55,634 nucleotides of DNA from Microscillaceae bacterium (GTDB taxonomy: Bacteria; Bacteroidota; Bacteroidia; Cytophagales; Microscillaceae). The notes beneath the pieces were generated by a model. It had not been told where the DNA came from. It made no database searches and was given only the letters and a program-made list of their open reading frames with translations. The stretch covers positions 1 through 55,634 of the forward strand of contig JAABSX010000026.1 in the NCBI GenBank assembly GCA_011390205.1, in the 5' to 3' direction. The position numbers and the translations under genes are program-made. This document shows, piece after piece, positions 1 to 55,634 of the stretch (its first letter is position 1; every line of letters begins with the position of its first letter).

Positions 1-126
1 TTCTTCTGCTAATTCTTCCATACATCTAAAATAAGTTTTGCTGTGGATATACGCAAATAAATGTTCAAAAATTACGCTAGGCTCGGTTTCTAGTACAATC
101 CCAACAATAAACCAAAGTTTTGAATC
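1..126 (-). other. Open frame running off the left edge, no start codon visible early
   Basis: On the minus strand a 42-codon frame is open from two consecutive stop codons (127-132) to the window edge. Its composition looks protein-like, but the only ATG lies seven codons from the edge (19-21). It could be the beginning of a gene to the left, a decayed gene whose upstream part is interrupted by the two stops, or chance. I do not recognise the family. The 89 bp between it and the SUMF1 gene hold nothing else that I can see. Confidence 0.2.
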
Positions 127-215
127 TTACTACCAACGGATGATAAAGTTTGGGGTTTTTGTCAGTGTTCGAAATCTGTTTTTTAGCTCAAAGAATAAGC
201 GAATAGCATCAAAGA

Positions 216-1085
216 CTAGAAAGAAGCTAAACGAAACCCGTAGAAGTAGCCACGAAACGAAGGCGAGTTGTAGTGACGAAACGCAGAGCGGCAAAACCTG
301 GCATAGTCGACCCAAGAGCCGCCGCGCAACACACGAAGGCTACCTGTAGCAGGTCCCTGAGGATTGGTCTGTGCGCCGCTAGGGTAAGCGCCATACCAGT
401 CGCTGCACCACTCCCATACATTGCCGTGCATATCATATAATCCCCAAGCATTGGGCGAAAAGCTGCCTACGGGGGTGGTCTTTTCTCTGTACTGTCCTTC
501 GGGGTTGCCATTATAAGGAAAGCCGTTATAGTTTGCTTGCTCAGTAGTGAGGTTATTGCCTGTATGGAAGGGGGTGCTTGTTCCAGTGCGGCAGGCATAT
601 TCCCATTCTGCCTCGGTGGGGAGGCGATAAAGCCCCCTGCCCCCTGAAGGGGGATATTTTTCGTTGAGTTTCTTGAGGAATTCTTGGATGTCCTCCCAGC
701 TTACGTTCTCCACAGGGCAGTTGTCGCAATCCTTGAAGTTGCTAGGGTTGCTACCCATCACGGCTTGCCACTGGGCTTGGGTTACTTCGTACTTCCCTAT
801 CTTGAAATCACTGAGAGTTACTTGATGCTGAGTTTCCTTATTATATCTCTCAGGCTCAGAAGTGGGGCTGCCCATCATAAAGGTGCCACCTTTTATTTGT
901 ACCATCTGCCCCTCGAAGGGGTCGCCTGTGAGGGTGGGAGTAGTAGTTGTTTTTGGACTAATGAGGATAGCAGAGCTGTCCTTTGTGGGCGTGGCTTTGA
1001 TATTGGTAAAGGTGCGCTTCTGCTGGGCATGGCTCATCTCTAGCAAACAAAAACTAAAGAAAAGAAAGAAGATTGCTTTTTTCAT
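216..1085 (-). CDS. SUMF1/formylglycine-generating-enzyme-like secreted protein
   Basis: A 289-residue protein with a clear N-terminal signal peptide (about residues 1-20, ending SHAQQ), so it is exported. After a 30-residue linker the rest is an FGE-sulfatase (SUMF1) domain: GGTFMMGS near residue 66, YEVTQAQWQAVMG, LPTEAEWEYACR, YDMHGNVWEW and the closing RGGSW...GFRLA. True formylglycine-generating enzymes use a pair of cysteines in the C-terminal segment. Here only the second is visible (ARFCRS) and the position of the first is Asp (SWVDYARFC), so catalytic conversion of sulfatase cysteines is unlikely. Related non-catalytic SUMF1 domains serve as structural or binding modules (for example GldK-type proteins). 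It stands alone, divergent from the barrel gene. On the minus strand TATTTTTG (plus 1115-1122) could be its -7 promoter element, but I see no good -33. Confidence 0.9.
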   Translation of the reverse strand: MKKAIFFLFFSFCLLEMSHAQQKRTFTNIKATPTKDSSAILISPKTTTTPTLTGDPFEGQMVQIKGGTFMMGSPTSEPERYNKETQHQVTLSDFKIGKYEVTQAQWQAVMGSNPSNFKDCDNCPVENVSWEDIQEFLKKLNEKYPPSGGRGLYRLPTEAEWEYACRTGTSTPFHTGNNLTTEQANYNGFPYNGNPEGQYREKTTPVGSFSPNAWGLYDMHGNVWEWCSDWYGAYPSGAQTNPQGPATGSLRVLRGGSWVDYARFCRSAFRHYNSPSFRGYFYGFRLASF

Positions 1086-1426
1086 GAGATTGGGGTTAAA
1101 AAGATATCAAAGCCCAAAAATAAAAAGAAAATTTGGATGGTAGAAATATTTTTATGTTGATGCACACACAAACTGAAGTTTGGGCTACAAAGCACTTCAG
1201 TCTGAACTGTTTTAATACAAACATTTTATAATCAGAGTCTTACACGATTTTCAGTTGTCTATTTTAGAATACCTATTTGATTATTTCTTACATGGATATA
1301 TTTTTTTGTAAAGATAGACATCCAAACATATGTGTTATTCCGTTTGATTATGAAAATAAATCTAGCGAATGCCGAAAAGCTATATAACAGAGTAGGCAAC
1401 TATTAAAAATGATGATATACAATACT
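1086..1426. other. Divergent intergenic region, candidate promoters only
   Basis: AT-rich region between the divergent SUMF1 and barrel genes. It contains a short perfect palindrome, CAAACT-GA-AGTTTG, at 1169-1182 and a candidate minus-strand -7 element at 1115-1122. I see no reading frame or RNA gene here. Confidence 0.4.
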
Positions 1427-2170
1427 ATGAAAAAAGTTATTTTAATTTCTCTCTTACTTTTTGGTTTTGTGGGGCAGTCTTGGGCTCAAAATGACAATAA
1501 AATGTTTAGCTTGGGAGTGAGAGGCACTATCAATGGCTCTTGGATTGGCGAGCTTCCTCAGAATGAACAAGACGTGAAAGACATCAGCAGAGATGATTTA
1601 AAAATTGGCTTTGTGGGTGGAGTCTGGACAAAGATTCAAGTTTTGGGTGGTCTTTACATACAGCCCGAAGTTACTATCTCACAAGTAGGTGGCACGTATA
1701 GCTATCAATACAATGTGAATAGTGGCGGACAAAACCCTGCTACCCTCTACGAGAATGCCAAAAATATCAGAATGACCAATCTTGATTTTCCTTTGTCATT
1801 GGGTTATCGTTTGCCCCTTGGCCCAATAGGGCTCAACCTCAACATAGGCGGCATATTCTCTACGGTACTTAGTGCCAAAGAAAAATATGAGCAAGAAGGC
1901 TTTAACGGACTAGTGAGCATAGGCAAAGAAAGTGCAGAGCGTGATATCAAAGATAAAATCAATGGCTTTCAGGCTGCCTTGCAGGGAGGAATTGGCTTAG
2001 ACTTTTCTAGAATTTTGCTTAATTTTAATATCCAGCAAAATCTTACGGAAGTCTATGAATCTCAGACTACCAACCTCAATCTCAGCCCCGAACAGCTTTC
2101 ATTAGAGGCTGACCGCCAAAAACAAAGATTACTTTCTGCACAGATAAGTTTAGGTATTAGGTTATATTAA
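1427..2170 (+). CDS. Outer-membrane beta-barrel protein (PorT/OMP_b-brl type)
   Basis: The start at 1427 gives 247 residues and places a normal signal peptide at the very N-terminus (MKKVILISLLLFGFVGQSWA). Two in-frame ATGs at 1409 and 1412 would add a six-residue hydrophilic leader and are less likely. The mature part alternates short hydrophobic strands with glycine-rich turns (GFVGGVW, GGLYIQPEVTIS, DFPLSLGYRLPLGPIGLNLNIGG, ALQGGIGLDFSRILLNF, SAQISLGIRL) and ends in an aromatic residue (LY). This is the signature of a small outer-membrane beta-barrel of the porin/PorT family common in Bacteroidota. The cargo or partner cannot be told from sequence. It is monocistronic, with a strong terminator just downstream. 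Confidence 0.8.
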   Translation: MKKVILISLLLFGFVGQSWAQNDNKMFSLGVRGTINGSWIGELPQNEQDVKDISRDDLKIGFVGGVWTKIQVLGGLYIQPEVTISQVGGTYSYQYNVNSGGQNPATLYENAKNIRMTNLDFPLSLGYRLPLGPIGLNLNIGGIFSTVLSAKEKYEQEGFNGLVSIGKESAERDIKDKINGFQAALQGGIGLDFSRILLNFNIQQNLTEVYESQTTNLNLSPEQLSLEADRQKQRLLSAQISLGIRLY

Positions 2171-2194
2171 TTTCAAAATCAGTCATCAATCATT

Positions 2195-2236
2195 AAAAAA
2201 AGGTGAGCGAAGTAACATACTTCGTTCACCTTTTTT
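2195..2236 (+). terminator. Rho-independent terminator after the beta-barrel gene
   Basis: A 13-position stem (GGTGAGCGAAGTA / TACTTCGTTCACC, one mismatch, 2202-2230) with a loop of about 4 nt, followed by TTTTTT at 2231-2236 and preceded by an A-run. The A-run would let it also work weakly on the other strand. Confidence 0.85.
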
Positions 2237-2427
2237 GGCTTCAGGAGTCAGGCTTAAGCTATTTGGATAATTGAAAATTGATAATGGAAAATCACTCAAT
2301 AAGTACTCTGTCAAAATAAAGTCCACCTAAAAAATAATTTAAAAAGGGTTTTTTCGGTATATGGAAGCTATTTTTAAGGTCTTTAGGATTTACAATTACC
2401 CGTTTTAATTAAGTACGAGTACTTATA

Positions 2428-2676
2428 TTGGAGACTCAGGAAAAGTCTTGCGTTTTAAATATGCTCTAAAAATAAATATTTTTTGGTAAGCAATTTTACA
2501 CCCTAGAGGGGTTTCATCTTTGTAGAAAAGGGTTAATATGTTCAAATCTGAACTTCGTAGGAGTGAAACTACTTACAGGGATATTTCACCCCTAGGGAGT
2601 TAGTGGGTCTTCGATGCCTATTTCTACAAAGATTTTACTCCTAGGGAGTTTTAGTGGAGATTTCCTGGGTCTCCAA
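2428..2676. repeat. Nested inverted-repeat element (MITE/REP-like), 249 bp
   Basis: The ends are near-perfect terminal inverted repeats: TTGGAGACTCAGGAAA (2428-2443) and TTTCCTGGGTCTCCAA (2661-2676), 15 of 16 positions complementary. Inside lie four copies of a unit around TTTCACYCCTAGGGAGT, two on the minus strand (2501-2528 and about 2550-2571) and two on the plus strand (about 2583-2606 and 2621-2658). The whole element could therefore fold into nested hairpins. It encodes nothing. The layout resembles a miniature inverted-repeat transposable element or a REP cluster. I see no transposase and no second copy in this window. The flanks (2237-2427 and 2677-2819) are AT-rich with no reading frame I would support. 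Confidence 0.65.
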
Positions 2677-2819
2677 CTTATAGATATAAACAAATAATTT
2701 TCTATCTTTTTTAGTAACTTATATTCTACTAATTTTCAATTACTTATGATTAAATAATAATATAACCTATTTTAGTAGAGGTACTTAGCGATAATTACCA
2801 AATTAATAAATTTACTTCT

Positions 2820-3425
2820 CTATTTGATTTCCTCTTTGCTAGATTCAAAGGTTTTGCCTACTTTGATAAATCCCAAAGACATCGTCATCCCTGCAATCCT
2901 AAAACGAGGCTTGACCTTAAGGCGAAGGCGTGAGTCTTCTTGGTTATCGCCTTTGATGGCAGCGAGTAGGTTAATCATAGAGTTAAGTGATTCTTTGTTG
3001 AGCAATTCGGCTGCATTTAAGCCCATGCTAATCGGAAAAGAAGCCGTGCCACCATTCGGGGCTACTTCTATGCGATCATTAGAAGTTCCACTCAAAATGT
3101 CTGTCTTGTCTAGCTCTAGCACCCAGTCTAGCTTCTCGAGGGCGGCTGTCTTGTCATTGGGGTTGCGTACTTCTATGATGTAAGTAAGGTTTAAGGGCAA
3201 GGTTTTATTTTTGAGTGCCAAGCCAAGCTGTGCGGCATCCCTTAGCCCCAAATCAGCAAAGCCCTGTATGTTTTTCAAATCCACCTCCCCCAGGTTCATT
3301 TTATCTACATTTTGTATTCTGAACTCAGATTTAGCAAAGTTTTTTACCTCACGGATGGTTCGGCAAGATTGGAAAGTAGCCAGTAAAAGTGTAATAAACA
3401 GTAAGTTTTTGATTATTTTCATCAT
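2820..3425 (-). CDS. LEA14-like (WHy domain) lipoprotein
   Basis: 201 residues. The N-terminus is a lipoprotein signal (hydrophobic stretch, then TFQSCR with the acylated Cys near residue 21), so the protein is anchored in a membrane of the envelope. The body resembles the LEA type 2/WHy fold. A beta-rich stretch carries YIIEVRNPNDKTAALEKLDW, where a conserved Asn-Pro-Asn precedes the 'difference from the ideal' strand. It is followed by the DKTDILSGTS and ISMGLNAAELL segments seen in Bacteroidota LEA lipoproteins. Function is unknown; stress or desiccation protection is the usual inference for the fold. It stands alone, divergent from asd. Confidence 0.75.
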   Translation of the reverse strand: MMKIIKNLLFITLLLATFQSCRTIREVKNFAKSEFRIQNVDKMNLGEVDLKNIQGFADLGLRDAAQLGLALKNKTLPLNLTYIIEVRNPNDKTAALEKLDWVLELDKTDILSGTSNDRIEVAPNGGTASFPISMGLNAAELLNKESLNSMINLLAAIKGDNQEDSRLRLKVKPRFRIAGMTMSLGFIKVGKTFESSKEEIK

Positions 3426-3647
3426 TGTTTTTTGTTTAAGGAGCTTCTGAACGTGAATTTAGAGATTTTTTGCGGAGAATGGATTACAATTCTGTTACTT
3501 TTTATGGAAATCATGATTTTAGAGCATTTTCAAAATCAGTCAATCTATCAGCTAGAGAACGAATACTTCTCCAGAAAGCATTTATAACTTGGCATTTTTT
3601 GAGTAAATTGCACCCCAAATTTGAAAAACATCTAAACGAATACGAAT

Positions 3648-4637
3648 ATGAAATTAGCCCTTGTTGGTGCGACTGGTTTGGTAGGTCAAGAAATGCTCAA
3701 AGTACTAGCCGAAAGAAATTTTCCCGTTACGGAGTTACTCCCTGTAGCTTCTCAAAAATCAATAGGTAAGTCTATTTCTTTTCAAGGCAAGGCCTATCCT
3801 ATACTTTCTATGCAAGATGCCATTGACCGCAAGCCTGACATCGCTCTTTTTTCAGCTGGTGGTGGGGTTTCCCTAGAGTTTGCACCAGCTTTTGCAGCCG
3901 TAGGCACTACCGTGATTGATAATTCGTCTGCCTTCAGGATGAGCCCTGAGCACAAGCTAGTCGTTCCAGAAGTCAATGCACACGTACTCAGCAAAGAGGA
4001 CAAAATCATCGCCAACCCCAATTGCTCTACGATTCAAATGGTAGTGGCACTAAACCCTCTTCACCAAAAATACAAAATCAAAAGAGTAGTGGTCTCTACC
4101 TACCAAAGCGTAACAGGTACGGGCAAAGAAGCCGTAGAACAGCTCATGGCAGAGCGTGCAGGCAATCCTCCTGTGATGGTCTATCCTCACCCGATTGATA
4201 TGAATGTCTTGCCTCATATTGATGTGTTTTTAGAAAATGACTACACCAAGGAGGAGATGAAAATGGTCAATGAAACCCAAAAAATTATGGGAGATGACAC
4301 TATCAAACTTACCGCTACTACAGTGCGCCTGCCTGTGGTAGGAGGGCATTCAGAATCTGTGAATGTAGAGTTTTTAGAAGAATTTGAGATAAAAGACATC
4401 TTCGAGATTCTGAGAAATACTGAGGGAGTCATTGTAGAAGATGATGTCAAAAACAATGTCTATCCTATGCCACTCAATGCACACGGCAAAGACGAGGTAT
4501 TCGTGGGGCGTATCCGCCGTGATGAATCTCAGCCCAAAAGCCTTAACCTCTGGATAGTAGCAGATAACCTCCGCAAAGGAGCAGCCACCAATGCCGTGCA
4601 AATTGCAGAGTATTTGCTCGCCCAAAAGTGGAATTAA
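3648..4637 (+). CDS. asd: Aspartate-semialdehyde dehydrogenase
   Basis: 329 residues, full length for the family. It reduces aspartyl-4-phosphate to aspartate semialdehyde with NADPH, the branch point to lysine/diaminopimelate, threonine and methionine. The N-terminal Rossmann motif is ALVGATGLVGQEM (residues 3-15). The catalytic cysteine sits in NPNCSTIQ (about residue 127), and the active-site histidine segment is VVGGHSESVNVEF. The C-terminal NAVQIAEYLL helix is also present. The start fits the family N-terminus MKLALVGATG. About 66 bp separate it from hemC and the two may be co-transcribed, with a stem-loop between them. Confidence 0.97.
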   Translation: MKLALVGATGLVGQEMLKVLAERNFPVTELLPVASQKSIGKSISFQGKAYPILSMQDAIDRKPDIALFSAGGGVSLEFAPAFAAVGTTVIDNSSAFRMSPEHKLVVPEVNAHVLSKEDKIIANPNCSTIQMVVALNPLHQKYKIKRVVVSTYQSVTGTGKEAVEQLMAERAGNPPVMVYPHPIDMNVLPHIDVFLENDYTKEEMKMVNETQKIMGDDTIKLTATTVRLPVVGGHSESVNVEFLEEFEIKDIFEILRNTEGVIVEDDVKNNVYPMPLNAHGKDEVFVGRIRRDESQPKSLNLWIVADNLRKGAATNAVQIAEYLLAQKWN

Positions 4638-4653
4638 AAAACAAGTAAATCTC

Positions 4654-4685
4654 GAGTGAATGCGTGCTTAGTCTCTCATTCACTC
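4654..4685 (+). other. Stem-loop between asd and hemC
   Basis: A perfect 9-bp stem, GAGTGAATG (4654-4662) and CATTCACTC (4677-4685), with a 14-nt loop. There is no T-run, so it does not look like an intrinsic terminator. It might stabilise the asd 3' end or act as a processing site. It lies 17 bp before the hemC start chosen here. Confidence 0.45.
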
Positions 4686-4702
4686 ACTCACAAATCAAGA
4701 CA

Positions 4703-5629
4703 ATGCAACTAAAAATAGGAACACGTGGAAGCAAATTGGCCCTTTGGCAAGCACAGCATGTAGCAGACCTGCTCAAAGCAGGAGGTGCAGAGGTAGAAAT
4801 CGTATTGATAGAAACCAAAGGAGACAAGATATTAAACCAAGCCCTTTCTAAAATCGGGAGCAAAGGGCTTTTTACTGCCGAGCTAGAGGAGCAACTCTAT
4901 GAACAAAAAATAGACCTTGCTGTGCATAGTGCCAAAGATTTGCCCTCTGAGCTGCCAGAAGGTTTAGAAATCATTGCTTTTGGTGAGCGTGAGAATCCTC
5001 AAGATGTGCTCATCAGCCTCCAAGCCAATCTCAAACTAAGTGAACTTGATGCAGATGCAGTCATAGGTACTTCTTCTACAAGGCGTGTAGCAATGCTGCG
5101 ACACTATTTCCCTAAAGTAAAAATCAAAGACATCAGAGGAAACCTACAGACACGCATGCACAAGCTGGAGCATGAAGGTTATGATGCCATTATTCTTGCC
5201 TTTGCAGGGGTGCATCGTATGGGTTATCACCAGCACATTGCAGCGTATTTGCCACTTGATATGTTTACGCCCGCAGTAGGTCAAGGAAGCATTGCCATAG
5301 AAATATCCAACACTTTAAGCACTGAAAAACAGCACTTTATCAGAGCAAAAATCAACCACTCCCCTACCGAAGCCTGCCTCAGAGCTGAGAGGGCTTTCCT
5401 CAAAAGACTGCAGGGTGGATGCAGTGTGCCTGTATTTGGATTGGCACAGATAGAAAACCAAAAAATCAGCATGCACGGAGGCATCATAGGGCTAGAGGGC
5501 GAGGTACTTATCCAAGAAAGACAAACTGCCTCTGTAGAAGATGCCGAAATTTTAGGGCTACATATTGCAGAAAAAATCTTTGAAAAGGGAGGAAAAGAAC
5601 TTCTGCAAAAAATCAAGGCTACACTCTAA
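4703..5629 (+). CDS. hemC: Hydroxymethylbilane synthase (porphobilinogen deaminase)
   Basis: It polymerises four porphobilinogens into hydroxymethylbilane for haem and sirohaem synthesis in the cytoplasm. The start at 4703 (MQLKIGTRGSKLALWQ) matches the family's N-terminus. An upstream in-frame ATG at 4664 would add 13 residues across the intergenic hairpin and is rejected. This gives 308 residues, a normal length. Visible signatures are HSAKDLPSELP (substrate-binding Lys/Asp), IGTSSTRRVAML (conserved arginines), DIRGNLQTRMHKL, and LQGGCSVPVFG, which carries the dipyrromethane-cofactor cysteine. No other haem gene is adjacent. Confidence 0.97.
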   Translation: MQLKIGTRGSKLALWQAQHVADLLKAGGAEVEIVLIETKGDKILNQALSKIGSKGLFTAELEEQLYEQKIDLAVHSAKDLPSELPEGLEIIAFGERENPQDVLISLQANLKLSELDADAVIGTSSTRRVAMLRHYFPKVKIKDIRGNLQTRMHKLEHEGYDAIILAFAGVHRMGYHQHIAAYLPLDMFTPAVGQGSIAIEISNTLSTEKQHFIRAKINHSPTEACLRAERAFLKRLQGGCSVPVFGLAQIENQKISMHGGIIGLEGEVLIQERQTASVEDAEILGLHIAEKIFEKGGKELLQKIKATL

Positions 5630-5665
5630 AAAATATTCGGCATACGCTGTATTTGCACAAAATAC

Positions 5666-5989
5666 CTACCCTGCTGCCAAGTTTGCCACAAAAGCCTCAC
5701 AGTGCTCTAAATGGTGCAAAGAAAATGACTGCACCTCTCTAAAGGGAATGATGTGGATATGCAGCCCTTCTGCCTCCTTGCCTACACGCAGCCCTATGAG
5801 CTCTGCCGGGAAATTTACTTGGACTACTTCTCCTGCCAAGAAAGCCCCATTTTGGAGGTAAATACCTAGCCCTGGGGTCTTTAAACTTGTGTCTTGAGTC
5901 TGGGCTTGCCAAATATAAACAAAAGTTTCTAAGACAGTTTCTAATTTTTTTGGGTTAAATTGTGCTAAAATTTGATGAATATTCTCCAT
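5666..5989 (-). CDS. Conserved-looking hypothetical protein
   Basis: 107 residues with no signal peptide or membrane segment. An N-terminal helical region (about 1-35, with several Leu/Phe heptads) is followed by a mostly beta part (GIYLQNGAFLAGEVVQVNF, GLHIHIIPFREV). I do not recognise a family. It converges on hemC with a 36-bp gap and diverges from the lipoprotein gene 31 bp away, so the two may share a promoter region. The frame is the best coding frame in this interval, but without homologues the call rests on size, start and spacing alone. Confidence 0.6.
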   Translation of the reverse strand: MENIHQILAQFNPKKLETVLETFVYIWQAQTQDTSLKTPGLGIYLQNGAFLAGEVVQVNFPAELIGLRVGKEAEGLHIHIIPFREVQSFSLHHLEHCEAFVANLAAG

Positions 5990-6019
5990 TTTTGGGTTTA
6001 ATTAAAAATATATAATACA

Positions 6020-6556
6020 ATGATGAACGCTATTTCTAAATTCCTGTGTTGTATCGTACTAGGATTTAACCTACTTTGGCTCACTGCCTGTGAGCAAGTT
6101 ACGGAAAACACTCAAGAAAACAATACACCCACAGAAGACCCTGCCCTCAAAGCCAAACTCGTGGGGCAAGTAGCCGAACTAGGCTGCCAAGATACACGGG
6201 ATCTGATTACCAAATATGGCGGCAAGCTCCTCCCACTCGTTGGAGATGCAGTGCTCGAGAAGATTATTGACAAAAAAGGCAAAGGTGATTTTTGTGAATG
6301 TATCAAACCCACTCTAGAAAAACAACTGGATGTTGAGCTAAAAATAGAAAATCTGGACTTACTCATTACCCAGAGAGAAAACAGACGCAAACTCGTCAAA
6401 GAAATTATCTTAGAACAACGAAGTGAAATTGTAGATTGTTACAAAACAAAAGGCTCAGGAAAAGGCGTTAAATTCATAGAAAAAGTCCTCAATAAAATCG
6501 CTAAAAAAGAAGCAGGAGACAACACAGAAACCGCAGAAGACAATACCTTAGAGTAA
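6020..6556 (+). CDS. Putative lipoprotein, unknown function
   Basis: 178 residues starting with a lipoprotein signal peptide whose lipobox reads LTAC (acylated Cys about residue 24). The mature part is strongly charged and mostly helical. It has several further cysteines (GCQDTRD, GDFCECIKP, EIVDCYK) that could form disulfides in the periplasm. The C-terminal 25 residues are low-complexity Lys/Glu/Thr. I recognise no domain. It lies 35 bp before the lipase gene and may be co-transcribed with it. Confidence 0.65.
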   Translation: MMNAISKFLCCIVLGFNLLWLTACEQVTENTQENNTPTEDPALKAKLVGQVAELGCQDTRDLITKYGGKLLPLVGDAVLEKIIDKKGKGDFCECIKPTLEKQLDVELKIENLDLLITQRENRRKLVKEIILEQRSEIVDCYKTKGSGKGVKFIEKVLNKIAKKEAGDNTETAEDNTLE

Positions 6557-6591
6557 CAAAATCTTGCTTATACAAACTAAAACAGACCCTC

Positions 6592-7422
6592 ATGACAAAA
6601 GACCGTACTTCTTTACAATATTTCCAATTCAACCCCTCTGCAGATGTTTTTGAGGTGGACAATGCCCTCACATTGGCAAAATTTAGCGCACTCATCTACC
6701 AAAAAAAAGAAGCAGTAGAAATCATTCTCAAAGAAGTATGGGCTTTTGAAGAAGTAGAGCTGATAGAAAGCTTCTCAGAGGTTGAAGATATCCAGCTTTA
6801 CTTTGCCATCAAATCTGATGTAATTTTAGTAGCCTTTCGCTCCATGAGTGAGTCTATCAAAGACGGTAATACCTCCACAAGCTTCGGCTTGGCTGATTTT
6901 CATCACGGAAAAGCCCACAAAGGTTTTGGACTCGCACTAGACCTAGTCTGGCAAAAAATCTTAGAAGTACTGATTATACACCAAAAACAACAACAAAAAA
7001 TATGGCTTTGTGGGCATAGCCTTGGAGGAGTATTGGCTACGATGGCTGCCCATCTTTTTTTGAGCAAAAAAATAGCAATTCAAGGGCTTTACACCTTTGG
7101 GCAGCCTAGAGCAGGAGATGCCGATTTTGTGGCATTCTTAGAAGAAAAATTAAACAAAAAATATTATAGAATCACCCAGCAAGATGACCACCTCTGCACA
7201 CTCCCCACTGAGTGGCAAGGCTTCAAGCATGCAGGACAGCAGATTTCTTTTGATGCACAAGGAAACATCCTCCAAAACCCACCTGAAGAAGGTGGTATCT
7301 GGCAAGACACCTGGAGCTATGGAAGTAGTTTTTATTATTGGGGCACAGAAAAACTACCTGCACACTCCATAGATACCTACGTGCATTTGCTGGCAGCCTC
7401 CTACCCTGATTCTGAAAATTAA
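6592..7422 (+). CDS. Class 3 lipase family protein
   Basis: 276 residues with no signal peptide, so probably cytoplasmic or peripheral. The alpha/beta-hydrolase core carries the nucleophile elbow LCGHSLGGVLATMA (Ser about residue 143), then YTFGQPRAGDADFV, the family's conserved segment. Candidates for the remaining triad residues are the Asp in TQQDDHLCTLP and the His in GFKHAG. The closest pattern is fungal-type lipase_3 (Rhizomucor lipase, feruloyl esterase), with substrates being acylglycerols or other esters; the actual substrate cannot be inferred. It follows the lipoprotein gene by 35 bp and converges on folA. Confidence 0.85.
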   Translation: MTKDRTSLQYFQFNPSADVFEVDNALTLAKFSALIYQKKEAVEIILKEVWAFEEVELIESFSEVEDIQLYFAIKSDVILVAFRSMSESIKDGNTSTSFGLADFHHGKAHKGFGLALDLVWQKILEVLIIHQKQQQKIWLCGHSLGGVLATMAAHLFLSKKIAIQGLYTFGQPRAGDADFVAFLEEKLNKKYYRITQQDDHLCTLPTEWQGFKHAGQQISFDAQGNILQNPPEEGGIWQDTWSYGSSFYYWGTEKLPAHSIDTYVHLLAASYPDSEN

Positions 7423-7485
7423 TTATTCACTAGAAAATCTCCCACAATACCTTGTAGGAGCAAAACAGCAAGAAAGGCGACACTT

Positions 7486-7986
7486 CTATTGTCTTCGCTG
7501 ATAGACCTCAAAAGTATAGGAGTATGGGTTTTTAGAATCGGCTTTGTGTGATTCAGAGCTGTATAACTCCCACTGAGCCCAGTCTATCTCAGGAAAAAAA
7601 GTATCTCCGCCCAAACTTGCCTCGATGCGTGTCAAGTAAAGCCAATCTGCCAAAGGCAGTGCAAGTGCATAAACTCCTGCGCCCCCCAAAATAAAGACCT
7701 GTTTCTCGCCTTTTTTTTCCAAAAATTGGAGAGCGTCTGGCAAGTTTCTAGCCTGTACAAAGTTTTTTTGAGAAAAATCAAGCACTGTAGATTGACTCAA
7801 TACTACATTGTAACACTCAGTAAATTCTGCATCTTTGGCTTGATAACTCTTTCGCCCCATAATCACGGACTTGCCTTTGATTTTAGACCTGAAATAAACT
7901 GTGTCTGCGGGCAAAGACCAAGGAAGATTCCCCCCTTTGCCTATGACTTGCTGCCTTGCCAGTGCGGCTATGATAGAAATAATCAT
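7486..7986 (-). CDS. folA: Dihydrofolate reductase
   Basis: 166 residues, the standard bacterial length. It reduces dihydrofolate to tetrahydrofolate with NADPH. The N-terminus is typical (IISIIAALARQQVIGKGGNLPW). The catalytic acid is the Asp in LPWSLPAD, and the NADPH-binding GKSVIMGRKSY and VFILGGAGVYALAL segments are both present. No thymidylate synthase gene is adjacent. The gene is on the minus strand, convergent with the lipase gene and divergent from the siaB-like gene. Confidence 0.96.
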   Translation of the reverse strand: MIISIIAALARQQVIGKGGNLPWSLPADTVYFRSKIKGKSVIMGRKSYQAKDAEFTECYNVVLSQSTVLDFSQKNFVQARNLPDALQFLEKKGEKQVFILGGAGVYALALPLADWLYLTRIEASLGGDTFFPEIDWAQWELYSSESHKADSKNPYSYTFEVYQRRQ

Positions 7987-8131
7987 ACTTAAAGTTTGTA
8001 ATTTATCTTTTTATTTGTAAATTTATCATGTGTTTGTTCGTTAAAAAACCATACACTTCATTCTACTGCTTAAATGGGAATGTTTTTTGATGCTACATCA
8101 ATGTGTTTAAATTATACTTAACAAAAAAGTA

Positions 8132-8695
8132 ATGGATAAACAACCTGTAAAGGAATTTAATTTTTTTGAGTACCATACTCAAATTAGCAATGACAACATC
8201 TTGCTCTCCTACAAAGGTCCCCTGACTGATGTACTCCTGTCTGAGTTTAGCCGTGATATTCGCAATAAATTGCAAAAAGAAGAATCCAAAACGGGCAAAA
8301 AGGTTTTTGCCATCTTTATGGAGCTTGCGCAGAATGTCTTGTTTTATTCCAAAGAAGAGAATCATTTTGGCAATAATCACGACAAAGTAGGCACCCTTGT
8401 TATCATCCAAAGAGATGAGTTTTATCAACTCATCACAGGCAACTTGGTCTTCAAGAAAGACATCCCCTTTCTGGCAGAAAAATGCGAGGTAGTAAACTCC
8501 CTTGACCGTGAGGCACTCCGTGAATACAAGAGACAACTCCGCAACTCTCCCAAAGAAGAAGAAAGCAGGGGTGCGGGCATCGGCTTGGTGCAGGCAGCCC
8601 TCACTTCAGACAACCCTCTCGGCTATCAAATCCAAGAGCTCTCAGGTGATTTTGCATTTTTTGTGCTGACTGTCAGCGTAAAAAATAGAGATTAA
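8132..8695 (+). CDS. SiaB-family (GHKL-fold) protein kinase
   Basis: 187 residues. The pattern fits the SiaB/DUF6272 family, HATPase-like serine kinases that phosphorylate a small STAS-like partner (SiaC) in partner-switching pathways. A helix with an N-box-like motif, FAIFMELAQNVLFYSKEE (about residues 62-79), supplies the Glu/Asn of a GHKL ATP site. A glycine-rich RGAGIGLVQAAL (about 147-158) looks like the G2 box. No SiaA phosphatase or SiaC gene adjoins it. The STAS-like protein at 18255-18863 is a distant candidate, by inference only. A strong terminator follows. Confidence 0.75.
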   Translation: MDKQPVKEFNFFEYHTQISNDNILLSYKGPLTDVLLSEFSRDIRNKLQKEESKTGKKVFAIFMELAQNVLFYSKEENHFGNNHDKVGTLVIIQRDEFYQLITGNLVFKKDIPFLAEKCEVVNSLDREALREYKRQLRNSPKEEESRGAGIGLVQAALTSDNPLGYQIQELSGDFAFFVLTVSVKNRD

Positions 8696-8718
8696 TTTAT
8701 TTCGTGCATCCTTAAAAA

Positions 8719-8752
8719 CCCTCTGGCATGTAGTGTGTCAGAGGGTATTTTT
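8719..8752 (+). terminator. Rho-independent terminator after the siaB-like gene
   Basis: Stem CCCTCTG (8719-8725) and CAGAGGG (8739-8745) with a 13-nt loop, then TA and TTTTT (8748-8752). Confidence 0.8.
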
Positions 8753-8789
8753 ATGTTCGGGCCTGTAACTAGAAAGATTGACTTTTTTC

Positions 8790-8815
8790 AGTACAAAAAA
8801 TAATAACTAAATTGC
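8790..8815 (+). repeat. Partial copy of the toxin-antitoxin leader repeat
   Basis: The AAAAATAATAACTAAATTGC segment here matches the 3' half of the leaders at 9214-9290 and 9929-10003. It sits at the same distance class before the first, degenerate module. The 5' half of the repeat (ACACACCTCTTTCC) is not visible here. Confidence 0.45.
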
Positions 8816-8838
8816 TATCACAAAAAAATCTAAAAAAG

Positions 8839-9202
8839 ATGAAAGTAGAATGCAGTTAAGATGAGTTAGCACTTCATTTACCTATTTTGCCTCAAAATGA
8901 GATGAATGAATTGATAGAAGCTATCGAGCGGCTATATACAGGTTTTGAACAAAACAGAGTAAAAAAAGAACTATTACAAAAATATGCTATCAAAATACAG
9001 CCTATTACTGATAAAACTCAAAACATATAAACAACCCAATATGATGAAAATAGTGGGCATATTACCCAATGATGAAGCTTTTGAAGACCCTTGGATTGCT
9101 GCTTGTGCATCTATTTTAGGAGCAAAACTGATTACCACCGACCAAGATTTTAGCCATTTGCACCAAGTATATTTGGAGGTGATACAAGTCCCTCTTAAAT
9201 AA
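8839..9202 (+). pseudogene. Degenerate toxin-antitoxin module, PIN-domain remnant
   Basis: The first of three tandem modules. An antitoxin-sized frame (8839-9030) starts MKVECS, hits TAA at 8857 after six codons, then stays open (DELALHLPILPQNEMNELIE...). A stop changed from Leu (TTA) would be the simplest lesion. In a different, overlapping frame (about 8984-9202) the C-terminal half of a PIN nuclease can be read: PNDEAFEDPWIAACASILGA and LITTDQDFSHL are the usual acidic C-terminal motifs. The N-terminal PIN strand with its first Asp (MxxLxDTN) is missing, which points to an internal deletion that fused antitoxin to toxin tail. It is probably non-functional. An alternative is a short PIN-like gene starting at 8984. 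Confidence 0.65.
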
Positions 9203-9213
9203 ACCTTGCTCAA

Positions 9214-9290
9214 AATTCAACAGAACCCTATGACACACACCTCTTTCCGCTGTTTTGCATTTTTCTATTTAAAAATAATCGTTAAATTGC
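9214..9290 (+). repeat. Leader repeat copy 1 upstream of a toxin-antitoxin module
   Basis: A segment starting ATTCAAC, continuing GACACACACCTCTTTCC, CTGTTTT and AAAAATAAT and ending TAAATT. It recurs at 9929-10003 in the same order, and in part at 8790-8815 and 10839-10868. It lies between the end of one module and the start codon of the next (9312), so it probably carries the module's promoter or operator. Confidence 0.7.
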
Positions 9291-9311
9291 TTCAAGAAAG
9301 ATACAGTAACC

Positions 9312-9539
9312 ATGGATAATCAACTTATATTACAACAACTTGCACAACTACCTGATAAAGCCAAAGAAGAAGCCTTACTATTTTTGGAGTTTCTGATGAG
9401 TAAATACGATATAGTAACTACCCAAAAACAACCTAAAGTACAAAACAAAAGAATCTTTGGTATCTCAAAAGGCGATTACCAGATGCAAAGCAACTTCAAT
9501 GATGAATTAGAAGACTTCAAACCCTATATGCCCGAATGA
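9312..9539 (+). CDS. DUF2281-like antitoxin of a VapBC module
   Basis: 75 residues. The N-terminal helix LAQLPDKAKEEALLFLEFLM (about 11-30) is the hallmark of the small DUF2281/VapB-type antitoxins of Bacteroidota and cyanobacteria. The middle is basic and the C-terminal tail is acidic (ELEDFKPYMPE), as expected for the toxin-binding part. The stop codon overlaps the start of the toxin gene in ATGA, so the two are translationally coupled. The frame is intact, while its toxin partner is frameshifted. Confidence 0.8.
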   Translation: MDNQLILQQLAQLPDKAKEEALLFLEFLMSKYDIVTTQKQPKVQNKRIFGISKGDYQMQSNFNDELEDFKPYMPE

Positions 9540-9920
9540 AATATTTGGTAGATACGCATACTTTTATTTGGTTTACAAGCGGAGATGCACAACTGAGTAA
9601 TACAGCTCGAATACTTATAGAGGATACTCAAAATGATATTTATTTGAGTACAGCCTCGATATGGGAAATAGCTATCAAATACAGTATGGGCAAACTTAAT
9701 CTAAACAAAACCTTTGACAAGGTATGGGACGATATTCAAAATAATCAAATTACACTTTTACCAATTGATTTTGAGGCAACACTTGTGCTCTCTACACTGC
9801 CCCTTCATCACAAAGACCCCCTTTGACAGGATGATTATCGCTCAAGCACAGCAGCTCAATATTCCCATTATTGGCAAAGATGAAATCTTTAAAAATTATC
9901 CTATCACACTTATATGGTAG
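9536..9920 (+). pseudogene. VapC-type PIN toxin, frameshifted at a C-run
   Basis: From ATG 9536 the frame reads a canonical VapC N-terminus: YLVDTHTFIWF with the first catalytic Asp, then LSTASIWEIAIKYSMGKLNL with the Glu. It stops at 9824-9826 after HHKDPL. One base off, the sequence continues KTPFDRMIIAQAQQLNIPII to a stop at 9918-9920, which is the missing PIN C-terminus (DPFDRM...A...). The break is at a run of five C (9817-9821); four C would restore a 127-residue VapC reading HHKDPFDRMIIAQ. The truncated product lacks the last acidic residues of the RNase active site. A sequencing error or phase-variable tract could look the same. Confidence 0.85.
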
Positions 9921-9928
9921 AGCATAAG

Positions 9929-10003
9929 AATTCAACGAAACCGAATGACACACACCTCTTTCCTCTGTTTTATATTTTCAACATAAAAAATAATGACTAA
10001 ATT
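9929..10003 (+). repeat. Leader repeat copy 2 upstream of the third module
   Basis: The same order of blocks as 9214-9290: ATTCAAC, GACACACACCTCTTTCC, CTGTTTT, AAAAATAAT and TAAATT. It begins directly after the end of the second module (9920) and stops 20 bp before the next antitoxin start (10024). Confidence 0.7.
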
Positions 10004-10023
10004 AGATTTTCAAAACTAAATAT

Positions 10024-10236
10024 ATGGAAGCATTACAACAACCTTTATCCAATGCACAAGTAGAGATTTTAAAATTATTATCTACCAATCTCTCTGAAAG
10101 TGAGTTAGAAGAACTCAAAAATGAACTGGCACAATTCTACGCCAAAAAAGCCATCCAATCCGCCAATCAGGCTTGGAAAGAAAAAGGTTTATCCAACGAA
10201 ACAATGGATCAATGGCTGAATGAAGATGCCCAATAA
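10024..10236 (+). CDS. Putative antitoxin of the third PIN module
   Basis: 70 residues, acidic and helical. The N-terminal part (QVEILKLLSTNLSESELEEL) and a central ELAQFYAKKAIQSANQAW helix resemble the short antitoxin-like proteins encoded ahead of PIN-family toxins in Bacteroidota and cyanobacteria. It has no DNA-binding motif I can name. It overlaps the ancestral toxin start (ATG 10226), the usual antitoxin-toxin arrangement. The frame is intact. Confidence that it is a gene is good; the antitoxin role is inferred from context. Confidence 0.75.
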   Translation: MEALQQPLSNAQVEILKLLSTNLSESELEELKNELAQFYAKKAIQSANQAWKEKGLSNETMDQWLNEDAQ

Positions 10237-10618
10237 ACTATAAATAGTGGTAGATACCAATGTGCTGCTGGTAAGTATCTCCGAATACTCCAAATATCAT
10301 TGGCTATTTCTGAGCATATTAAATGATGAATTTGATATCTTACTCAGCAATGAAATACTATTGGAATACACCGAAGTATTTACCCATAAAATGGGAGAGG
10401 CAACTTCCAATAATACTTTGCGAACATTACTGAACCTACCCAATGCTATCTTAACTACCCCTTTTTATCATTGGAATTTAATCAACCAAGATGAAGATGA
10501 CAATAAATTTGTGGATTGCGCTGTGGCTGGCAATGCTCACTACATCGTAACTGGACATGCAAATAAAAAGCGGACAAAAGGCAGACTCTTCTATGATTTA
10601 TATGCAGCTTCGCCGTGA
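10226..10618 (+). pseudogene. PIN-family toxin with early stop and replaced C-terminus
   Basis: From ATG 10226 the frame reads MPNKL, then TAA at 10241, then IVVDTNVLLVSISEYSKYHW, a normal N-terminus of the 'putative toxin, PIN family' group. One base change (TAA back to AAA, Lys) would restore it. GTG at 10247 could reinitiate just inside the domain and still keeps the first Asp. The core continues with LLSNEILLEYTEVF and DEDDNKFVDCAVAGNAHYIVT, holding the other acidic residues. After IVT (about 10553) the expected NDKHF-type ending is absent and is replaced by an unrelated tail of about 20 residues ending at 10618. Probably inactive, though a GTG-started 123-residue protein cannot be excluded. 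Confidence 0.75.
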
Positions 10619-10703
10619 ACAAGAGCTTAATCAACAGATTAAAATTCAGCAACTACAGAATCAGTTAGATGAGATGAGGGTAGCACCTGAGGAAGGAAAC
10701 TAA
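10557..10703 (+). pseudogene. 3' fragment of an unrelated coiled-coil gene
   Basis: In a different frame from the toxin, 48 codons are open from ATG 10557 to TAA 10701-10703. They read as a glutamine-rich helix (MQLRREQELNQQIKIQQLQN, then a short acidic end). It looks like the C-terminus of another protein fused onto the truncated toxin at about 10555, marking a recombination junction. It could also be a real small ORF; I cannot name a family. Confidence 0.4.
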
Positions 10704-10752
10704 GCGTTTGTAATAAAAATAACACATTCATAGTTGCTTGGTGCAAGATTAT

Positions 10753-10785
10753 AAGCCTTCGAAGACTTTGAATCTTTGAAGGCTT
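10753..10785. other. Strong stem-loop
   Basis: AAGCCTTCGAAGA (10753-10765) pairs with TCTTTGAAGGCTT (10773-10785) over 13 positions with one mismatch and a 7-nt loop. A short T-run (10792-10796) lies a few bases downstream, so it may be a terminator for the fragment that ends at 10703. Confidence 0.5.
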
Positions 10786-10838
10786 GATGGGCTTTTTGTC
10801 ATCAAAAAAGATTTTCTCAGGGCGATTATCATCTTGTA

Positions 10839-10868
10839 GCACACCTCTTTCATCTGCTATTTTATAGA
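10839..10868 (+). repeat. Partial leader repeat copy at the right edge of the island
   Basis: GCACACCTCTTTCATCTGCT followed by ATTTTATAGA aligns with the middle of the 9929-10003 repeat (ACACACCTCTTTCCTCTGTTTTATA in pieces). No antitoxin frame follows. Confidence 0.5.
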
Positions 10869-11144
10869 CATTAGCTCAAGAACTGCATCTTATGTCATCG
10901 GCGACAATACAAAACAATATTGTGTCTGTTTACTTTTTCATTCCAAAGTATTTTGGTTTTCCGACGATTTTTATGGTGTTAAAATTATAAAATAGCCCTC
11001 AGTCTGTTTTTAAAAATAACCGCAGACAGAAGCCCACCGTCAGAGAAATATTACAAAAATTGTCAGACAAGTCTATATTTTTTGAGTGATGCATTTTTTT
11101 GTGTTTATTTGGTGATTATTTTATCCATAAAATGTAATTCACTC

Positions 11145-12527
11145 ATGAAAACACTGTATCTTTTAAATTTACTCAAAACCTTTTTTATAGGAATCTTCCT
11201 CTTCACAATACAGCACACATCTGCACAAGAAGCTACACCTCCTGCCAGTGATGGCAAAATCTACCAAATTACACAGGCCGTCTCTGCTAAACGCATAGAA
11301 AAGGACATCCAAGCATTGGTGGGTTTTGGCACTCGTAGCACACTCTCTGATACTGTCTCTAGCACGAGGGGAATCGGGGCGGCTCGCCGCTGGATAAAGG
11401 CAGAGTTTGACAAAATATCTAAAGAATGTGGAGGCTGCCTAGAGGTTTACTACCAACGCAATCTGGTCAAAAAAGGAGAATACCCTCGTGTGGCAGAAGA
11501 TACCTATGTGGTCAATGTCATCGCTATTCAGAAAGGCACAGACTCCCCCAACAACTATGTCATCATGTCTGGTGATATAGACTCTAGAGCCTCTGATGTA
11601 ACAGATGGCAAGATAGATGCCCCAGGAGCCAATGACAATGCAAGTGGTGTAGCTGGCACACTCGAGGCTGCACGGGTGCTTACTAAATACAAGTTCAAAA
11701 ACAGCATCGTCTATGCCACACTTTCTGGAGAGGAACAAGGACTTATTGGAGGAAAATTTATGGCAATAGAAGCCAAACAAAAAGGCTGGAATATCATGGG
11801 TGTACTAAATAATGACATGATTGGCAATATAGAAGGCATTGATGGGGTGATAGATAACCGCAGCTTTAGGATTTTCTCAGAGCCTACCCCTGTAACAGAG
11901 ACTGAGCAGGAGCGCAACAGAAGGAGATTCTACGGAGGTGAGGTAGATGGTATCTCTCGGCAGCTGGCACGCTATGTCTTGAGGATGACTCATACGTATA
12001 TGCCTGAAATGAATCCTAAAATGGTCTATAGACTTGATAGATTCGGAAGAGGAGGACATCACCGCCCATTCAATGATGAGGGCTTTGCAGGAATCCGAAT
12101 CATGGAAACCCACGAAAACTATAACAGACAGCACCAAGACATCAGGGTAGAAAACGGGATTGAATATGGGGATGTAATAGAAGGTGTAAACTTTGGATAT
12201 GCTGCCAAGCTCACCGCCGTCAATGCCATCACGATGGCAGGGCTGGCATGGGCACCTGCTGCCCCCAAAGATGTTAAAATAGGGGGTGCTGTGCAGCCCT
12301 CTACCAAACTTGCCTGGACTATAGAAGAACAACCCAACTTGGCTGGCTACAAAATCTACTGGAGAGATACTACTGCCCCACAGTGGCAGCACTCTAGATT
12401 TGTGGGTAAGGTAAGTGAATTTACACTCGAGAATATCGTCATAGACAATTATCTCTTCGGAGTAGCTGCCGTGGGCAAAGATGGACACGAAAGTGTGGTG
12501 GTCTTTCCTTCACAACTTATCCGATAA
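11145..12527 (+). CDS. Secreted M28-family metallopeptidase with C-terminal FN3-like domain
   Basis: The start at 11145 (signal peptide to about residue 28, ending TSAQE) gives 460 residues. An upstream in-frame ATG at 11082 would bury the signal and is rejected. The core is a di-zinc M28 aminopeptidase fold. ANDNASG (about 162-168) gives the bridging Asp, SGEEQGLIGG gives the catalytic Glu pair, NNDMIGN gives a metal Asp, and HHRPFND (about 305) gives the last His. The first metal ligand, normally His in GHxDS, is Asp here (SGDIDSR). Residues 370-455 look like a fibronectin-type-III-like domain (LAWTIEEQPNLAGYKIYW). The likely role is extracellular peptide degradation. No neighbouring operon partner. 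Confidence 0.9.
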   Translation: MKTLYLLNLLKTFFIGIFLFTIQHTSAQEATPPASDGKIYQITQAVSAKRIEKDIQALVGFGTRSTLSDTVSSTRGIGAARRWIKAEFDKISKECGGCLEVYYQRNLVKKGEYPRVAEDTYVVNVIAIQKGTDSPNNYVIMSGDIDSRASDVTDGKIDAPGANDNASGVAGTLEAARVLTKYKFKNSIVYATLSGEEQGLIGGKFMAIEAKQKGWNIMGVLNNDMIGNIEGIDGVIDNRSFRIFSEPTPVTETEQERNRRRFYGGEVDGISRQLARYVLRMTHTYMPEMNPKMVYRLDRFGRGGHHRPFNDEGFAGIRIMETHENYNRQHQDIRVENGIEYGDVIEGVNFGYAAKLTAVNAITMAGLAWAPAAPKDVKIGGAVQPSTKLAWTIEEQPNLAGYKIYWRDTTAPQWQHSRFVGKVSEFTLENIVIDNYLFGVAAVGKDGHESVVVFPSQLIR

Positions 12528-12541
12528 CACAGTGTCTTAGA

Positions 12542-12591
12542 GAAGACCTGATAGCTGGTTTGGTTTAAAAATAGCCAACTATCAGGTCTTC
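12542..12591 (+). terminator. Long hairpin after the peptidase gene
   Basis: A perfect 13-bp stem GAAGACCTGATAG (12542-12554) and CTATCAGGTCTTC (12579-12591), extended inward by a few imperfect pairs. It has no T-run, so termination is plausible but not certain. Confidence 0.55.
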
Positions 12592-12713
12592 ACCCATGCT
12601 TATCCGAGATAGGCAAAAAGAAATTCGTCAAAAAAGAAGATAGACTCGTAAAGTAATACCACCATTCTATCAATTCAGTAATGGGAGTTTTAGCAAAAAT
12701 ATACTTTTGAAGA

Positions 12714-15611
12714 ATGAGGTTAAAGATGTTTGTAATAGTATGTTTGTGTTTATGGCTGAGTAAATCCATATCAGCACAAACGCCCTATATCAAAGCGATT
12801 AATTATCCTTACCAAATCAACACAAGAACCATCTATGATTTATACTCAGATACACAGGGGCAAATATGGCTAGGCACTGACTACGGGTTGTTTAGATTTA
12901 ATGGAAAACAAACCCACGCTATCCCCTTTGAAGAATCTAGGCAGGCAGACTTTACGCATCTCAAAAAAGACGCACAAGGGCGAATTTGGGGCATGAACTT
13001 TGCCAATCAACTGGCTTACCTCAGCAATGATACCCTTAGATTATTCCATTTTCCGAGAGAACTCCAGCTCCAAGGCAATCTCATAGATTTTGATTTTACG
13101 GCTGAGTGTATTTGGCTTTGCACAGACGTCATGGTAGTGGCAGTTCACCTTCAATCAAACAAAGTACTTTACAAATACGAAGAATACAAGGCACAATTTT
13201 ACCACATCAAGGCATTCAAAAATAAAATCCATATACTCAAAGCAGGTGAAGATATGGTCTGTGATGAACAAGGGTCTATGAAAATCATCCCGATGTATCT
13301 AAAAAATGTAGGCAGATTTACTGTCAAAGGGGATGAACTACTTGCCATACACAGAGAAAATTTCTCGAGAAAAGCCTGTAAATTTAAAGGAAAAGTTTGG
13401 GAAGAAGTCCCTGATTTTTATATCCCTGACTCAGAGGTCATCTACCACTCTAGCACAAGCTCAGATAACAAGACCTGGATATGCACCAATCAAGGAGGCT
13501 GGCTTTGGGATAGCAATACTGGCGAGACAAGAAACTTGTTCCCGCGAATGCAAGTAAGTGATGTGATACAAGATTATCAAGGGAATTACTGGATTAGCAC
13601 ACTCAACAATGGATTATGGTTTTGCCCTTCTCTTAAATCATTGGTATTTGTACCTATTGACGAACTCAAAAAAAACAATACCCTCATCACTGACATAGAA
13701 GCAAGCACAAATACCGATAAATATTGGGTATCTAGTGGCAACGGACGCAGCTATTACACAAAGTTAGGAGGCATCCCTGATTTTTATCTGGAAGGAGATT
13801 TCAAAAAAGAAATATCACATCTTACCCATAACCCTCGCCAAAATGAAATCATCAACACTTCAGGGGTGTTTAACACAAGTACCAAAGCCTACACACCCCT
13901 ACCCGCCCCCAAAGATTTTAGACTCTACCGCCAGCACTACCTGCTCAATGCACGTGCTTTTAGGGCTGAGTGGCTCATCCCTTTTGGAAGCACCAAGCCC
14001 CCCCCAAAAAAATTATTTGGAATAAGACTCAATTCTAGTAACAACTTACTCTTTGGCTACCCTACCTATCTTATCAGGGCACAGCGCAGCTACAGTGTCT
14101 GCATAGACAGTATTCACCAAAAATACTGGGTAGGCTATGCAGATGATTTGTATGAATATGATTTTGAGGGAAAAAGCAAAATCATCAGAACACCAGAGGG
14201 AACTCCCATCACTGCCCGAAATATGTGCATAGACAAGCATGGAAGGCTTTATGTAGCTACTTTTAACCAAGGGCTACTCATCATCAAAAACCAAGCAATC
14301 ATCCAAAAAATTGGTAAATCAAACCTCCTCAAAAGCAACCGTATCCGAAAAGTCATCAACCAAAATGATACTATCTGGATAGGTACCAATGAGGAAATAG
14401 GATACTTCAGCCCCAATCAAAGGCGTTTTGTGGATGTACTTGGTAGCCACAGCATTGGCAAGATTACCTACCAAGATTTTATACCCACCCCCAAAGCATT
14501 GCTCATTGCTTCTGGGTTTGAAGTGCTGTATCTCCCTCGGCAAAACAGCAAGAAAACTAGCAGACTCGAAATCAGGAAACCGCAGTTTTATCAAAAATAC
14601 AGCAACGTACAGATTATCCTAGAAATGCTTAACTATACCAACCCCGAGTACAGCAGGTTCTATTATAGACTCGTGGGCATAGACAAAAAATGGCAAAGCA
14701 TAGACGATATTCAGGCATCTCTAAGATATAGCCAACTCTATGCAGGCAGCTACATCCTAGAATACTACGCCTCTGATGAGTTCTCGAGGGTAAGAAGCAA
14801 TGTACTCAAGCTTGAATTTGAAGTGCCTAAACAGTGGTGGCAGAAGGGGTGGTTTTATGCCCTAAGCACCATGAGTATCTTGCTTCTTCTAGTGCTGATA
14901 TTCTATACTTGGCTCAGAAAAGCACAAGCCCGACAGTCATTCAGAGAGCAAATATGGGTATCACAGCTCAAAGCCATCAAAGCACAAATGAACCCACACT
15001 TTCTCTACAATATCCTTAATACTGTGCAGGGGCTTGTCTATAGCAATCGTAGAAGTGAAGCCGCAGAGCTTCTAGGCAGATTTAGTGACCTGATGAGAAA
15101 TGTACTCGAAAGCTCAGAAATACCCTACCTGCCACTTCAAGATGAAATCAATACCATCGAACTCTACCTGCAGCTAGAAAAAAGCAGGTTTGAAGGGCAA
15201 GATTTTAAATACAGTATTGAATACCAAGAAGTAAAAGATTTATTGGAATACGAAATCCCCTCTATGCTTATACAGCCCTTCGTAGAGAATGCCCTCAAAC
15301 ACGGGCTTCTCCACAAAAAAAATAAAAAAAGAGTGGCTGTCCATTTTTATAAAAAAAACAATGCCCTAGCCATCTCTATCGAAGACAATGGAATAGGCAG
15401 AGAACACGCAGCCAAAATCAAACAAAGACAAGCACACAGAGTAACACAATTTACGATGAATGCTACACAACAACGCATAGACTTACTCAATAAAATGGGG
15501 AAATTTAAGATTAACTTTCATATTACAGACTTAAATAATCACCCTCAAACACAACAAACAGGCACTCGAGTAGAATTACTGATTGGGTTCTTAAAACATT
15601 CACACGTATGA
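12714..15611 (+). CDS. LytS-type sensor histidine kinase with extracellular propeller
   Basis: 965 residues. A signal peptide (ending SISAQT) leads into a periplasmic two-component-regulator beta-propeller (about 30-620), visible as repeats such as GQIWLGTDYGLFRFNG, GRIWGMNF, GNYWISTLNNGLW and GRLYVATFNQGLLI. A Y_Y_Y-type Ig domain follows (about 630-700, YYRLVGIDKKW, LYAGSYILEYYA), then one membrane helix (about 712-735). The cytoplasmic part has a coiled linker and a His_kinase (LytS/YehU) domain with the phospho-acceptor in AQMNPHFLYN (about residue 763). The ATPase has PFVENALKHG and EDNGIGREHA. The gene overlaps its response regulator by 4 bp. The ligand is unknown; propellers of this type often sense carbohydrate or envelope signals. 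Confidence 0.93.
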   Translation: MRLKMFVIVCLCLWLSKSISAQTPYIKAINYPYQINTRTIYDLYSDTQGQIWLGTDYGLFRFNGKQTHAIPFEESRQADFTHLKKDAQGRIWGMNFANQLAYLSNDTLRLFHFPRELQLQGNLIDFDFTAECIWLCTDVMVVAVHLQSNKVLYKYEEYKAQFYHIKAFKNKIHILKAGEDMVCDEQGSMKIIPMYLKNVGRFTVKGDELLAIHRENFSRKACKFKGKVWEEVPDFYIPDSEVIYHSSTSSDNKTWICTNQGGWLWDSNTGETRNLFPRMQVSDVIQDYQGNYWISTLNNGLWFCPSLKSLVFVPIDELKKNNTLITDIEASTNTDKYWVSSGNGRSYYTKLGGIPDFYLEGDFKKEISHLTHNPRQNEIINTSGVFNTSTKAYTPLPAPKDFRLYRQHYLLNARAFRAEWLIPFGSTKPPPKKLFGIRLNSSNNLLFGYPTYLIRAQRSYSVCIDSIHQKYWVGYADDLYEYDFEGKSKIIRTPEGTPITARNMCIDKHGRLYVATFNQGLLIIKNQAIIQKIGKSNLLKSNRIRKVINQNDTIWIGTNEEIGYFSPNQRRFVDVLGSHSIGKITYQDFIPTPKALLIASGFEVLYLPRQNSKKTSRLEIRKPQFYQKYSNVQIILEMLNYTNPEYSRFYYRLVGIDKKWQSIDDIQASLRYSQLYAGSYILEYYASDEFSRVRSNVLKLEFEVPKQWWQKGWFYALSTMSILLLLVLIFYTWLRKAQARQSFREQIWVSQLKAIKAQMNPHFLYNILNTVQGLVYSNRRSEAAELLGRFSDLMRNVLESSEIPYLPLQDEINTIELYLQLEKSRFEGQDFKYSIEYQEVKDLLEYEIPSMLIQPFVENALKHGLLHKKNKKRVAVHFYKKNNALAISIEDNGIGREHAAKIKQRQAHRVTQFTMNATQQRIDLLNKMGKFKINFHITDLNNHPQTQQTGTRVELLIGFLKHSHV

Positions 15612-16354
15612 TAAATGCTATAATAGTAGATGATGAACAAATGGCCATCAAAGCCTTGAGAGGATTGATAGAAGAAAAATTTGAAGAGTTGTGCATCACA
15701 GGCGAAGCCAATAATGTGCCTGATGCCGTACGTCTTATCCAAAAACTCAAACCGCAAGTGGTGTTCCTAGATGTAGAGATGCCTGAGTACAATGGCTTTG
15801 ACCTGCTTGATTTTTTTCAGGTAGAGCAGATTGATTTTCAGATTGTATTCGTAACTGCCTACAGCCAATACTCTCTGCAAGCCTTTGAAATATCTGCCAC
15901 AGATTATCTGTTGAAGCCCGTAAGGATAGAACACATGGCTCGTGCCATTGAAAAAATCAAAAAAAATATCCCTAAAAACCTCTCTTACCAAGTACTGAAA
16001 GAAAATCTGCAAGAAGAAAACGAATCAGAGCAAAAGATAATCCTGCATACAGCAGAAAATATCTTTGTGATTAAATTATCTGACATTTATTATTTAGAAG
16101 CACAAGGAAGCTATACCAAGTTTATCACGCATTCACACAAAGATTTACTCATCTCCAAAAAAATCTCTGACTTCTCTTTTTTAGAAGAAAATATGTTTTT
16201 TTTTAGAACACACCGAAGCTACATCGTCAATCTTCAAAAAATAATCAGAATAGATAAAAAAGAATACACCATAGAGTTGGTCAATCAGCAGAGTGTGTAT
16301 CTTGCCCAAGAACGTAAAAAGTCTCTCTTAGACAAACTCCAAATGCTGACCTAG
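15608..16354 (+). CDS. LytTR-family response regulator
   Basis: 248 residues, starting inside the kinase stop (ATGA overlap), so the pair is translationally coupled and is a cognate two-component system. The receiver domain (1-122) has the acidic pair in IVDDEQ, the phospho-acceptor Asp in VVFLDVEMPEYNG (about residue 55), the Thr/Ser switch in VTAYSQ and the Lys in YLLKPV. The C-terminal LytTR DNA-binding domain (about 140-245) shows the typical YLEAQGSYTKF and RTHRSYIVNLQKI. It presumably binds direct-repeat operators, but I could not identify its targets. Confidence 0.95.
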   Translation: MINAIIVDDEQMAIKALRGLIEEKFEELCITGEANNVPDAVRLIQKLKPQVVFLDVEMPEYNGFDLLDFFQVEQIDFQIVFVTAYSQYSLQAFEISATDYLLKPVRIEHMARAIEKIKKNIPKNLSYQVLKENLQEENESEQKIILHTAENIFVIKLSDIYYLEAQGSYTKFITHSHKDLLISKKISDFSFLEENMFFFRTHRSYIVNLQKIIRIDKKEYTIELVNQQSVYLAQERKKSLLDKLQMLT

Positions 16355-16439
16355 ACCATCATACAAAAATATAGCGCTATCAGGCGATTTGTTTCTCAGA
16401 AAGCAGCTACTTTTGAGACAAAACCAAAAACACAGCCTC

Positions 16440-17141
16440 ATGCTCACATCTATCCATGCCATTAGCCTAGATATCTGGAAGACTATCTTGCAAAGCAATC
16501 CTCAGTTTAAACCCCTACAGACACAGCTTTTTGCCAAAACATTCGGTACTGAAGTAAACACAGACTGGCAAAACATCCTCAAGAAAGCAGACCAAAAGGC
16601 GGATATACTTGCCGAATCAGAGGGCATTGATATTGGATTTGTGGAGCGGCTAGAGTTCATTGCAGCAGCATCTGGACTCAAGATGCCTGACTCCTCCCAA
16701 GAAATAGAGCGACTCTATGCCCATATGGAAACCCTATTTTTAGCCCATCCTCCTGTTTTATTAGAAAAAAACTTACTTGATATTCTGGCAGCACTTCAGC
16801 AGAAAGGGTTGAGATTATTCTTGCTCAGCAACACGGGCTTCATCAAAGGAAGAAGCATGCGAAAAGTGCTTGAAAAGCTAAAAATAAGCTTTTATATAGA
16901 AAAAACTGTATTTTCTGATGAAGTAGGATACGCAAAACCACACCCCCGCATTTTTGAAGCACTGTGCCTTGCATCTCAGCTAAAGCCCCAAAATATCTTA
17001 CATATCGGTGATAACCTACTTGCAGATTATGCAGGGGCTAAAAAATTTGGAATCACATCTCTTTGCTATAACCCAAATAATCTATATTTTGCAAACCGAA
17101 TACACCAAATTAATAGCCTTACTACATTACTACACCTATGA
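16440..17141 (+). CDS. HAD-superfamily hydrolase, DxW variant
   Basis: The start at 16440 (MLTSIHAISLDIWKT) gives 233 residues; an upstream frame start at 16389 adds an unlikely basic leader. Motif I is LDIWKT with the nucleophile Asp at residue 11. Motif II is LFLLSNTG, the Lys is in GYAKPHPRIFE and motif III is HIGDNLLADYAGA. The alpha-helical cap between 20 and 100 is of the C1 type. The residue two after the nucleophile is Trp rather than the general acid/base Asp of phosphatases, as in dehalogenase-like members. The stop overlaps the phosphoribosyltransferase start in ATGA, so the two are coupled. This HAD/PRTase pairing recalls the biosynthetic module of Ter-type stress operons. Confidence 0.85.
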   Translation: MLTSIHAISLDIWKTILQSNPQFKPLQTQLFAKTFGTEVNTDWQNILKKADQKADILAESEGIDIGFVERLEFIAAASGLKMPDSSQEIERLYAHMETLFLAHPPVLLEKNLLDILAALQQKGLRLFLLSNTGFIKGRSMRKVLEKLKISFYIEKTVFSDEVGYAKPHPRIFEALCLASQLKPQNILHIGDNLLADYAGAKKFGITSLCYNPNNLYFANRIHQINSLTTLLHL

Positions 17142-17995
17142 AGGTAAATCGTATTGTCTTGCACCACCTTTACCTCTCCCCAAAAAGAGAAGTAAGCTCA
17201 GTAAATACAGCCTTTGACATAGAAGCTTACAGCCGCTTTAAATATGGAGACACCCGGGTAGCACAGCAATATGCAGAGGCACTGGCCCGAAAAGCCACAA
17301 AATATTACCATACATCGCCCCAAATACCCACAAAAATAGCCCTTACTTCCTCTGCTTTCAGATACACACCCACAGCAGCACAATCTATCACCGATACATT
17401 CTTTGAATGTATGACACATGGCAGACGCATAGAAATGGAGTATTTTAAAATCCATAGAACTTTCTTAGATGGAAGAGATTATGCACAGCTCACCCCCGAA
17501 GAACGCAAAGAAGTGCTGCAGAAAGCAAGCCTCAAAATTGACCAATCACAAAGCCTCTACGACAAAACTGTCTGGGTCATAGATGATGTCAGAATCACGG
17601 GCAAACACGAAGAAAAAGTGCTTCACTTTTTAAAAGAAAATGCCGTCAGAGAGGTTCTTTTTCTTTACGTAGCCAACTTAGCACAGGGCTCAGAGATGTC
17701 TTGGGTAGAGCATTATCTCAACCACGCATGGGTCAAAAATATTCAAAGATTTGCACAGATAGTAGAGCAGCCTTATTTTCAAATCAACGCAAGGGTCTGT
17801 AAATTCTTACTCTCCTACCCTTGCCACAGTGCCTTACAAGATTTTTTTGAAGCACTCTCTGATAGCCGCATTAGGCTTTTTTATAGGGCTGCCAAAGAAG
17901 ATGAATTTGATAAAATCCCTGTTTATCAGCAAGGATTTCAACTCTTGGCACATCAATACGAGCGCTGCCAAAAGATAGAACCCATGATACACTGA
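17138..17995 (+). CDS. Phosphoribosyltransferase-like protein (ComF/PRTase family)
   Basis: 285 residues. The PRPP-binding loop is recognisable as TVWVIDDVRITGKHEEKV (about 145-162), with the acidic pair and TG of type I phosphoribosyltransferases. A Ser-rich loop KIALTSSAFRYTPTAA (about 67-82) and the conserved MEYFKIHRTFLDGRDYAQLT precede it. The rest of the pattern fits the PRTase families linked by comparative genomics to Ter/tellurite-type operons, proposed to make a nucleoside-like compound. That role is inference. It is translated in coupling with the HAD gene upstream. No ATP-grasp or TerD-like gene is nearby. Confidence 0.75.
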   Translation: MKVNRIVLHHLYLSPKREVSSVNTAFDIEAYSRFKYGDTRVAQQYAEALARKATKYYHTSPQIPTKIALTSSAFRYTPTAAQSITDTFFECMTHGRRIEMEYFKIHRTFLDGRDYAQLTPEERKEVLQKASLKIDQSQSLYDKTVWVIDDVRITGKHEEKVLHFLKENAVREVLFLYVANLAQGSEMSWVEHYLNHAWVKNIQRFAQIVEQPYFQINARVCKFLLSYPCHSALQDFFEALSDSRIRLFYRAAKEDEFDKIPVYQQGFQLLAHQYERCQKIEPMIH

Positions 17996-18233
17996 ATAAA
18001 CAGACAATGTAAGATTAATCATTAAACGCCTTGATTATCAATTATTTACCTAAAAAAAAGGAGGTAAATTAATTTTGAATACGCACCTAAAACAGCCTCT
18101 ACTTACTCTTGTGTACTGCTTTGCATACACCCGACTAGATGACGCTTTAAAAAACATAGCATGATATGCCTTTTTTTAAAACTTTTAGTGCTTTTAAAAG
18201 TATTTAATAAAAGAAAGCAGCAGCAAATTAACA

Positions 18234-18254
18234 CCAAATTGACCCCAAATTGAC
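18234..18254 (+). repeat. Tandem 10-bp repeat abutting a start codon
   Basis: CCAAATTGAC at 18234-18243 is repeated exactly at 18245-18254, one base apart, and ends at the base before ATG 18255. An 11-bp period puts both copies on the same helical face, so an operator is possible. Chance duplication is equally possible. The rest of the 17996-18254 spacer holds only weak A/T hairpins. Confidence 0.5.
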
Positions 18255-18863
18255 ATGGAAAGTATCTACACTGACCGCTCTAAAACTGTATTAGGGCTGC
18301 TAGACGAAGACAACGAAATCTTTATCGTGCAGTTGGTAGGCAAAGTAAACCGCCTCCAATACCGAAAAGTCTTTGAGCAAGTCCTTAGCAAAGCAAAAAA
18401 AGAGCCATACCAAAAGCTTTTACTCAACTACCACGATTTAGAGAATAACCCTGACTTCGGAAAACGCTGGTTTACTACCTACTTTATGAGGAGGTTTTAT
18501 AAAATCACACAAGGAATGCAACTGGCAGTCATCAGCCCAAAAAATGCTGTAGAGCAGACCAGCGTATCTATTTTTTATACACTCATCAAGACCTTGGGCA
18601 TTCAGGTAAAAGTCCGCTTTTTTGAGCACGTCATAGAAGCCAAAGAATGGCTAGAAGACACAGACCTTAGCTCCGAAAAAGAAAATGCTGCACAGACAAA
18701 AGACGAGGTGAAAGTCAAAGAAATCAGCCTAGACAAAAAAAACAAGTTTAAGTTACGTCTGCATTTTGACCCCAAAGGCAAGCTAGAGAAAGAAGACAAG
18801 CCGACCAGCTTCCCTTCTCTATCGCTTCAGGCTGCAAAAGACTTCTTTAAATTTGGTAAATAG
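18255..18863 (+). CDS. STAS/SpoIIAA-like domain protein
   Basis: 202 residues with no signal or membrane segment. Residues 1-135 have the alternating strand-helix pattern of the SpoIIAA-like/STAS fold: IFIVQLVGKVNRLQYRKVFE, then KLLLNYHDLENNPDFGKRWF, MQLAVISPK and VRFFEHVIEAKEWLE, the last being typical of the family's final strand and helix. The C-terminal 65 residues are charged and low-complexity, then LSLQAAKDFFKF. Such proteins often bind lipids or act as antagonists in partner switching, and a link to the SiaB-type kinase at 8132 is speculation. Convergent with the aminotransferase gene, 22 bp away. Confidence 0.6.
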   Translation: MESIYTDRSKTVLGLLDEDNEIFIVQLVGKVNRLQYRKVFEQVLSKAKKEPYQKLLLNYHDLENNPDFGKRWFTTYFMRRFYKITQGMQLAVISPKNAVEQTSVSIFYTLIKTLGIQVKVRFFEHVIEAKEWLEDTDLSSEKENAAQTKDEVKVKEISLDKKNKFKLRLHFDPKGKLEKEDKPTSFPSLSLQAAKDFFKFGK

Positions 18864-18885
18864 CCATGATTATCAAGCTTATAAA

Positions 18886-20067
18886 TTAAGGCTGCCTGAG
18901 TTTATCACCGTGCTTAATGAGGAGTGCTACGGCTTGCTCCATCGTTTCATATTTTTTGGCAAAGCAAAAACGCAGGTGCTTGTTGTCTTCTTTTTGTGTG
19001 TAAAAAGGTGAAAACGGAATCGTGGCTACGCCCACTTCACGGGTCAGCCGCTGCGCATAGTCCACGTCGTGCTCTTGGGAGAGATGCCCATAATACACCG
19101 TCTGAAAATAAGTACCTTCACAAGGCAAAAGCTTAAAAGGTGTGTCTGCAAGCCATTTTCGGAGTGCGTCACGCCTTGCTTGGTAAAAATCAGGCAATGC
19201 TTGGTAATGTGCTTCTTTTTGCAAAAAATCTGCCAAGGCGTATTGTGCAGGCGTAAAAGTAGAAAATGTATTGTATTGGTGCACCTTGCGCAGCTCACTC
19301 GTAAGGTGTGTTGGTGCAATACAATAGCCCACACGCCAGCCTGTAACGTGAAAAGTCTTCCCGAAAGAAAAAACAGCAAAACTTCGCTCCCTCAATTCAG
19401 GATAACGCAGCACACTTTGATGTGCTTGATTATCAAAAATAATGTGCTCATAGACCTCATCTCCGATGACAAGAATATCAGTATTTTCTACCAAATCACT
19501 CAACTGCTGTAAATCTTCTGCCTTGAGTGTAGTGCCACTAGGGTTATGGGGAGTATTGATGATGATGAGCCTTGTCTGTGAAGTAATGGCTGAGCGAGCC
19601 TTGTCCCAATCAATGCTAAAATCTTCTTTTTTGAGAGAGACAGGCACTACTTTAGCCCCAAAAAGCTCTGCTACGGGCCGGTACAAATCATAGGCTGGCT
19701 CAAATATAAGCACCTCATCTTGGACCTTGACTACTGCCGCAATGATGTTAAAAATCGCTTCGCTTGCCCCTGAATGCACTGTAATCTCTGTTTCAGCATC
19801 AATACTGATGCCATGGTCTCGTGCTGTTTTGAGGGCAATCTGCTCACGCAAGGCAGGCAGTCCTGCAGTGTGGCAGTATTGGTTAGCACCCTGCTGCATA
19901 TATTTCATCACTCCTTCTATCAGCTCGGGGTGGCACTCAAAATCAGGAAAACCTTGTGATAAATTAATGGCATTACAGTCCTGAGCAAGTTTTGACATCT
20001 GTGAAAATATAGTAGTACCCACATTAGGAAGCTTAGATTGAAGGCTTATCAGGTATGTATTGTTCAT
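18886..20067 (-). CDS. PLP-dependent methionine/kynurenine-type aminotransferase (YbdL-like)
   Basis: 393 residues, class I/II aminotransferase, fold type I. Visible features are NLSQGFPDFECHPELIEG near residue 35, YCHTAGLPALREQIA, GASEAIFN, INTPHNPSGTTL (the Asn contacting PLP), DEVYEHIIFD, and FSFGKTFHVTGWRVGY with the PLP Lys. The SQGFPDF and QY-H-AGLPALR signatures match the YbdL/KAT group, which transaminates methionine, kynurenine and related aromatic amino acids. It could serve the methionine salvage pathway. No salvage genes adjoin it, so the physiological substrate is uncertain. Confidence 0.92.
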   Translation of the reverse strand: MNNTYLISLQSKLPNVGTTIFSQMSKLAQDCNAINLSQGFPDFECHPELIEGVMKYMQQGANQYCHTAGLPALREQIALKTARDHGISIDAETEITVHSGASEAIFNIIAAVVKVQDEVLIFEPAYDLYRPVAELFGAKVVPVSLKKEDFSIDWDKARSAITSQTRLIIINTPHNPSGTTLKAEDLQQLSDLVENTDILVIGDEVYEHIIFDNQAHQSVLRYPELRERSFAVFSFGKTFHVTGWRVGYCIAPTHLTSELRKVHQYNTFSTFTPAQYALADFLQKEAHYQALPDFYQARRDALRKWLADTPFKLLPCEGTYFQTVYYGHLSQEHDVDYAQRLTREVGVATIPFSPFYTQKEDNKHLRFCFAKKYETMEQAVALLIKHGDKLRQP

Positions 20068-20166
20068 AAAATTGATAGATTAAGTATTTGGTCTAAATAA
20101 ATTTACATTGCTTTTAGCTACAAAGTTTTGTTAGACAGTCTGGTTATATAAATTACACATTCCTAC

Positions 20167-21390
20167 TTATGTATCATTATTAGTTTTGTGAGTATTTCTT
20201 TTTCCTATGATAAGTTCTTGTGTGTTACGGTCTAAGGTGGTATTCATTTCTCTGATGACATCATCCATTTCTATGGAGGTTTCTTTAAGTTTTTGGATAA
20301 TAAAATCCTTGTCTTCATAGTCATCAAATATTGAAATCAGCCCAAGCATACGTGCCAAGGGGCCCCTGAGCTCATGAGAAGTCTGAAATGCATAATCTGA
20401 TAAATCATCCAAAAGTTGTTGTTGTCTTTCTTCTAATTTTTTTCTTTCTGTGATTTCATACCTGACAGACATAAATTTGTAGATATTCCCTTCGAGGTCA
20501 TAAATAGGATTAATGACCGTATCTACCCAATAAAAAGAGCCATCTTTGGCTTTGTTTTTTATGTCTGCACGCCAAGCATTTCCACTAAATACGCTTGTCC
20601 ACATCTCTCTCCAAAACTCTTGTGAATGATGCCCAGAGTTGATGATATTGTGATATTGCCCGATGAGTTCTTCTTTTGGGTATTTAGAAATTTGGCAGAA
20701 TCTATCATTTGCATCTAAGATATAACCTTTCAAATCTGTGATAGAGACCAGTGCCACGCTGTCTAGAGAGCGTTTCACGTTTTGGTATTCTATCTCTGCT
20801 TGTACCCTTTGATTGATATTGATGGCAGTTACGATGCGAGCCTGTTTTTCTTCATAAAAAGTACTGTGAGAGTATATATTGGCATAAAATCTTTTTCCTG
20901 ATTTGGTCTGATGCAGCCATTCTTTGCTATCACTATAATCTTCTGGCTCTAAGGCAAGGTTTTCAGCCAGTTTTTGCTGCTCTTCGGTGGGTCTTAGGTC
21001 ATATAGATTCAAACTCTGAAACTCTTCCTTGGTATATCCATACTCTTTGCAGGCGGCATGGTTAGCAAGCAAGATATCGCTTGTCTGTCTATCATAAATC
21101 CACATAGGGCTTGGGTTTTCCTCAAAAAACCGTTTAAAATCATTTTTTGTGGCTATTAGTGATTGAGTGCGGTTTCTGATAAGAAAGTAAAGCAAGACAG
21201 AGGTAATAATGACATAAAAAAAACCTTTCCAATTATTAATCAATAATATCTTTTCTTTGGACAAATCATAGACTACCGAAAGCTCAAACAAGATAGTATC
21301 ACTTAGCCATATCCAAATTAACCCCACAATCAGATAAATAACAGGAACTATCAAATCTTCTCTTAGCTTTACTTGTATCTCTTTAAGCAT
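20167..21390 (-). CDS. Membrane PAS sensor ending in a DHp domain without ATPase
   Basis: 407 residues. Two N-terminal membrane helices (about 15-38 and 54-70) are followed by two PAS domains: about 85-200 (FFEENPSPMWIYDRQTSDIL, then DLRPTEEQQKLAENL) and about 205-330 (VALVSITDLKGYILDANDRF, ending YEITERKKL). The last 70 residues form a helical HisKA-like segment with the H-box YAFQTSHELRGPLARMLGLI. It ends in the second DHp helix (MDDVIREMNTTL) and has no N, G1 or G2 boxes, so it cannot bind ATP by itself. It could be phosphorylated by another kinase, act as a phosphotransfer platform, or be a scaffold. The same ending occurs in the protein at 40436-41467. Confidence 0.85.
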   Translation of the reverse strand: MLKEIQVKLREDLIVPVIYLIVGLIWIWLSDTILFELSVVYDLSKEKILLINNWKGFFYVIITSVLLYFLIRNRTQSLIATKNDFKRFFEENPSPMWIYDRQTSDILLANHAACKEYGYTKEEFQSLNLYDLRPTEEQQKLAENLALEPEDYSDSKEWLHQTKSGKRFYANIYSHSTFYEEKQARIVTAININQRVQAEIEYQNVKRSLDSVALVSITDLKGYILDANDRFCQISKYPKEELIGQYHNIINSGHHSQEFWREMWTSVFSGNAWRADIKNKAKDGSFYWVDTVINPIYDLEGNIYKFMSVRYEITERKKLEERQQQLLDDLSDYAFQTSHELRGPLARMLGLISIFDDYEDKDFIIQKLKETSIEMDDVIREMNTTLDRNTQELIIGKRNTHKTNNDT

Positions 21391-21724
21391 GTTTGTACTT
21401 ATATATTCTCTGGATTTTTGTGCAATAAAGCAACCCCAACGCTAAGTTAAGATAAGTTTTAAAAAAGCACAATTTTTTTTATGATAACAATCTACATATC
21501 AAGGCTTGGCATCATAGCTCCAGACCTGTGTTATAATCTCACTACTATTTTTTTTTAGAAAAAGATTTTATTTAATTTGCCAAGATATTGATACTTTGGC
21601 GGTGCAATCAGTCAAAAATAAACAAAACTTATTTTAGACCTTGGTAGCTTTTTTTACTCAAAACCAATAAATAAAAACATCAAAGTATCTTATCATAATT
21701 TCACTTGCAAAAACTAAATACACA
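21391..21724. other. Divergent intergenic region
   Basis: AT-rich spacer between the PAS protein and the epimerase gene. It must contain both promoters, but I could not find an exact TTTG-N19/21-TAnnTTTG on either strand. Homopolymer runs (for example TTTTTTT near 21548-21556) are present. No reading frame or RNA gene seen. Confidence 0.4.
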
Positions 21725-22711
21725 ATGTACAAAATGCCCTTTCATAAAAAAACCCTAACAGCCCATCGCTTTTTAATCACAGGTGGGGCTGGATTTATCG
21801 GTTCACACTTGGTGGAGTATCTACTGCATCACGAAGCTTCTAGGGTAGTAGTGCTAGATAACCTTGCCACAGGTTTTAGAGAAAACTTGGCAAACTTTGA
21901 AGGGCAGCAAGGCTTCGAGTTTATAGAAGGTGATATTCGAGATTTGGCAGATTGCCAGAAAGCCTGCGAAGGGATAGACATCGTGTTGCACCAAGCAGCA
22001 CTAGGCTCAGTGCCTCGAAGCATTCAAGACCCACTCACCACCAATGCCGTCAATATTGATGGCTTTGCCAATATGCTCACAGCAGCCCGAGACAGTGCCG
22101 TCAAGCGCTTTGTCTATGCGGCATCTTCCTCTACTTATGGAGATAGCCAGACACTGCCCAAGGTAGAGGATAAAATAGGCAAGCCCCTCTCCCCCTATGC
22201 CGTCACGAAATATGTCAATGAACTCTATGCAGATGTTTTTGCACGCACCTATGGCATGGAAATCATCGGCTTGAGGTATTTTAATGTCTTTGGGCCACGC
22301 CAAAGCCCCAAGGGTGCTTATGCTGCAGTGATTCCATTATTCATAGATGCACTCTTAAAAAGCAATGCCCCTACCATCAATGGCGATGGTGGGCAAACAA
22401 GAGATTTTACTTTTGTGGCGAATGCTGTGCAAGCAAATATCTTGGCTGCCCTGACAGACGAGCCCGATGCCCTGAATCAGGTCTATAATGTGGCTGTAGG
22501 TGAGCGTACTTCACTGAATCAGTTATTTGATATTCTGAAACAAAAGCTAGGCTCTAGCCTAGAAGCAAACTACGGCCCTGCCCGTGTGGGTGATATTAGG
22601 GACAGCCTAGCCAACATAGACAAAGCACGGACATTGCTAGGCTATGACCCTCAGATAGACATCAAGCAGGGGCTAGAGCTTACCTTGGCCTGGTTTCAGC
22701 AGCAAGCCTAA
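21725..22711 (+). CDS. NAD-dependent nucleotide-sugar epimerase (extended SDR, WbpP-like)
   Basis: 328 residues. The N-terminal Rossmann motif is [17 protein letters not shown] (about 17-33), the NAD-binding acidic residues are in VVLDNLATG and EGDIRD, and the catalytic Ser is in [14 protein letters not shown] supplies the Tyr and Lys (about 154-158). The C-terminal substrate-binding part has [20 protein letters not shown] and [13 protein letters not shown]. The closest pattern is the UDP-N-acetylglucosamine 4-epimerase group (WbpP/TviC), whose products go into surface polysaccharides. UDP-glucose 4-epimerase activity cannot be excluded. No glycosyltransferases adjoin it. Confidence 0.9.
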
Positions 22712-22730
22712 GCTCTTAGCCTGTGGGCTT

Positions 22731-23450
22731 TTAGGAAGCACTCAAAGACCTTAAATAGAGCTGTATGGTGTTTTCTAAGCCATAGTATAATGCATCACAG
22801 ATAAGTGCATGCCCAATAGACACCTCATCTAGGTCTGGGATATTTTTCTTAAAAAATGCAAGATTGTTTAAGTCCAAATCATGTCCTGCATTGATTCCTA
22901 GCCCGAGTGAGGTGCTAATCTGTGCAGCCTCTCGATAAGGTGCAATGGCTTTTTCGGGATTTTGTGCATACTCATGGGCATAAGGGCCCGTATAGAACTC
23001 TACCCTGTCTGTACCTACTTTGGCAGCCCCCTCTAGCATCTCAGGGAATGGATCTATAAAAATAGAAGTGCGGATTTGATGCTTTTTAAACTCTTGGATG
23101 ACCTCTTTGAGGAAGTCTTTGTGTTTTAGGGTATCCCAGCCATTGTCAGAGGTGAGGGCATCAGGGGCATCAGGCACGAGTGTAACTTGTGTGGGCTTTG
23201 CCTTTAAGACCAGACCCACAAAATCTGGTGTGGGGTTGCCTTCTATGTTAAACTCTGTCTTCACAAGAGTAGATAGGTCAAGAGCATCTTGGTAGCGGAT
23301 ATGCCGCTCGTCGGGGCGAGGGTGTACGGTAATCCCTTGTGCGCCAAACCTTTCACAGTCTGTAGCTGTTTTCAAGATATTTGGGTTATTGCCTCCTCTT
23401 GCATTGCGAAGTGTAGCAAATTTATTTATGTTTACGCTTAATCGTGTCAT
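22731..23450 (-). CDS. pdxJ: Pyridoxine 5'-phosphate synthase
   Basis: 239 residues, full length. It condenses 1-deoxyxylulose 5-phosphate with 3-amino-2-oxopropyl phosphate to pyridoxine 5'-phosphate. The N-terminal [18 protein letters not shown] matches the family, with active-site residues in HPRPDERHI and in the [13 protein letters not shown] phosphate-binding region, and the closing [17 protein letters not shown]. In many Bacteroidota pdxJ lies near alpha/beta hydrolase, CBS, nadK and DUF6089/PorG genes. Here yqeY and cvpA intervene, facing the other way. Confidence 0.96.
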
Positions 23451-23565
23451 AGTCTTATTTTTATTTCAAATAATGATACATTTTTTGCAATTTATGATGA
23501 ATTTAAACATCTTTTCTTTTAATTTTATACAAAACTAGGTATCTATCACAATAAATCGAAAAACC

Positions 23566-24015
23566 ATGGGACTAAAATCCACCATTGAATCTGATATGAA
23601 AGAGGCCATGCGTGCCAAAGACAAGGACCGCCTTCGTGCTTTGCGTGCCATCAAGTCTATGATTCTGCTTGAAGCCACCAAAGAAGGAGGCTCTGATGAG
23701 CTCAGCCAAGAAGACGAAATCAAGATTCTTAGCAAAGCCGCCAAACAACGCCGAGACTCTATAGAAATTTATCAAAAACAAGGCCGCAATGACCTTGCTG
23801 AGGTAGAGATTCAGGAACTTGCTGTCATAGAGTCGTACCTTCCGAAGCAACTCAGTGAAGAAGAACTAAAAAGCAAGATAGAAGGTTTTATTGCTCAATT
23901 AGGTGCAAGTAGTGCCAAAGACCTGGGCAAGGTAATCGGTTTTGCCAATAAAGAGCTGGCAGGGAAGGCAGAAGGCAAAACCATCGCAAGCATTGTAAAA
24001 TCACTACTTAACTAA
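23566..24015 (+). CDS. GatB/YqeY domain protein
   Basis: 149 residues, the usual length of stand-alone YqeY proteins. It is helical with the conserved MKEAMRAKDKDRLRALRAIKS (about 8-28, given in part) and the C-terminal three-helix domain with DLGKVIGFANKELAGKAEGK. The YqeY domain is homologous to the tRNA-binding tail of the GatB amidotransferase subunit; its own function is unsettled. It is followed 12 bp later by the cvpA-like gene and is probably co-transcribed. Confidence 0.93.
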   Translation: MGLKSTIESDMKEAMRAKDKDRLRALRAIKSMILLEATKEGGSDELSQEDEIKILSKAAKQRRDSIEIYQKQGRNDLAEVEIQELAVIESYLPKQLSEEELKSKIEGFIAQLGASSAKDLGKVIGFANKELAGKAEGKTIASIVKSLLN

Positions 24016-24027
24016 ACCAACAAATGT

Positions 24028-24591
24028 ATGTTATTTTTGCAGGTTAATCCGCCTCCTGCCACAGGTGAAGGGGGTGTGGACATTATATTTATTATATTTA
24101 ATATACTTTTGGTGCTTCCCTTGGGCTGGGGAGCATACAAAGGATATGAAGCAGGATTATTGTCTGAGTTTGTGGGTATTCTGCACTTTGCTATTGCCTT
24201 TGCGATTAGCATCAAAGTGATTGGCGTTATCTTTACACTGATTCATAATAACATATTTAGGTTCAATGATTCCTTGCTTGCTCCTGTGGCTTTCGGGTGC
24301 TCAGTGGCAGCAGCCCTTGCTCTTTTGGCTACCTTGGGCAAATACATGAAAACAGAGATAGAATATGATTTCCCTGGTGCCTGGGACAACATCATCGGGG
24401 CAGCCGTGGGGCTGATTAAGTACGCCATTGTATTGAGTTTTTTCTTTTGGTTTTTGAGCGGATTTGGTACATTAGACATAGACCTAAGTAGTAAATCTCC
24501 TGCTTATAACATCATAGAAACCATCGCACACCAGATGATGGGCGCTGAAAATGCAGCACAGGTTTCACAAAAAATCCAAGAGCTTTTGTAA
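24028..24591 (+). CDS. CvpA family membrane protein
   Basis: 187 residues with four predicted membrane segments: about 18-35 (IIFIIFNILLVLPLGWGAYK), 48-72, 86-108 (VAFGCSVAAALALLATLGKY) and 131-150 (KYAIVLSFFFWFLSGFG). The GAYKGYEAGLLSEFVG segment after the first helix is the family's G-x-x-x-G-x-x-x-E signature. CvpA proteins were first linked to colicin V production and are now associated with envelope homeostasis. The N-terminal 15 residues look loosely conserved, and another start is possible. Confidence 0.88.
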   Translation: MLFLQVNPPPATGEGGVDIIFIIFNILLVLPLGWGAYKGYEAGLLSEFVGILHFAIAFAISIKVIGVIFTLIHNNIFRFNDSLLAPVAFGCSVAAALALLATLGKYMKTEIEYDFPGAWDNIIGAAVGLIKYAIVLSFFFWFLSGFGTLDIDLSSKSPAYNIIETIAHQMMGAENAAQVSQKIQELL

Positions 24592-24727
24592 ACAATCTAT
24601 CCTGAAAGCACACAGATGATGTGATATAAAAATCAGGATTAATGAGCAGCTTGTTATTTTATTTACCAATAATCAGTAGATTTGAATTTAAAAATACATC
24701 TATACTAGATAAAAATTTTATTACCCA

Positions 24728-25501
24728 ATGAAATACAAAATTAAAGAAGAACAAGGTTTTAAGTATATTGATGAAGGTGAAGGTGAGATTTTACTTTTAT
24801 TGCATGGGCTTTTTGGGGCACTGAGCAACTGGGAAGCTGTCTTAGATTATTTTTCTACCCGATACAGGGTGATTATACCTATGATGCCCATCTATGAAAT
24901 GCCCGTAAAAAGTGCCAACTTAAAACGTCTGACAGATTTTATTGAGGAGTTTGTGGCATTTAAGCAGCTTTCTGAGCTTAACCTGCTAGGAAATTCTCTG
25001 GGGGGGCATTTGGCTCTACTTTATACCTTGCGTCACGAGGGCAACGTAAAAAGAATGGTTTTGACGGGAAGTTCAGGGCTTTTTGAAAATTCTATGGGAG
25101 GCTCATACCCCAAAAGAGGAAGTTATAATTACGTCAAAGAAAGGGTTGAATATACATTTTATAATCCAAAAGTAGCCAGCAAAGCACTTGTAGATGAAGT
25201 GTTTGAGACTACCCGAAGCATCCCTAAGTGCCTAAGAATCGTATCTATAGCAAAATCTGCCCAAAGACACAATATGGCGAATGAAATCACTAGAATTCAA
25301 GTACCTACCCTGCTAGTTTGGGGGCTTAATGATACCATCACACCTCCTATAGTGGGTTACGAGTTCAATAAATTGATTCCCAAATCGCAGCTTTATTTTA
25401 TTGACCACTGCTGCCACGCACCCATGATGGAGCATCCAGAGAAATTTAATAAAATTTTAAACAAATTCTTAGAGAATACCATACTCCAGACCACCGTATA
25501 A
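24728..25501 (+). CDS. Alpha/beta hydrolase
   Basis: 257 residues without signal peptide. Visible are the oxyanion region LLLHGLFGALSNWE, the nucleophile elbow LLGNSLGGHLALL (Ser about residue 90), the Asp in WGLNDTITPP and the His in HCCHAPMMEHPEKF. The layout of the fold is complete and of ordinary length. The substrate is unknown. It starts the alpha/beta hydrolase, CBS, nadK, porG series found in many Bacteroidota and is separated from the CBS gene by 11 bp. TAGATTTG at 24677-24684 fits a -7 promoter box, but the -33 is weak. Confidence 0.88.
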   Translation: MKYKIKEEQGFKYIDEGEGEILLLLHGLFGALSNWEAVLDYFSTRYRVIIPMMPIYEMPVKSANLKRLTDFIEEFVAFKQLSELNLLGNSLGGHLALLYTLRHEGNVKRMVLTGSSGLFENSMGGSYPKRGSYNYVKERVEYTFYNPKVASKALVDEVFETTRSIPKCLRIVSIAKSAQRHNMANEITRIQVPTLLVWGLNDTITPPIVGYEFNKLIPKSQLYFIDHCCHAPMMEHPEKFNKILNKFLENTILQTTV

Positions 25502-25512
25502 AAATAACCCAA

Positions 25513-26178
25513 ATGATTGCAGAAGAACTAATTAACCAAATGATTCCCCCTCTTAAACCCAGTGATAGAGTATCCAAAGCCATTCACTGGATGGAAGAAT
25601 TAAGAATCAATCACTTACCTGTAATCGAAGATGAGCAGTATAGAGGCCTCGTAAGTGAAGACATAATCTACCAACACAACGAAGAAAATGCATTCATCAA
25701 AGACCTAGACCTCATCTGTAGCAATGTATATGTCCTTTATCACCAGCATTTTTATGAAATCCTGCGAATTGCCATCGCCAACCAAGTACAGGCGGTGGCA
25801 GTCATCGGTGAAGAGGGTAACTTCCTAGGTGTGGTTACCATCAATGATACCATCAATGCCTTTGCCGAATTTAGTTTTGTACAAGAATCTGGTGGTATCC
25901 TTGTACTCTTGGTAGACCAGCGAGATTATTCTCTGAGCGAAATCAGCCGCTTGGTAGAAAGCAACAACGCAAAAATACTCAGCACCCACGTAAACTATGA
26001 CAAGGATGAACAATCAAAACTACGTATCACACTGAAAATCAATAAAATAGACCTTAACCGAATCGTAGCTACCTTTGAGAGATTTAACTACCGCATCATC
26101 GCAAAATTCCACTCTTCCGAAGACCAAGAAATGAACAAAGACAGATTAGATCTGTTGCTGCGTTATCTTGATATCTAA
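25513..26178 (+). CDS. CBS-domain protein
   Basis: 221 residues. Two CBS motifs fill the first 120 residues: DRVSKAIHWMEELRINHLPV with GLVSEDI, then VLYHQHFYEILRIAIANQVQ with FLGVVTINDTI. A C-terminal part (about 125-190) resembles an ACT-like sensor (GGILVLLVDQRDYSLSEI, VNYDKDEQSKLRITLKIN). CBS pairs usually bind adenine nucleotides, which would fit its place next to nadK, but regulation of NAD kinase by it is inference. 11 bp downstream of the hydrolase gene. Confidence 0.88.
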   Translation: MIAEELINQMIPPLKPSDRVSKAIHWMEELRINHLPVIEDEQYRGLVSEDIIYQHNEENAFIKDLDLICSNVYVLYHQHFYEILRIAIANQVQAVAVIGEEGNFLGVVTINDTINAFAEFSFVQESGGILVLLVDQRDYSLSEISRLVESNNAKILSTHVNYDKDEQSKLRITLKINKIDLNRIVATFERFNYRIIAKFHSSEDQEMNKDRLDLLLRYLDI

Positions 26179-26204
26179 AACAAAAGACATTGAAACACAT
26201 CAAA

Positions 26205-26219
26205 TGTACTTCGAGTACA
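26205..26219 (+). other. Small perfect hairpin
   Basis: TGTACT-TCG-AGTACA, six pairs with a 3-nt loop, in the 240-bp spacer before nadK. No T-run. The spacer also has TAGTTTTG at 26355-26362, a candidate -7 element without a matching -33. Confidence 0.35.
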
Positions 26220-26418
26220 GATACAAAAATGAAGAATAACTTTCAGATGTAGCTTTTTTTCGTTTTTTAGCAAAATCTCCTGAAAATTTAGGCGAACTTT
26301 GTCATTATCATTTTTACAACACAGAATCAAAACTCCACCACAGAAATAAAATGATAGTTTTGAAGATAATATTCAATATTCTCGAAAAAAAATACGTTAT
26401 CACAAAGAATTTATCCCT

Positions 26419-27297
26419 ATGAAAGTCGCCATAAACGGGCATAGTTTCCGTAATGATATAAAGCACCTGGTAGAAGAGATGTTTGACGAACTAGAAAAAC
26501 ACGAAATAGAAACCCAAGTTTCCGAGAGTTTTTTGACATTCCTCAGGCAAGTAGGTATAAACAGGCATATAGACAATGTTTATAAAAACCATAAAGACCT
26601 CTTTGATGCCGACTTTGTGTTTAGCCTTGGGGGTGATGGCACACTCTTAGAATCTGTAACCCATGTGGGAGAACGTGAAATTCCGATTTTGGGAGTCAAT
26701 ACGGGAAGGTTGGGTTTTTTGGCTACAGTCTCACCCTCAGAGATGAAAGTAACTATGAATAACTTATTCAAGGGTTATTACAAAATAGATGAGCGTATGC
26801 TGCTCAGTGTGGATGCTAATTGGGATATTTTTGAGGGAATTAATTTTGGCTTGAATGAATTTACGATTACCAAGCGAGATACCTCCTCTATGATAGTCGT
26901 GCATACTTACATTGATGGTGAGTATTTAAACTCTTATTGGGCAGATGGCTTGATTGTATCTACTCCCACTGGCTCTACAGGCTACTCTCTTAGCTGTGGA
27001 GGTCCCGTGGTGCTGCCACAGTCAAGTAATTTTATCATAGCACCTGTGAGCCCACATAACCTCAATGTAAGACCATTGATTGTCTCAGATACGAGTGTTA
27101 TCTCTTTCGGGATAGAAGGGCGGAGCAAAAACTTTTTGGTGTCTTTAGATTCACGCTCCAAAGTAATCGATGCTACAGCACAAATAGCTGTCAGAAAAGA
27201 GAAGTTTAAGGCACGCTTGATAAAAGCTACCGAAGATAACTTCTTAAATACACTCCGAACCAAACTTAGCTGGGGGCTGGATGTGCGTAATTACTAA
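26419..27297 (+). CDS. nadK: NAD kinase
   Basis: 292 residues. It phosphorylates NAD to NADP with ATP in the cytoplasm. The GGDGT motif is in FSLGGDGTLLESV (about 71-83), followed by NTGRLGFLA (NE/D region) and the nucleotide-binding TPTGSTGYSLSCGGP. The C-terminal VSPHNLNVRPLI is typical. The length and N-terminus (MKVAINGHSF) fit Bacteroidota homologues. It lies between the CBS and PorG-like genes, as in many members of the phylum. Confidence 0.97.
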   Translation: MKVAINGHSFRNDIKHLVEEMFDELEKHEIETQVSESFLTFLRQVGINRHIDNVYKNHKDLFDADFVFSLGGDGTLLESVTHVGEREIPILGVNTGRLGFLATVSPSEMKVTMNNLFKGYYKIDERMLLSVDANWDIFEGINFGLNEFTITKRDTSSMIVVHTYIDGEYLNSYWADGLIVSTPTGSTGYSLSCGGPVVLPQSSNFIIAPVSPHNLNVRPLIVSDTSVISFGIEGRSKNFLVSLDSRSKVIDATAQIAVRKEKFKARLIKATEDNFLNTLRTKLSWGLDVRNY

Positions 27298-27391
27298 AAA
27301 TAAAAAAGGTAAAGTTTTTGCCTACTAGATATTCAATAGCTTTTTTGCTAAGATAAACAAGTGTGATAATTATTTTAATTCAATTTAACTC

Positions 27392-28498
27392 ATGAGAAAT
27401 TTTAAAACAGGTTTACTTATTATTGCCTTTGCCATGGCTTGTCTGCACACAAATGCACAGACAATGTATGAAGCCAGCAAGGGCGTACCAGTAGTATATC
27501 AAACCATAGGAATCCAAGCGGGTATTATGAACTACTTCGGAGACCTAAACCCCCTAGCTCAGTATGTAACCACTGATATATCAGCCACCAGACCAGGGCT
27601 CGGGATTACCTACAGCCGAAGGTTTGGCGCTCGTACTACTGCCAGATTCGGAGTGATGTGGGGCAGGTTATTTGCCAATGATTTTGAAGCAGCTGACCCT
27701 GCAGACGAAAGACACCGCTACCGATACGGACGAAATGCCCACTTCCGAAATGATATTTATGAAATATCGGGCATGCTCGAGTATGACCTTATCCCGAGCT
27801 TGGGCCGTAATAAATATTATGCCCCTAGCAACCGTGCTGCTTTTTCGCCTTATCTTCTCTTAGGATTTTCCGCCTTCTATCATAACCCCCGAGCCAAAAC
27901 ACCTCTTGACTGGGCAGGGCCAGAAGGTGCAGGGCAATGGGTAAACCTCAGACCACTCCGCACAGAAGGGCAAGGACTTACCAGACAAGCACCCACCAAC
28001 TATGTGCTGGCAGGTGAGCAAGATTCAGCCTACGAAAAACAATACTCTAACTTTCAATTTGCCATCCCTTTTGGCGTGGGTGTAAGGTTTAAAGTAACTC
28101 CTCGTACTCACTTGGCAGTTGAGACTGTATTCCGCTATACCTTCACAGATTATATCGATGATGTAGGTGGCAACTACGCCAACCCACTAGACCTAGAAAG
28201 TGACCTAGCACGGGCTATGGCAAACCGGACTCGTGAAATCAATGACATATTCAGCGGAGAAGCAAGAGACCTAGAAGCCGTACCCAATGTGGTAGTGTTA
28301 GACGACGCTGGCAGACCTACACTCTCAGGATATGGCAGAGATGGAGACAAACGTGGCGAATCAGGTAACAATGATGTGTTTATGTTTACGGGTGTTCACC
28401 TTACGTATATCTTCGGAAGAGATGCAGAGGTCATCTGCTCAGAAACCAAGAGAAGAGTATTCGGAAAAAGACCAAGAAATGCATTCAAACGTAGATAG
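27392..28498 (+). CDS. PorG/DUF6089-like outer-membrane beta-barrel protein
   Basis: 368 residues with a signal peptide (ending NAQTM). Near residue 45 the segment GIQAGIMNYFGDLNPL matches the DUF6089/PorG signature (G-x-x-NYFGDL). The remainder alternates amphipathic strands and loops (GLGITYSRRFGARTTARFGV, FSPYLLLGFSAFYHNP, FAIPFGVGVRFKV, FMFTGVHLTYIFG). In Porphyromonas and Flavobacterium, PorG homologues belong to the type IX secretion machinery, and the surface protein at the right end of this window carries a T9SS signal. PorG function is inferred from family and neighbourhood. A strong terminator follows. Confidence 0.85.
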   Translation: MRNFKTGLLIIAFAMACLHTNAQTMYEASKGVPVVYQTIGIQAGIMNYFGDLNPLAQYVTTDISATRPGLGITYSRRFGARTTARFGVMWGRLFANDFEAADPADERHRYRYGRNAHFRNDIYEISGMLEYDLIPSLGRNKYYAPSNRAAFSPYLLLGFSAFYHNPRAKTPLDWAGPEGAGQWVNLRPLRTEGQGLTRQAPTNYVLAGEQDSAYEKQYSNFQFAIPFGVGVRFKVTPRTHLAVETVFRYTFTDYIDDVGGNYANPLDLESDLARAMANRTREINDIFSGEARDLEAVPNVVVLDDAGRPTLSGYGRDGDKRGESGNNDVFMFTGVHLTYIFGRDAEVICSETKRRVFGKRPRNAFKRR

Positions 28499-28530
28499 TC
28501 AAATCTTATAAATTTCTAGCTTTCCACTCC

Positions 28531-28570
28531 AAAAGCACACACATTGCCCTTTGATAATGTGTGTGCTTTT
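28531..28570 (+). terminator. Rho-independent terminator after the PorG-like gene
   Basis: A perfect 15-bp stem, AAAAGCACACACATT (28531-28545) and AATGTGTGTGCTTTT (28556-28570), with a 10-nt loop. The A/T ends make it a bidirectional terminator candidate. Confidence 0.9.
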
Positions 28571-28572
28571 TC

Positions 28573-28604
28573 TTTGTTTATACGCCTGTTTTAGACTAAC
28601 TTTG
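28573..28604 (+). promoter_or_regulatory. Bacteroidota consensus promoter for rimO
   Basis: TTTG (28573-28576), a 20-bp spacer, and TAACTTTG (28597-28604) fit TTTG-N19/21-TAnnTTTG exactly. The expected start of transcription is about 7 bp further, leaving only a few bases before ATG 28617. This supports that start over the upstream in-frame ATGs (28551, 28557), which lie in the terminator. Confidence 0.85.
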
Positions 28605-28616
28605 CACAAAAAATTT

Positions 28617-29936
28617 ATGAAAACAAAAGGTAATCTTACACCTAAAGTAAATATAGTTACGCTTGGCTGTGCCAAAAACCTCGTGGACTCCGAAAATATC
28701 CTTACCCAACTCAGAGGAAACGGAATAGATACCACCCACGAATCAGAAAAAGCAGAGGCAAATATTGTCATCATCAATACTTGTGGCTTTATAGACAATG
28801 CAAAGCAAGAATCCATAGACACTATCCTAGAATATGCACAAGCAAAGACAGACGGACTCATAGAAAAAGTCTATGTCACGGGCTGCTTATCTGAAAGATA
28901 TAAAGATGATTTAGAAAAAGAAATCCCACAGGTAGATGCCTTCTTTGGTACCAGAGATTTACCCCTCTTACTCAAAAAATTTAAAGCAGATTATAAACAA
29001 GAACTCGTAGGCGAAAGACTCCTCACCACACCCAGACACTATGCTTACCTCAAAATAGCCGAAGGCTGTGACCGTCCATGCTCCTTCTGTGCCATCCCAC
29101 TGATGAGAGGAAAACACATCTCTCAACCCATAGAACTAATTTTGCAGCAGGCACGCAGCTTTGCCAAGCAAGGCACTAAAGAACTCATCTTGATAGCACA
29201 AGACCTGACTTACTATGGCTTGGACATTTACAAAAAAAGAAACCTAGCAGAGCTGCTAGATAAACTCGCCGATGTAGAAGGTATTGACTGGATTAGGCTG
29301 CAATATGCTTACCCCGCTGGTTTTCCATTAGACATCCTTGAGGTGATTAAAAACAGACCCAATGTCTGTAACTACTTGGACATGCCCCTACAACACGGTG
29401 CAGACAATATGCTTAGAAAAATGCGTAGAGGCATCACCCGTACCAAAACAGAGCAGCTCATAGACAGTATAAGGCAGCAAGTGCCCGAAATAGCCATCCG
29501 AACAACGCTCATCGCAGGGCACCCTGGCGAAACAGAAGGAGATTTTGATGAAATGTATCACTTTGTAGAAAAAATGCGATTTGATAGGCTTGGAATCTTT
29601 AACTACTCTCACGAAGAGAATACGCACGCCTTCGGGATGGAAGATGATGTGCCCGAAGAAATCAAACAAGAAAGAGCTGATACCATTATGGAGCTACAGC
29701 AAATTATCTCTTCCGAACTCAACGAAAAGAAAATAGGCAATACCTACAAAGTACTCTTTGACAGAAAAGAAGGAGGATACTTCATCGGCCGAACCGAAGC
29801 CGACTCTCCCGAAGTAGATAATGAAGTACTCGTAGATGCATCAGAGCAATATGTAAGAATAGGTGATTTTGCACAAGTAGAAATAACAGGAGCCACAGAG
29901 TTTGATTTGTACGGAAAAATCACGCCCTCACATTAA
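28617..29936 (+). CDS. rimO: Ribosomal protein S12 methylthiotransferase RimO
   Basis: 439 residues from ATG 28617. It adds a methylthio group to the beta carbon of the conserved aspartate of ribosomal protein S12, using radical SAM chemistry and two iron-sulfur clusters. The N-terminal UPF0004 domain has VTLGCAKNLVDSE, NTCGFIDNAKQES and VTGCLSERY, whose cysteines bind the second cluster. The radical SAM motif is CDRPCSFC (about residues 151-158). A TRAM domain closes the protein (about 375-439). The CAKNLVDSE and GFIDNAKQES signatures separate it from MiaB. It converges with the EEP gene with only 3 bp between the two stops. Confidence 0.95.
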   Translation: MKTKGNLTPKVNIVTLGCAKNLVDSENILTQLRGNGIDTTHESEKAEANIVIINTCGFIDNAKQESIDTILEYAQAKTDGLIEKVYVTGCLSERYKDDLEKEIPQVDAFFGTRDLPLLLKKFKADYKQELVGERLLTTPRHYAYLKIAEGCDRPCSFCAIPLMRGKHISQPIELILQQARSFAKQGTKELILIAQDLTYYGLDIYKKRNLAELLDKLADVEGIDWIRLQYAYPAGFPLDILEVIKNRPNVCNYLDMPLQHGADNMLRKMRRGITRTKTEQLIDSIRQQVPEIAIRTTLIAGHPGETEGDFDEMYHFVEKMRFDRLGIFNYSHEENTHAFGMEDDVPEEIKQERADTIMELQQIISSELNEKKIGNTYKVLFDRKEGGYFIGRTEADSPEVDNEVLVDASEQYVRIGDFAQVEITGATEFDLYGKITPSH

Positions 29937-29939
29937 TGC

Positions 29940-31025
29940 TTAGTGTGCGAGTGTGTATCGCCCTTCTATGGGGTAGTGGTCAGAATACGAAATCTTATTC
30001 CAAGTCCTAAAGTCAAGGACTTTTATTTGAGGGCTATAAAACTGATTATCAATCCTCAGAAAAGGAATCCTCCCGTTATAAGATATTCCGATGCCCTGCC
30101 CTGCCTGCTCAAAAGCATTGTAAAATGTGCGTCTCATCCGCCCGTAGGTATAGCTCCAAGGAAAGTCATTAAAATCACCCACCAAAACAATCGGGTGTGG
30201 ACTTTCCTTGATAAATTCTTCTAAATAGACCACCTGACCAGCACGGCTGATGTTGGCAAGCTTTATCTTTCTTGCCACTTTTCTGATCTTCTCCCCCATC
30301 TTTTGCCTGCTTGCTTCTAGCATTAGCACCTCCGAATCATCCAAAAAAATAGACTGTAGATGTACATTAATCACCCGCAAAGTATCTTCCCCGATTTTTA
30401 CATCTGCATAAAGCCCCCTACTCCCCCAATGCTTGCGCAAAGGGAATCCGCCACTTTTGACAATAGGAAATTTGCTCAAAATAGCCAAGCCAAAATACCC
30501 TTCCTTCTTATCCAATGTATTGACAGGCGTAATCTGATGCCCATAACCCTGCTCAGTAGCCAAATGATACATCGTATTGAGTGAGTCTGAATCTTCTACA
30601 TGGTAAAACTCCTGAAAACATTTAATCTCCGAAGGGTTGTTAATAATCCAATCAAGCATTTTCTGCGTACTGCCTGGGCTTTTATCTTGTAAATATGCAT
30701 AGGCATTAAATACACGCACATTGTAACTCAACACTGAAAAAGACACTTGGTGTGGCAGTTCTCGCTCTTTCAAAAAACCATAGGCTACAATTCCCCTCAA
30801 ATGATGGTGCCCCAAAAGCAATATTAGCCAAGGCACAAACCAAGCCCAAGGACGGTAACGCAAAAATAAAACCCCTACAATCAGCTCAGCGAGCAACCAA
30901 AAGGGAATACTAATAGCATACAAGCTTAAATAAGGATATTGCTCAGGATTGGCAAAGGCAGAAAGAAAAGCAACCAAAGCAAAAAAATGGAGCAAAAACA
31001 CACTTACAACCCCTAACTTTTTCAA
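29940..31025 (-). CDS. Membrane-anchored endonuclease/exonuclease/phosphatase family protein
   Basis: 361 residues. The first 90 form two or three membrane helices (VSVFLLHFFALVAFLSAF, LYAISIPFWLLAELIVGVLF and WFVPWLILLLG). The EEP domain follows: VLSYNVRVFNAY (Asn), FQEFY (metal Glu), NVHLQS, VGDFNDFPW and the final SDHYPI with the catalytic His. Members of this fold hydrolyse phosphodiesters (nucleases, sphingomyelinases, phosphoinositide phosphatases). The membrane-anchored Bacteroidota type is uncharacterised. The start is a TTG at 31023-31025, with no in-frame ATG before an upstream stop, so a TTG start or a shorter protein must be assumed. Convergent with rimO. Confidence 0.88.
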   Translation of the reverse strand: MKKLGVVSVFLLHFFALVAFLSAFANPEQYPYLSLYAISIPFWLLAELIVGVLFLRYRPWAWFVPWLILLLGHHHLRGIVAYGFLKERELPHQVSFSVLSYNVRVFNAYAYLQDKSPGSTQKMLDWIINNPSEIKCFQEFYHVEDSDSLNTMYHLATEQGYGHQITPVNTLDKKEGYFGLAILSKFPIVKSGGFPLRKHWGSRGLYADVKIGEDTLRVINVHLQSIFLDDSEVLMLEASRQKMGEKIRKVARKIKLANISRAGQVVYLEEFIKESPHPIVLVGDFNDFPWSYTYGRMRRTFYNAFEQAGQGIGISYNGRIPFLRIDNQFYSPQIKVLDFRTWNKISYSDHYPIEGRYTLAH

Positions 31026-31134
31026 AAAAAATAATTTATATTTACAAAAAGTATAAGCTAAATTAAAACACAGGACTCAGAAAAGAGAATTTTTTAAAAA
31101 AAAACCTGATTTTTGAGAAATACTTTGTACTTTG

Positions 31135-31165
31135 TTTGAAAGTATGGATAAAAACCTTAATTTTG
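31135..31165 (+). promoter_or_regulatory. Bacteroidota consensus promoter for the rimP operon leader
   Basis: TTTG (31135-31138), 19 bp, then TAATTTTG (31158-31165) match TTTG-N19-TAnnTTTG exactly. Transcription would start near 31172, giving an untranslated leader of about 180 nt before rimP. The rest of the 31026-31351 spacer holds this leader and the EEP gene's 5' flank. Confidence 0.85.
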
Positions 31166-31268
31166 CATCTGAAACTTTTAAAAAAATCATGGTAGAATTA
31201 ACAAGAAAAAATATTTAAGAATATGATGAATTAACCAATAGCTTACATGTATGCTAGATAGTTGTCAG

Positions 31269-31345
31269 GAGGCATCAAAACCTCTCAATTCTTAAATAAT
31301 AAAAACTACTAGTTTTTTTTTAAAAGGGCCTCGTGCCCTATTTTT
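31269..31345 (+). promoter_or_regulatory. Possible attenuator: consecutive hairpins in the rimP-nusA-infB leader
   Basis: After a small hairpin (GAGG-loop-CCTC, about 31269-31284) come two terminator-like structures. One is AAAAACT-ACT-AGTTTTT followed by more T (31301-31320). The other is AGGGC-CTCGT-GCCCT followed by ATTTTT (31325-31345), whose T-run ends seven bases before ATG 31352. In E. coli the nusA operon leader also holds terminators and is autoregulated by NusA. The same logic here is an inference. The first hairpin is A/T-only and weak. Confidence 0.55.
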
Positions 31346-31351
31346 GTGTTT

Positions 31352-31813
31352 ATGGATATAAAAGAAAAAATACAGCAATTCGTAGAAAACATCTTAGATG
31401 CGCAATACTTCGTGATAGAAGTGATTTATCAAAATAAAAAACCCAAATCAAAACTCAGCATCTACTTAGATGGTGATGAAGGGGTAGCCATTGATGTTTG
31501 TGCAGATGTAAGCAGAAAACTCTCGGAAGAACTGGATAAATTAGACCTGATAGAAGGTGAATTTAACCTAGAAGTATCTTCACCTGGTGCAGACAAACCC
31601 CTTACACATCAAAGGCAGTTTGTGCAGCACATCAACAGAACACTACACCTAGAGCTTGCAAATGGGCAAAGCCAAGAAGGTGTACTCAAAGAAACGAACT
31701 CTGAGAACCTCTTAATAGAAGTTCTTAAAGATAAAAAAAGTAAATCTGTAGAGATACTCAAAATACCTCACGCAGATATAAAAGAAGCAAAAGTATTGAT
31801 ATCATTCAAATAA
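31352..31813 (+). CDS. rimP: Ribosome maturation factor RimP
   Basis: The start at 31352 (MDIKEKIQQF) gives 153 residues; a GTG two codons upstream (31346) touches the terminator-like T-run and is less likely. It is needed for 30S subunit maturation. The family pattern is present: YFVIEVIYQNKKPKSKLSIY, then LDGDEGVAIDVCADVSRKL with the acidic D/EGV motif, NLEVSSPGADKPLTH (the S-P-G-x-x-R/KPL signature) and a C-terminal SH3-like part. It is the first gene of the conserved rimP-nusA-infB operon, with nusA 3 bp downstream. Confidence 0.95.
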   Translation: MDIKEKIQQFVENILDAQYFVIEVIYQNKKPKSKLSIYLDGDEGVAIDVCADVSRKLSEELDKLDLIEGEFNLEVSSPGADKPLTHQRQFVQHINRTLHLELANGQSQEGVLKETNSENLLIEVLKDKKSKSVEILKIPHADIKEAKVLISFK

Positions 31814-31816
31814 ATC

Positions 31817-33085
31817 ATGGCAAAAGCGCAATTAGACGAGAAAAATAAGTTTATAGATTCCTTTGCGGAATTTGCACGCTCCAAAAACATTGACAGCAAC
31901 ACAATGACTGACTTGTTGGAGGAAGTATTTCGTACACTTATCAGAAGAAAATATGGCTCCGACGAAAACTTTGATGTCATCATCAATACTGAAAGTGGAG
32001 ACCTAGAAATGAGAAGGTTCAGACTTGTGGTAGATGATGACTCCGAAGACATCTATGACTCTGATAAAATCCCGCTCAGTGAGGCACGAAAAATAGAAGA
32101 TGACTTCGAGATAGGTGAAGAAGTAGCCGAAGATATACAGTTAGAAGACTTCGGCAGAAGGGCAATCCTTACTGCAAGGCAGACCCTGATGCAAAAAATT
32201 AAAGATCTCGAAAAAGGCAGCCTCTACGAAAGATACAAAGACATGGTGGACGAACTCATCACCGCCGAAGTCTACCAAATATTAGGACGAGATGCTCGTG
32301 AAGTATTGCTCACTGACAGTGAAAATAGCGAACTTGTGCTCCCACGCTCACAGCAAATACCAAAAGATAGGTTTAGAAAAGGAGATACCGTAAAGGCAGT
32401 AGTACATAAAGTAGAAATGCTCAACGGAAACCCTAAAATCATCTTATCTAGAACTTCACCCGTATTCTTAGAATGCCTCTTCGAACAAGAAATCCCCGAA
32501 GTGTATGATGGGCTTATCACCATCAAAAAAATAGTTCGTGAGCCAGGTGAAAGAGCAAAGGTTGCCGTAGAATCTTATGATGACCGAATAGACCCCGTAG
32601 GCGCTTGTGTAGGTATGAAAGGATCAAGGATTCATAGCATCGTCAGAGAATTAAACAATGAAAATATTGACGTAATCAATTATACTGAAAACCTAGACCT
32701 CTATATCTCAAGAGCCTTAAGCCCAGCCAAAATCTCCAACATCGTCTTAGAAGAAAATGGAAGAATCTCGGTCTATATGAAACCAGACCAAGTATCGCTC
32801 GCCATAGGCAAAGGAGGACACAACATTAAACTCGCCAGCCGATTAGTAGGCTACGAAATAGATGTATTTAGAGATGTAGAAGAAGCAGATGAAGATGAAG
32901 ACATCGAATTATCTGAATTTGCTGACGAAATAGAAGGATGGATTTTAGAAGAACTCAGAAGAATAGGTCTTGATACTGCTAAAAGTGTCATAGAGCTAGG
33001 AAAAGATGTACTCGTAAAAAGAAGTGATCTCGAAGAAGAAACCGTAGAACATATACTTCACCTACTCAAAAAAGAATTTGAGTAA
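31817..33085 (+). CDS. nusA: Transcription termination/antitermination factor NusA
   Basis: 422 residues. It binds RNA polymerase and nascent RNA and modulates pausing, termination and antitermination. The N-terminal RNAP-binding domain (1-130) is followed by an S1 domain (about 135-205, GDTVKAVVHKVEML, KIILSRTSPVFLE). Two KH domains follow, with GxxG loops at GMKGSR (about 266) and IGKGGHN (about 330). The tail is acidic (DEDEDIELSEFADE) and ends in one helix-hairpin segment. The two C-terminal acidic repeats of E. coli NusA are absent, as usual in this phylum. It lies 3 bp after rimP and 139 bp before infB. Confidence 0.96.
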   Translation: MAKAQLDEKNKFIDSFAEFARSKNIDSNTMTDLLEEVFRTLIRRKYGSDENFDVIINTESGDLEMRRFRLVVDDDSEDIYDSDKIPLSEARKIEDDFEIGEEVAEDIQLEDFGRRAILTARQTLMQKIKDLEKGSLYERYKDMVDELITAEVYQILGRDAREVLLTDSENSELVLPRSQQIPKDRFRKGDTVKAVVHKVEMLNGNPKIILSRTSPVFLECLFEQEIPEVYDGLITIKKIVREPGERAKVAVESYDDRIDPVGACVGMKGSRIHSIVRELNNENIDVINYTENLDLYISRALSPAKISNIVLEENGRISVYMKPDQVSLAIGKGGHNIKLASRLVGYEIDVFRDVEEADEDEDIELSEFADEIEGWILEELRRIGLDTAKSVIELGKDVLVKRSDLEEETVEHILHLLKKEFE

Positions 33086-33224
33086 ATAATGAAACTTAAA
33101 ACTATCTTCAAACTTATACAAGCACAGATAATTTTAATATCATCCAAAAACATCATTGTACCAAAAACAAAGTAAGGTTCAATAATTCATTTAAGACAAA
33201 AAAAATAATCAAGGACGATTCTGT

Positions 33225-36200
33225 ATGACAGACGAAAAAACAATAAGACTTAGCCAAGCCGCTCGTGAACTAAACGTAGGGACTTCTACCATTACTGATA
33301 CGCTCGCATCTAAAGGTGTTTTGATAGAAAACAAACCAAACGCCAAAATCACGGTGTCGCAGCTTAATATGCTCGCAAAAGAGTTTGAAGTGCCAATGGA
33401 AGAAATCAATACTTCTACCAAGGCTAGAAGCAAATACGCTGGCCAAGATAGTGAAAACCACGGAGAAACCGAAAACTCCATAAAGGAAGAGAAAAAAGAG
33501 GCTATTTCTGAAACCCCTCCAGTACAACCAGTACAAAAAGAAGAGGAAAAACCGTCTGTGCAAAAAACAGAAAAAATAGCCGAAAATATCCCTAAACAAG
33601 AGGATAGCAAAACTGACAAAGAAGAAAACTTTGACAGCAAAACAAAGCTACCAGGACTTAAAGTGGTAGATAAAATAGACCTCGACAAGCCAAGGAAAGA
33701 AGCCTACAAAAATACCTCTGGCCAAATCGAAAAAGACAAGGAAAAAACCGAAACCAAAGCTGAGAGTAAACCTGAGGTTAAAAAAGAAGAGGAAAAAAAA
33801 CCCGAATTCAAAGACGAGCAGAAAAAAGAAAGCCCAAAAGAAATAGAAAATAAGGTAGAAGAGAAAAAAATACCGCCCAAAGTAGAAAAAGAACCAGAAA
33901 AAAAACAAGAAGCTCAAAAGGATAGAAGACCCAATCAAAATACTGACACTAAGAAGAATGAGCCCAAAGAAGCAAGCAAAAATCCTTATGCTGGGGCTGG
34001 GACAAAAGAAAGCTTAGAACCTAAAAACATAAGCCCCAAAGCTCCACTGAAAAAAGAGGACATAAAGCAAGAAGAACCAAAAAATCTCAGCCCAGAAACA
34101 AGTGAGGAGGGAAAAGACCCTGAATCTACACTCATCAAAGGAGAAGGAAAAACACTGAGAGGACTCAAAATCTTAGGGAAAATAGAACTCCCCTCTGACA
34201 GACCCAGAAAAGGTGGAAAACCAGTAGCCTCCTCAGATGATAGAAAGAAAAAACGAAAAAGAAAGAAAAAACGCATAGAAAAGCCTGATGGCACAAGTGC
34301 AAACACAAGCACAACTACAAATACAGCCAACACAGGAACAGGCAACACACCCACAAATACTGGCAGTAGACCAAGAAATACGAACACTACAGGAAATAGT
34401 GGCAGTAATAACAGCAACAACAACAATACACAAAACCGTACCTCACAGCCCTCTACCAACCAACCTCAAAGTGGTGGCGGCAGCAACAGCGGTAGCAGAA
34501 CCAGAGGCAAGGGCAAAGCCAAGGCAAAGGGAAATAACCAGAACAATGAAATCTCAAATGCTGAGATTCAAAGCCAAATCAAGGCAACTCTCGCAAAAAT
34601 GAGTACCCGTACTAGAATGGGTAAAAAAACAACTCGTAGCCAGAGAAAAGACAGAGGTCAGTCCTCAGACATAGAAGAGGAAGAAACTAACTTACTACAA
34701 GTAACTGAGTTTATCTCTGCCAGTGACCTTGCAAGCTTCATGGACGTTTCTATAAATGAAGTCATCTCTACTTGTATGAATATCGGGATGTTTGTTTCCA
34801 TTAATCAAAGACTCGATGCAGAAGCCATTACCATCATTGCAGATGAATTTAATTTTGATGTAGAGTTTATCTCTGCCGTCAAAGAGGATAGCCACGATTT
34901 TGAAGAAGTAGAAGAAGCCCAAGAAGACTTAAAAAACCGAGCACCCATCGTTACAATTATGGGCCACGTAGATCACGGCAAGACTTCACTCCTAGATTAT
35001 ATCCGCAAAGCAAACGTAACCTCACAAGAATCTGGAGGAATCACACAGCACATAGGTGCTTATGATGTAATGACCAGCAAAGGAGAAAGAATCGTATTCT
35101 TAGATACACCAGGGCACGAAGCTTTTACGGCTATGCGTGCCAGAGGTGCAAAAGTAACTGACATCGTCATCTTGGTCGTAGCCGCAGATGATGACGTAAT
35201 GCCACAAACCAAAGAAGCCCTTAACCACGCACAAGTGGCAGGTGTACCCATCGTCATCGCTATCAATAAAATAGACAAGCCCACAGCCAACCCTGAAAAA
35301 ATAAAAGAGGGCTTAGCCAAAGAAAATGTACTAGTAGAAAGCTGGGGTGGAAAATACCAAGATCAAGAAATCTCTGCCAAAACTGGACTGGGCATAGAAG
35401 ACCTCCTAGAAAAAGTCCTCCTAGAAGCAGAGCTATTAGACCTCAAGGCAAACCCTGATAAAAATGCCGCAGGCACAGTCATAGAAGCAAGCCTAGACAA
35501 AGGCAAAGGCTATGTCGCTACTGTTCTTGTGCAGTCAGGCACATTGCAAGTAGGAGATGTTATCTTAGCAGGCTCACATTATGGCCGTGTAAAAGCCATG
35601 AATGATCACTTAGGCAGAAAAGTAACAAAAGCCAGACCCGCCACCCCTGTTCAGGTGCTAGGGCTTGCAGGAGCACCACAGTCAGGAGATGTATTCAAGG
35701 TGATGAACTCTGAAAGAGAGGCCAGAGAAATTGCTTCTAAACGTGAGCAAATCCTCAGAGAGCAGAATATCAGAGCTACCCGTGGACTTACTCTTGACGA
35801 AATCACCCGCCGAAGGTTACTAGGAAATTTCCAAGAACTTAAAATCATTGTAAAAGGTGATGTGGATGGCTCAGTAGAAGCCCTCGCTGATTCACTACAG
35901 CAGCTCTCAAGCAAAGAAATAGAAATCAAGATTATACACAAAGCCGTGGGGCAAATCTCCGAGGCAGATGTCATGCTCGCAAGTGCCTCAGAGGCAATCA
36001 TTGTCGGCTTTCAGGTTCGCCCCTCACCCAATGCACGCAAAGCAGCCGAACAAGAAAAGGTTCAAATCAAACTCTACTCCATCATCTATACTGCCATAGA
36101 AGAAATCAGAGATGCTATGGAGGGAATGCTTGCCCCTACTATGGTAGAAGAGATTGTAGGAAATGCCGAAGTAAGAGATGTATTCAAAATCTCAAAAATA

Positions 36201-36443
36201 GGCACAGTAGCAGGCTGCTACGTAACGGATGGATACATCAAACGCAATAACCGTGTCAGACTTATCAGAGATGGCATCGTTACTTTTGAGGGCGAAATAG
36301 ACGCACTCAAAAGATTTAAAGATGACGTGGGCGAAGTCAGAAATAACTTCGAGTGTGGTATGAGCATCAAAGGCTTTAATGATATTAAAGTGGGGGATGT
36401 GATTGAAAACTATGAAATCAAAGAGGTCAAAAGAAAACTATAA
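33225..36443 (+). CDS. infB: Translation initiation factor IF-2
   Basis: 1072 residues. This GTPase places initiator tRNA on the 30S subunit. An N-terminal IF2N motif ([20 protein letters not shown], 10-29) precedes about 400 residues of low complexity, first Lys/Glu/Pro-rich and then Asn/Thr/Gly/Ser-rich (about 355-430), which probably forms a disordered arm. A second IF2N domain follows (about 490-560). The GTPase has [10 protein letters not shown] (G1, about 579), [12 protein letters not shown] (G3) and NKIDKP (G4). Domains II-IV complete the protein at the usual length. The long N-terminal arm is typical of Bacteroidota. A strong bidirectional terminator separates it from dnaN. Confidence 0.97.
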
Positions 36444-36462
36444 ACCTCCAAAATCTATTCAC

Positions 36463-36501
36463 AAAAAAGCCAAGACATTTTTAAGTGTCTTGGCTTTTTT
36501 T
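36463..36501. terminator. Bidirectional terminator between infB and dnaN
   Basis: AAAAAAGCCAAGACA (36463-36477) pairs with TGTCTTGGCTTTTTT (36486-36500) with an 8-nt loop. It has an A-run before and a T-run after, so it can serve both infB and the convergent dnaN. Confidence 0.93.
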
Positions 36502-36528
36502 ATTAAAAAATTCTTTCCAGAAAAAATA

Positions 36529-37653
36529 TTAAGCATAAGAGCTGAGCATCACAGGCATAATGAGCATTAAGATCTCTTCTTCATCTGCTTTTTCGGCAGG
36601 CTTAATCACCCCAGCACGGCTTGGTGTAGAGAAAGCAAAATTAATTTCCTTAGAGCTAAGGTTACTTAGCATCTCTATCAAAAACTTCACATTAAAGCCA
36701 ATTTCCATTTCTTCACCTTCATAGCTACAGGTAAGTGTTTCATTTGCCTCATTAGAAAAGTCTAAATCCTCTGCAAAAACCTGTAACTGACTTCCACTTA
36801 ATTTCAGGCGGATTTGATTGGTCGTTTTATTGGCATAAATAGAAAGACGCTTAAGAGTGCTCATCAGGTCATTACGTCCGATTTCTAAGATATTAGGATT
36901 GTCCGTAGGAATGGCATTCTCATAGTCAGGGAAGTTCTCGTCTATCAGTCTGCAAGAAAGCTCCGTATTGTTGTACGTAAAAAAAGCCTGTCTTCCGCTA
37001 AACTGTGCCAAGATGTCTGTATTGTCTGTAGGCAAACTTACTTTGAGCAGGCTTAGTGCCTTTTTAGGAATAATCAGTGAACTTGCTTCCTCTGAGCTTA
37101 CATCACTGCGGAAGTATTTTACCAGACGGTTGCCATCTGTAGCCACAAAGGTAATGCCGTTTGCATCTAACTTGCTATACATCCCCGTCATAGAAGGGCG
37201 AAGCTCGTCATTGCTTACCGCAAAAAGTGTATTGGCAATTGCTTCTGAAAGCACTTCTGAAGACATCTTTACTTTCACATCTCCATCGGGCTCAGGTCTG
37301 CGAGGAAAATCTTCTGCACCTTCACCTGCCAGTTTGTAGTGTCCGTTATAAGAAGTAATCTCTAGACTATAATTTTCTGCATCTATAGTGATAGAGAGAG
37401 GCTGCTCAGGAAGGCTTTTGAGGGTATCCAAAAGCTGGCGTGCAGGCACGGCAAGGCTTCCCTCATCTGTGGTTTCTATCTCGAGCTGGGTGGTCATCGT
37501 GATGCTCATGTCAGCAGCTGTTACGATTAATTTACCACCTTTAATCTCAAATAAAAAATTTTCTAAAATAGGTAACTGAGGATTGCTAGGAACTACGCCA
37601 CTTAGCAGCGCAAGGTGCTTCTCGAGGGTAGTAGAAGAAACAATAAATTTCAT
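36529..37653 (-). CDS. dnaN: DNA polymerase III beta subunit (sliding clamp)
   Basis: 374 residues, the standard length: three clamp domains (about 1-120, 130-250 and 250-374). The N-terminus MKFIVSSTTLEKHLALLSGV, the GNRLVKYFRS segment (T-D-G-x-R-L type) and the C-terminal ending LMPVMLSS (P-V/I-M-x-x) are all characteristic. The clamp tethers the replicase and many repair enzymes to DNA. Here it stands alone, without dnaA or recF, which is common in this phylum, so it does not by itself indicate the origin. Confidence 0.97.
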   Translation of the reverse strand: MKFIVSSTTLEKHLALLSGVVPSNPQLPILENFLFEIKGGKLIVTAADMSITMTTQLEIETTDEGSLAVPARQLLDTLKSLPEQPLSITIDAENYSLEITSYNGHYKLAGEGAEDFPRRPEPDGDVKVKMSSEVLSEAIANTLFAVSNDELRPSMTGMYSKLDANGITFVATDGNRLVKYFRSDVSSEEASSLIIPKKALSLLKVSLPTDNTDILAQFSGRQAFFTYNNTELSCRLIDENFPDYENAIPTDNPNILEIGRNDLMSTLKRLSIYANKTTNQIRLKLSGSQLQVFAEDLDFSNEANETLTCSYEGEEMEIGFNVKFLIEMLSNLSSKEINFAFSTPSRAGVIKPAEKADEEEILMLIMPVMLSSYA

Positions 37654-38121
37654 AGGCTTTATTTATTTTTAGACGATGTTTAAATTTTATAAGTTTTTGA
37701 TAACCAATAGTTTGCGTTTTTTGCTGCAAAACCGCCTTAAAGTTACATATTTTTAGTCAAACTAAGTTCAAATTTTGAGCAATTAATTTCTATCCTAAGC
37801 AAAGAAAAGTTCGTTTTATGTATGCTCTATGTCGTTTTTTAGACTCTCTAAAGAAGACAATAATGGAATACCTTTTGCCGAAAAAGCAAAGATTCTCCTT
37901 TATTGGATTTCGTAGCAAAGATTTAGAATTTGTGTTGTAATTTTGAACAATTAATTTTAAATGAGTTTTTTTAAAATTTATCCATCAATGAAGGTGTATA
38001 AGTAAATGGACAATTTAAAATTGAAATAAATTAATACATTGATTATCAGTAACTTCAATTGAAGGTAATGCCCTAAGTTCGCCTTAAGTAATTACTGAAA
38101 CCTAAATAAGCACTTTATACT
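37654..38121. other. Divergent intergenic region, 468 bp
   Basis: AT-rich region between dnaN and the thioredoxin-domain gene. A 17-bp sequence (TTTTGARCAATTAATTT) occurs twice, at about 37774-37790 and 37942-37958, with one difference. The only frame from ATG is 25 codons long (from about 37863) and is probably chance. I see no DnaA-box cluster, promoter matching the full consensus, or RNA gene. Confidence 0.45.
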
Positions 38122-40191
38122 ATGTCTCAAATACATACTTCCTCACAAAAGCCGAATCAACTTATTCATAGTACGAGCCCTTATTTGCTTCAGCATGCCT
38201 ACAACCCTGTAGCATGGTATCCTTGGGGGGAAGAAGCCCTCCAAAAAGCAAAAGACGAAGACAAGCCCATCATTGTCAGCATTGGCTACTCTGCCTGCCA
38301 CTGGTGCCACGTCATGGAGAGAGAGTCATTTGAAAATGAAGACATTGCGGCTCTGATGAATACCCATTTTATCAATATCAAAGTAGATAGAGAAGAACGC
38401 CCCGATGTAGATGCAGTCTATATGGATGCTGTGCAGGCGATGGGGGTGCGTGGGGGCTGGCCCCTGAATGCTTTTTTGATGCCCGATGCCAAGCCTTTTT
38501 ATGCAGGCACTTATTTCCCACCCCAAAACTGGACAGGACTCTTGCAAAAAATTGCCGAAATCTTCCAAAAAAACCGAGCGGACATAGCCGAATCCGCCAC
38601 ACAATTCCAGCAGGTTATCTCTGCCAGTGAACTAAAAAAATATGGCTTGCAAGCACAAGATACAGATTTTAAGGCAGAAGACCTTGACAAGATGTACTTA
38701 GAGATAGCCCAAAACTTTGACACAACACGGGGCGGAATGCAAAAAGCACCTAAATTTCCGATGCCTTCTATTTATCAATTTTTATTGCATTATAGCCAAA
38801 CAACTGAAAACGCCCAACACGCACAATCTGCCCAAATTCACTTAGAAAAAACCTTGGACGAAATGGCATATGGAGGAATCTATGACCAAATCGGGGGAGG
38901 TTTTGCTCGCTATTCGGTAGATGCTGATTGGTTTGCACCTCATTTTGAAAAAATGCTCTACGACAATGGGCAGCTCATCAGCCTCTATGCAGATGCTTAT
39001 AATCTCAGCAAAAAACCCCTTTATCAGTCGGTAGTGCATCAAAGTATTGCATTTGTGGCACGAGAACTTACAAGTGAGGAAGGTGGATTTTATGCTGCAC
39101 TTGATGCAGATAGTGAGGGCATAGAAGGAAAATTCTATACTTGGACTGCCCAAGAAATCAATCAACTATTTGAAGAAGAAAATGAGCGAAACCTCTTCAG
39201 TGCCTATTATCAAATCAAAGAAAAAGGAAACTGGGAGGAGGGTGTCAATATTTTGTGCCGTAAAATGAGTGATGAGGATTTTGCCAAAAAACACCAACTC
39301 AGTGAAGCAACACTGGCTGCTCATGTAGAAAGGTGGGAAGAAACCCTGCTCAATATCAGAAATCAAAGAATCAGACCAGGGCTAGATGATAAAATCCTGA
39401 CAGGCTGGAATGCGCTCATGCTCAAAGGCTTGTGCAATGCTTATCAGGTATTTGGGGAGGCTGATTTTTTGAAAATGGCTACTCAAAATGCAGGTTTTCT
39501 GTGGGCAAAACTCTGGAACGGAACGCATCTCTGCCGCACTTATAAAAATGGGGAAGCCAAGATTATGGCTTATCTCGAGGATTATGCCCTCTTGATAGAG
39601 GCTTATGTTGCTTTGTATCAAGTTACTTTGGAGATACAGTGGCTTCATAGAGCTGAGATTCTGACCCACTATTGCCTCGAAAACTTTTATGATGCCGAAG
39701 AAGGCTTTTTCTTCTTTACGGACGTAAAAGGAGAGAAACTCATCGCCCGCAAAAAAGAGATTTTTGACAATGTAATACCTGCCTCTAACTCCGTGATGGC
39801 TAAAAACTTGTTTTATCTCGGACTTCTGACTGACAAGGCACATTATACAGACACAGCCCGCACAATGTTGGCAAGCACAAAAAAAATACTGCTCCAAAGC
39901 CTCGAGTACCTTACTAATTGGGGGCAGCTTTATTGTCTATTTGCCAAGCCTATAGCAGAGGTTGTGTTGATAGGAAAAGACTGTGCCTCTGTGGGGCTTG
40001 AGTTTACACAGCAGCAGTATTTCCCTCATAAAATACTCTTAGGAAGCACTGCTGAGTGTGAAGAATTGCCTTTGCTGGCACAAAAGACGAGTTTAGAGGC
40101 TCAGACGACTATCTATGTATGTTTTGATAAATCATGTCAGCTCCCTGTACAGCAAGTGACCGAGGCTTGGAAATTAATCAAAGAAAATTAA
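38122..40191 (+). CDS. Thioredoxin-domain protein of the YyaL/spermatogenesis-associated 20 family
   Basis: 689 residues, full length. The N-terminal DUF255 thioredoxin-like domain (about 1-170) starts with [22 protein letters not shown] and carries the CxxC of [16 protein letters not shown] (about 59-62), followed by [15 protein letters not shown] and [20 protein letters not shown]. The remainder is an (alpha/alpha)6 barrel resembling glycoside-hydrolase/epimerase folds ([41 protein letters not shown]). The activity of the family is unknown. No signal peptide, so cytoplasmic. The small membrane-protein gene follows after 13 bp. Confidence 0.93.
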
Positions 40192-40204
40192 AATTTGAGC
40201 GTGT

Positions 40205-40429
40205 ATGCGTTATACCAATCTTGAAGAAAAATATGACAAAACCATCAAAGCAGGCTGCTGGGGTTGTTTGGTCTATGTGGTTTTATTTTTTGGATTAGGA
40301 AGTGTGATTCTGTACTTTGAACTACCCATTATTTTGGTAGTACCTCTGATAGGTATTTTTGTACTGATATGGCTTTATTTTTTTATGAAAGCACGGAAAG
40401 CAGACCAAAGAGACAATGGAAAACTATAA
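40205..40429 (+). CDS. Small two-helix membrane protein
   Basis: 74 residues. Two hydrophobic helices (about 20-38, LVYVVLFFGLGSVILYF, and 42-64, IILVVPLIGIFVLIWLYFF) are linked by a very short turn and flanked by charged ends (NLEEKYDKTIKAG and ARKADQRDNGKL). It has a CWGC pair before the first helix. No family is recognised. It lies 13 bp after the thioredoxin-domain gene, so it is probably co-transcribed. It ends 6 bp before the convergent REC-PAS-DHp gene. Confidence 0.7.
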   Translation: MRYTNLEEKYDKTIKAGCWGCLVYVVLFFGLGSVILYFELPIILVVPLIGIFVLIWLYFFMKARKADQRDNGKL

Positions 40430-40435
40430 AACGTC

Positions 40436-41467
40436 TTAGAGCACCTCGTCATCCTCCTCTTTTTTGCCAAAGAGTTGGGTTTCTTCGGTTTTTTGGATAA
40501 TATCTCTTACAATCTTATCTAATTCTTTGGCAGAGTGCTCTAGGTATCCTAAAAACTCATCTATCTCTTGTGGGGGGTTTTTTTTATCAAATAATAGATT
40601 GATGAGCCCCATCATACGGGCAAGAGGTGCCCTTACTATATGTGCCTGAATCCAAGCTATTTCTTGAAATTTTTCGTTTTGGGCCTCAATGGCTTGTATG
40701 TAGTAGGTTCGTTCGCTCACATCAGTAGCCAATACAAGTCTGGCGTGTCTGCCATTTAGCTCTATGGGGTTACTCTGAATATCTACACAAATAATCCCTC
40801 CGTCTTTCTTTTTGTGCCTTACGTTGCTGAGTAAAAAATTGGGCTTTCGGTATGATTCTCTAGTAAGTCTGATAAAGTTATCTGCATCCTCTTCTAGGTA
40901 AATTTCTGTTACTTTCATAGCCAAAAACTCTTCTAAGGAGTAGCCATAATGTATGATGGTGGCTTGGTTTACATCCAAAAACTCATGTGTCTGTTCATCA
41001 AAGACCATCATAGGCGAGGGGCTTAAATGAAATAAATCTCTATATTTTTTTTCAGACTCTTTGATTTGAGATTCAGTCCTTTTTCTTTCTAGGCTATAAG
41101 CGATGCTTTTGCTAAGTTGGTAGGCGTTGAGTTCGTCTTTGAGTAAATAATCGGATACGCCGAGTCCTACGGTTTTCACACCAAACTCCTTGTCTGCGAA
41201 CCCAGTCAATACAATGATGGGTTTTCCTTCGGAGAGTCTTACAATTTCTTTGACGAGGCTTTCTCCACTTGCATCGGGCAGAGATAAGTCTAAGAGAATG
41301 ACATCAAAGTGCTGATTTGCAAGCGTTGTCTTGGCTTTTGAGAGGGTAGTTACTTGGTGAATTGTGATATTGTGTACTTCCTCTTGTAAGTAGTCTTCTA
41401 TTAAGATATAATCGCCTTGATTATCTTCAATCACTAATATGCTCAGGTCAGACAATGATATAGGCAT
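40436..41467 (-). CDS. Response regulator-PAS protein with an orphan DHp domain
   Basis: 343 residues. The receiver (1-125) has LVIEDNQGD, the phospho-acceptor Asp in VILLDLSLPDASG, the Thr in VLTGFAD and the Lys in YLLKDE. A PAS domain follows (about 140-255, LFHLSPSPMMVFDEQTHEFL). The last 75 residues are a helical DHp-like segment with an H-box AWIQAHIVRAPLARMMGL and second helix LEHSAKELDKIVRDI. There is no HATPase domain, so it is a REC-fronted phospho-acceptor or dimeric scaffold rather than a kinase. It lies 3 bp after the single-domain regulator, in the operon-like group headed by the giant kinase. Confidence 0.88.
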   Translation of the reverse strand: MPISLSDLSILVIEDNQGDYILIEDYLQEEVHNITIHQVTTLSKAKTTLANQHFDVILLDLSLPDASGESLVKEIVRLSEGKPIIVLTGFADKEFGVKTVGLGVSDYLLKDELNAYQLSKSIAYSLERKRTESQIKESEKKYRDLFHLSPSPMMVFDEQTHEFLDVNQATIIHYGYSLEEFLAMKVTEIYLEEDADNFIRLTRESYRKPNFLLSNVRHKKKDGGIICVDIQSNPIELNGRHARLVLATDVSERTYYIQAIEAQNEKFQEIAWIQAHIVRAPLARMMGLINLLFDKKNPPQEIDEFLGYLEHSAKELDKIVRDIIQKTEETQLFGKKEEDDEVL

Positions 41468-41470
41468 ACC

Positions 41471-41911
41471 TTAATAGTTAGATTTGGTGGGTAACTTTGC
41501 TACGGACAGCCAGAAGAGCTTGATAGCCTCAATGGTTTCTAAAAATTCTGTGAGTTCTACGGGTTTTGTGATGTAGCTATTGGCGTAGTTTTGATAGGCA
41601 CTTATGATGTCTTTATCTGAAGATGAGGTGGTAAATATCACCACAGGGATATGCTTTAAATGCTGGTTAGACCTTATTTTTTTTAGGAGCTCGTGCCCAT
41701 TCATTTTGGGCAGATTGATGTCTAATAAAATAAAATCGGGCGTAGTTACATTTTCGTAAGCACTTGTTTTTTCTAGAAACTGAAAAGCTTCCCATCCGTC
41801 TTTTGCTACACTTATTTGGTAATCTGTGTTACCTGTTTCTAGGGCATCTGTTGTCAATAAAATATCACCTTCATTGTCTTCTACCAACAAGATATGTGTG
41901 GGTTTTGTCAT
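41471..41911 (-). CDS. Single-domain response regulator (Rcp1-type)
   Basis: 146 residues, only a receiver: LLVEDNEGDILLTTDAL with the acidic pair, the phospho-acceptor Asp in FILLDINLPKMNGHELL (about residue 63), the Thr/Ser in VIFTTSSSDKDI and the Lys in SYITKPVEL. EDNEGD is typical of the cyanobacterial-phytochrome-like Rcp1 group, often paired with PAS/GAF-rich kinases. The neighbouring giant kinase (94 bp upstream) is the likely partner. It has no output domain of its own, so it may relay to the REC-PAS-DHp protein. Confidence 0.92.
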   Translation of the reverse strand: MTKPTHILLVEDNEGDILLTTDALETGNTDYQISVAKDGWEAFQFLEKTSAYENVTTPDFILLDINLPKMNGHELLKKIRSNQHLKHIPVVIFTTSSSDKDIISAYQNYANSYITKPVELTEFLETIEAIKLFWLSVAKLPTKSNY

Positions 41912-42005
41912 GAAATAATCTATAAAAAATACTTAATATGAGATAAATTATCTTGATTAAGCTCAATGCACATAGTTTTAAAAATCCTTACACAAAGTTA
42001 TAAAA

Positions 42006-45000
42006 CTATTTACGAATAGTGAAATAAAAAGTCGTACCTTTTCCGATTTCTGATTCTATCCATATTTTTCCGTGGTATCGTTCCACTATTTTTTTACATA
42101 TTGCCAGCCCTATGCCTGTGCCAGAGTACTCTTCTCGGCTGTGCAGTCTTTGGAAGATTACAAACACTTTGTCAAAGAATTGTTTTTCTATCCCGATGCC
42201 ATTGTCTTTGATTTCAAATTGCCAGTGATTCCTTAGTTCTTTGTGTCGAATCTCGATGTATGGCTGTATGAGTGGGTTTTGGTATTTGAGGGCATTGGTG
42301 ATGATGTTTTGAAATAACTGCTGCATGTGTGTTCTGCCTGCTTTGATGGCGGGGAGTTTTTCCCATTTTATTTGTGCATCTTTTTCTTGGATGAGGGTTA
42401 GATTCAGGGTGATAATCTCTTCTAAAAGGTTATCAAGCATGATATTTTCTTGCTTTGCTTCATTTCTCCCTACCCTTGAATATTCCAGCAAATCTAAGAG
42501 AATTTTACGCATTCGTACAGCTCCATCTACGGCAAAGTGAATGTATTTTTGGGCTTTTTCGTCTAATTGGTCTTTGTATTTTTTATCTAGCTGAGTAAGA
42601 AAGCTAGTAACCATTCTGAGAGGCTCTTGGAGGTCATGAGAGGCTATGTAAGCAAACTGCTCTAGCTCGGCATTGGAGTTTGCCAGTTCTTGAGCTCTTT
42701 GATTCATCTCAGTATTGAGTTCGTTGAGGTGTTGCTCGTATTTCTTCTGTCTGGTGATGTCTCTTTCTATGGCTACCCAGTGGGTAAAGAAGCCGTTCTC
42801 ATCGGCCACGGGCACTACAGAGAAATTTACCCAAAACTCTTCTCCATTTTTTTTGTAATTGATTAAGTCTATATTGAGGCTTTCCCAGTTTTCTAGGGCT
42901 TTTCGGAGCTTGTCAAGTGTTTCTCTGTCAGAGTTAGGCCCTTGGAGTATTCGGGGCGTTTTGCCTATGACATCTTCGGGCGCGTATCCTGTCATCTTGG
43001 TAAAGGCATCATTGACATAGACGATTTTGGGTCCGGGCAGGTCAAAAGGCTCGGCCTCCGTGATGAGTACTGAATCGGTGGTGTGTGTTACTACAGATTC
43101 TAGCAGTTTGAGTCTTTCTTCTTCTTCTTTTTGCTTGGTGATGTCTTGCAAAGCCCCTATCATTCGGTAGGGTTTGGCTGTTTTTGGGTTTCGGATGATG
43201 ATGGCTTTTTCTCTGATGTAAGCATATTCACCATTGGCTTTTTTAAATCTATACTCACCTGTCCATTTATTGGTATGTTTATCTTGTCGGACTTGCATGA
43301 TTTCGCCCCATATCCTGTTAAAGTCATCAGGGTGAATACACGTTTTCCAGAAGTCTTCTTTAACGCCTTCCTCACATATTTCATAGCCAAAAAGTCTTTG
43401 GTACCCTTTGCCCCAGAATACATTTTCTTTGTTCATATCCCAGTCCCAGATGGCATCATTGGTAGCTTCCATGACGATATCGTAGCGTTCTTTGGCAAGC
43501 CTGACTTCTTCTGCTGCTTTTTTTCCTTCTGTGATATTGATAGAAATGCCTGCGATGGCATAAGGCTCATTGTTTTGGTTTTCTAGGAGGAATTTCATTT
43601 CTAAGAATACCTCCTCCCCTACTTGGTGTTCAAAACTTTCGGGGAGTTTATTCTGAATGATTCTTTTATCGACTCTCCTGCAGTTGTCCGCAAAATCTTC
43701 CTCAAATATATCATAATCTGTCATCCCTAATTTTAGGTCTTGATGACTAATGGCTTTTTTGTAGCCCTCATTAAAGAATAAGTACCTTCCTTTTAGGTCT
43801 TTCATAAACACGACCATAGGTGCAAAATCCATGATGGTCTGAAGCTGATCCTTTGATTTTTGGAGTTCTTCTTCGGCTATTTTTCTTTTGGTAATATCTC
43901 TAAAATAGATTGAAAGTCCTTCTTTGGAGGGGTACACACTCACTCCAAGCCAACTATTTAGTGATGGGTAAAACTCTTCAAAATCTGTGGAGATATTTTC
44001 TTTTGCTGCCTTGTGGTACTCTGTGTAAAATTTAAGTGAGATGGCTTCTTTTAATACCTCCCATAAGTTTTTATGAATGATATTCTCTTTGGGCACACCC
44101 ATAATCATCTCTGCACGATGATTCCAGTAGGTTACCCTCCACTCTTTATCCAAGGTAAAGAATCCGTCATTGATACTTTCTAAGACATTGGTTACTCTCT
44201 GGCTGTAGGCTTCCAGCTGTGCTTTTGATTTTTGGATGTCTGTGGCATCTCTGGCTACGGCATAGATATTTTGGCTGTCTTCATCCCAGCGAGCCGACCA
44301 GATGATGGGTATAATTTGCCCATTTTTGTGCCTGTATCTATTCTCAAAATCAGTAATGCGCTGCCCTTCCATTACTTGCTTGGCTGTATTGATGCTTTTG
44401 GCTTGGTCTTCTTCTATGACAAACTCGACAAAGAATCTTCCTTGCATTTCTTCGGGAGTGTAGCCCCATATTTTGGAGGAGGCTGCACTGACCTGAATAA
44501 AGCGTCCTTGGGCATCGATGGTGCAAATAATGTCTGCTGATTGGTTTAAGATTTTTTGTAAGAATGCCTCATTTTCCCTGAGTTTTTCTGCGGCTTCTAC
44601 CTGCTTGCTGATGTCTGTATGTACACCTATGATTCGGAGTGGCTTTTGGTCTTTACTCCATTGGGTTACTTTTCCTCTTGTGAGAATCCACTTGTAAGAG
44701 CCATCTTTGCACCTTAGTCTGTGTTCTTTTTGATATACATCTATTTTGCCTTCAAAGTGCTTATTAAGTTCGTCATAGCAGGATTGTAAATCATCTTGGT
44801 GTACGAGTGCTTCCCAGCTTTCAAGCTTTGATGAGATTTCGTCAGTCTCGTATCCAAGCATTGTTTTCCATCTATCAGAGAAGAATACATCATCACTTTC
44901 TATATTCCAGTCCCAGATACCATCTCCTGAGCCTTCTAGGCCAAATTTCCATCTTTGCTCAATCTGATTGAGGCGTATGCTTTGTCTTTTTTGGTAGTCT

Positions 45001-48000
45001 ATGTCTTGAAAAACCCCAAACAGACGGACACAGACACCATTTACAAACTCTGCCCGCCCTTTAGCTCTTACCCATTTTTCTCTTCCTTTTTGTGTAATGA
45101 TTTGTAGGTCTGTATCCCAGGGGTTTCCGTGCTCGATGGCCTCTTGTACCAATAGCTGTATTTTTTCACGGTTTTCTCCTTCTTTGTAAAAATAAATACC
45201 CTCTGCAAGTGTGGGTTCGTAATCTGAACTTACCTCATGGATTTCTTTGGTGATGGGCGACCAGAACAACTTCTGCTTGATAACATCAAACTCCCAGCCT
45301 CCGATGTGTGCTATGAGGTTGGTTTCTTGAAGTAGTTCGAGGGTTTTTTTGAGTTCTATTTCATAATTTTTTCTTTCTGTTACGTCTTGAAAAGTACCAA
45401 ATACTTTGACGGTCTTGCGGTGTACGTGTAGCGGTTTGGCAGTAATCTGTAGCCATTTGGTGCTGAGCCCATTTGTTTTGGTGGTGAGGTTAAAGGGTGT
45501 CCCAAACTGTGATGCGTGTTCAAAGGCATCTGTGAGCAATTTAGCGTCTTCTTCTACAAAGAAAGATGTTACATTTTTGATGCTCAGTTCAGTATCTTCT
45601 TTGATTTCTAATAGCTTGTAAACCTCTCCAGTAAGGATAAGTTCTTCGGTGAATGGGTCATACTCCCAGCCACCTACTTTGGCATTTTCTTGGGTATCTA
45701 CGAGCAGTTTTTTATACCTCTTGCTTTCTGTAATATCCCTTACAGAAGTAACCTTGTATCTTGAGCCATCTTCTTGGATGAGTAGCTCTGCACCTACATA
45801 TATTTCTATGAGTGTACCGTCTTTGCGCTGAACTTGCCACTCCATGGGCATTTCTGGAATACCTATGATGAAATCATCGTGCATTTTTTTGGCAAAAACC
45901 CTTGACTCAGGAGGCAGCACCATCTCAAACCCCCTTCCTATAAGCTCTCTGACTTCATACCCGTAGATATGCGCATACTCACGGTTTACACTCACAAAAT
46001 GGCCCTGCTCATCTGTAACACAAATGCCTATGTTGGTGGCATTAAATACTGAGGCGAGGAGTTTTTCTACTTTGCCAAGGCTCAGCATGGCTTGCTTCAG
46101 GTCTGAGATTTCTAGCAGAGAGATAGAGATAACGGATATTTTCTCTCTAGCATCCAAGACAGGGGTGTAGTTGTAGTTAAACCATCTTGACTGCCCTTCT
46201 ATATCTTTAATCACCCTTTCGCTTTTGATGGTTTCCCCTTTGAGTGCTTTTTGAATATCTTGGGTGAAGTACTCGAGGTAGTCATTTTCTAATATATCTA
46301 TGATGGAGTTGCCTACTTTGAGTTCTTTTCCAAACAGCCCCACGAAGCTGTCATAAGCTTTTTGATTAAAGACATTGATTTTATAAGTAGCATCTATGAG
46401 TATAAAGGCTTGCAGTGTATTGCTGAGGAGTGCCTCCTGATTTTCGTCTTTTTTTCTGAGCAGGTCGTCCTTGTCTTGTAGCTCTTCGTGTGTTGATTTG
46501 AGTTCTGAATAAGCTATTTGAATCTCTTCGTTGGTAGATTGTAGTTCTTCATTGCTGGTTTCTAGCTCTTCATTAGAAGATTGCAGCTCTTCATTGGTAG
46601 ATTGCATTTCTTCGTTAAGAGATTGCAGTTCTTCATTGGTGGTTTCTAGCTCTTCTATGTATGTCTGAAGGTGTTCTTTGGTGGCAGCAAGTTCTTGCTC
46701 CAGCTCTATCATTCTACTTTCTTGGGGGATGTCATTGGGTTGGTTCAGAAATTCGCCAAAGAGGTCAGTAGATTCAAACCTTTCAAAGATAACCAAAAAG
46801 AACTGGTTGGCTCCTTTAGAATACATGACAGGCTTCACGATGAATCGCATGTAGTGTAACTGCCCAAAAAACTCTATTTTTTTGAGTTTGCTTCGTCTGG
46901 TTTGTTGGTTTTTGAGGGCTTGGCTAATGATAGAGCGCAACTCTATCTGTAGCTCAGGGATGATAAGTTTGATGATGTTGGCATTCATACTTCCTTCGGG
47001 GAAGTTAAAAAAAATCCTTACATCACCGCTGATTTCTATCACATCATAGCTGTCATTGATGATGACATAGGGATGCTCAAATGTCTGAAAGAATGTTTCT
47101 TTGAGCATCTCTTTAAGGGAGTATTCTTTGCTGCCTTGGTTCTCATTTTTTTTGGCTATGTGGGTGAGTATTTTTTGGGGTTTGAATGCAGAAAAGCGTA
47201 CATTGTGTAGGTTTCCCCCTCTTTTTCTTTGGAACAGCTTGCTTTTTGCGTCTATGGTGGCAAAAAGGTCTGAAAACTGCCCTATAGTTTCTGATTTTCC
47301 TAGAAAAAGTATGCCATTGAGGTTAAGTGCATAATGGAAGATGGGCATAATCTGCTGCTGCAGACTTGCTCCAAAATAGATGAGCAAATTGCGGCAGGTA
47401 ATCAGGTCTAGTTTTAAGAAGGGTGGGTTACTGGTGAGGTCATGCCTAGAAAAAAGCACCATAGATCGTATATTTTTAATCAGCTCATAGCCCTCCCCTC
47501 TTTTTAAAAAATACGCTCCCAGCATTTCATCTGATAGCCCATTGATGGCTGACTCAGGGTACACACCTCTTCTTGCCTTTGCGATGGCTTTTTCGTCTAT
47601 ATCTGTGGCGAATATCTGGATATTGTACTCTTGTATTTTATTTTTGAGTAATCTTGATAAGATAATGGCAATAGAGTAGGGTTCTTCTCCTGTGGCACAG
47701 CCAGGCACCCATATTCGGATTACATCTCCTTGATTTTTTGTACCAATGATTTTTTTAATCTGTGCTTCTAGTGCGTCAAAAGCGTCTTTATCTCTAAAAA
47801 AACTTGTAACTCCTATAAGATACATCTCAAAGAGATCATCTAGCTCTGTGGGTTTATCTTCTATATAATCTAGGTAATCTTCCACGCTTTCTATGGAAAG
47901 CATCAGCATTCTTTTATCGAGCCTTCGGTTGATGGTAGCGGGCTTATAGTTAGAGAAGTCAGTGCCTGTTCTTTTTGACAAAAGCTGAAATATTCTTTCT

Positions 48001-48698
48001 AAGCTTTCTTGCCTGTTGCTTGGGATTTCATCTTGTGAATTGAGACGTTCGGGATGCAAGATATATTCTCTGATTTTTTCGCCCATTTTATCTACGGCAA
48101 GAATCATATCTATGCTTCCTGTTTCTATGGCAGAGACTGGCATGCCATCATATTTGGCAGTAGAAGGCTCTTGTGCGATGGTGATGCCTCCTGATTGCCT
48201 GATGGCAGTGATGCCTTGTGCACCGTCTGAGCCTGTGCCTGAGAGTATTATGCCTATGGTGGAGTAATCGTCTTCTTCGGCAAGAGACTGGAAGAGTACA
48301 TCTACTGAGGGTTTGGGCCCTACCATGCTAGAGGGTTTTTGTAGGTTGATGTGTTTATTATGAATGGATATTTCTTTGTCGGGTGGGGTAATATAGACGA
48401 TGTTTGCAGCCAATAGTTCATAATGTTGGGCTTCTTTTACTTGTAGCTGTGTGTTGCGGCTAAGTAGCTGCACGAGCATGCTTTTATGATGTGGGCTAAG
48501 ATGCTGTGCAATGATGATGGCTACATTCTGAATATCTGTGGGGAAGTTTACTAAAAAATCTTTGAGTGCTTCTAAGCCTCCAGCAGATGCGCCTATGCCT
48601 ATCACTGTAAGCTTTGCTGTAGATTCATGCTTGATTATTTCTAAACCTTCCTTGTCTGTCTCGGGCTGGTCAGCACTTGGCTTGCTATGTTCTATCAT
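42006..48698 (-). CDS. Giant CheB-CheR-multi-PAS histidine kinase
   Basis: 2230 residues in one frame. CheB-type methylesterase (about 30-215): GASAGGLEAL (Ser), IAQHLSPHH (His) and SGTGSDGAQG (Asp). CheR methyltransferase (about 225-500): TSFFRD, VPGCATGEEPYS and the ITCRNLLIYF tail. A PAS-like segment (about 525-635) and a long coiled coil (about 665-760) of repeated NEELQS heptads follow. Then come ten PAS domains (about 770-1990), mostly PAC-closed (xxDITxxK). The last has a LOV-like core (GKTPRILQG) without the flavin-binding Cys. The C-terminal kinase has ASHDLQEPLRMV (His about 2020), NALKY, DNGIGIE and GTGIGLAICKKI. The CheB-CheR fusion without other chemotaxis genes suggests a signalling rather than flagellar role. 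The gene leads the two downstream REC genes. Confidence 0.95.
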   Translation of the reverse strand: MIEHSKPSADQPETDKEGLEIIKHESTAKLTVIGIGASAGGLEALKDFLVNFPTDIQNVAIIIAQHLSPHHKSMLVQLLSRNTQLQVKEAQHYELLAANIVYITPPDKEISIHNKHINLQKPSSMVGPKPSVDVLFQSLAEEDDYSTIGIILSGTGSDGAQGITAIRQSGGITIAQEPSTAKYDGMPVSAIETGSIDMILAVDKMGEKIREYILHPERLNSQDEIPSNRQESLERIFQLLSKRTGTDFSNYKPATINRRLDKRMLMLSIESVEDYLDYIEDKPTELDDLFEMYLIGVTSFFRDKDAFDALEAQIKKIIGTKNQGDVIRIWVPGCATGEEPYSIAIILSRLLKNKIQEYNIQIFATDIDEKAIAKARRGVYPESAINGLSDEMLGAYFLKRGEGYELIKNIRSMVLFSRHDLTSNPPFLKLDLITCRNLLIYFGASLQQQIMPIFHYALNLNGILFLGKSETIGQFSDLFATIDAKSKLFQRKRGGNLHNVRFSAFKPQKILTHIAKKNENQGSKEYSLKEMLKETFFQTFEHPYVIINDSYDVIEISGDVRIFFNFPEGSMNANIIKLIIPELQIELRSIISQALKNQQTRRSKLKKIEFFGQLHYMRFIVKPVMYSKGANQFFLVIFERFESTDLFGEFLNQPNDIPQESRMIELEQELAATKEHLQTYIEELETTNEELQSLNEEMQSTNEELQSSNEELETSNEELQSTNEEIQIAYSELKSTHEELQDKDDLLRKKDENQEALLSNTLQAFILIDATYKINVFNQKAYDSFVGLFGKELKVGNSIIDILENDYLEYFTQDIQKALKGETIKSERVIKDIEGQSRWFNYNYTPVLDAREKISVISISLLEISDLKQAMLSLGKVEKLLASVFNATNIGICVTDEQGHFVSVNREYAHIYGYEVRELIGRGFEMVLPPESRVFAKKMHDDFIIGIPEMPMEWQVQRKDGTLIEIYVGAELLIQEDGSRYKVTSVRDITESKRYKKLLVDTQENAKVGGWEYDPFTEELILTGEVYKLLEIKEDTELSIKNVTSFFVEEDAKLLTDAFEHASQFGTPFNLTTKTNGLSTKWLQITAKPLHVHRKTVKVFGTFQDVTERKNYEIELKKTLELLQETNLIAHIGGWEFDVIKQKLFWSPITKEIHEVSSDYEPTLAEGIYFYKEGENREKIQLLVQEAIEHGNPWDTDLQIITQKGREKWVRAKGRAEFVNGVCVRLFGVFQDIDYQKRQSIRLNQIEQRWKFGLEGSGDGIWDWNIESDDVFFSDRWKTMLGYETDEISSKLESWEALVHQDDLQSCYDELNKHFEGKIDVYQKEHRLRCKDGSYKWILTRGKVTQWSKDQKPLRIIGVHTDISKQVEAAEKLRENEAFLQKILNQSADIICTIDAQGRFIQVSAASSKIWGYTPEEMQGRFFVEFVIEEDQAKSINTAKQVMEGQRITDFENRYRHKNGQIIPIIWSARWDEDSQNIYAVARDATDIQKSKAQLEAYSQRVTNVLESINDGFFTLDKEWRVTYWNHRAEMIMGVPKENIIHKNLWEVLKEAISLKFYTEYHKAAKENISTDFEEFYPSLNSWLGVSVYPSKEGLSIYFRDITKRKIAEEELQKSKDQLQTIMDFAPMVVFMKDLKGRYLFFNEGYKKAISHQDLKLGMTDYDIFEEDFADNCRRVDKRIIQNKLPESFEHQVGEEVFLEMKFLLENQNNEPYAIAGISINITEGKKAAEEVRLAKERYDIVMEATNDAIWDWDMNKENVFWGKGYQRLFGYEICEEGVKEDFWKTCIHPDDFNRIWGEIMQVRQDKHTNKWTGEYRFKKANGEYAYIREKAIIIRNPKTAKPYRMIGALQDITKQKEEEERLKLLESVVTHTTDSVLITEAEPFDLPGPKIVYVNDAFTKMTGYAPEDVIGKTPRILQGPNSDRETLDKLRKALENWESLNIDLINYKKNGEEFWVNFSVVPVADENGFFTHWVAIERDITRQKKYEQHLNELNTEMNQRAQELANSNAELEQFAYIASHDLQEPLRMVTSFLTQLDKKYKDQLDEKAQKYIHFAVDGAVRMRKILLDLLEYSRVGRNEAKQENIMLDNLLEEIITLNLTLIQEKDAQIKWEKLPAIKAGRTHMQQLFQNIITNALKYQNPLIQPYIEIRHKELRNHWQFEIKDNGIGIEKQFFDKVFVIFQRLHSREEYSGTGIGLAICKKIVERYHGKIWIESEIGKGTTFYFTIRK

Positions 48699-48871
48699 TC
48701 TCTAGTGTTATTGATGCACAATTCTCAAAGATGCTTATTTAAAAATCTACTGAATAAGATGCCTGATTATCAGGTATTTTGCACTTATTTTATGAGCTTT
48801 GTAAGATACGACATTTACGATACTCATTCAAAAGTCTCTTGAGGGTTTCTTTATTTTTATTGATAAATGGC

Positions 48872-48913
48872 AAAAAAATAGCCCTTAGAAATATCCAAAG
48901 GGCTGTTTTTTTT
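48872..48913. terminator. Bidirectional terminator downstream of the cyclase gene
   Basis: AGCCCTT (48880-48886) pairs with AAGGGCT (48898-48904). A-run (48872-48878) before and T-run (48906-48913) after. It closes the surface-protein/cyclase transcript on the minus strand. Confidence 0.85.
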
Positions 48914-48926
48914 GATGTTTTGAGTT

Positions 48927-51026
48927 TTAGGTTCCTTGCTGGTCAAGCTGCCCAAACTTTTCGTATTTTAGGCTGATAAAATCATCATTGGGGATGAATC
49001 CGTTTTCGTCTGCGGATAGCTCTGGTTTGATTCTTTCCACAAAGAACATTCCTAGCACAAGCCCGTTTTTCACTTCTACTTTTCCTCTCGGTACACACAC
49101 AAAGAAATCTTTCACAGACTCATAAGTTTGTTCGGAGATATTTACTCTGTTGATTTCTCCTCCACTTTCCATACGAGAAGCGATATTTACGGGGTCTCCC
49201 CAGATATCATAAGCAAACTTACTTGTTCCGATGACTCCTGCCCTGATTTCACCTGTATTGATTCCTAGTCGGCACTGCCAATAGTCATCTCCTTGGGCTA
49301 GTTTTTCTTGCCGTCTTCTTATCATGAATCTTTGCATCTCTAGCCCTGCAAGCACCGAATCTATGGGGTTAGTGGCATTGGCTTCGGGGATACCTCCTGC
49401 ACACATATAGGCATCGCCGATGGTTTTGATTTTCTCGAGCTGGTGCTTGGCTATGATTTCATCAAAGGCAGTAAAGCAGTCATTGAGTTCTTCCATGAGT
49501 TTGTCGGGAGACATGGTGGCGGCGAGTTCTGTAAATCCTTTAAAATCTGTAAATAAGATAGAGACCGTTCCGTAGTTTCTCATTTTTGCCTTTCCGTAGG
49601 TTTTTAGCTCATCGGCTATTTTTAGTGGCAGGATATTGAGGAGCAGTTCATCAGATTTTTCCCTTTCTATCTGAATAAGTTTATTTTTATCCTCAATGGC
49701 ATCTCTTTGGGCAGTGATTTCTTCATTTTGTTGGTTAATCTCTTCATTAAGGAGCACCATTTTATCACGCTGCTTGCGTCTGGTGCGTGCTATAAAGTAA
49801 AAGACCACCATCGCAATGAGTAGGATGGCAATGATGCCAAACAAGATGTAAAACAAATACCAGTACTGCCTTAAGAAAGAGTTAAAAGACATGATTCCGA
49901 GCTTGTTTTGGAGTTTGTCTAGTTGGCTAAAGTTCACATCACGTAGCCTTTGGTATTCTTTATCATACTGCTCTAGTTGTTTTTCTAACCCTGCGATGAC
50001 AATTTTGAGCTCTTCTTTTTGTGCGGGTGTGAGGTCATTCCCTTCTAGGTAGGCTGTGAGTTGGTTGAGTCTTAGTTTTACTTTTCCTTGTTTTTCTACG
50101 AGTAATCTCTCGCTCTCTAGAATATCCTGCTGGGCTCTTTCCATCAACTCCTCATAGGTTTTGGGCTCATCAAGTTCTTTGAGTGATACCTCCTTTCTTT
50201 CAAGCTCAGATATATTTTCAGTTCTGTCTGTATTGGTAGTTACTGAATCAATAGCACCTGTGCGAGTCAAGTTTAATCCAGCCAAAAGAGAATCTATGTT
50301 AATCTTGGCAGGCTTAATAAGCCTTGTATCCTCTTGTGTTCTTTTATCGCCACCATACACAAAAGCGCCATCAGCAAGTGGCTCGCCTATTTCTTTGTTA
50401 ATGGTAATTCTTTTAGTGCCTGTACCATCTGTTGTGCCTGAGGCATTGGCAGCATAGTTTTGGGTATAAGAGAAATTATTGGCGGGGTTTCTGACTTCTA
50501 GTTGGTAATCTTGCCCCTCTCTTAGCTGCCCATAAAATTCATTGGTGCTGGGGTCATATTGTAGTCGTACTTGCTCATTGAGATTTTGGTTATCCATTTT
50601 AATAATGAGCTTTTCAGGATTTTTGCCCAGCTCTTTGGCAGATATTCTAACCTCTGATTTTTTAGGTTTGAGATAGACATTTTTACTAAACTCATACTCC
50701 TTTACTTTTCTGAGGTTCACCTCCATCATTTGGTTATCGAAGCCTTCTTGACTTACTTCTACTTGGTAGCTCTCCCCGATGGGCAAGCGCACTTCTGTGA
50801 TTCCTTGTGCATCTAGGTTTTGTACTACTTCTCCTTTGCTATTTTTGACTGTAATCTTCCCTTTGATGGGTGTCTGCAAATCTGAGTCTAACATATTGAC
50901 AAAGACCACAGCTTTGTTGATTCTGAAGTCAAAAGTTTTGCTTTCCACTTCTTTTACCTTGTCTTCTTGGGCTTGAGCAGACAATCCGCACAGACAGCTT
51001 AGAAGTAAAATGATTATTTTTTTCAT
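48927..51026 (-). CDS. Membrane-anchored class III adenylate/guanylate cyclase
   Basis: 699 residues. Signal peptide (ending SAQAQE), then a periplasmic part (about 22-385) with three carboxypeptidase-regulatory/PEGA-like beta repeats (GKITVKNSKGEVVQNLDAQG, then SYQVEVSQEGFD) and a helical stretch. One membrane helix follows (about 388-412, WYLFYILFGIIAILLIAMVV), then a coiled coil and the cyclase domain (about 485-680). The metal Asp residues are in SILFTDFKGFTEL and KTIGDAYMCAGG, and the transition-state Asn/Arg are in DPVNIASRMES. Lys in KIKTIGDAYM and Asp in YDIWGD suggest ATP as substrate, making cAMP. Its gene starts 3 bp after the stop of the surface-protein gene, so it is co-transcribed with it. 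Confidence 0.93.
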   Translation of the reverse strand: MKKIIILLLSCLCGLSAQAQEDKVKEVESKTFDFRINKAVVFVNMLDSDLQTPIKGKITVKNSKGEVVQNLDAQGITEVRLPIGESYQVEVSQEGFDNQMMEVNLRKVKEYEFSKNVYLKPKKSEVRISAKELGKNPEKLIIKMDNQNLNEQVRLQYDPSTNEFYGQLREGQDYQLEVRNPANNFSYTQNYAANASGTTDGTGTKRITINKEIGEPLADGAFVYGGDKRTQEDTRLIKPAKINIDSLLAGLNLTRTGAIDSVTTNTDRTENISELERKEVSLKELDEPKTYEELMERAQQDILESERLLVEKQGKVKLRLNQLTAYLEGNDLTPAQKEELKIVIAGLEKQLEQYDKEYQRLRDVNFSQLDKLQNKLGIMSFNSFLRQYWYLFYILFGIIAILLIAMVVFYFIARTRRKQRDKMVLLNEEINQQNEEITAQRDAIEDKNKLIQIEREKSDELLLNILPLKIADELKTYGKAKMRNYGTVSILFTDFKGFTELAATMSPDKLMEELNDCFTAFDEIIAKHQLEKIKTIGDAYMCAGGIPEANATNPIDSVLAGLEMQRFMIRRRQEKLAQGDDYWQCRLGINTGEIRAGVIGTSKFAYDIWGDPVNIASRMESGGEINRVNISEQTYESVKDFFVCVPRGKVEVKNGLVLGMFFVERIKPELSADENGFIPNDDFISLKYEKFGQLDQQGT

Positions 51027-51029
51027 GTT

Positions 51030-54000
51030 TTATTCTTTTATCAGTTTTAGCACCACCTGTTGTGATTGATTTTTTATGGTTAGAAAATATTTGCCATTAG
51101 AAAAGGCTTCTAAATTTATAAGATATTCTGTAATCGGCAAATTTTTAGCCAAAATATCTTCAAAAATTGTTTTCCCATTCACATCATGCACACGCAAGTT
51201 CATATTTCCGATATAGTCATTTTCTATTCTCAGTCTAAATAAACCATCTGTGCTAGGATTAGGGAATACGCTTGTCTGGTATCTTAGTGCATCAGGGTCT
51301 ATAGAAGTTGGCACACCAAATACTGCACCGATTGTCTCACTGTATTCAGAAAGGACAGTGCTTTGAAAAGCCCTCACACGGTAATAATACGTGATGCCTT
51401 CCACCACATCATTGTCTGTAAAGAAAGTGATGTTTGTACCTACGGTACCTATTTCTGTGAATGTACCTTCCAATCCTTCGCGTCTTTCAATAGAGAACCC
51501 TGCCTCAAACTCATCATTATCTGCCCAGAAGATATCCATACCTACCCCCGAAGTAGCATATACTTCTAGATTGCTTGGTGCATTGAGTGAAGTAATAAAG
51601 GTCTGAACTTCTATCACACCTGAGGCAGCCGAGGCGCCTGTAGCATTGAGCGCACGTACTCTGTAATAATAAATTATGAATACATCTAACCCTGTAGCTA
51701 AGTAAGAGGTAGCATCGGAGATTGGCTCATTAGATAGAAGCAAATTACTAAACTGAGGGTCAAGGGCGATGTCTATGCTATATTCCGTGATTCCATCTAG
51801 CCCCTCCCAATTGGCAGTAAAGCCTGTAGCCACTACTTCACTTGCAGCAAGTGCAAGTGGTGCTTGTGGTAAGGTCAAAAACTCTATTGTGTTAGAACTG
51901 ACAGAAGAAATACCCAATCCGTTGATGACCCTCACACGGTATTGATAGAGTGTATTGGGTGTAAGCCCTGTTACTAGCACTGTATTGGTCAGTACTTGTC
52001 TATCTTCATACCCTGCAACGAAGGTGTCAAAATTATCTTCAGACACGTCTAGCCTGTATTCCGTGGCATTTGATATTGGTGTCCAGTTGGCAGTAAACTC
52101 AGTGGCTACTTCGGGTGTGAAAGTAGCTGCATTGGCTACAGGTGCACTTGGTATCAATATAACTCTCGGATTTTGGCTGCCATTTGTATTGTTATAAAGT
52201 GTAGCTGTGCATCGGTAAGGGACTACCTTCACAAAATAGTTTACTCCTTCTTGCAAGCCTGTAATAGTGATAGGGCTGGCAATCAACGGGCCATTATATA
52301 CCACTTGCTCACCTGAGCTTAGATAATTGAGGTCTGCTGGTGGTATATTATCCCCTAAGCCCCACTCTGTGAAGAAGCCTTGTGGATCATTACTTATCAT
52401 GACTAAGTATCCTGAAGCATCAGTCACGTCTGTCCAAGAAGTAATCTCTATGGAGGTAGCAGTATTCGCTCCAAAGAATACCTCATCTACTGGGCTGCTT
52501 GGCATGTCGCAGCCTTGCCCTTGCAATAAAAAGGTATAGGGCTCATTGGCACAATCACTCCCGAATATGACCAATGTTTCTGTTACTAGGGCATCTGCAC
52601 TCGGTGTAAATGTAACATCAAAGGTAAATGACTCACCAGGAAAAAGGAATGGAGGCTCTCCTGCAAACAATATATCAAAATCAGTGCTCGTAGGATTGAT
52701 AAAAAATAAATCAGAAATAGACAATAGACTCTCACCTGTGCCTGTGTTCTGAATCGTGAAAGTCTTGGTAACTGAAGCACCCACACTGACTGTCCCAAAA
52801 TCTGTATTATTGGTAGTGCTTACAGTAAATGAATTATTAGGAATCACTTGGGCATTGCCCAATACAGTCATTTTAGGGTAAGCATTCTGGAAAAAACACG
52901 TATTAGAAATGCTAAGATTGCCCTCTACCCAGTTGGAGTTAGGCCCTGTGAGTGAAAAGTTATTCAAATTACCATTGTTGTTAGAAGCTCTGTCTAGCAA
53001 GACATTCTCGGAAGTATTGTCTGAAGCAACTCTGCCTTGGTTAAAATCATAATACACCAACAAGCCAGCCTCTGAGCCCGTCAGCTCACAAAATAAACCT
53101 TCATTGATTTGATGACACGAACGGACTTCATTCCAAATTCTTAGCTCATCTAACTGCCCTTCCATAAAACCGTTTGCTAAGTCTGGTCTTGCACCTAAAA
53201 ATAAATTAGAACCTACAGGGGTACTCAATGTCCTCGATACATTGGCAACTTCCTGACCATCAGCATATACCTTTACATTCGCTCCATCATAAGTAACTGC
53301 AAGGTGGTGCCAGTTAGCATCTAGGGTATAACCTGTGTCAAAATCATTGATTCCATCAAAGAAAAAGAGATTCTTCTGTGTATTGTCAGCATATAAGCCA
53401 AAAGAAGTTCCACTGCCAATATCACCCCAACCTGCATAATGGCTGATTGTCCCATTGGTTTTGACATCTTTTACCCAAAATTCAAGGGTTCGTGCATTGC
53501 CAGCACTGACTATATCCAAAGAACTGGTGCTTTGCACATAATCATCTACTCCATCAAAATCAAGAGCAGTAGCAGGAGGCGGGCAAAGTACATCGCCATT
53601 GATTATCCAATTAAAGGCATCTAACAATGTTTGTCTTTCGGTTTCAGAGGCACAATAGGTCAATCCTGCTGCGCCCAAGGTAATGCCCGTGGGGATTTGC
53701 GTTTCGCCTGTCTCTAAGGTAGCCCAGCCGATAAGGGTAGCATCATAATTGGCTTGTGAGAGTCTGCTGCCATCTAACATTTCAGTCATTCCATCTTCTG
53801 TAATATTTACATCAGGGTCTTCTACAATGCTACTGATGTCCCAAGCACTTAGATTTTGATTAAAAGAGGGAGCAAAATTAAACATCTTGTTCATATTTTG
53901 CACACTACTTACATTCCATCCACTAATATCTCGATTGAAAACAGTCGCATCTCTAAACATACCAGACATATTTACTACATTACCCACATCCCAAGTGCTG

Positions 54001-55634
54001 ATGTCTTGGTTAAATATAGAACCGCCACCAAACATACTGCCCATGTCGGTAACATTACTCACATCCCATCCACCAATATTTTGATCAAAAGAGGTGGCAA
54101 AATTAAACATAGCGTTCATATTGGTAACTGAGGTAGTATTCCAGCTACTAATATCCTGATTAAAAGCAGTGGCGAATAAGAATACACCATTCATATTGGT
54201 AATACTTGCACTTGATGTATTCCAATTCAAAGGATTATTACTTTGCCCTACTGCGTCTCCATTGTTGAAAGCGGTAGCTCCAAAAAACATCACCGAAATA
54301 TCCGTAGCACTGCTCATATCCCAAGATGAAATATCTTGATTGAAATTCACACAATTGACAAACATTCCTGAGAATGAAGTTCCATTGCTCACAGTCCAGT
54401 TATCGAGTGGGCTATTGAAAGCCGTGGCATCTTCAAACATACCCGAGAAAGCCGCTACATTACCCACGTCCCAGTTATTGATATTCCCATTGAATGTAGT
54501 ACAACCTCTAAACATCAAGCCCATATCCATATTAGGTACAGCATTTAAAACTGGTGCGTCTGTTGCATTGTAAGTCAAATTGGCACAGCCATAAAATGCC
54601 CCACTCATACTCGTCCAAGCAATGTCTCCCCATTGCTCTATGGTTTGAATTTTTAAAATATCTTGCCCCTCAAAGCCATTGTTAAAGTAAATACGAGGAA
54701 AATCTCCTGTAATATCTATCTGATATGTATCTCCATTATTCAATCCTGTGATGGTAAAATCACCTATTTGTCCTGTAGCAAAGCCATCTCCTAAACCCGT
54801 ATTTGTAAGGTTTATCCAAGTAATATCATAGTTATAACCTTCTCCAATAGTTGGTATAGTAAGCTGACCATCTGTAGTTACCCAAGTAGTACGGAAGGAG
54901 GTAGTAGAGCCTAAACAGTTGGGTGCATCTCCTGTGATTGTCCAACCAAAAGAATTGATTAGATTTTGTCTATCTGCCGTAGCAGCGCAGTAAGTCAGTC
55001 CGTCGGCTCCTAAGGTAATTCCTGTTGGAATCTGAGTCTCACCCGCAGCAACATCTAGGGTAGCCCAGCCTGTGAGGGTAGCATCGTAGTTGACTTCTGA
55101 AAGACCACTGTTACTGAGCATATTATTCATTGCAACTACATTACTAATATCCCAAGTGCCTAGGTTCTGATCAAATGAAATAGCATCAAGAAACATCGCA
55201 TCCATCTGAGTAACATTAGATACATCCCAAGTACTAATGTCTTGATTAAAGGCAGTAGCTGTCCAAAACATAAAGAATGCTTCATTCAGACTAACTACAT
55301 TCCAGCCAGAAATATCTTGGTCAAAGGCAGTAGCATGGTCAAACATAGAAGACATTTGAGAAACGTTAGATACATTCCAGCTCCCAATGTTTTGATTAAA
55401 TGCTTCTGCAAAGTAAAACATCCTTTGCATATTTGTTACATTAGAGACATCCCAGCCACTAATATCTCCATTGAATATCGTGGCATTCGCAAACATAGAG
55501 CGCATATTGCTTACATTGCCCAAATCTGGTATATCTACACTTACGCCATAAGTAAGATTAGCACAACCTTCAAAAGCACTTTCCATATCTGTCCAAGCTA
55601 TATCTCCCCATTGCTCTATGGTCTGAATCTTAGC
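51030..55634 (-). CDS. Giant BspA-repeat/LamG/FN3 surface protein with T9SS signal (5' end outside the window)
   Basis: 1534 residues are visible; the frame is open through the right edge, so the N-terminus is missing. From the edge inward: a BspA/DUF285 module (about 20-190), a second module of the same kind with its leading IQTIEQWGDIAWT segment (about 240-645), and a LamG/concanavalin domain (about 688-865, ALDFDGVDDYV, LDANWHHLAVTYDG). Then come a choice-of-anchor/HYDIN-like domain (about 920-1040), four fibronectin type III domains (about 1045-1440) and a C-terminal T9SS sorting domain (SVFPNPSTDGLFRLRI, then VHDVNGK, last about 85 residues). It is therefore secreted by type IX secretion and attached to the surface. 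The repeats suggest adhesion or sugar binding. The cyclase gene follows after 3 bp. Confidence 0.93.
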   Translation of the reverse strand, partial: AKIQTIEQWGDIAWTDMESAFEGCANLTYGVSVDIPDLGNVSNMRSMFANATIFNGDISGWDVSNVTNMQRMFYFAEAFNQNIGSWNVSNVSQMSSMFDHATAFDQDISGWNVVSLNEAFFMFWTATAFNQDISTWDVSNVTQMDAMFLDAISFDQNLGTWDISNVVAMNNMLSNSGLSEVNYDATLTGWATLDVAAGETQIPTGITLGADGLTYCAATADRQNLINSFGWTITGDAPNCLGSTTSFRTTWVTTDGQLTIPTIGEGYNYDITWINLTNTGLGDGFATGQIGDFTITGLNNGDTYQIDITGDFPRIYFNNGFEGQDILKIQTIEQWGDIAWTSMSGAFYGCANLTYNATDAPVLNAVPNMDMGLMFRGCTTFNGNINNWDVGNVAAFSGMFEDATAFNSPLDNWTVSNGTSFSGMFVNCVNFNQDISSWDMSSATDISVMFFGATAFNNGDAVGQSNNPLNWNTSSASITNMNGVFLFATAFNQDISSWNTTSVTNMNAMFNFATSFDQNIGGWDVSNVTDMGSMFGGGSIFNQDISTWDVGNVVNMSGMFRDATVFNRDISGWNVSSVQNMNKMFNFAPSFNQNLSAWDISSIVEDPDVNITEDGMTEMLDGSRLSQANYDATLIGWATLETGETQIPTGITLGAAGLTYCASETERQTLLDAFNWIINGDVLCPPPATALDFDGVDDYVQSTSSLDIVSAGNARTLEFWVKDVKTNGTISHYAGWGDIGSGTSFGLYADNTQKNLFFFDGINDFDTGYTLDANWHHLAVTYDGANVKVYADGQEVANVSRTLSTPVGSNLFLGARPDLANGFMEGQLDELRIWNEVRSCHQINEGLFCELTGSEAGLLVYYDFNQGRVASDNTSENVLLDRASNNNGNLNNFSLTGPNSNWVEGNLSISNTCFFQNAYPKMTVLGNAQVIPNNSFTVSTTNNTDFGTVSVGASVTKTFTIQNTGTGESLLSISDLFFINPTSTDFDILFAGEPPFLFPGESFTFDVTFTPSADALVTETLVIFGSDCANEPYTFLLQGQGCDMPSSPVDEVFFGANTATSIEITSWTDVTDASGYLVMISNDPQGFFTEWGLGDNIPPADLNYLSSGEQVVYNGPLIASPITITGLQEGVNYFVKVVPYRCTATLYNNTNGSQNPRVILIPSAPVANAATFTPEVATEFTANWTPISNATEYRLDVSEDNFDTFVAGYEDRQVLTNTVLVTGLTPNTLYQYRVRVINGLGISSVSSNTIEFLTLPQAPLALAASEVVATGFTANWEGLDGITEYSIDIALDPQFSNLLLSNEPISDATSYLATGLDVFIIYYYRVRALNATGASAASGVIEVQTFITSLNAPSNLEVYATSGVGMDIFWADNDEFEAGFSIERREGLEGTFTEIGTVGTNITFFTDNDVVEGITYYYRVRAFQSTVLSEYSETIGAVFGVPTSIDPDALRYQTSVFPNPSTDGLFRLRIENDYIGNMNLRVHDVNGKTIFEDILAKNLPITEYLINLEAFSNGKYFLTIKNQSQQVVLKLIKE
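53850..55520 (-). repeat. 75-bp coding repeats (DUF285/BspA) in two modules
   Basis: Within the surface-protein gene, a 25-residue unit of the form NVTxMxxMFxxAxxFNQDIS recurs. About five units lie in the right module (near 55100-55520) and about nine in the left module (near 53850-54540). Each module ends with the same cap (YDATLxGWATL, GETQIPTGITLG, LTYCA). The modules are similar at the DNA level as well, suggesting duplication. One unit in the left module carries an insertion (NNGDAVGQSNNPLNW). Confidence 0.85.

Follow-up and report, generated by a model that had tools for sequence, protein, structure and literature searches.

A class III cyclase with a PorE-type periplasmic module encoded behind a T9SS surface protein: a candidate envelope sensor in Microscillaceae

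At one end of the window analysed here, a whole contig of 55,634 bp (G000:C43) from the draft genome of a Microscillaceae bacterium, the gene for a giant T9SS surface protein is directly followed by the gene for a membrane-bound class III cyclase (Table 1). As judged by profile search and alignment, the periplasmic part of this cyclase is a module that was otherwise seen together with an OmpA domain in the same open reading frame (ORF), and this is the new observation of the present study. The two genes are tentatively interpreted, with somewhat less than even confidence, as an operon that couples a surface protein with an envelope sensor of its own, and this sensor would report outer-membrane assembly or export as cAMP.

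Table 1. Coordinates of the gene pair and its parts in the window.
Feature	Position	Strand	Basis
Giant surface protein (at least 1534 aa) carrying a T9SS sorting domain; open at 5' end, start beyond contig	51030–55634	−	ORF, Pfam, NCBIfam
Five DUF285/PARCEL repeat matches (55284–55592, 55059–55316, 54261–54614, 53964–54227, 53823–54083)	span 53823–55592	−	Profile search
LamG_3 (concanavalin A-like), residues 694–843 of the open frame	53106–53555	−	Pfam; coordinates from residue numbers
Choice-of-anchor D/ASH-like domain, residues 921–1024	52563–52874	−	Pfam and NCBIfam; coordinates computed
fn3, residues 1171–1248	51891–52124	−	Pfam; coordinates computed
T9SS type A C-terminal sorting domain, TIGR04183	51033–51269	−	NCBIfam
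Intergenic gap, 3 bp	51027–51029	−	ORF coordinates
Class III cyclase, periplasmic part and one membrane helix, 699 aa	48927–51026	−	ORF, Pfam, hydropathy
Cyclase signal peptide, about residues 1–20	50967–51026	−	By eye, no predictor; alignment
Double β-sandwich module, residues 38–207, carboxypeptidase-regulatory/transthyretin-like fold	50406–50915	−	Profile, model, fold match, alignment
Long periplasmic helical stalk, perhaps coiled coil, residues 291–388	49863–50156	−	Low-confidence model
Transmembrane helix, about residues 390–412	49791–49859	−	Hydropathy; structure model
Cyclase catalytic domain; D494, D538, K534, D607, N614, R618	49038–49583	−	Pfam, alignment
Terminator-like hairpin with T run, 25 bp past the cyclase stop	48882–48901	−	Pattern match, not proof

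The source genome comprises 4.51 Mb in 124 contigs and is 96.9% complete. Because the contig end falls inside the giant gene, the ORF is open at its 5' end, and the N-terminal signal peptide of the protein would lie outside the window. The contig ends within the repeats of this gene, which may be the reason why the assembly stopped there. The stop codon of the giant gene ends at 51030 and the ATG of the cyclase starts at 51026, which bears out the spacing of 3 bases given by a sequence-only reading of the window. Given this spacing and the conserved adjacency described below, the two genes are probably co-transcribed. Pattern scans fit a single transcript, but weakly and near the chance level: six terminator-like sites were detected in all against 2.5 expected, and five promoter-like sites of the E. 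coli type against 6.1 expected. On the minus strand between 48663 and 51400, neither a site of the E. coli type nor an exact match to the Bacteroidota-type promoter pattern TTTG-17..23-TANNTTTG was found. Elsewhere on the minus strand of the window, positions 42006–48698 encode a 2230-aa fusion of CheB, CheR, multiple PAS domains and a histidine kinase; behind it lie a lone response regulator (41471–41911) and a 343-aa receiver-PAS-HisKA protein (40436–41467), in which no HATPase domain was found.

In the giant protein, Pfam assigns DUF285 (PF03382, E 1.8e-124), LamG_3, fn3 and a T9SS sorting tail, and NCBIfam the PARCEL repeat TIGR02167, a choice-of-anchor D domain and a type A tail (TIGR04183, 34.5 bits with a cut-off of 23). 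Of the composition proposed from the sequence alone, LamG, fn3 and the sorting signal were thus recovered, whereas the repeat, then called BspA, is better named DUF285/PARCEL, with matches to PF03382 and TIGR02167 above the cut-off. The repeat family is the same as that of the known DUF285/PARCEL proteins (PMC2996958); the present member differs in being encoded beside a cyclase. No further DUF285 match was obtained in its own genome, where it is the sole DUF285 protein found. This genome contains 39 places matching the sorting domain, 38 of them above the cut-off, and the T9SS translocon SprA (2531.5 bits); SprA and cNMP-binding proteins occur in both genomes that carry the pair. The giant protein is probably exported by the T9SS and held outside the cell.

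In the cyclase, PF00211 is the sole Pfam domain at E 0.001 (E 2.6e-47; 161.2 bits, curated cut-off 21.9), and hydropathy reveals a single strongly hydrophobic stretch at about residues 390–412, which agrees with the earlier description of a cyclase with its own periplasmic domain and membrane helix. The active-site set is complete and aligns with adenylate cyclase 9: Asp494 and Asp538 presumably serve metal binding, Lys534 and Asp607 adenine binding, and Asn614 and Arg618 the transition state. Since the residues for ATP use are present, cAMP is the predicted product, and a cAMP output is also plausible in view of 11 cNMP-binding places in the same genome (9 above cut-off; 12, of which 10 are above cut-off, in the second genome described below). 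The solved bacterial class III adenylate cyclases 7yzi and 5o5k of the PDB, which we take to be membrane cyclases, have the catalytic domain in common with the window cyclase. In contrast to these, the latter has a single membrane helix, a long periplasmic stalk and a module of the OmpA-protein type, and is encoded beside an exported surface protein. Only nine cyclase places were found in its genome. Two further observations concern the cyclases of this genome: two of the genes are cut by contig ends (G000:C37:3-368 and G000:C68:31117-31506), and one frame of 410 aa (G000:C47:103813-104829) combines a cNMP-binding match with the cyclase domain.

An AlphaFold2 model of the cyclase, built from two sequences and with a mean pLDDT of 61.6, places two β-sandwiches in the periplasmic part (residues ~38–119 and ~123–207; ten-residue pLDDT means between 52 and 89, for the most part above 70). 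Among known structures, the first sandwich resembles the transthyretin-like domain found in carboxypeptidase D (5aq0_B; Z 11.8, rmsd 1.5, 78 aligned residues), on a par with other chains such as 9h68_C (Z 12.2, rmsd 2.7, 90 aligned residues) and one CnaB domain (Z 11.2), and 6fwv_A covers both sandwiches (Z 11.3, rmsd 4.2, 161 aligned). A sequence search of the PDB with the sensor gave no match at E 0.001; the weak matches (E 0.022 and 0.47) are designed or chimeric chains. From the rise per residue of an α-helix, the length of the stalk is estimated at about 15 nm if it is continuous, which would be enough to span much of the periplasm.

A module profile made from the two cyclases, those of the window and of the second genus, matched 11 other ORFs in the fetched loci (E 4e-23 to 1.5e-11). 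The alignment displays an Asp close to the beginning of the first sandwich, a Leu ahead of a conserved Tyr or His, the motif L-x-P between the sandwiches in most rows, and, in the second sandwich, N...E and, near the end, R....Y..E[VI]. In all 28 other loci examined (L059–L086), a set that excludes module matches of the order survey without an assigned locus, an OmpA peptidoglycan-binding domain is located in the same ORF as the module; they encode short OmpA proteins as well as others resembling PorE/CHU_0125, and from stop to stop the frames measure 332–364 aa, 676–849 aa and, in one case, 417 aa. With OmpA in 28 of 28 loci examined, the assumption that the module is a carboxypeptidase-regulatory domain of the general sort known from TonB receptors was rejected. 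The profile also matches the PorE/CHU_0125-like protein of locus L040 (E 5.6e-23). In this protein and in that of L046, which matched only the search with the first 399 cyclase residues and not the two-sequence profile, Pfam finds PD40 propeller repeats, a carboxypeptidase-regulatory match and OmpA, and the proteins of L040 and L045 score below the cut-offs with the NCBIfam models of CHU_0125 and PorE. Neither the cyclase module alone nor the isolated modules of two OmpA proteins matched these two models; as the models miss the isolated module, the relationship is supported by the two-sequence profile together with the alignment and the common layout. No OmpA domain, TPR or β-propeller was found in the cyclase, which by these comparisons appears akin to PorE through its module but is not itself a PorE.

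Some of the retrieved loci show features of their own. At L041:7171-9024 and L042:7049-9593, each short module-OmpA protein is preceded at a small distance by an unnamed protein of 270 aa; these two proteins are related to each other (34.5% identity) and have no NCBIfam match, and in L042 a 243-aa protein intervenes. A 551-aa cyclase of a relative from the same bacterial family (L121:3727-5382) starts with what looks by eye like a different carboxypeptidase-regulatory domain, for which Pfam gives no match, followed by a coil, a membrane helix and the cyclase domain.

The adjacency of both genes is not confined to one strain. Within the Microscillaceae, a family of the Cytophagales, the pair is also present in a second genus, represented by MAG SM2_1_3 (G009, contig JAAUUB010000067.1), where the gap is 5 bp. 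A search with cyclase residues 1–399 through 57 genomes, the own genome and its relatives, returned this MAG as the one strong match besides the own genome (E 1.7e-57) and eight others as weak ones. Between the two genera, the membrane and catalytic part of the cyclase is 70–73% identical and the sensor 36–38%, and the two catalytic domains are sisters in a tree of 71 (FastTree support 0.997). The upstream frame of 3190 aa contains eight DUF285 stretches, LamG, FG-GAP, fn3 and a sorting tail, and is collinear with the giant protein of the window, whose residues 1052–1534 match its C-terminus with 37% identity (E 1.6e-77). The G009 genome gave eight DUF285 matches, which equals the number of stretches in its giant protein. 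A frameshift interrupts the cyclase gene of G009; this is likely an assembly error, because the contig has, according to its name, only 3.5x coverage and SprA of the same MAG is broken as well. The giant gene of this MAG (L038:699-13031) seems to start around 699, where a signal peptide was recognized by eye, and includes FG-GAP/TIG parts; its frames do not join, and the N-terminal architecture is unlike the visible part of the window protein. The search for the same adjacency in other Bacteroidota, suggested by the sequence-only reading, was thus successful, and the possibility that the pairing is unique to this strain, which would have spoken against that reading, is rejected.

Spacings of 3 and 5 bp in two genera point to more than chance, though the own genome holds 9 cyclase and 39 sorting-domain places. 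A neighbourhood that arose by accident and was merely inherited by two related lineages would fit the finding of the pair in two genomes only, and at locus L128 a cyclase with a TPR-like N-terminus (by eye) follows a sorting-domain protein at 141 bp without any sign of a link. Such an origin is nevertheless hardly to be believed, as the short gaps were kept despite strong divergence of the proteins and, apart from the pair, the G009 stretch has no ORF that matches one of the window at 1e-5 (on the downstream side, the only one comparable).

The pair looks rare, because full-length matches were obtained in few genomes. With the two-sequence profile, 43 of 390 genomes of the order gave some match and 2 of 390 a full-length one, and in the phylum survey the own genome was the only one of 395 with any match; both surveys are samples in which at most four candidates were scored per genome. 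Two short peptide patterns, which reach close relatives only, returned the G009 locus alone from the contigs of GTDB r220 genomes, and no relative was found among viral contigs.

Two more general associations were considered and rejected. A general link between DUF285 proteins and cyclases found no support, since among the loci examined only the DUF285 genes of the window and of G009 precede this cyclase. In 36 of 43 DUF285 loci, 44 DUF285-like ORFs were recognized (no ORF passed the motif rule in the other seven); the downstream ORF was in view for 40 and on the same strand for 30, and this cyclase was the next gene in 2 of these 30 cases. Apart from the first three, these loci were hand-picked (40) among the better-ranked matches and do not represent all of them. 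Likewise, a general link between sorting-domain proteins and cyclases found no support, with 3 of the 72 family cyclase ORFs examined lying behind a sorting-domain protein. The 72 ORFs stem from 69 loci, 9 plus 60 hand-picked among the matches listed. A same-strand upstream ORF is present for 39 of them, and the local sorting-domain HMM marks two, in the window and in L128; the third case, G009, is hidden behind its own frameshift and was missed by the HMM.

Within the same order, the position behind a DUF285 gene can be taken by another kind of partner. In L203:1-5843, L214:3312-7746 and L205:6957-12664, the DUF285 gene is followed by PorP/SprF, PorP/SprF and a PorP-OmpA fusion at distances of −4, 4 and 11 bp, respectively, a tight layout like that of the window pair. 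The slot behind the DUF285 protein, held in these three loci by PorP/SprF or the fusion, is held by the cyclase in the window and in G009. All three PorP-paired DUF285 proteins have type B tails, and a search of the L205 fusion for the double β-sandwich module was negative. The window pair is not an adhesin pair of the SprB/SprF type, as the tail is of type A and the next gene encodes the cyclase instead of PorP/SprF.

According to the accessible text of PMC9143113, PorE of P. gingivalis is an outer-membrane-associated periplasmic protein which binds PorP, which in turn binds the type B surface protein PG1035, and SprF correspondingly binds SprB. The same source places the PorP binding of PorE, as a supposition, in the TPR or propeller domain and states that type A proteins of P. 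gingivalis are anchored through LPS and not through PorP. PG1058 (PorE) is composed of TPR, propeller, CRD and OmpA parts, the CRD being without known function in the portion of PMC5053529 available. Like PorE-PorP-PG1035 and SprF-SprB, the window pair joins a T9SS surface protein to a putative envelope partner. A CRD-like fold is part of PorE, and the PorE-like proteins of our analysis carry the module of the window cyclase. In contrast to these systems, the window has a type A tail instead of type B and lacks PorP, and the OmpA peptidoglycan anchor of PorE is replaced in the cyclase by stalk, membrane helix and cyclase domain. In effect, a cAMP-making output stands where the PorE-like protein has its peptidoglycan anchor. 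From a cyclase with a PorE-type module in the PorP slot, we infer an envelope partner of the giant protein that would convert the state of the outer membrane into cAMP. The homology of the sensor to OmpA proteins of the PorE/CHU_0125 type suggests that outer-membrane assembly would be read.

A mechanism of the following kind is conceivable. The giant protein would be exported and kept on the outside, while the cyclase would form a dimer in the inner membrane, with stalk and module reaching toward the underside of the outer membrane. The module might contact the assembly which exports or anchors its partner, whether this is a barrel in the outer membrane, the T9SS or the giant protein itself on its way out. 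If occupancy or load changed at this site, the stalk would shift and cAMP synthesis would be switched on or off, and cAMP could act via the cNMP-binding proteins. The more specific proposal of a trans-envelope receptor, in which the T9SS surface protein and the cyclase with its PorE-type module report the state of adhesin assembly in the outer membrane as cAMP, the cyclase having acquired the periplasmic module of the adhesin's envelope anchor along with its position in the operon, is possible but appears more doubtful. Several points weigh against an envelope sensor: the cyclase lacks the TPR and propeller, one of which is supposed to bind PorP in PorE, and its module alone matches neither the PorE nor the CHU_0125 model; the tail is of type A, whereas those of the three PorP pairs are all type B, so that the parallel to PorE-PorP is inexact, given the LPS anchoring of type A proteins in P. 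gingivalis; the pair was detected in two genomes only, which are comparable only on the downstream flank; and the reach of the stalk is estimated from a model of low mean confidence.

The sequence-only reading had proposed a direct route, in which surface contact or a ligand bound by the secreted protein is read by the periplasmic domain of the cyclase and turned into cAMP. It is plausible that the two proteins are functionally linked and that cAMP is the output, and LamG, fn3 and DUF285 are usual in surface-binding proteins. The direct route, however, is weak on topological grounds, because after export the giant protein should lie beyond the outer membrane and the sensor of the cyclase in the periplasm. 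Across this barrier a go-between or a contact before export would be needed, and no gene for an outer-membrane go-between is located in the window between or directly behind the two genes. Direct surface sensing is accordingly rated as very unlikely.

Contact before export is the core of another explanation, in which the giant protein would be bound by the cyclase while still in the periplasm, and a backlog in export would be signalled through cAMP. Such a checkpoint would suit the topology without a go-between, and the available text of PMC9143113 mentions cross-linking which suggested a contact between PorE and PG1035, perhaps before secretion. However, no sign of binding was recognized in the sequence, and the T9SS regulators named in the accessible part of PMC8754138 are PorX, PorY and SigP, not a cyclase. 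The checkpoint is therefore considered improbable, albeit less so than direct sensing.

A serious rival, not far behind the envelope sensor, is co-expression without contact: both genes would share a promoter and be needed under the same conditions, and the module would sense the state of peptidoglycan, envelope stress or a small ligand. This would agree with the occurrence of the module elsewhere in proteins with a peptidoglycan-binding domain, as well as with the effect of chu_0125 deletion, which harms outer-membrane integrity according to the accessible part of PMC5891637. Moreover, genomes of the family are rich in cyclases, several of which have other N-terminal parts and other upstream genes. 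On the other hand, the tight pairing was retained in two genera with nothing else of the G009 stretch matching the window, the partner is the only DUF285 protein detected in the own genome, and in G009 the eight matches equal in number the eight stretches of its one protein. Co-expression alone is thus regarded as unlikely on balance, and the dedicated envelope sensor remains the preferred interpretation.

In Pseudomonas aeruginosa, surface sensing leads from the pilus to cAMP via PilJ/Chp and CyaB. If the mechanism outlined above is right, the state of a surface structure would be translated into cAMP in the Microscillaceae pair as well; to our knowledge, the two systems have no parts in common except a class III cyclase. 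A description of a pair of cyclase and T9SS surface protein was not found in the literature, as covered by titles and the beginnings of abstracts, with subscription papers mostly outside the scope. The cyclase described here, with its PorE-type module and its place next to a T9SS surface protein, represents a concrete candidate, open to experiment, for coupling the export or anchoring of surface proteins to cAMP, and could help to explain what the little-understood CRD module does in PorE-like proteins. The pair may constitute a hitherto unrecorded way of sensing the state of the cell surface.
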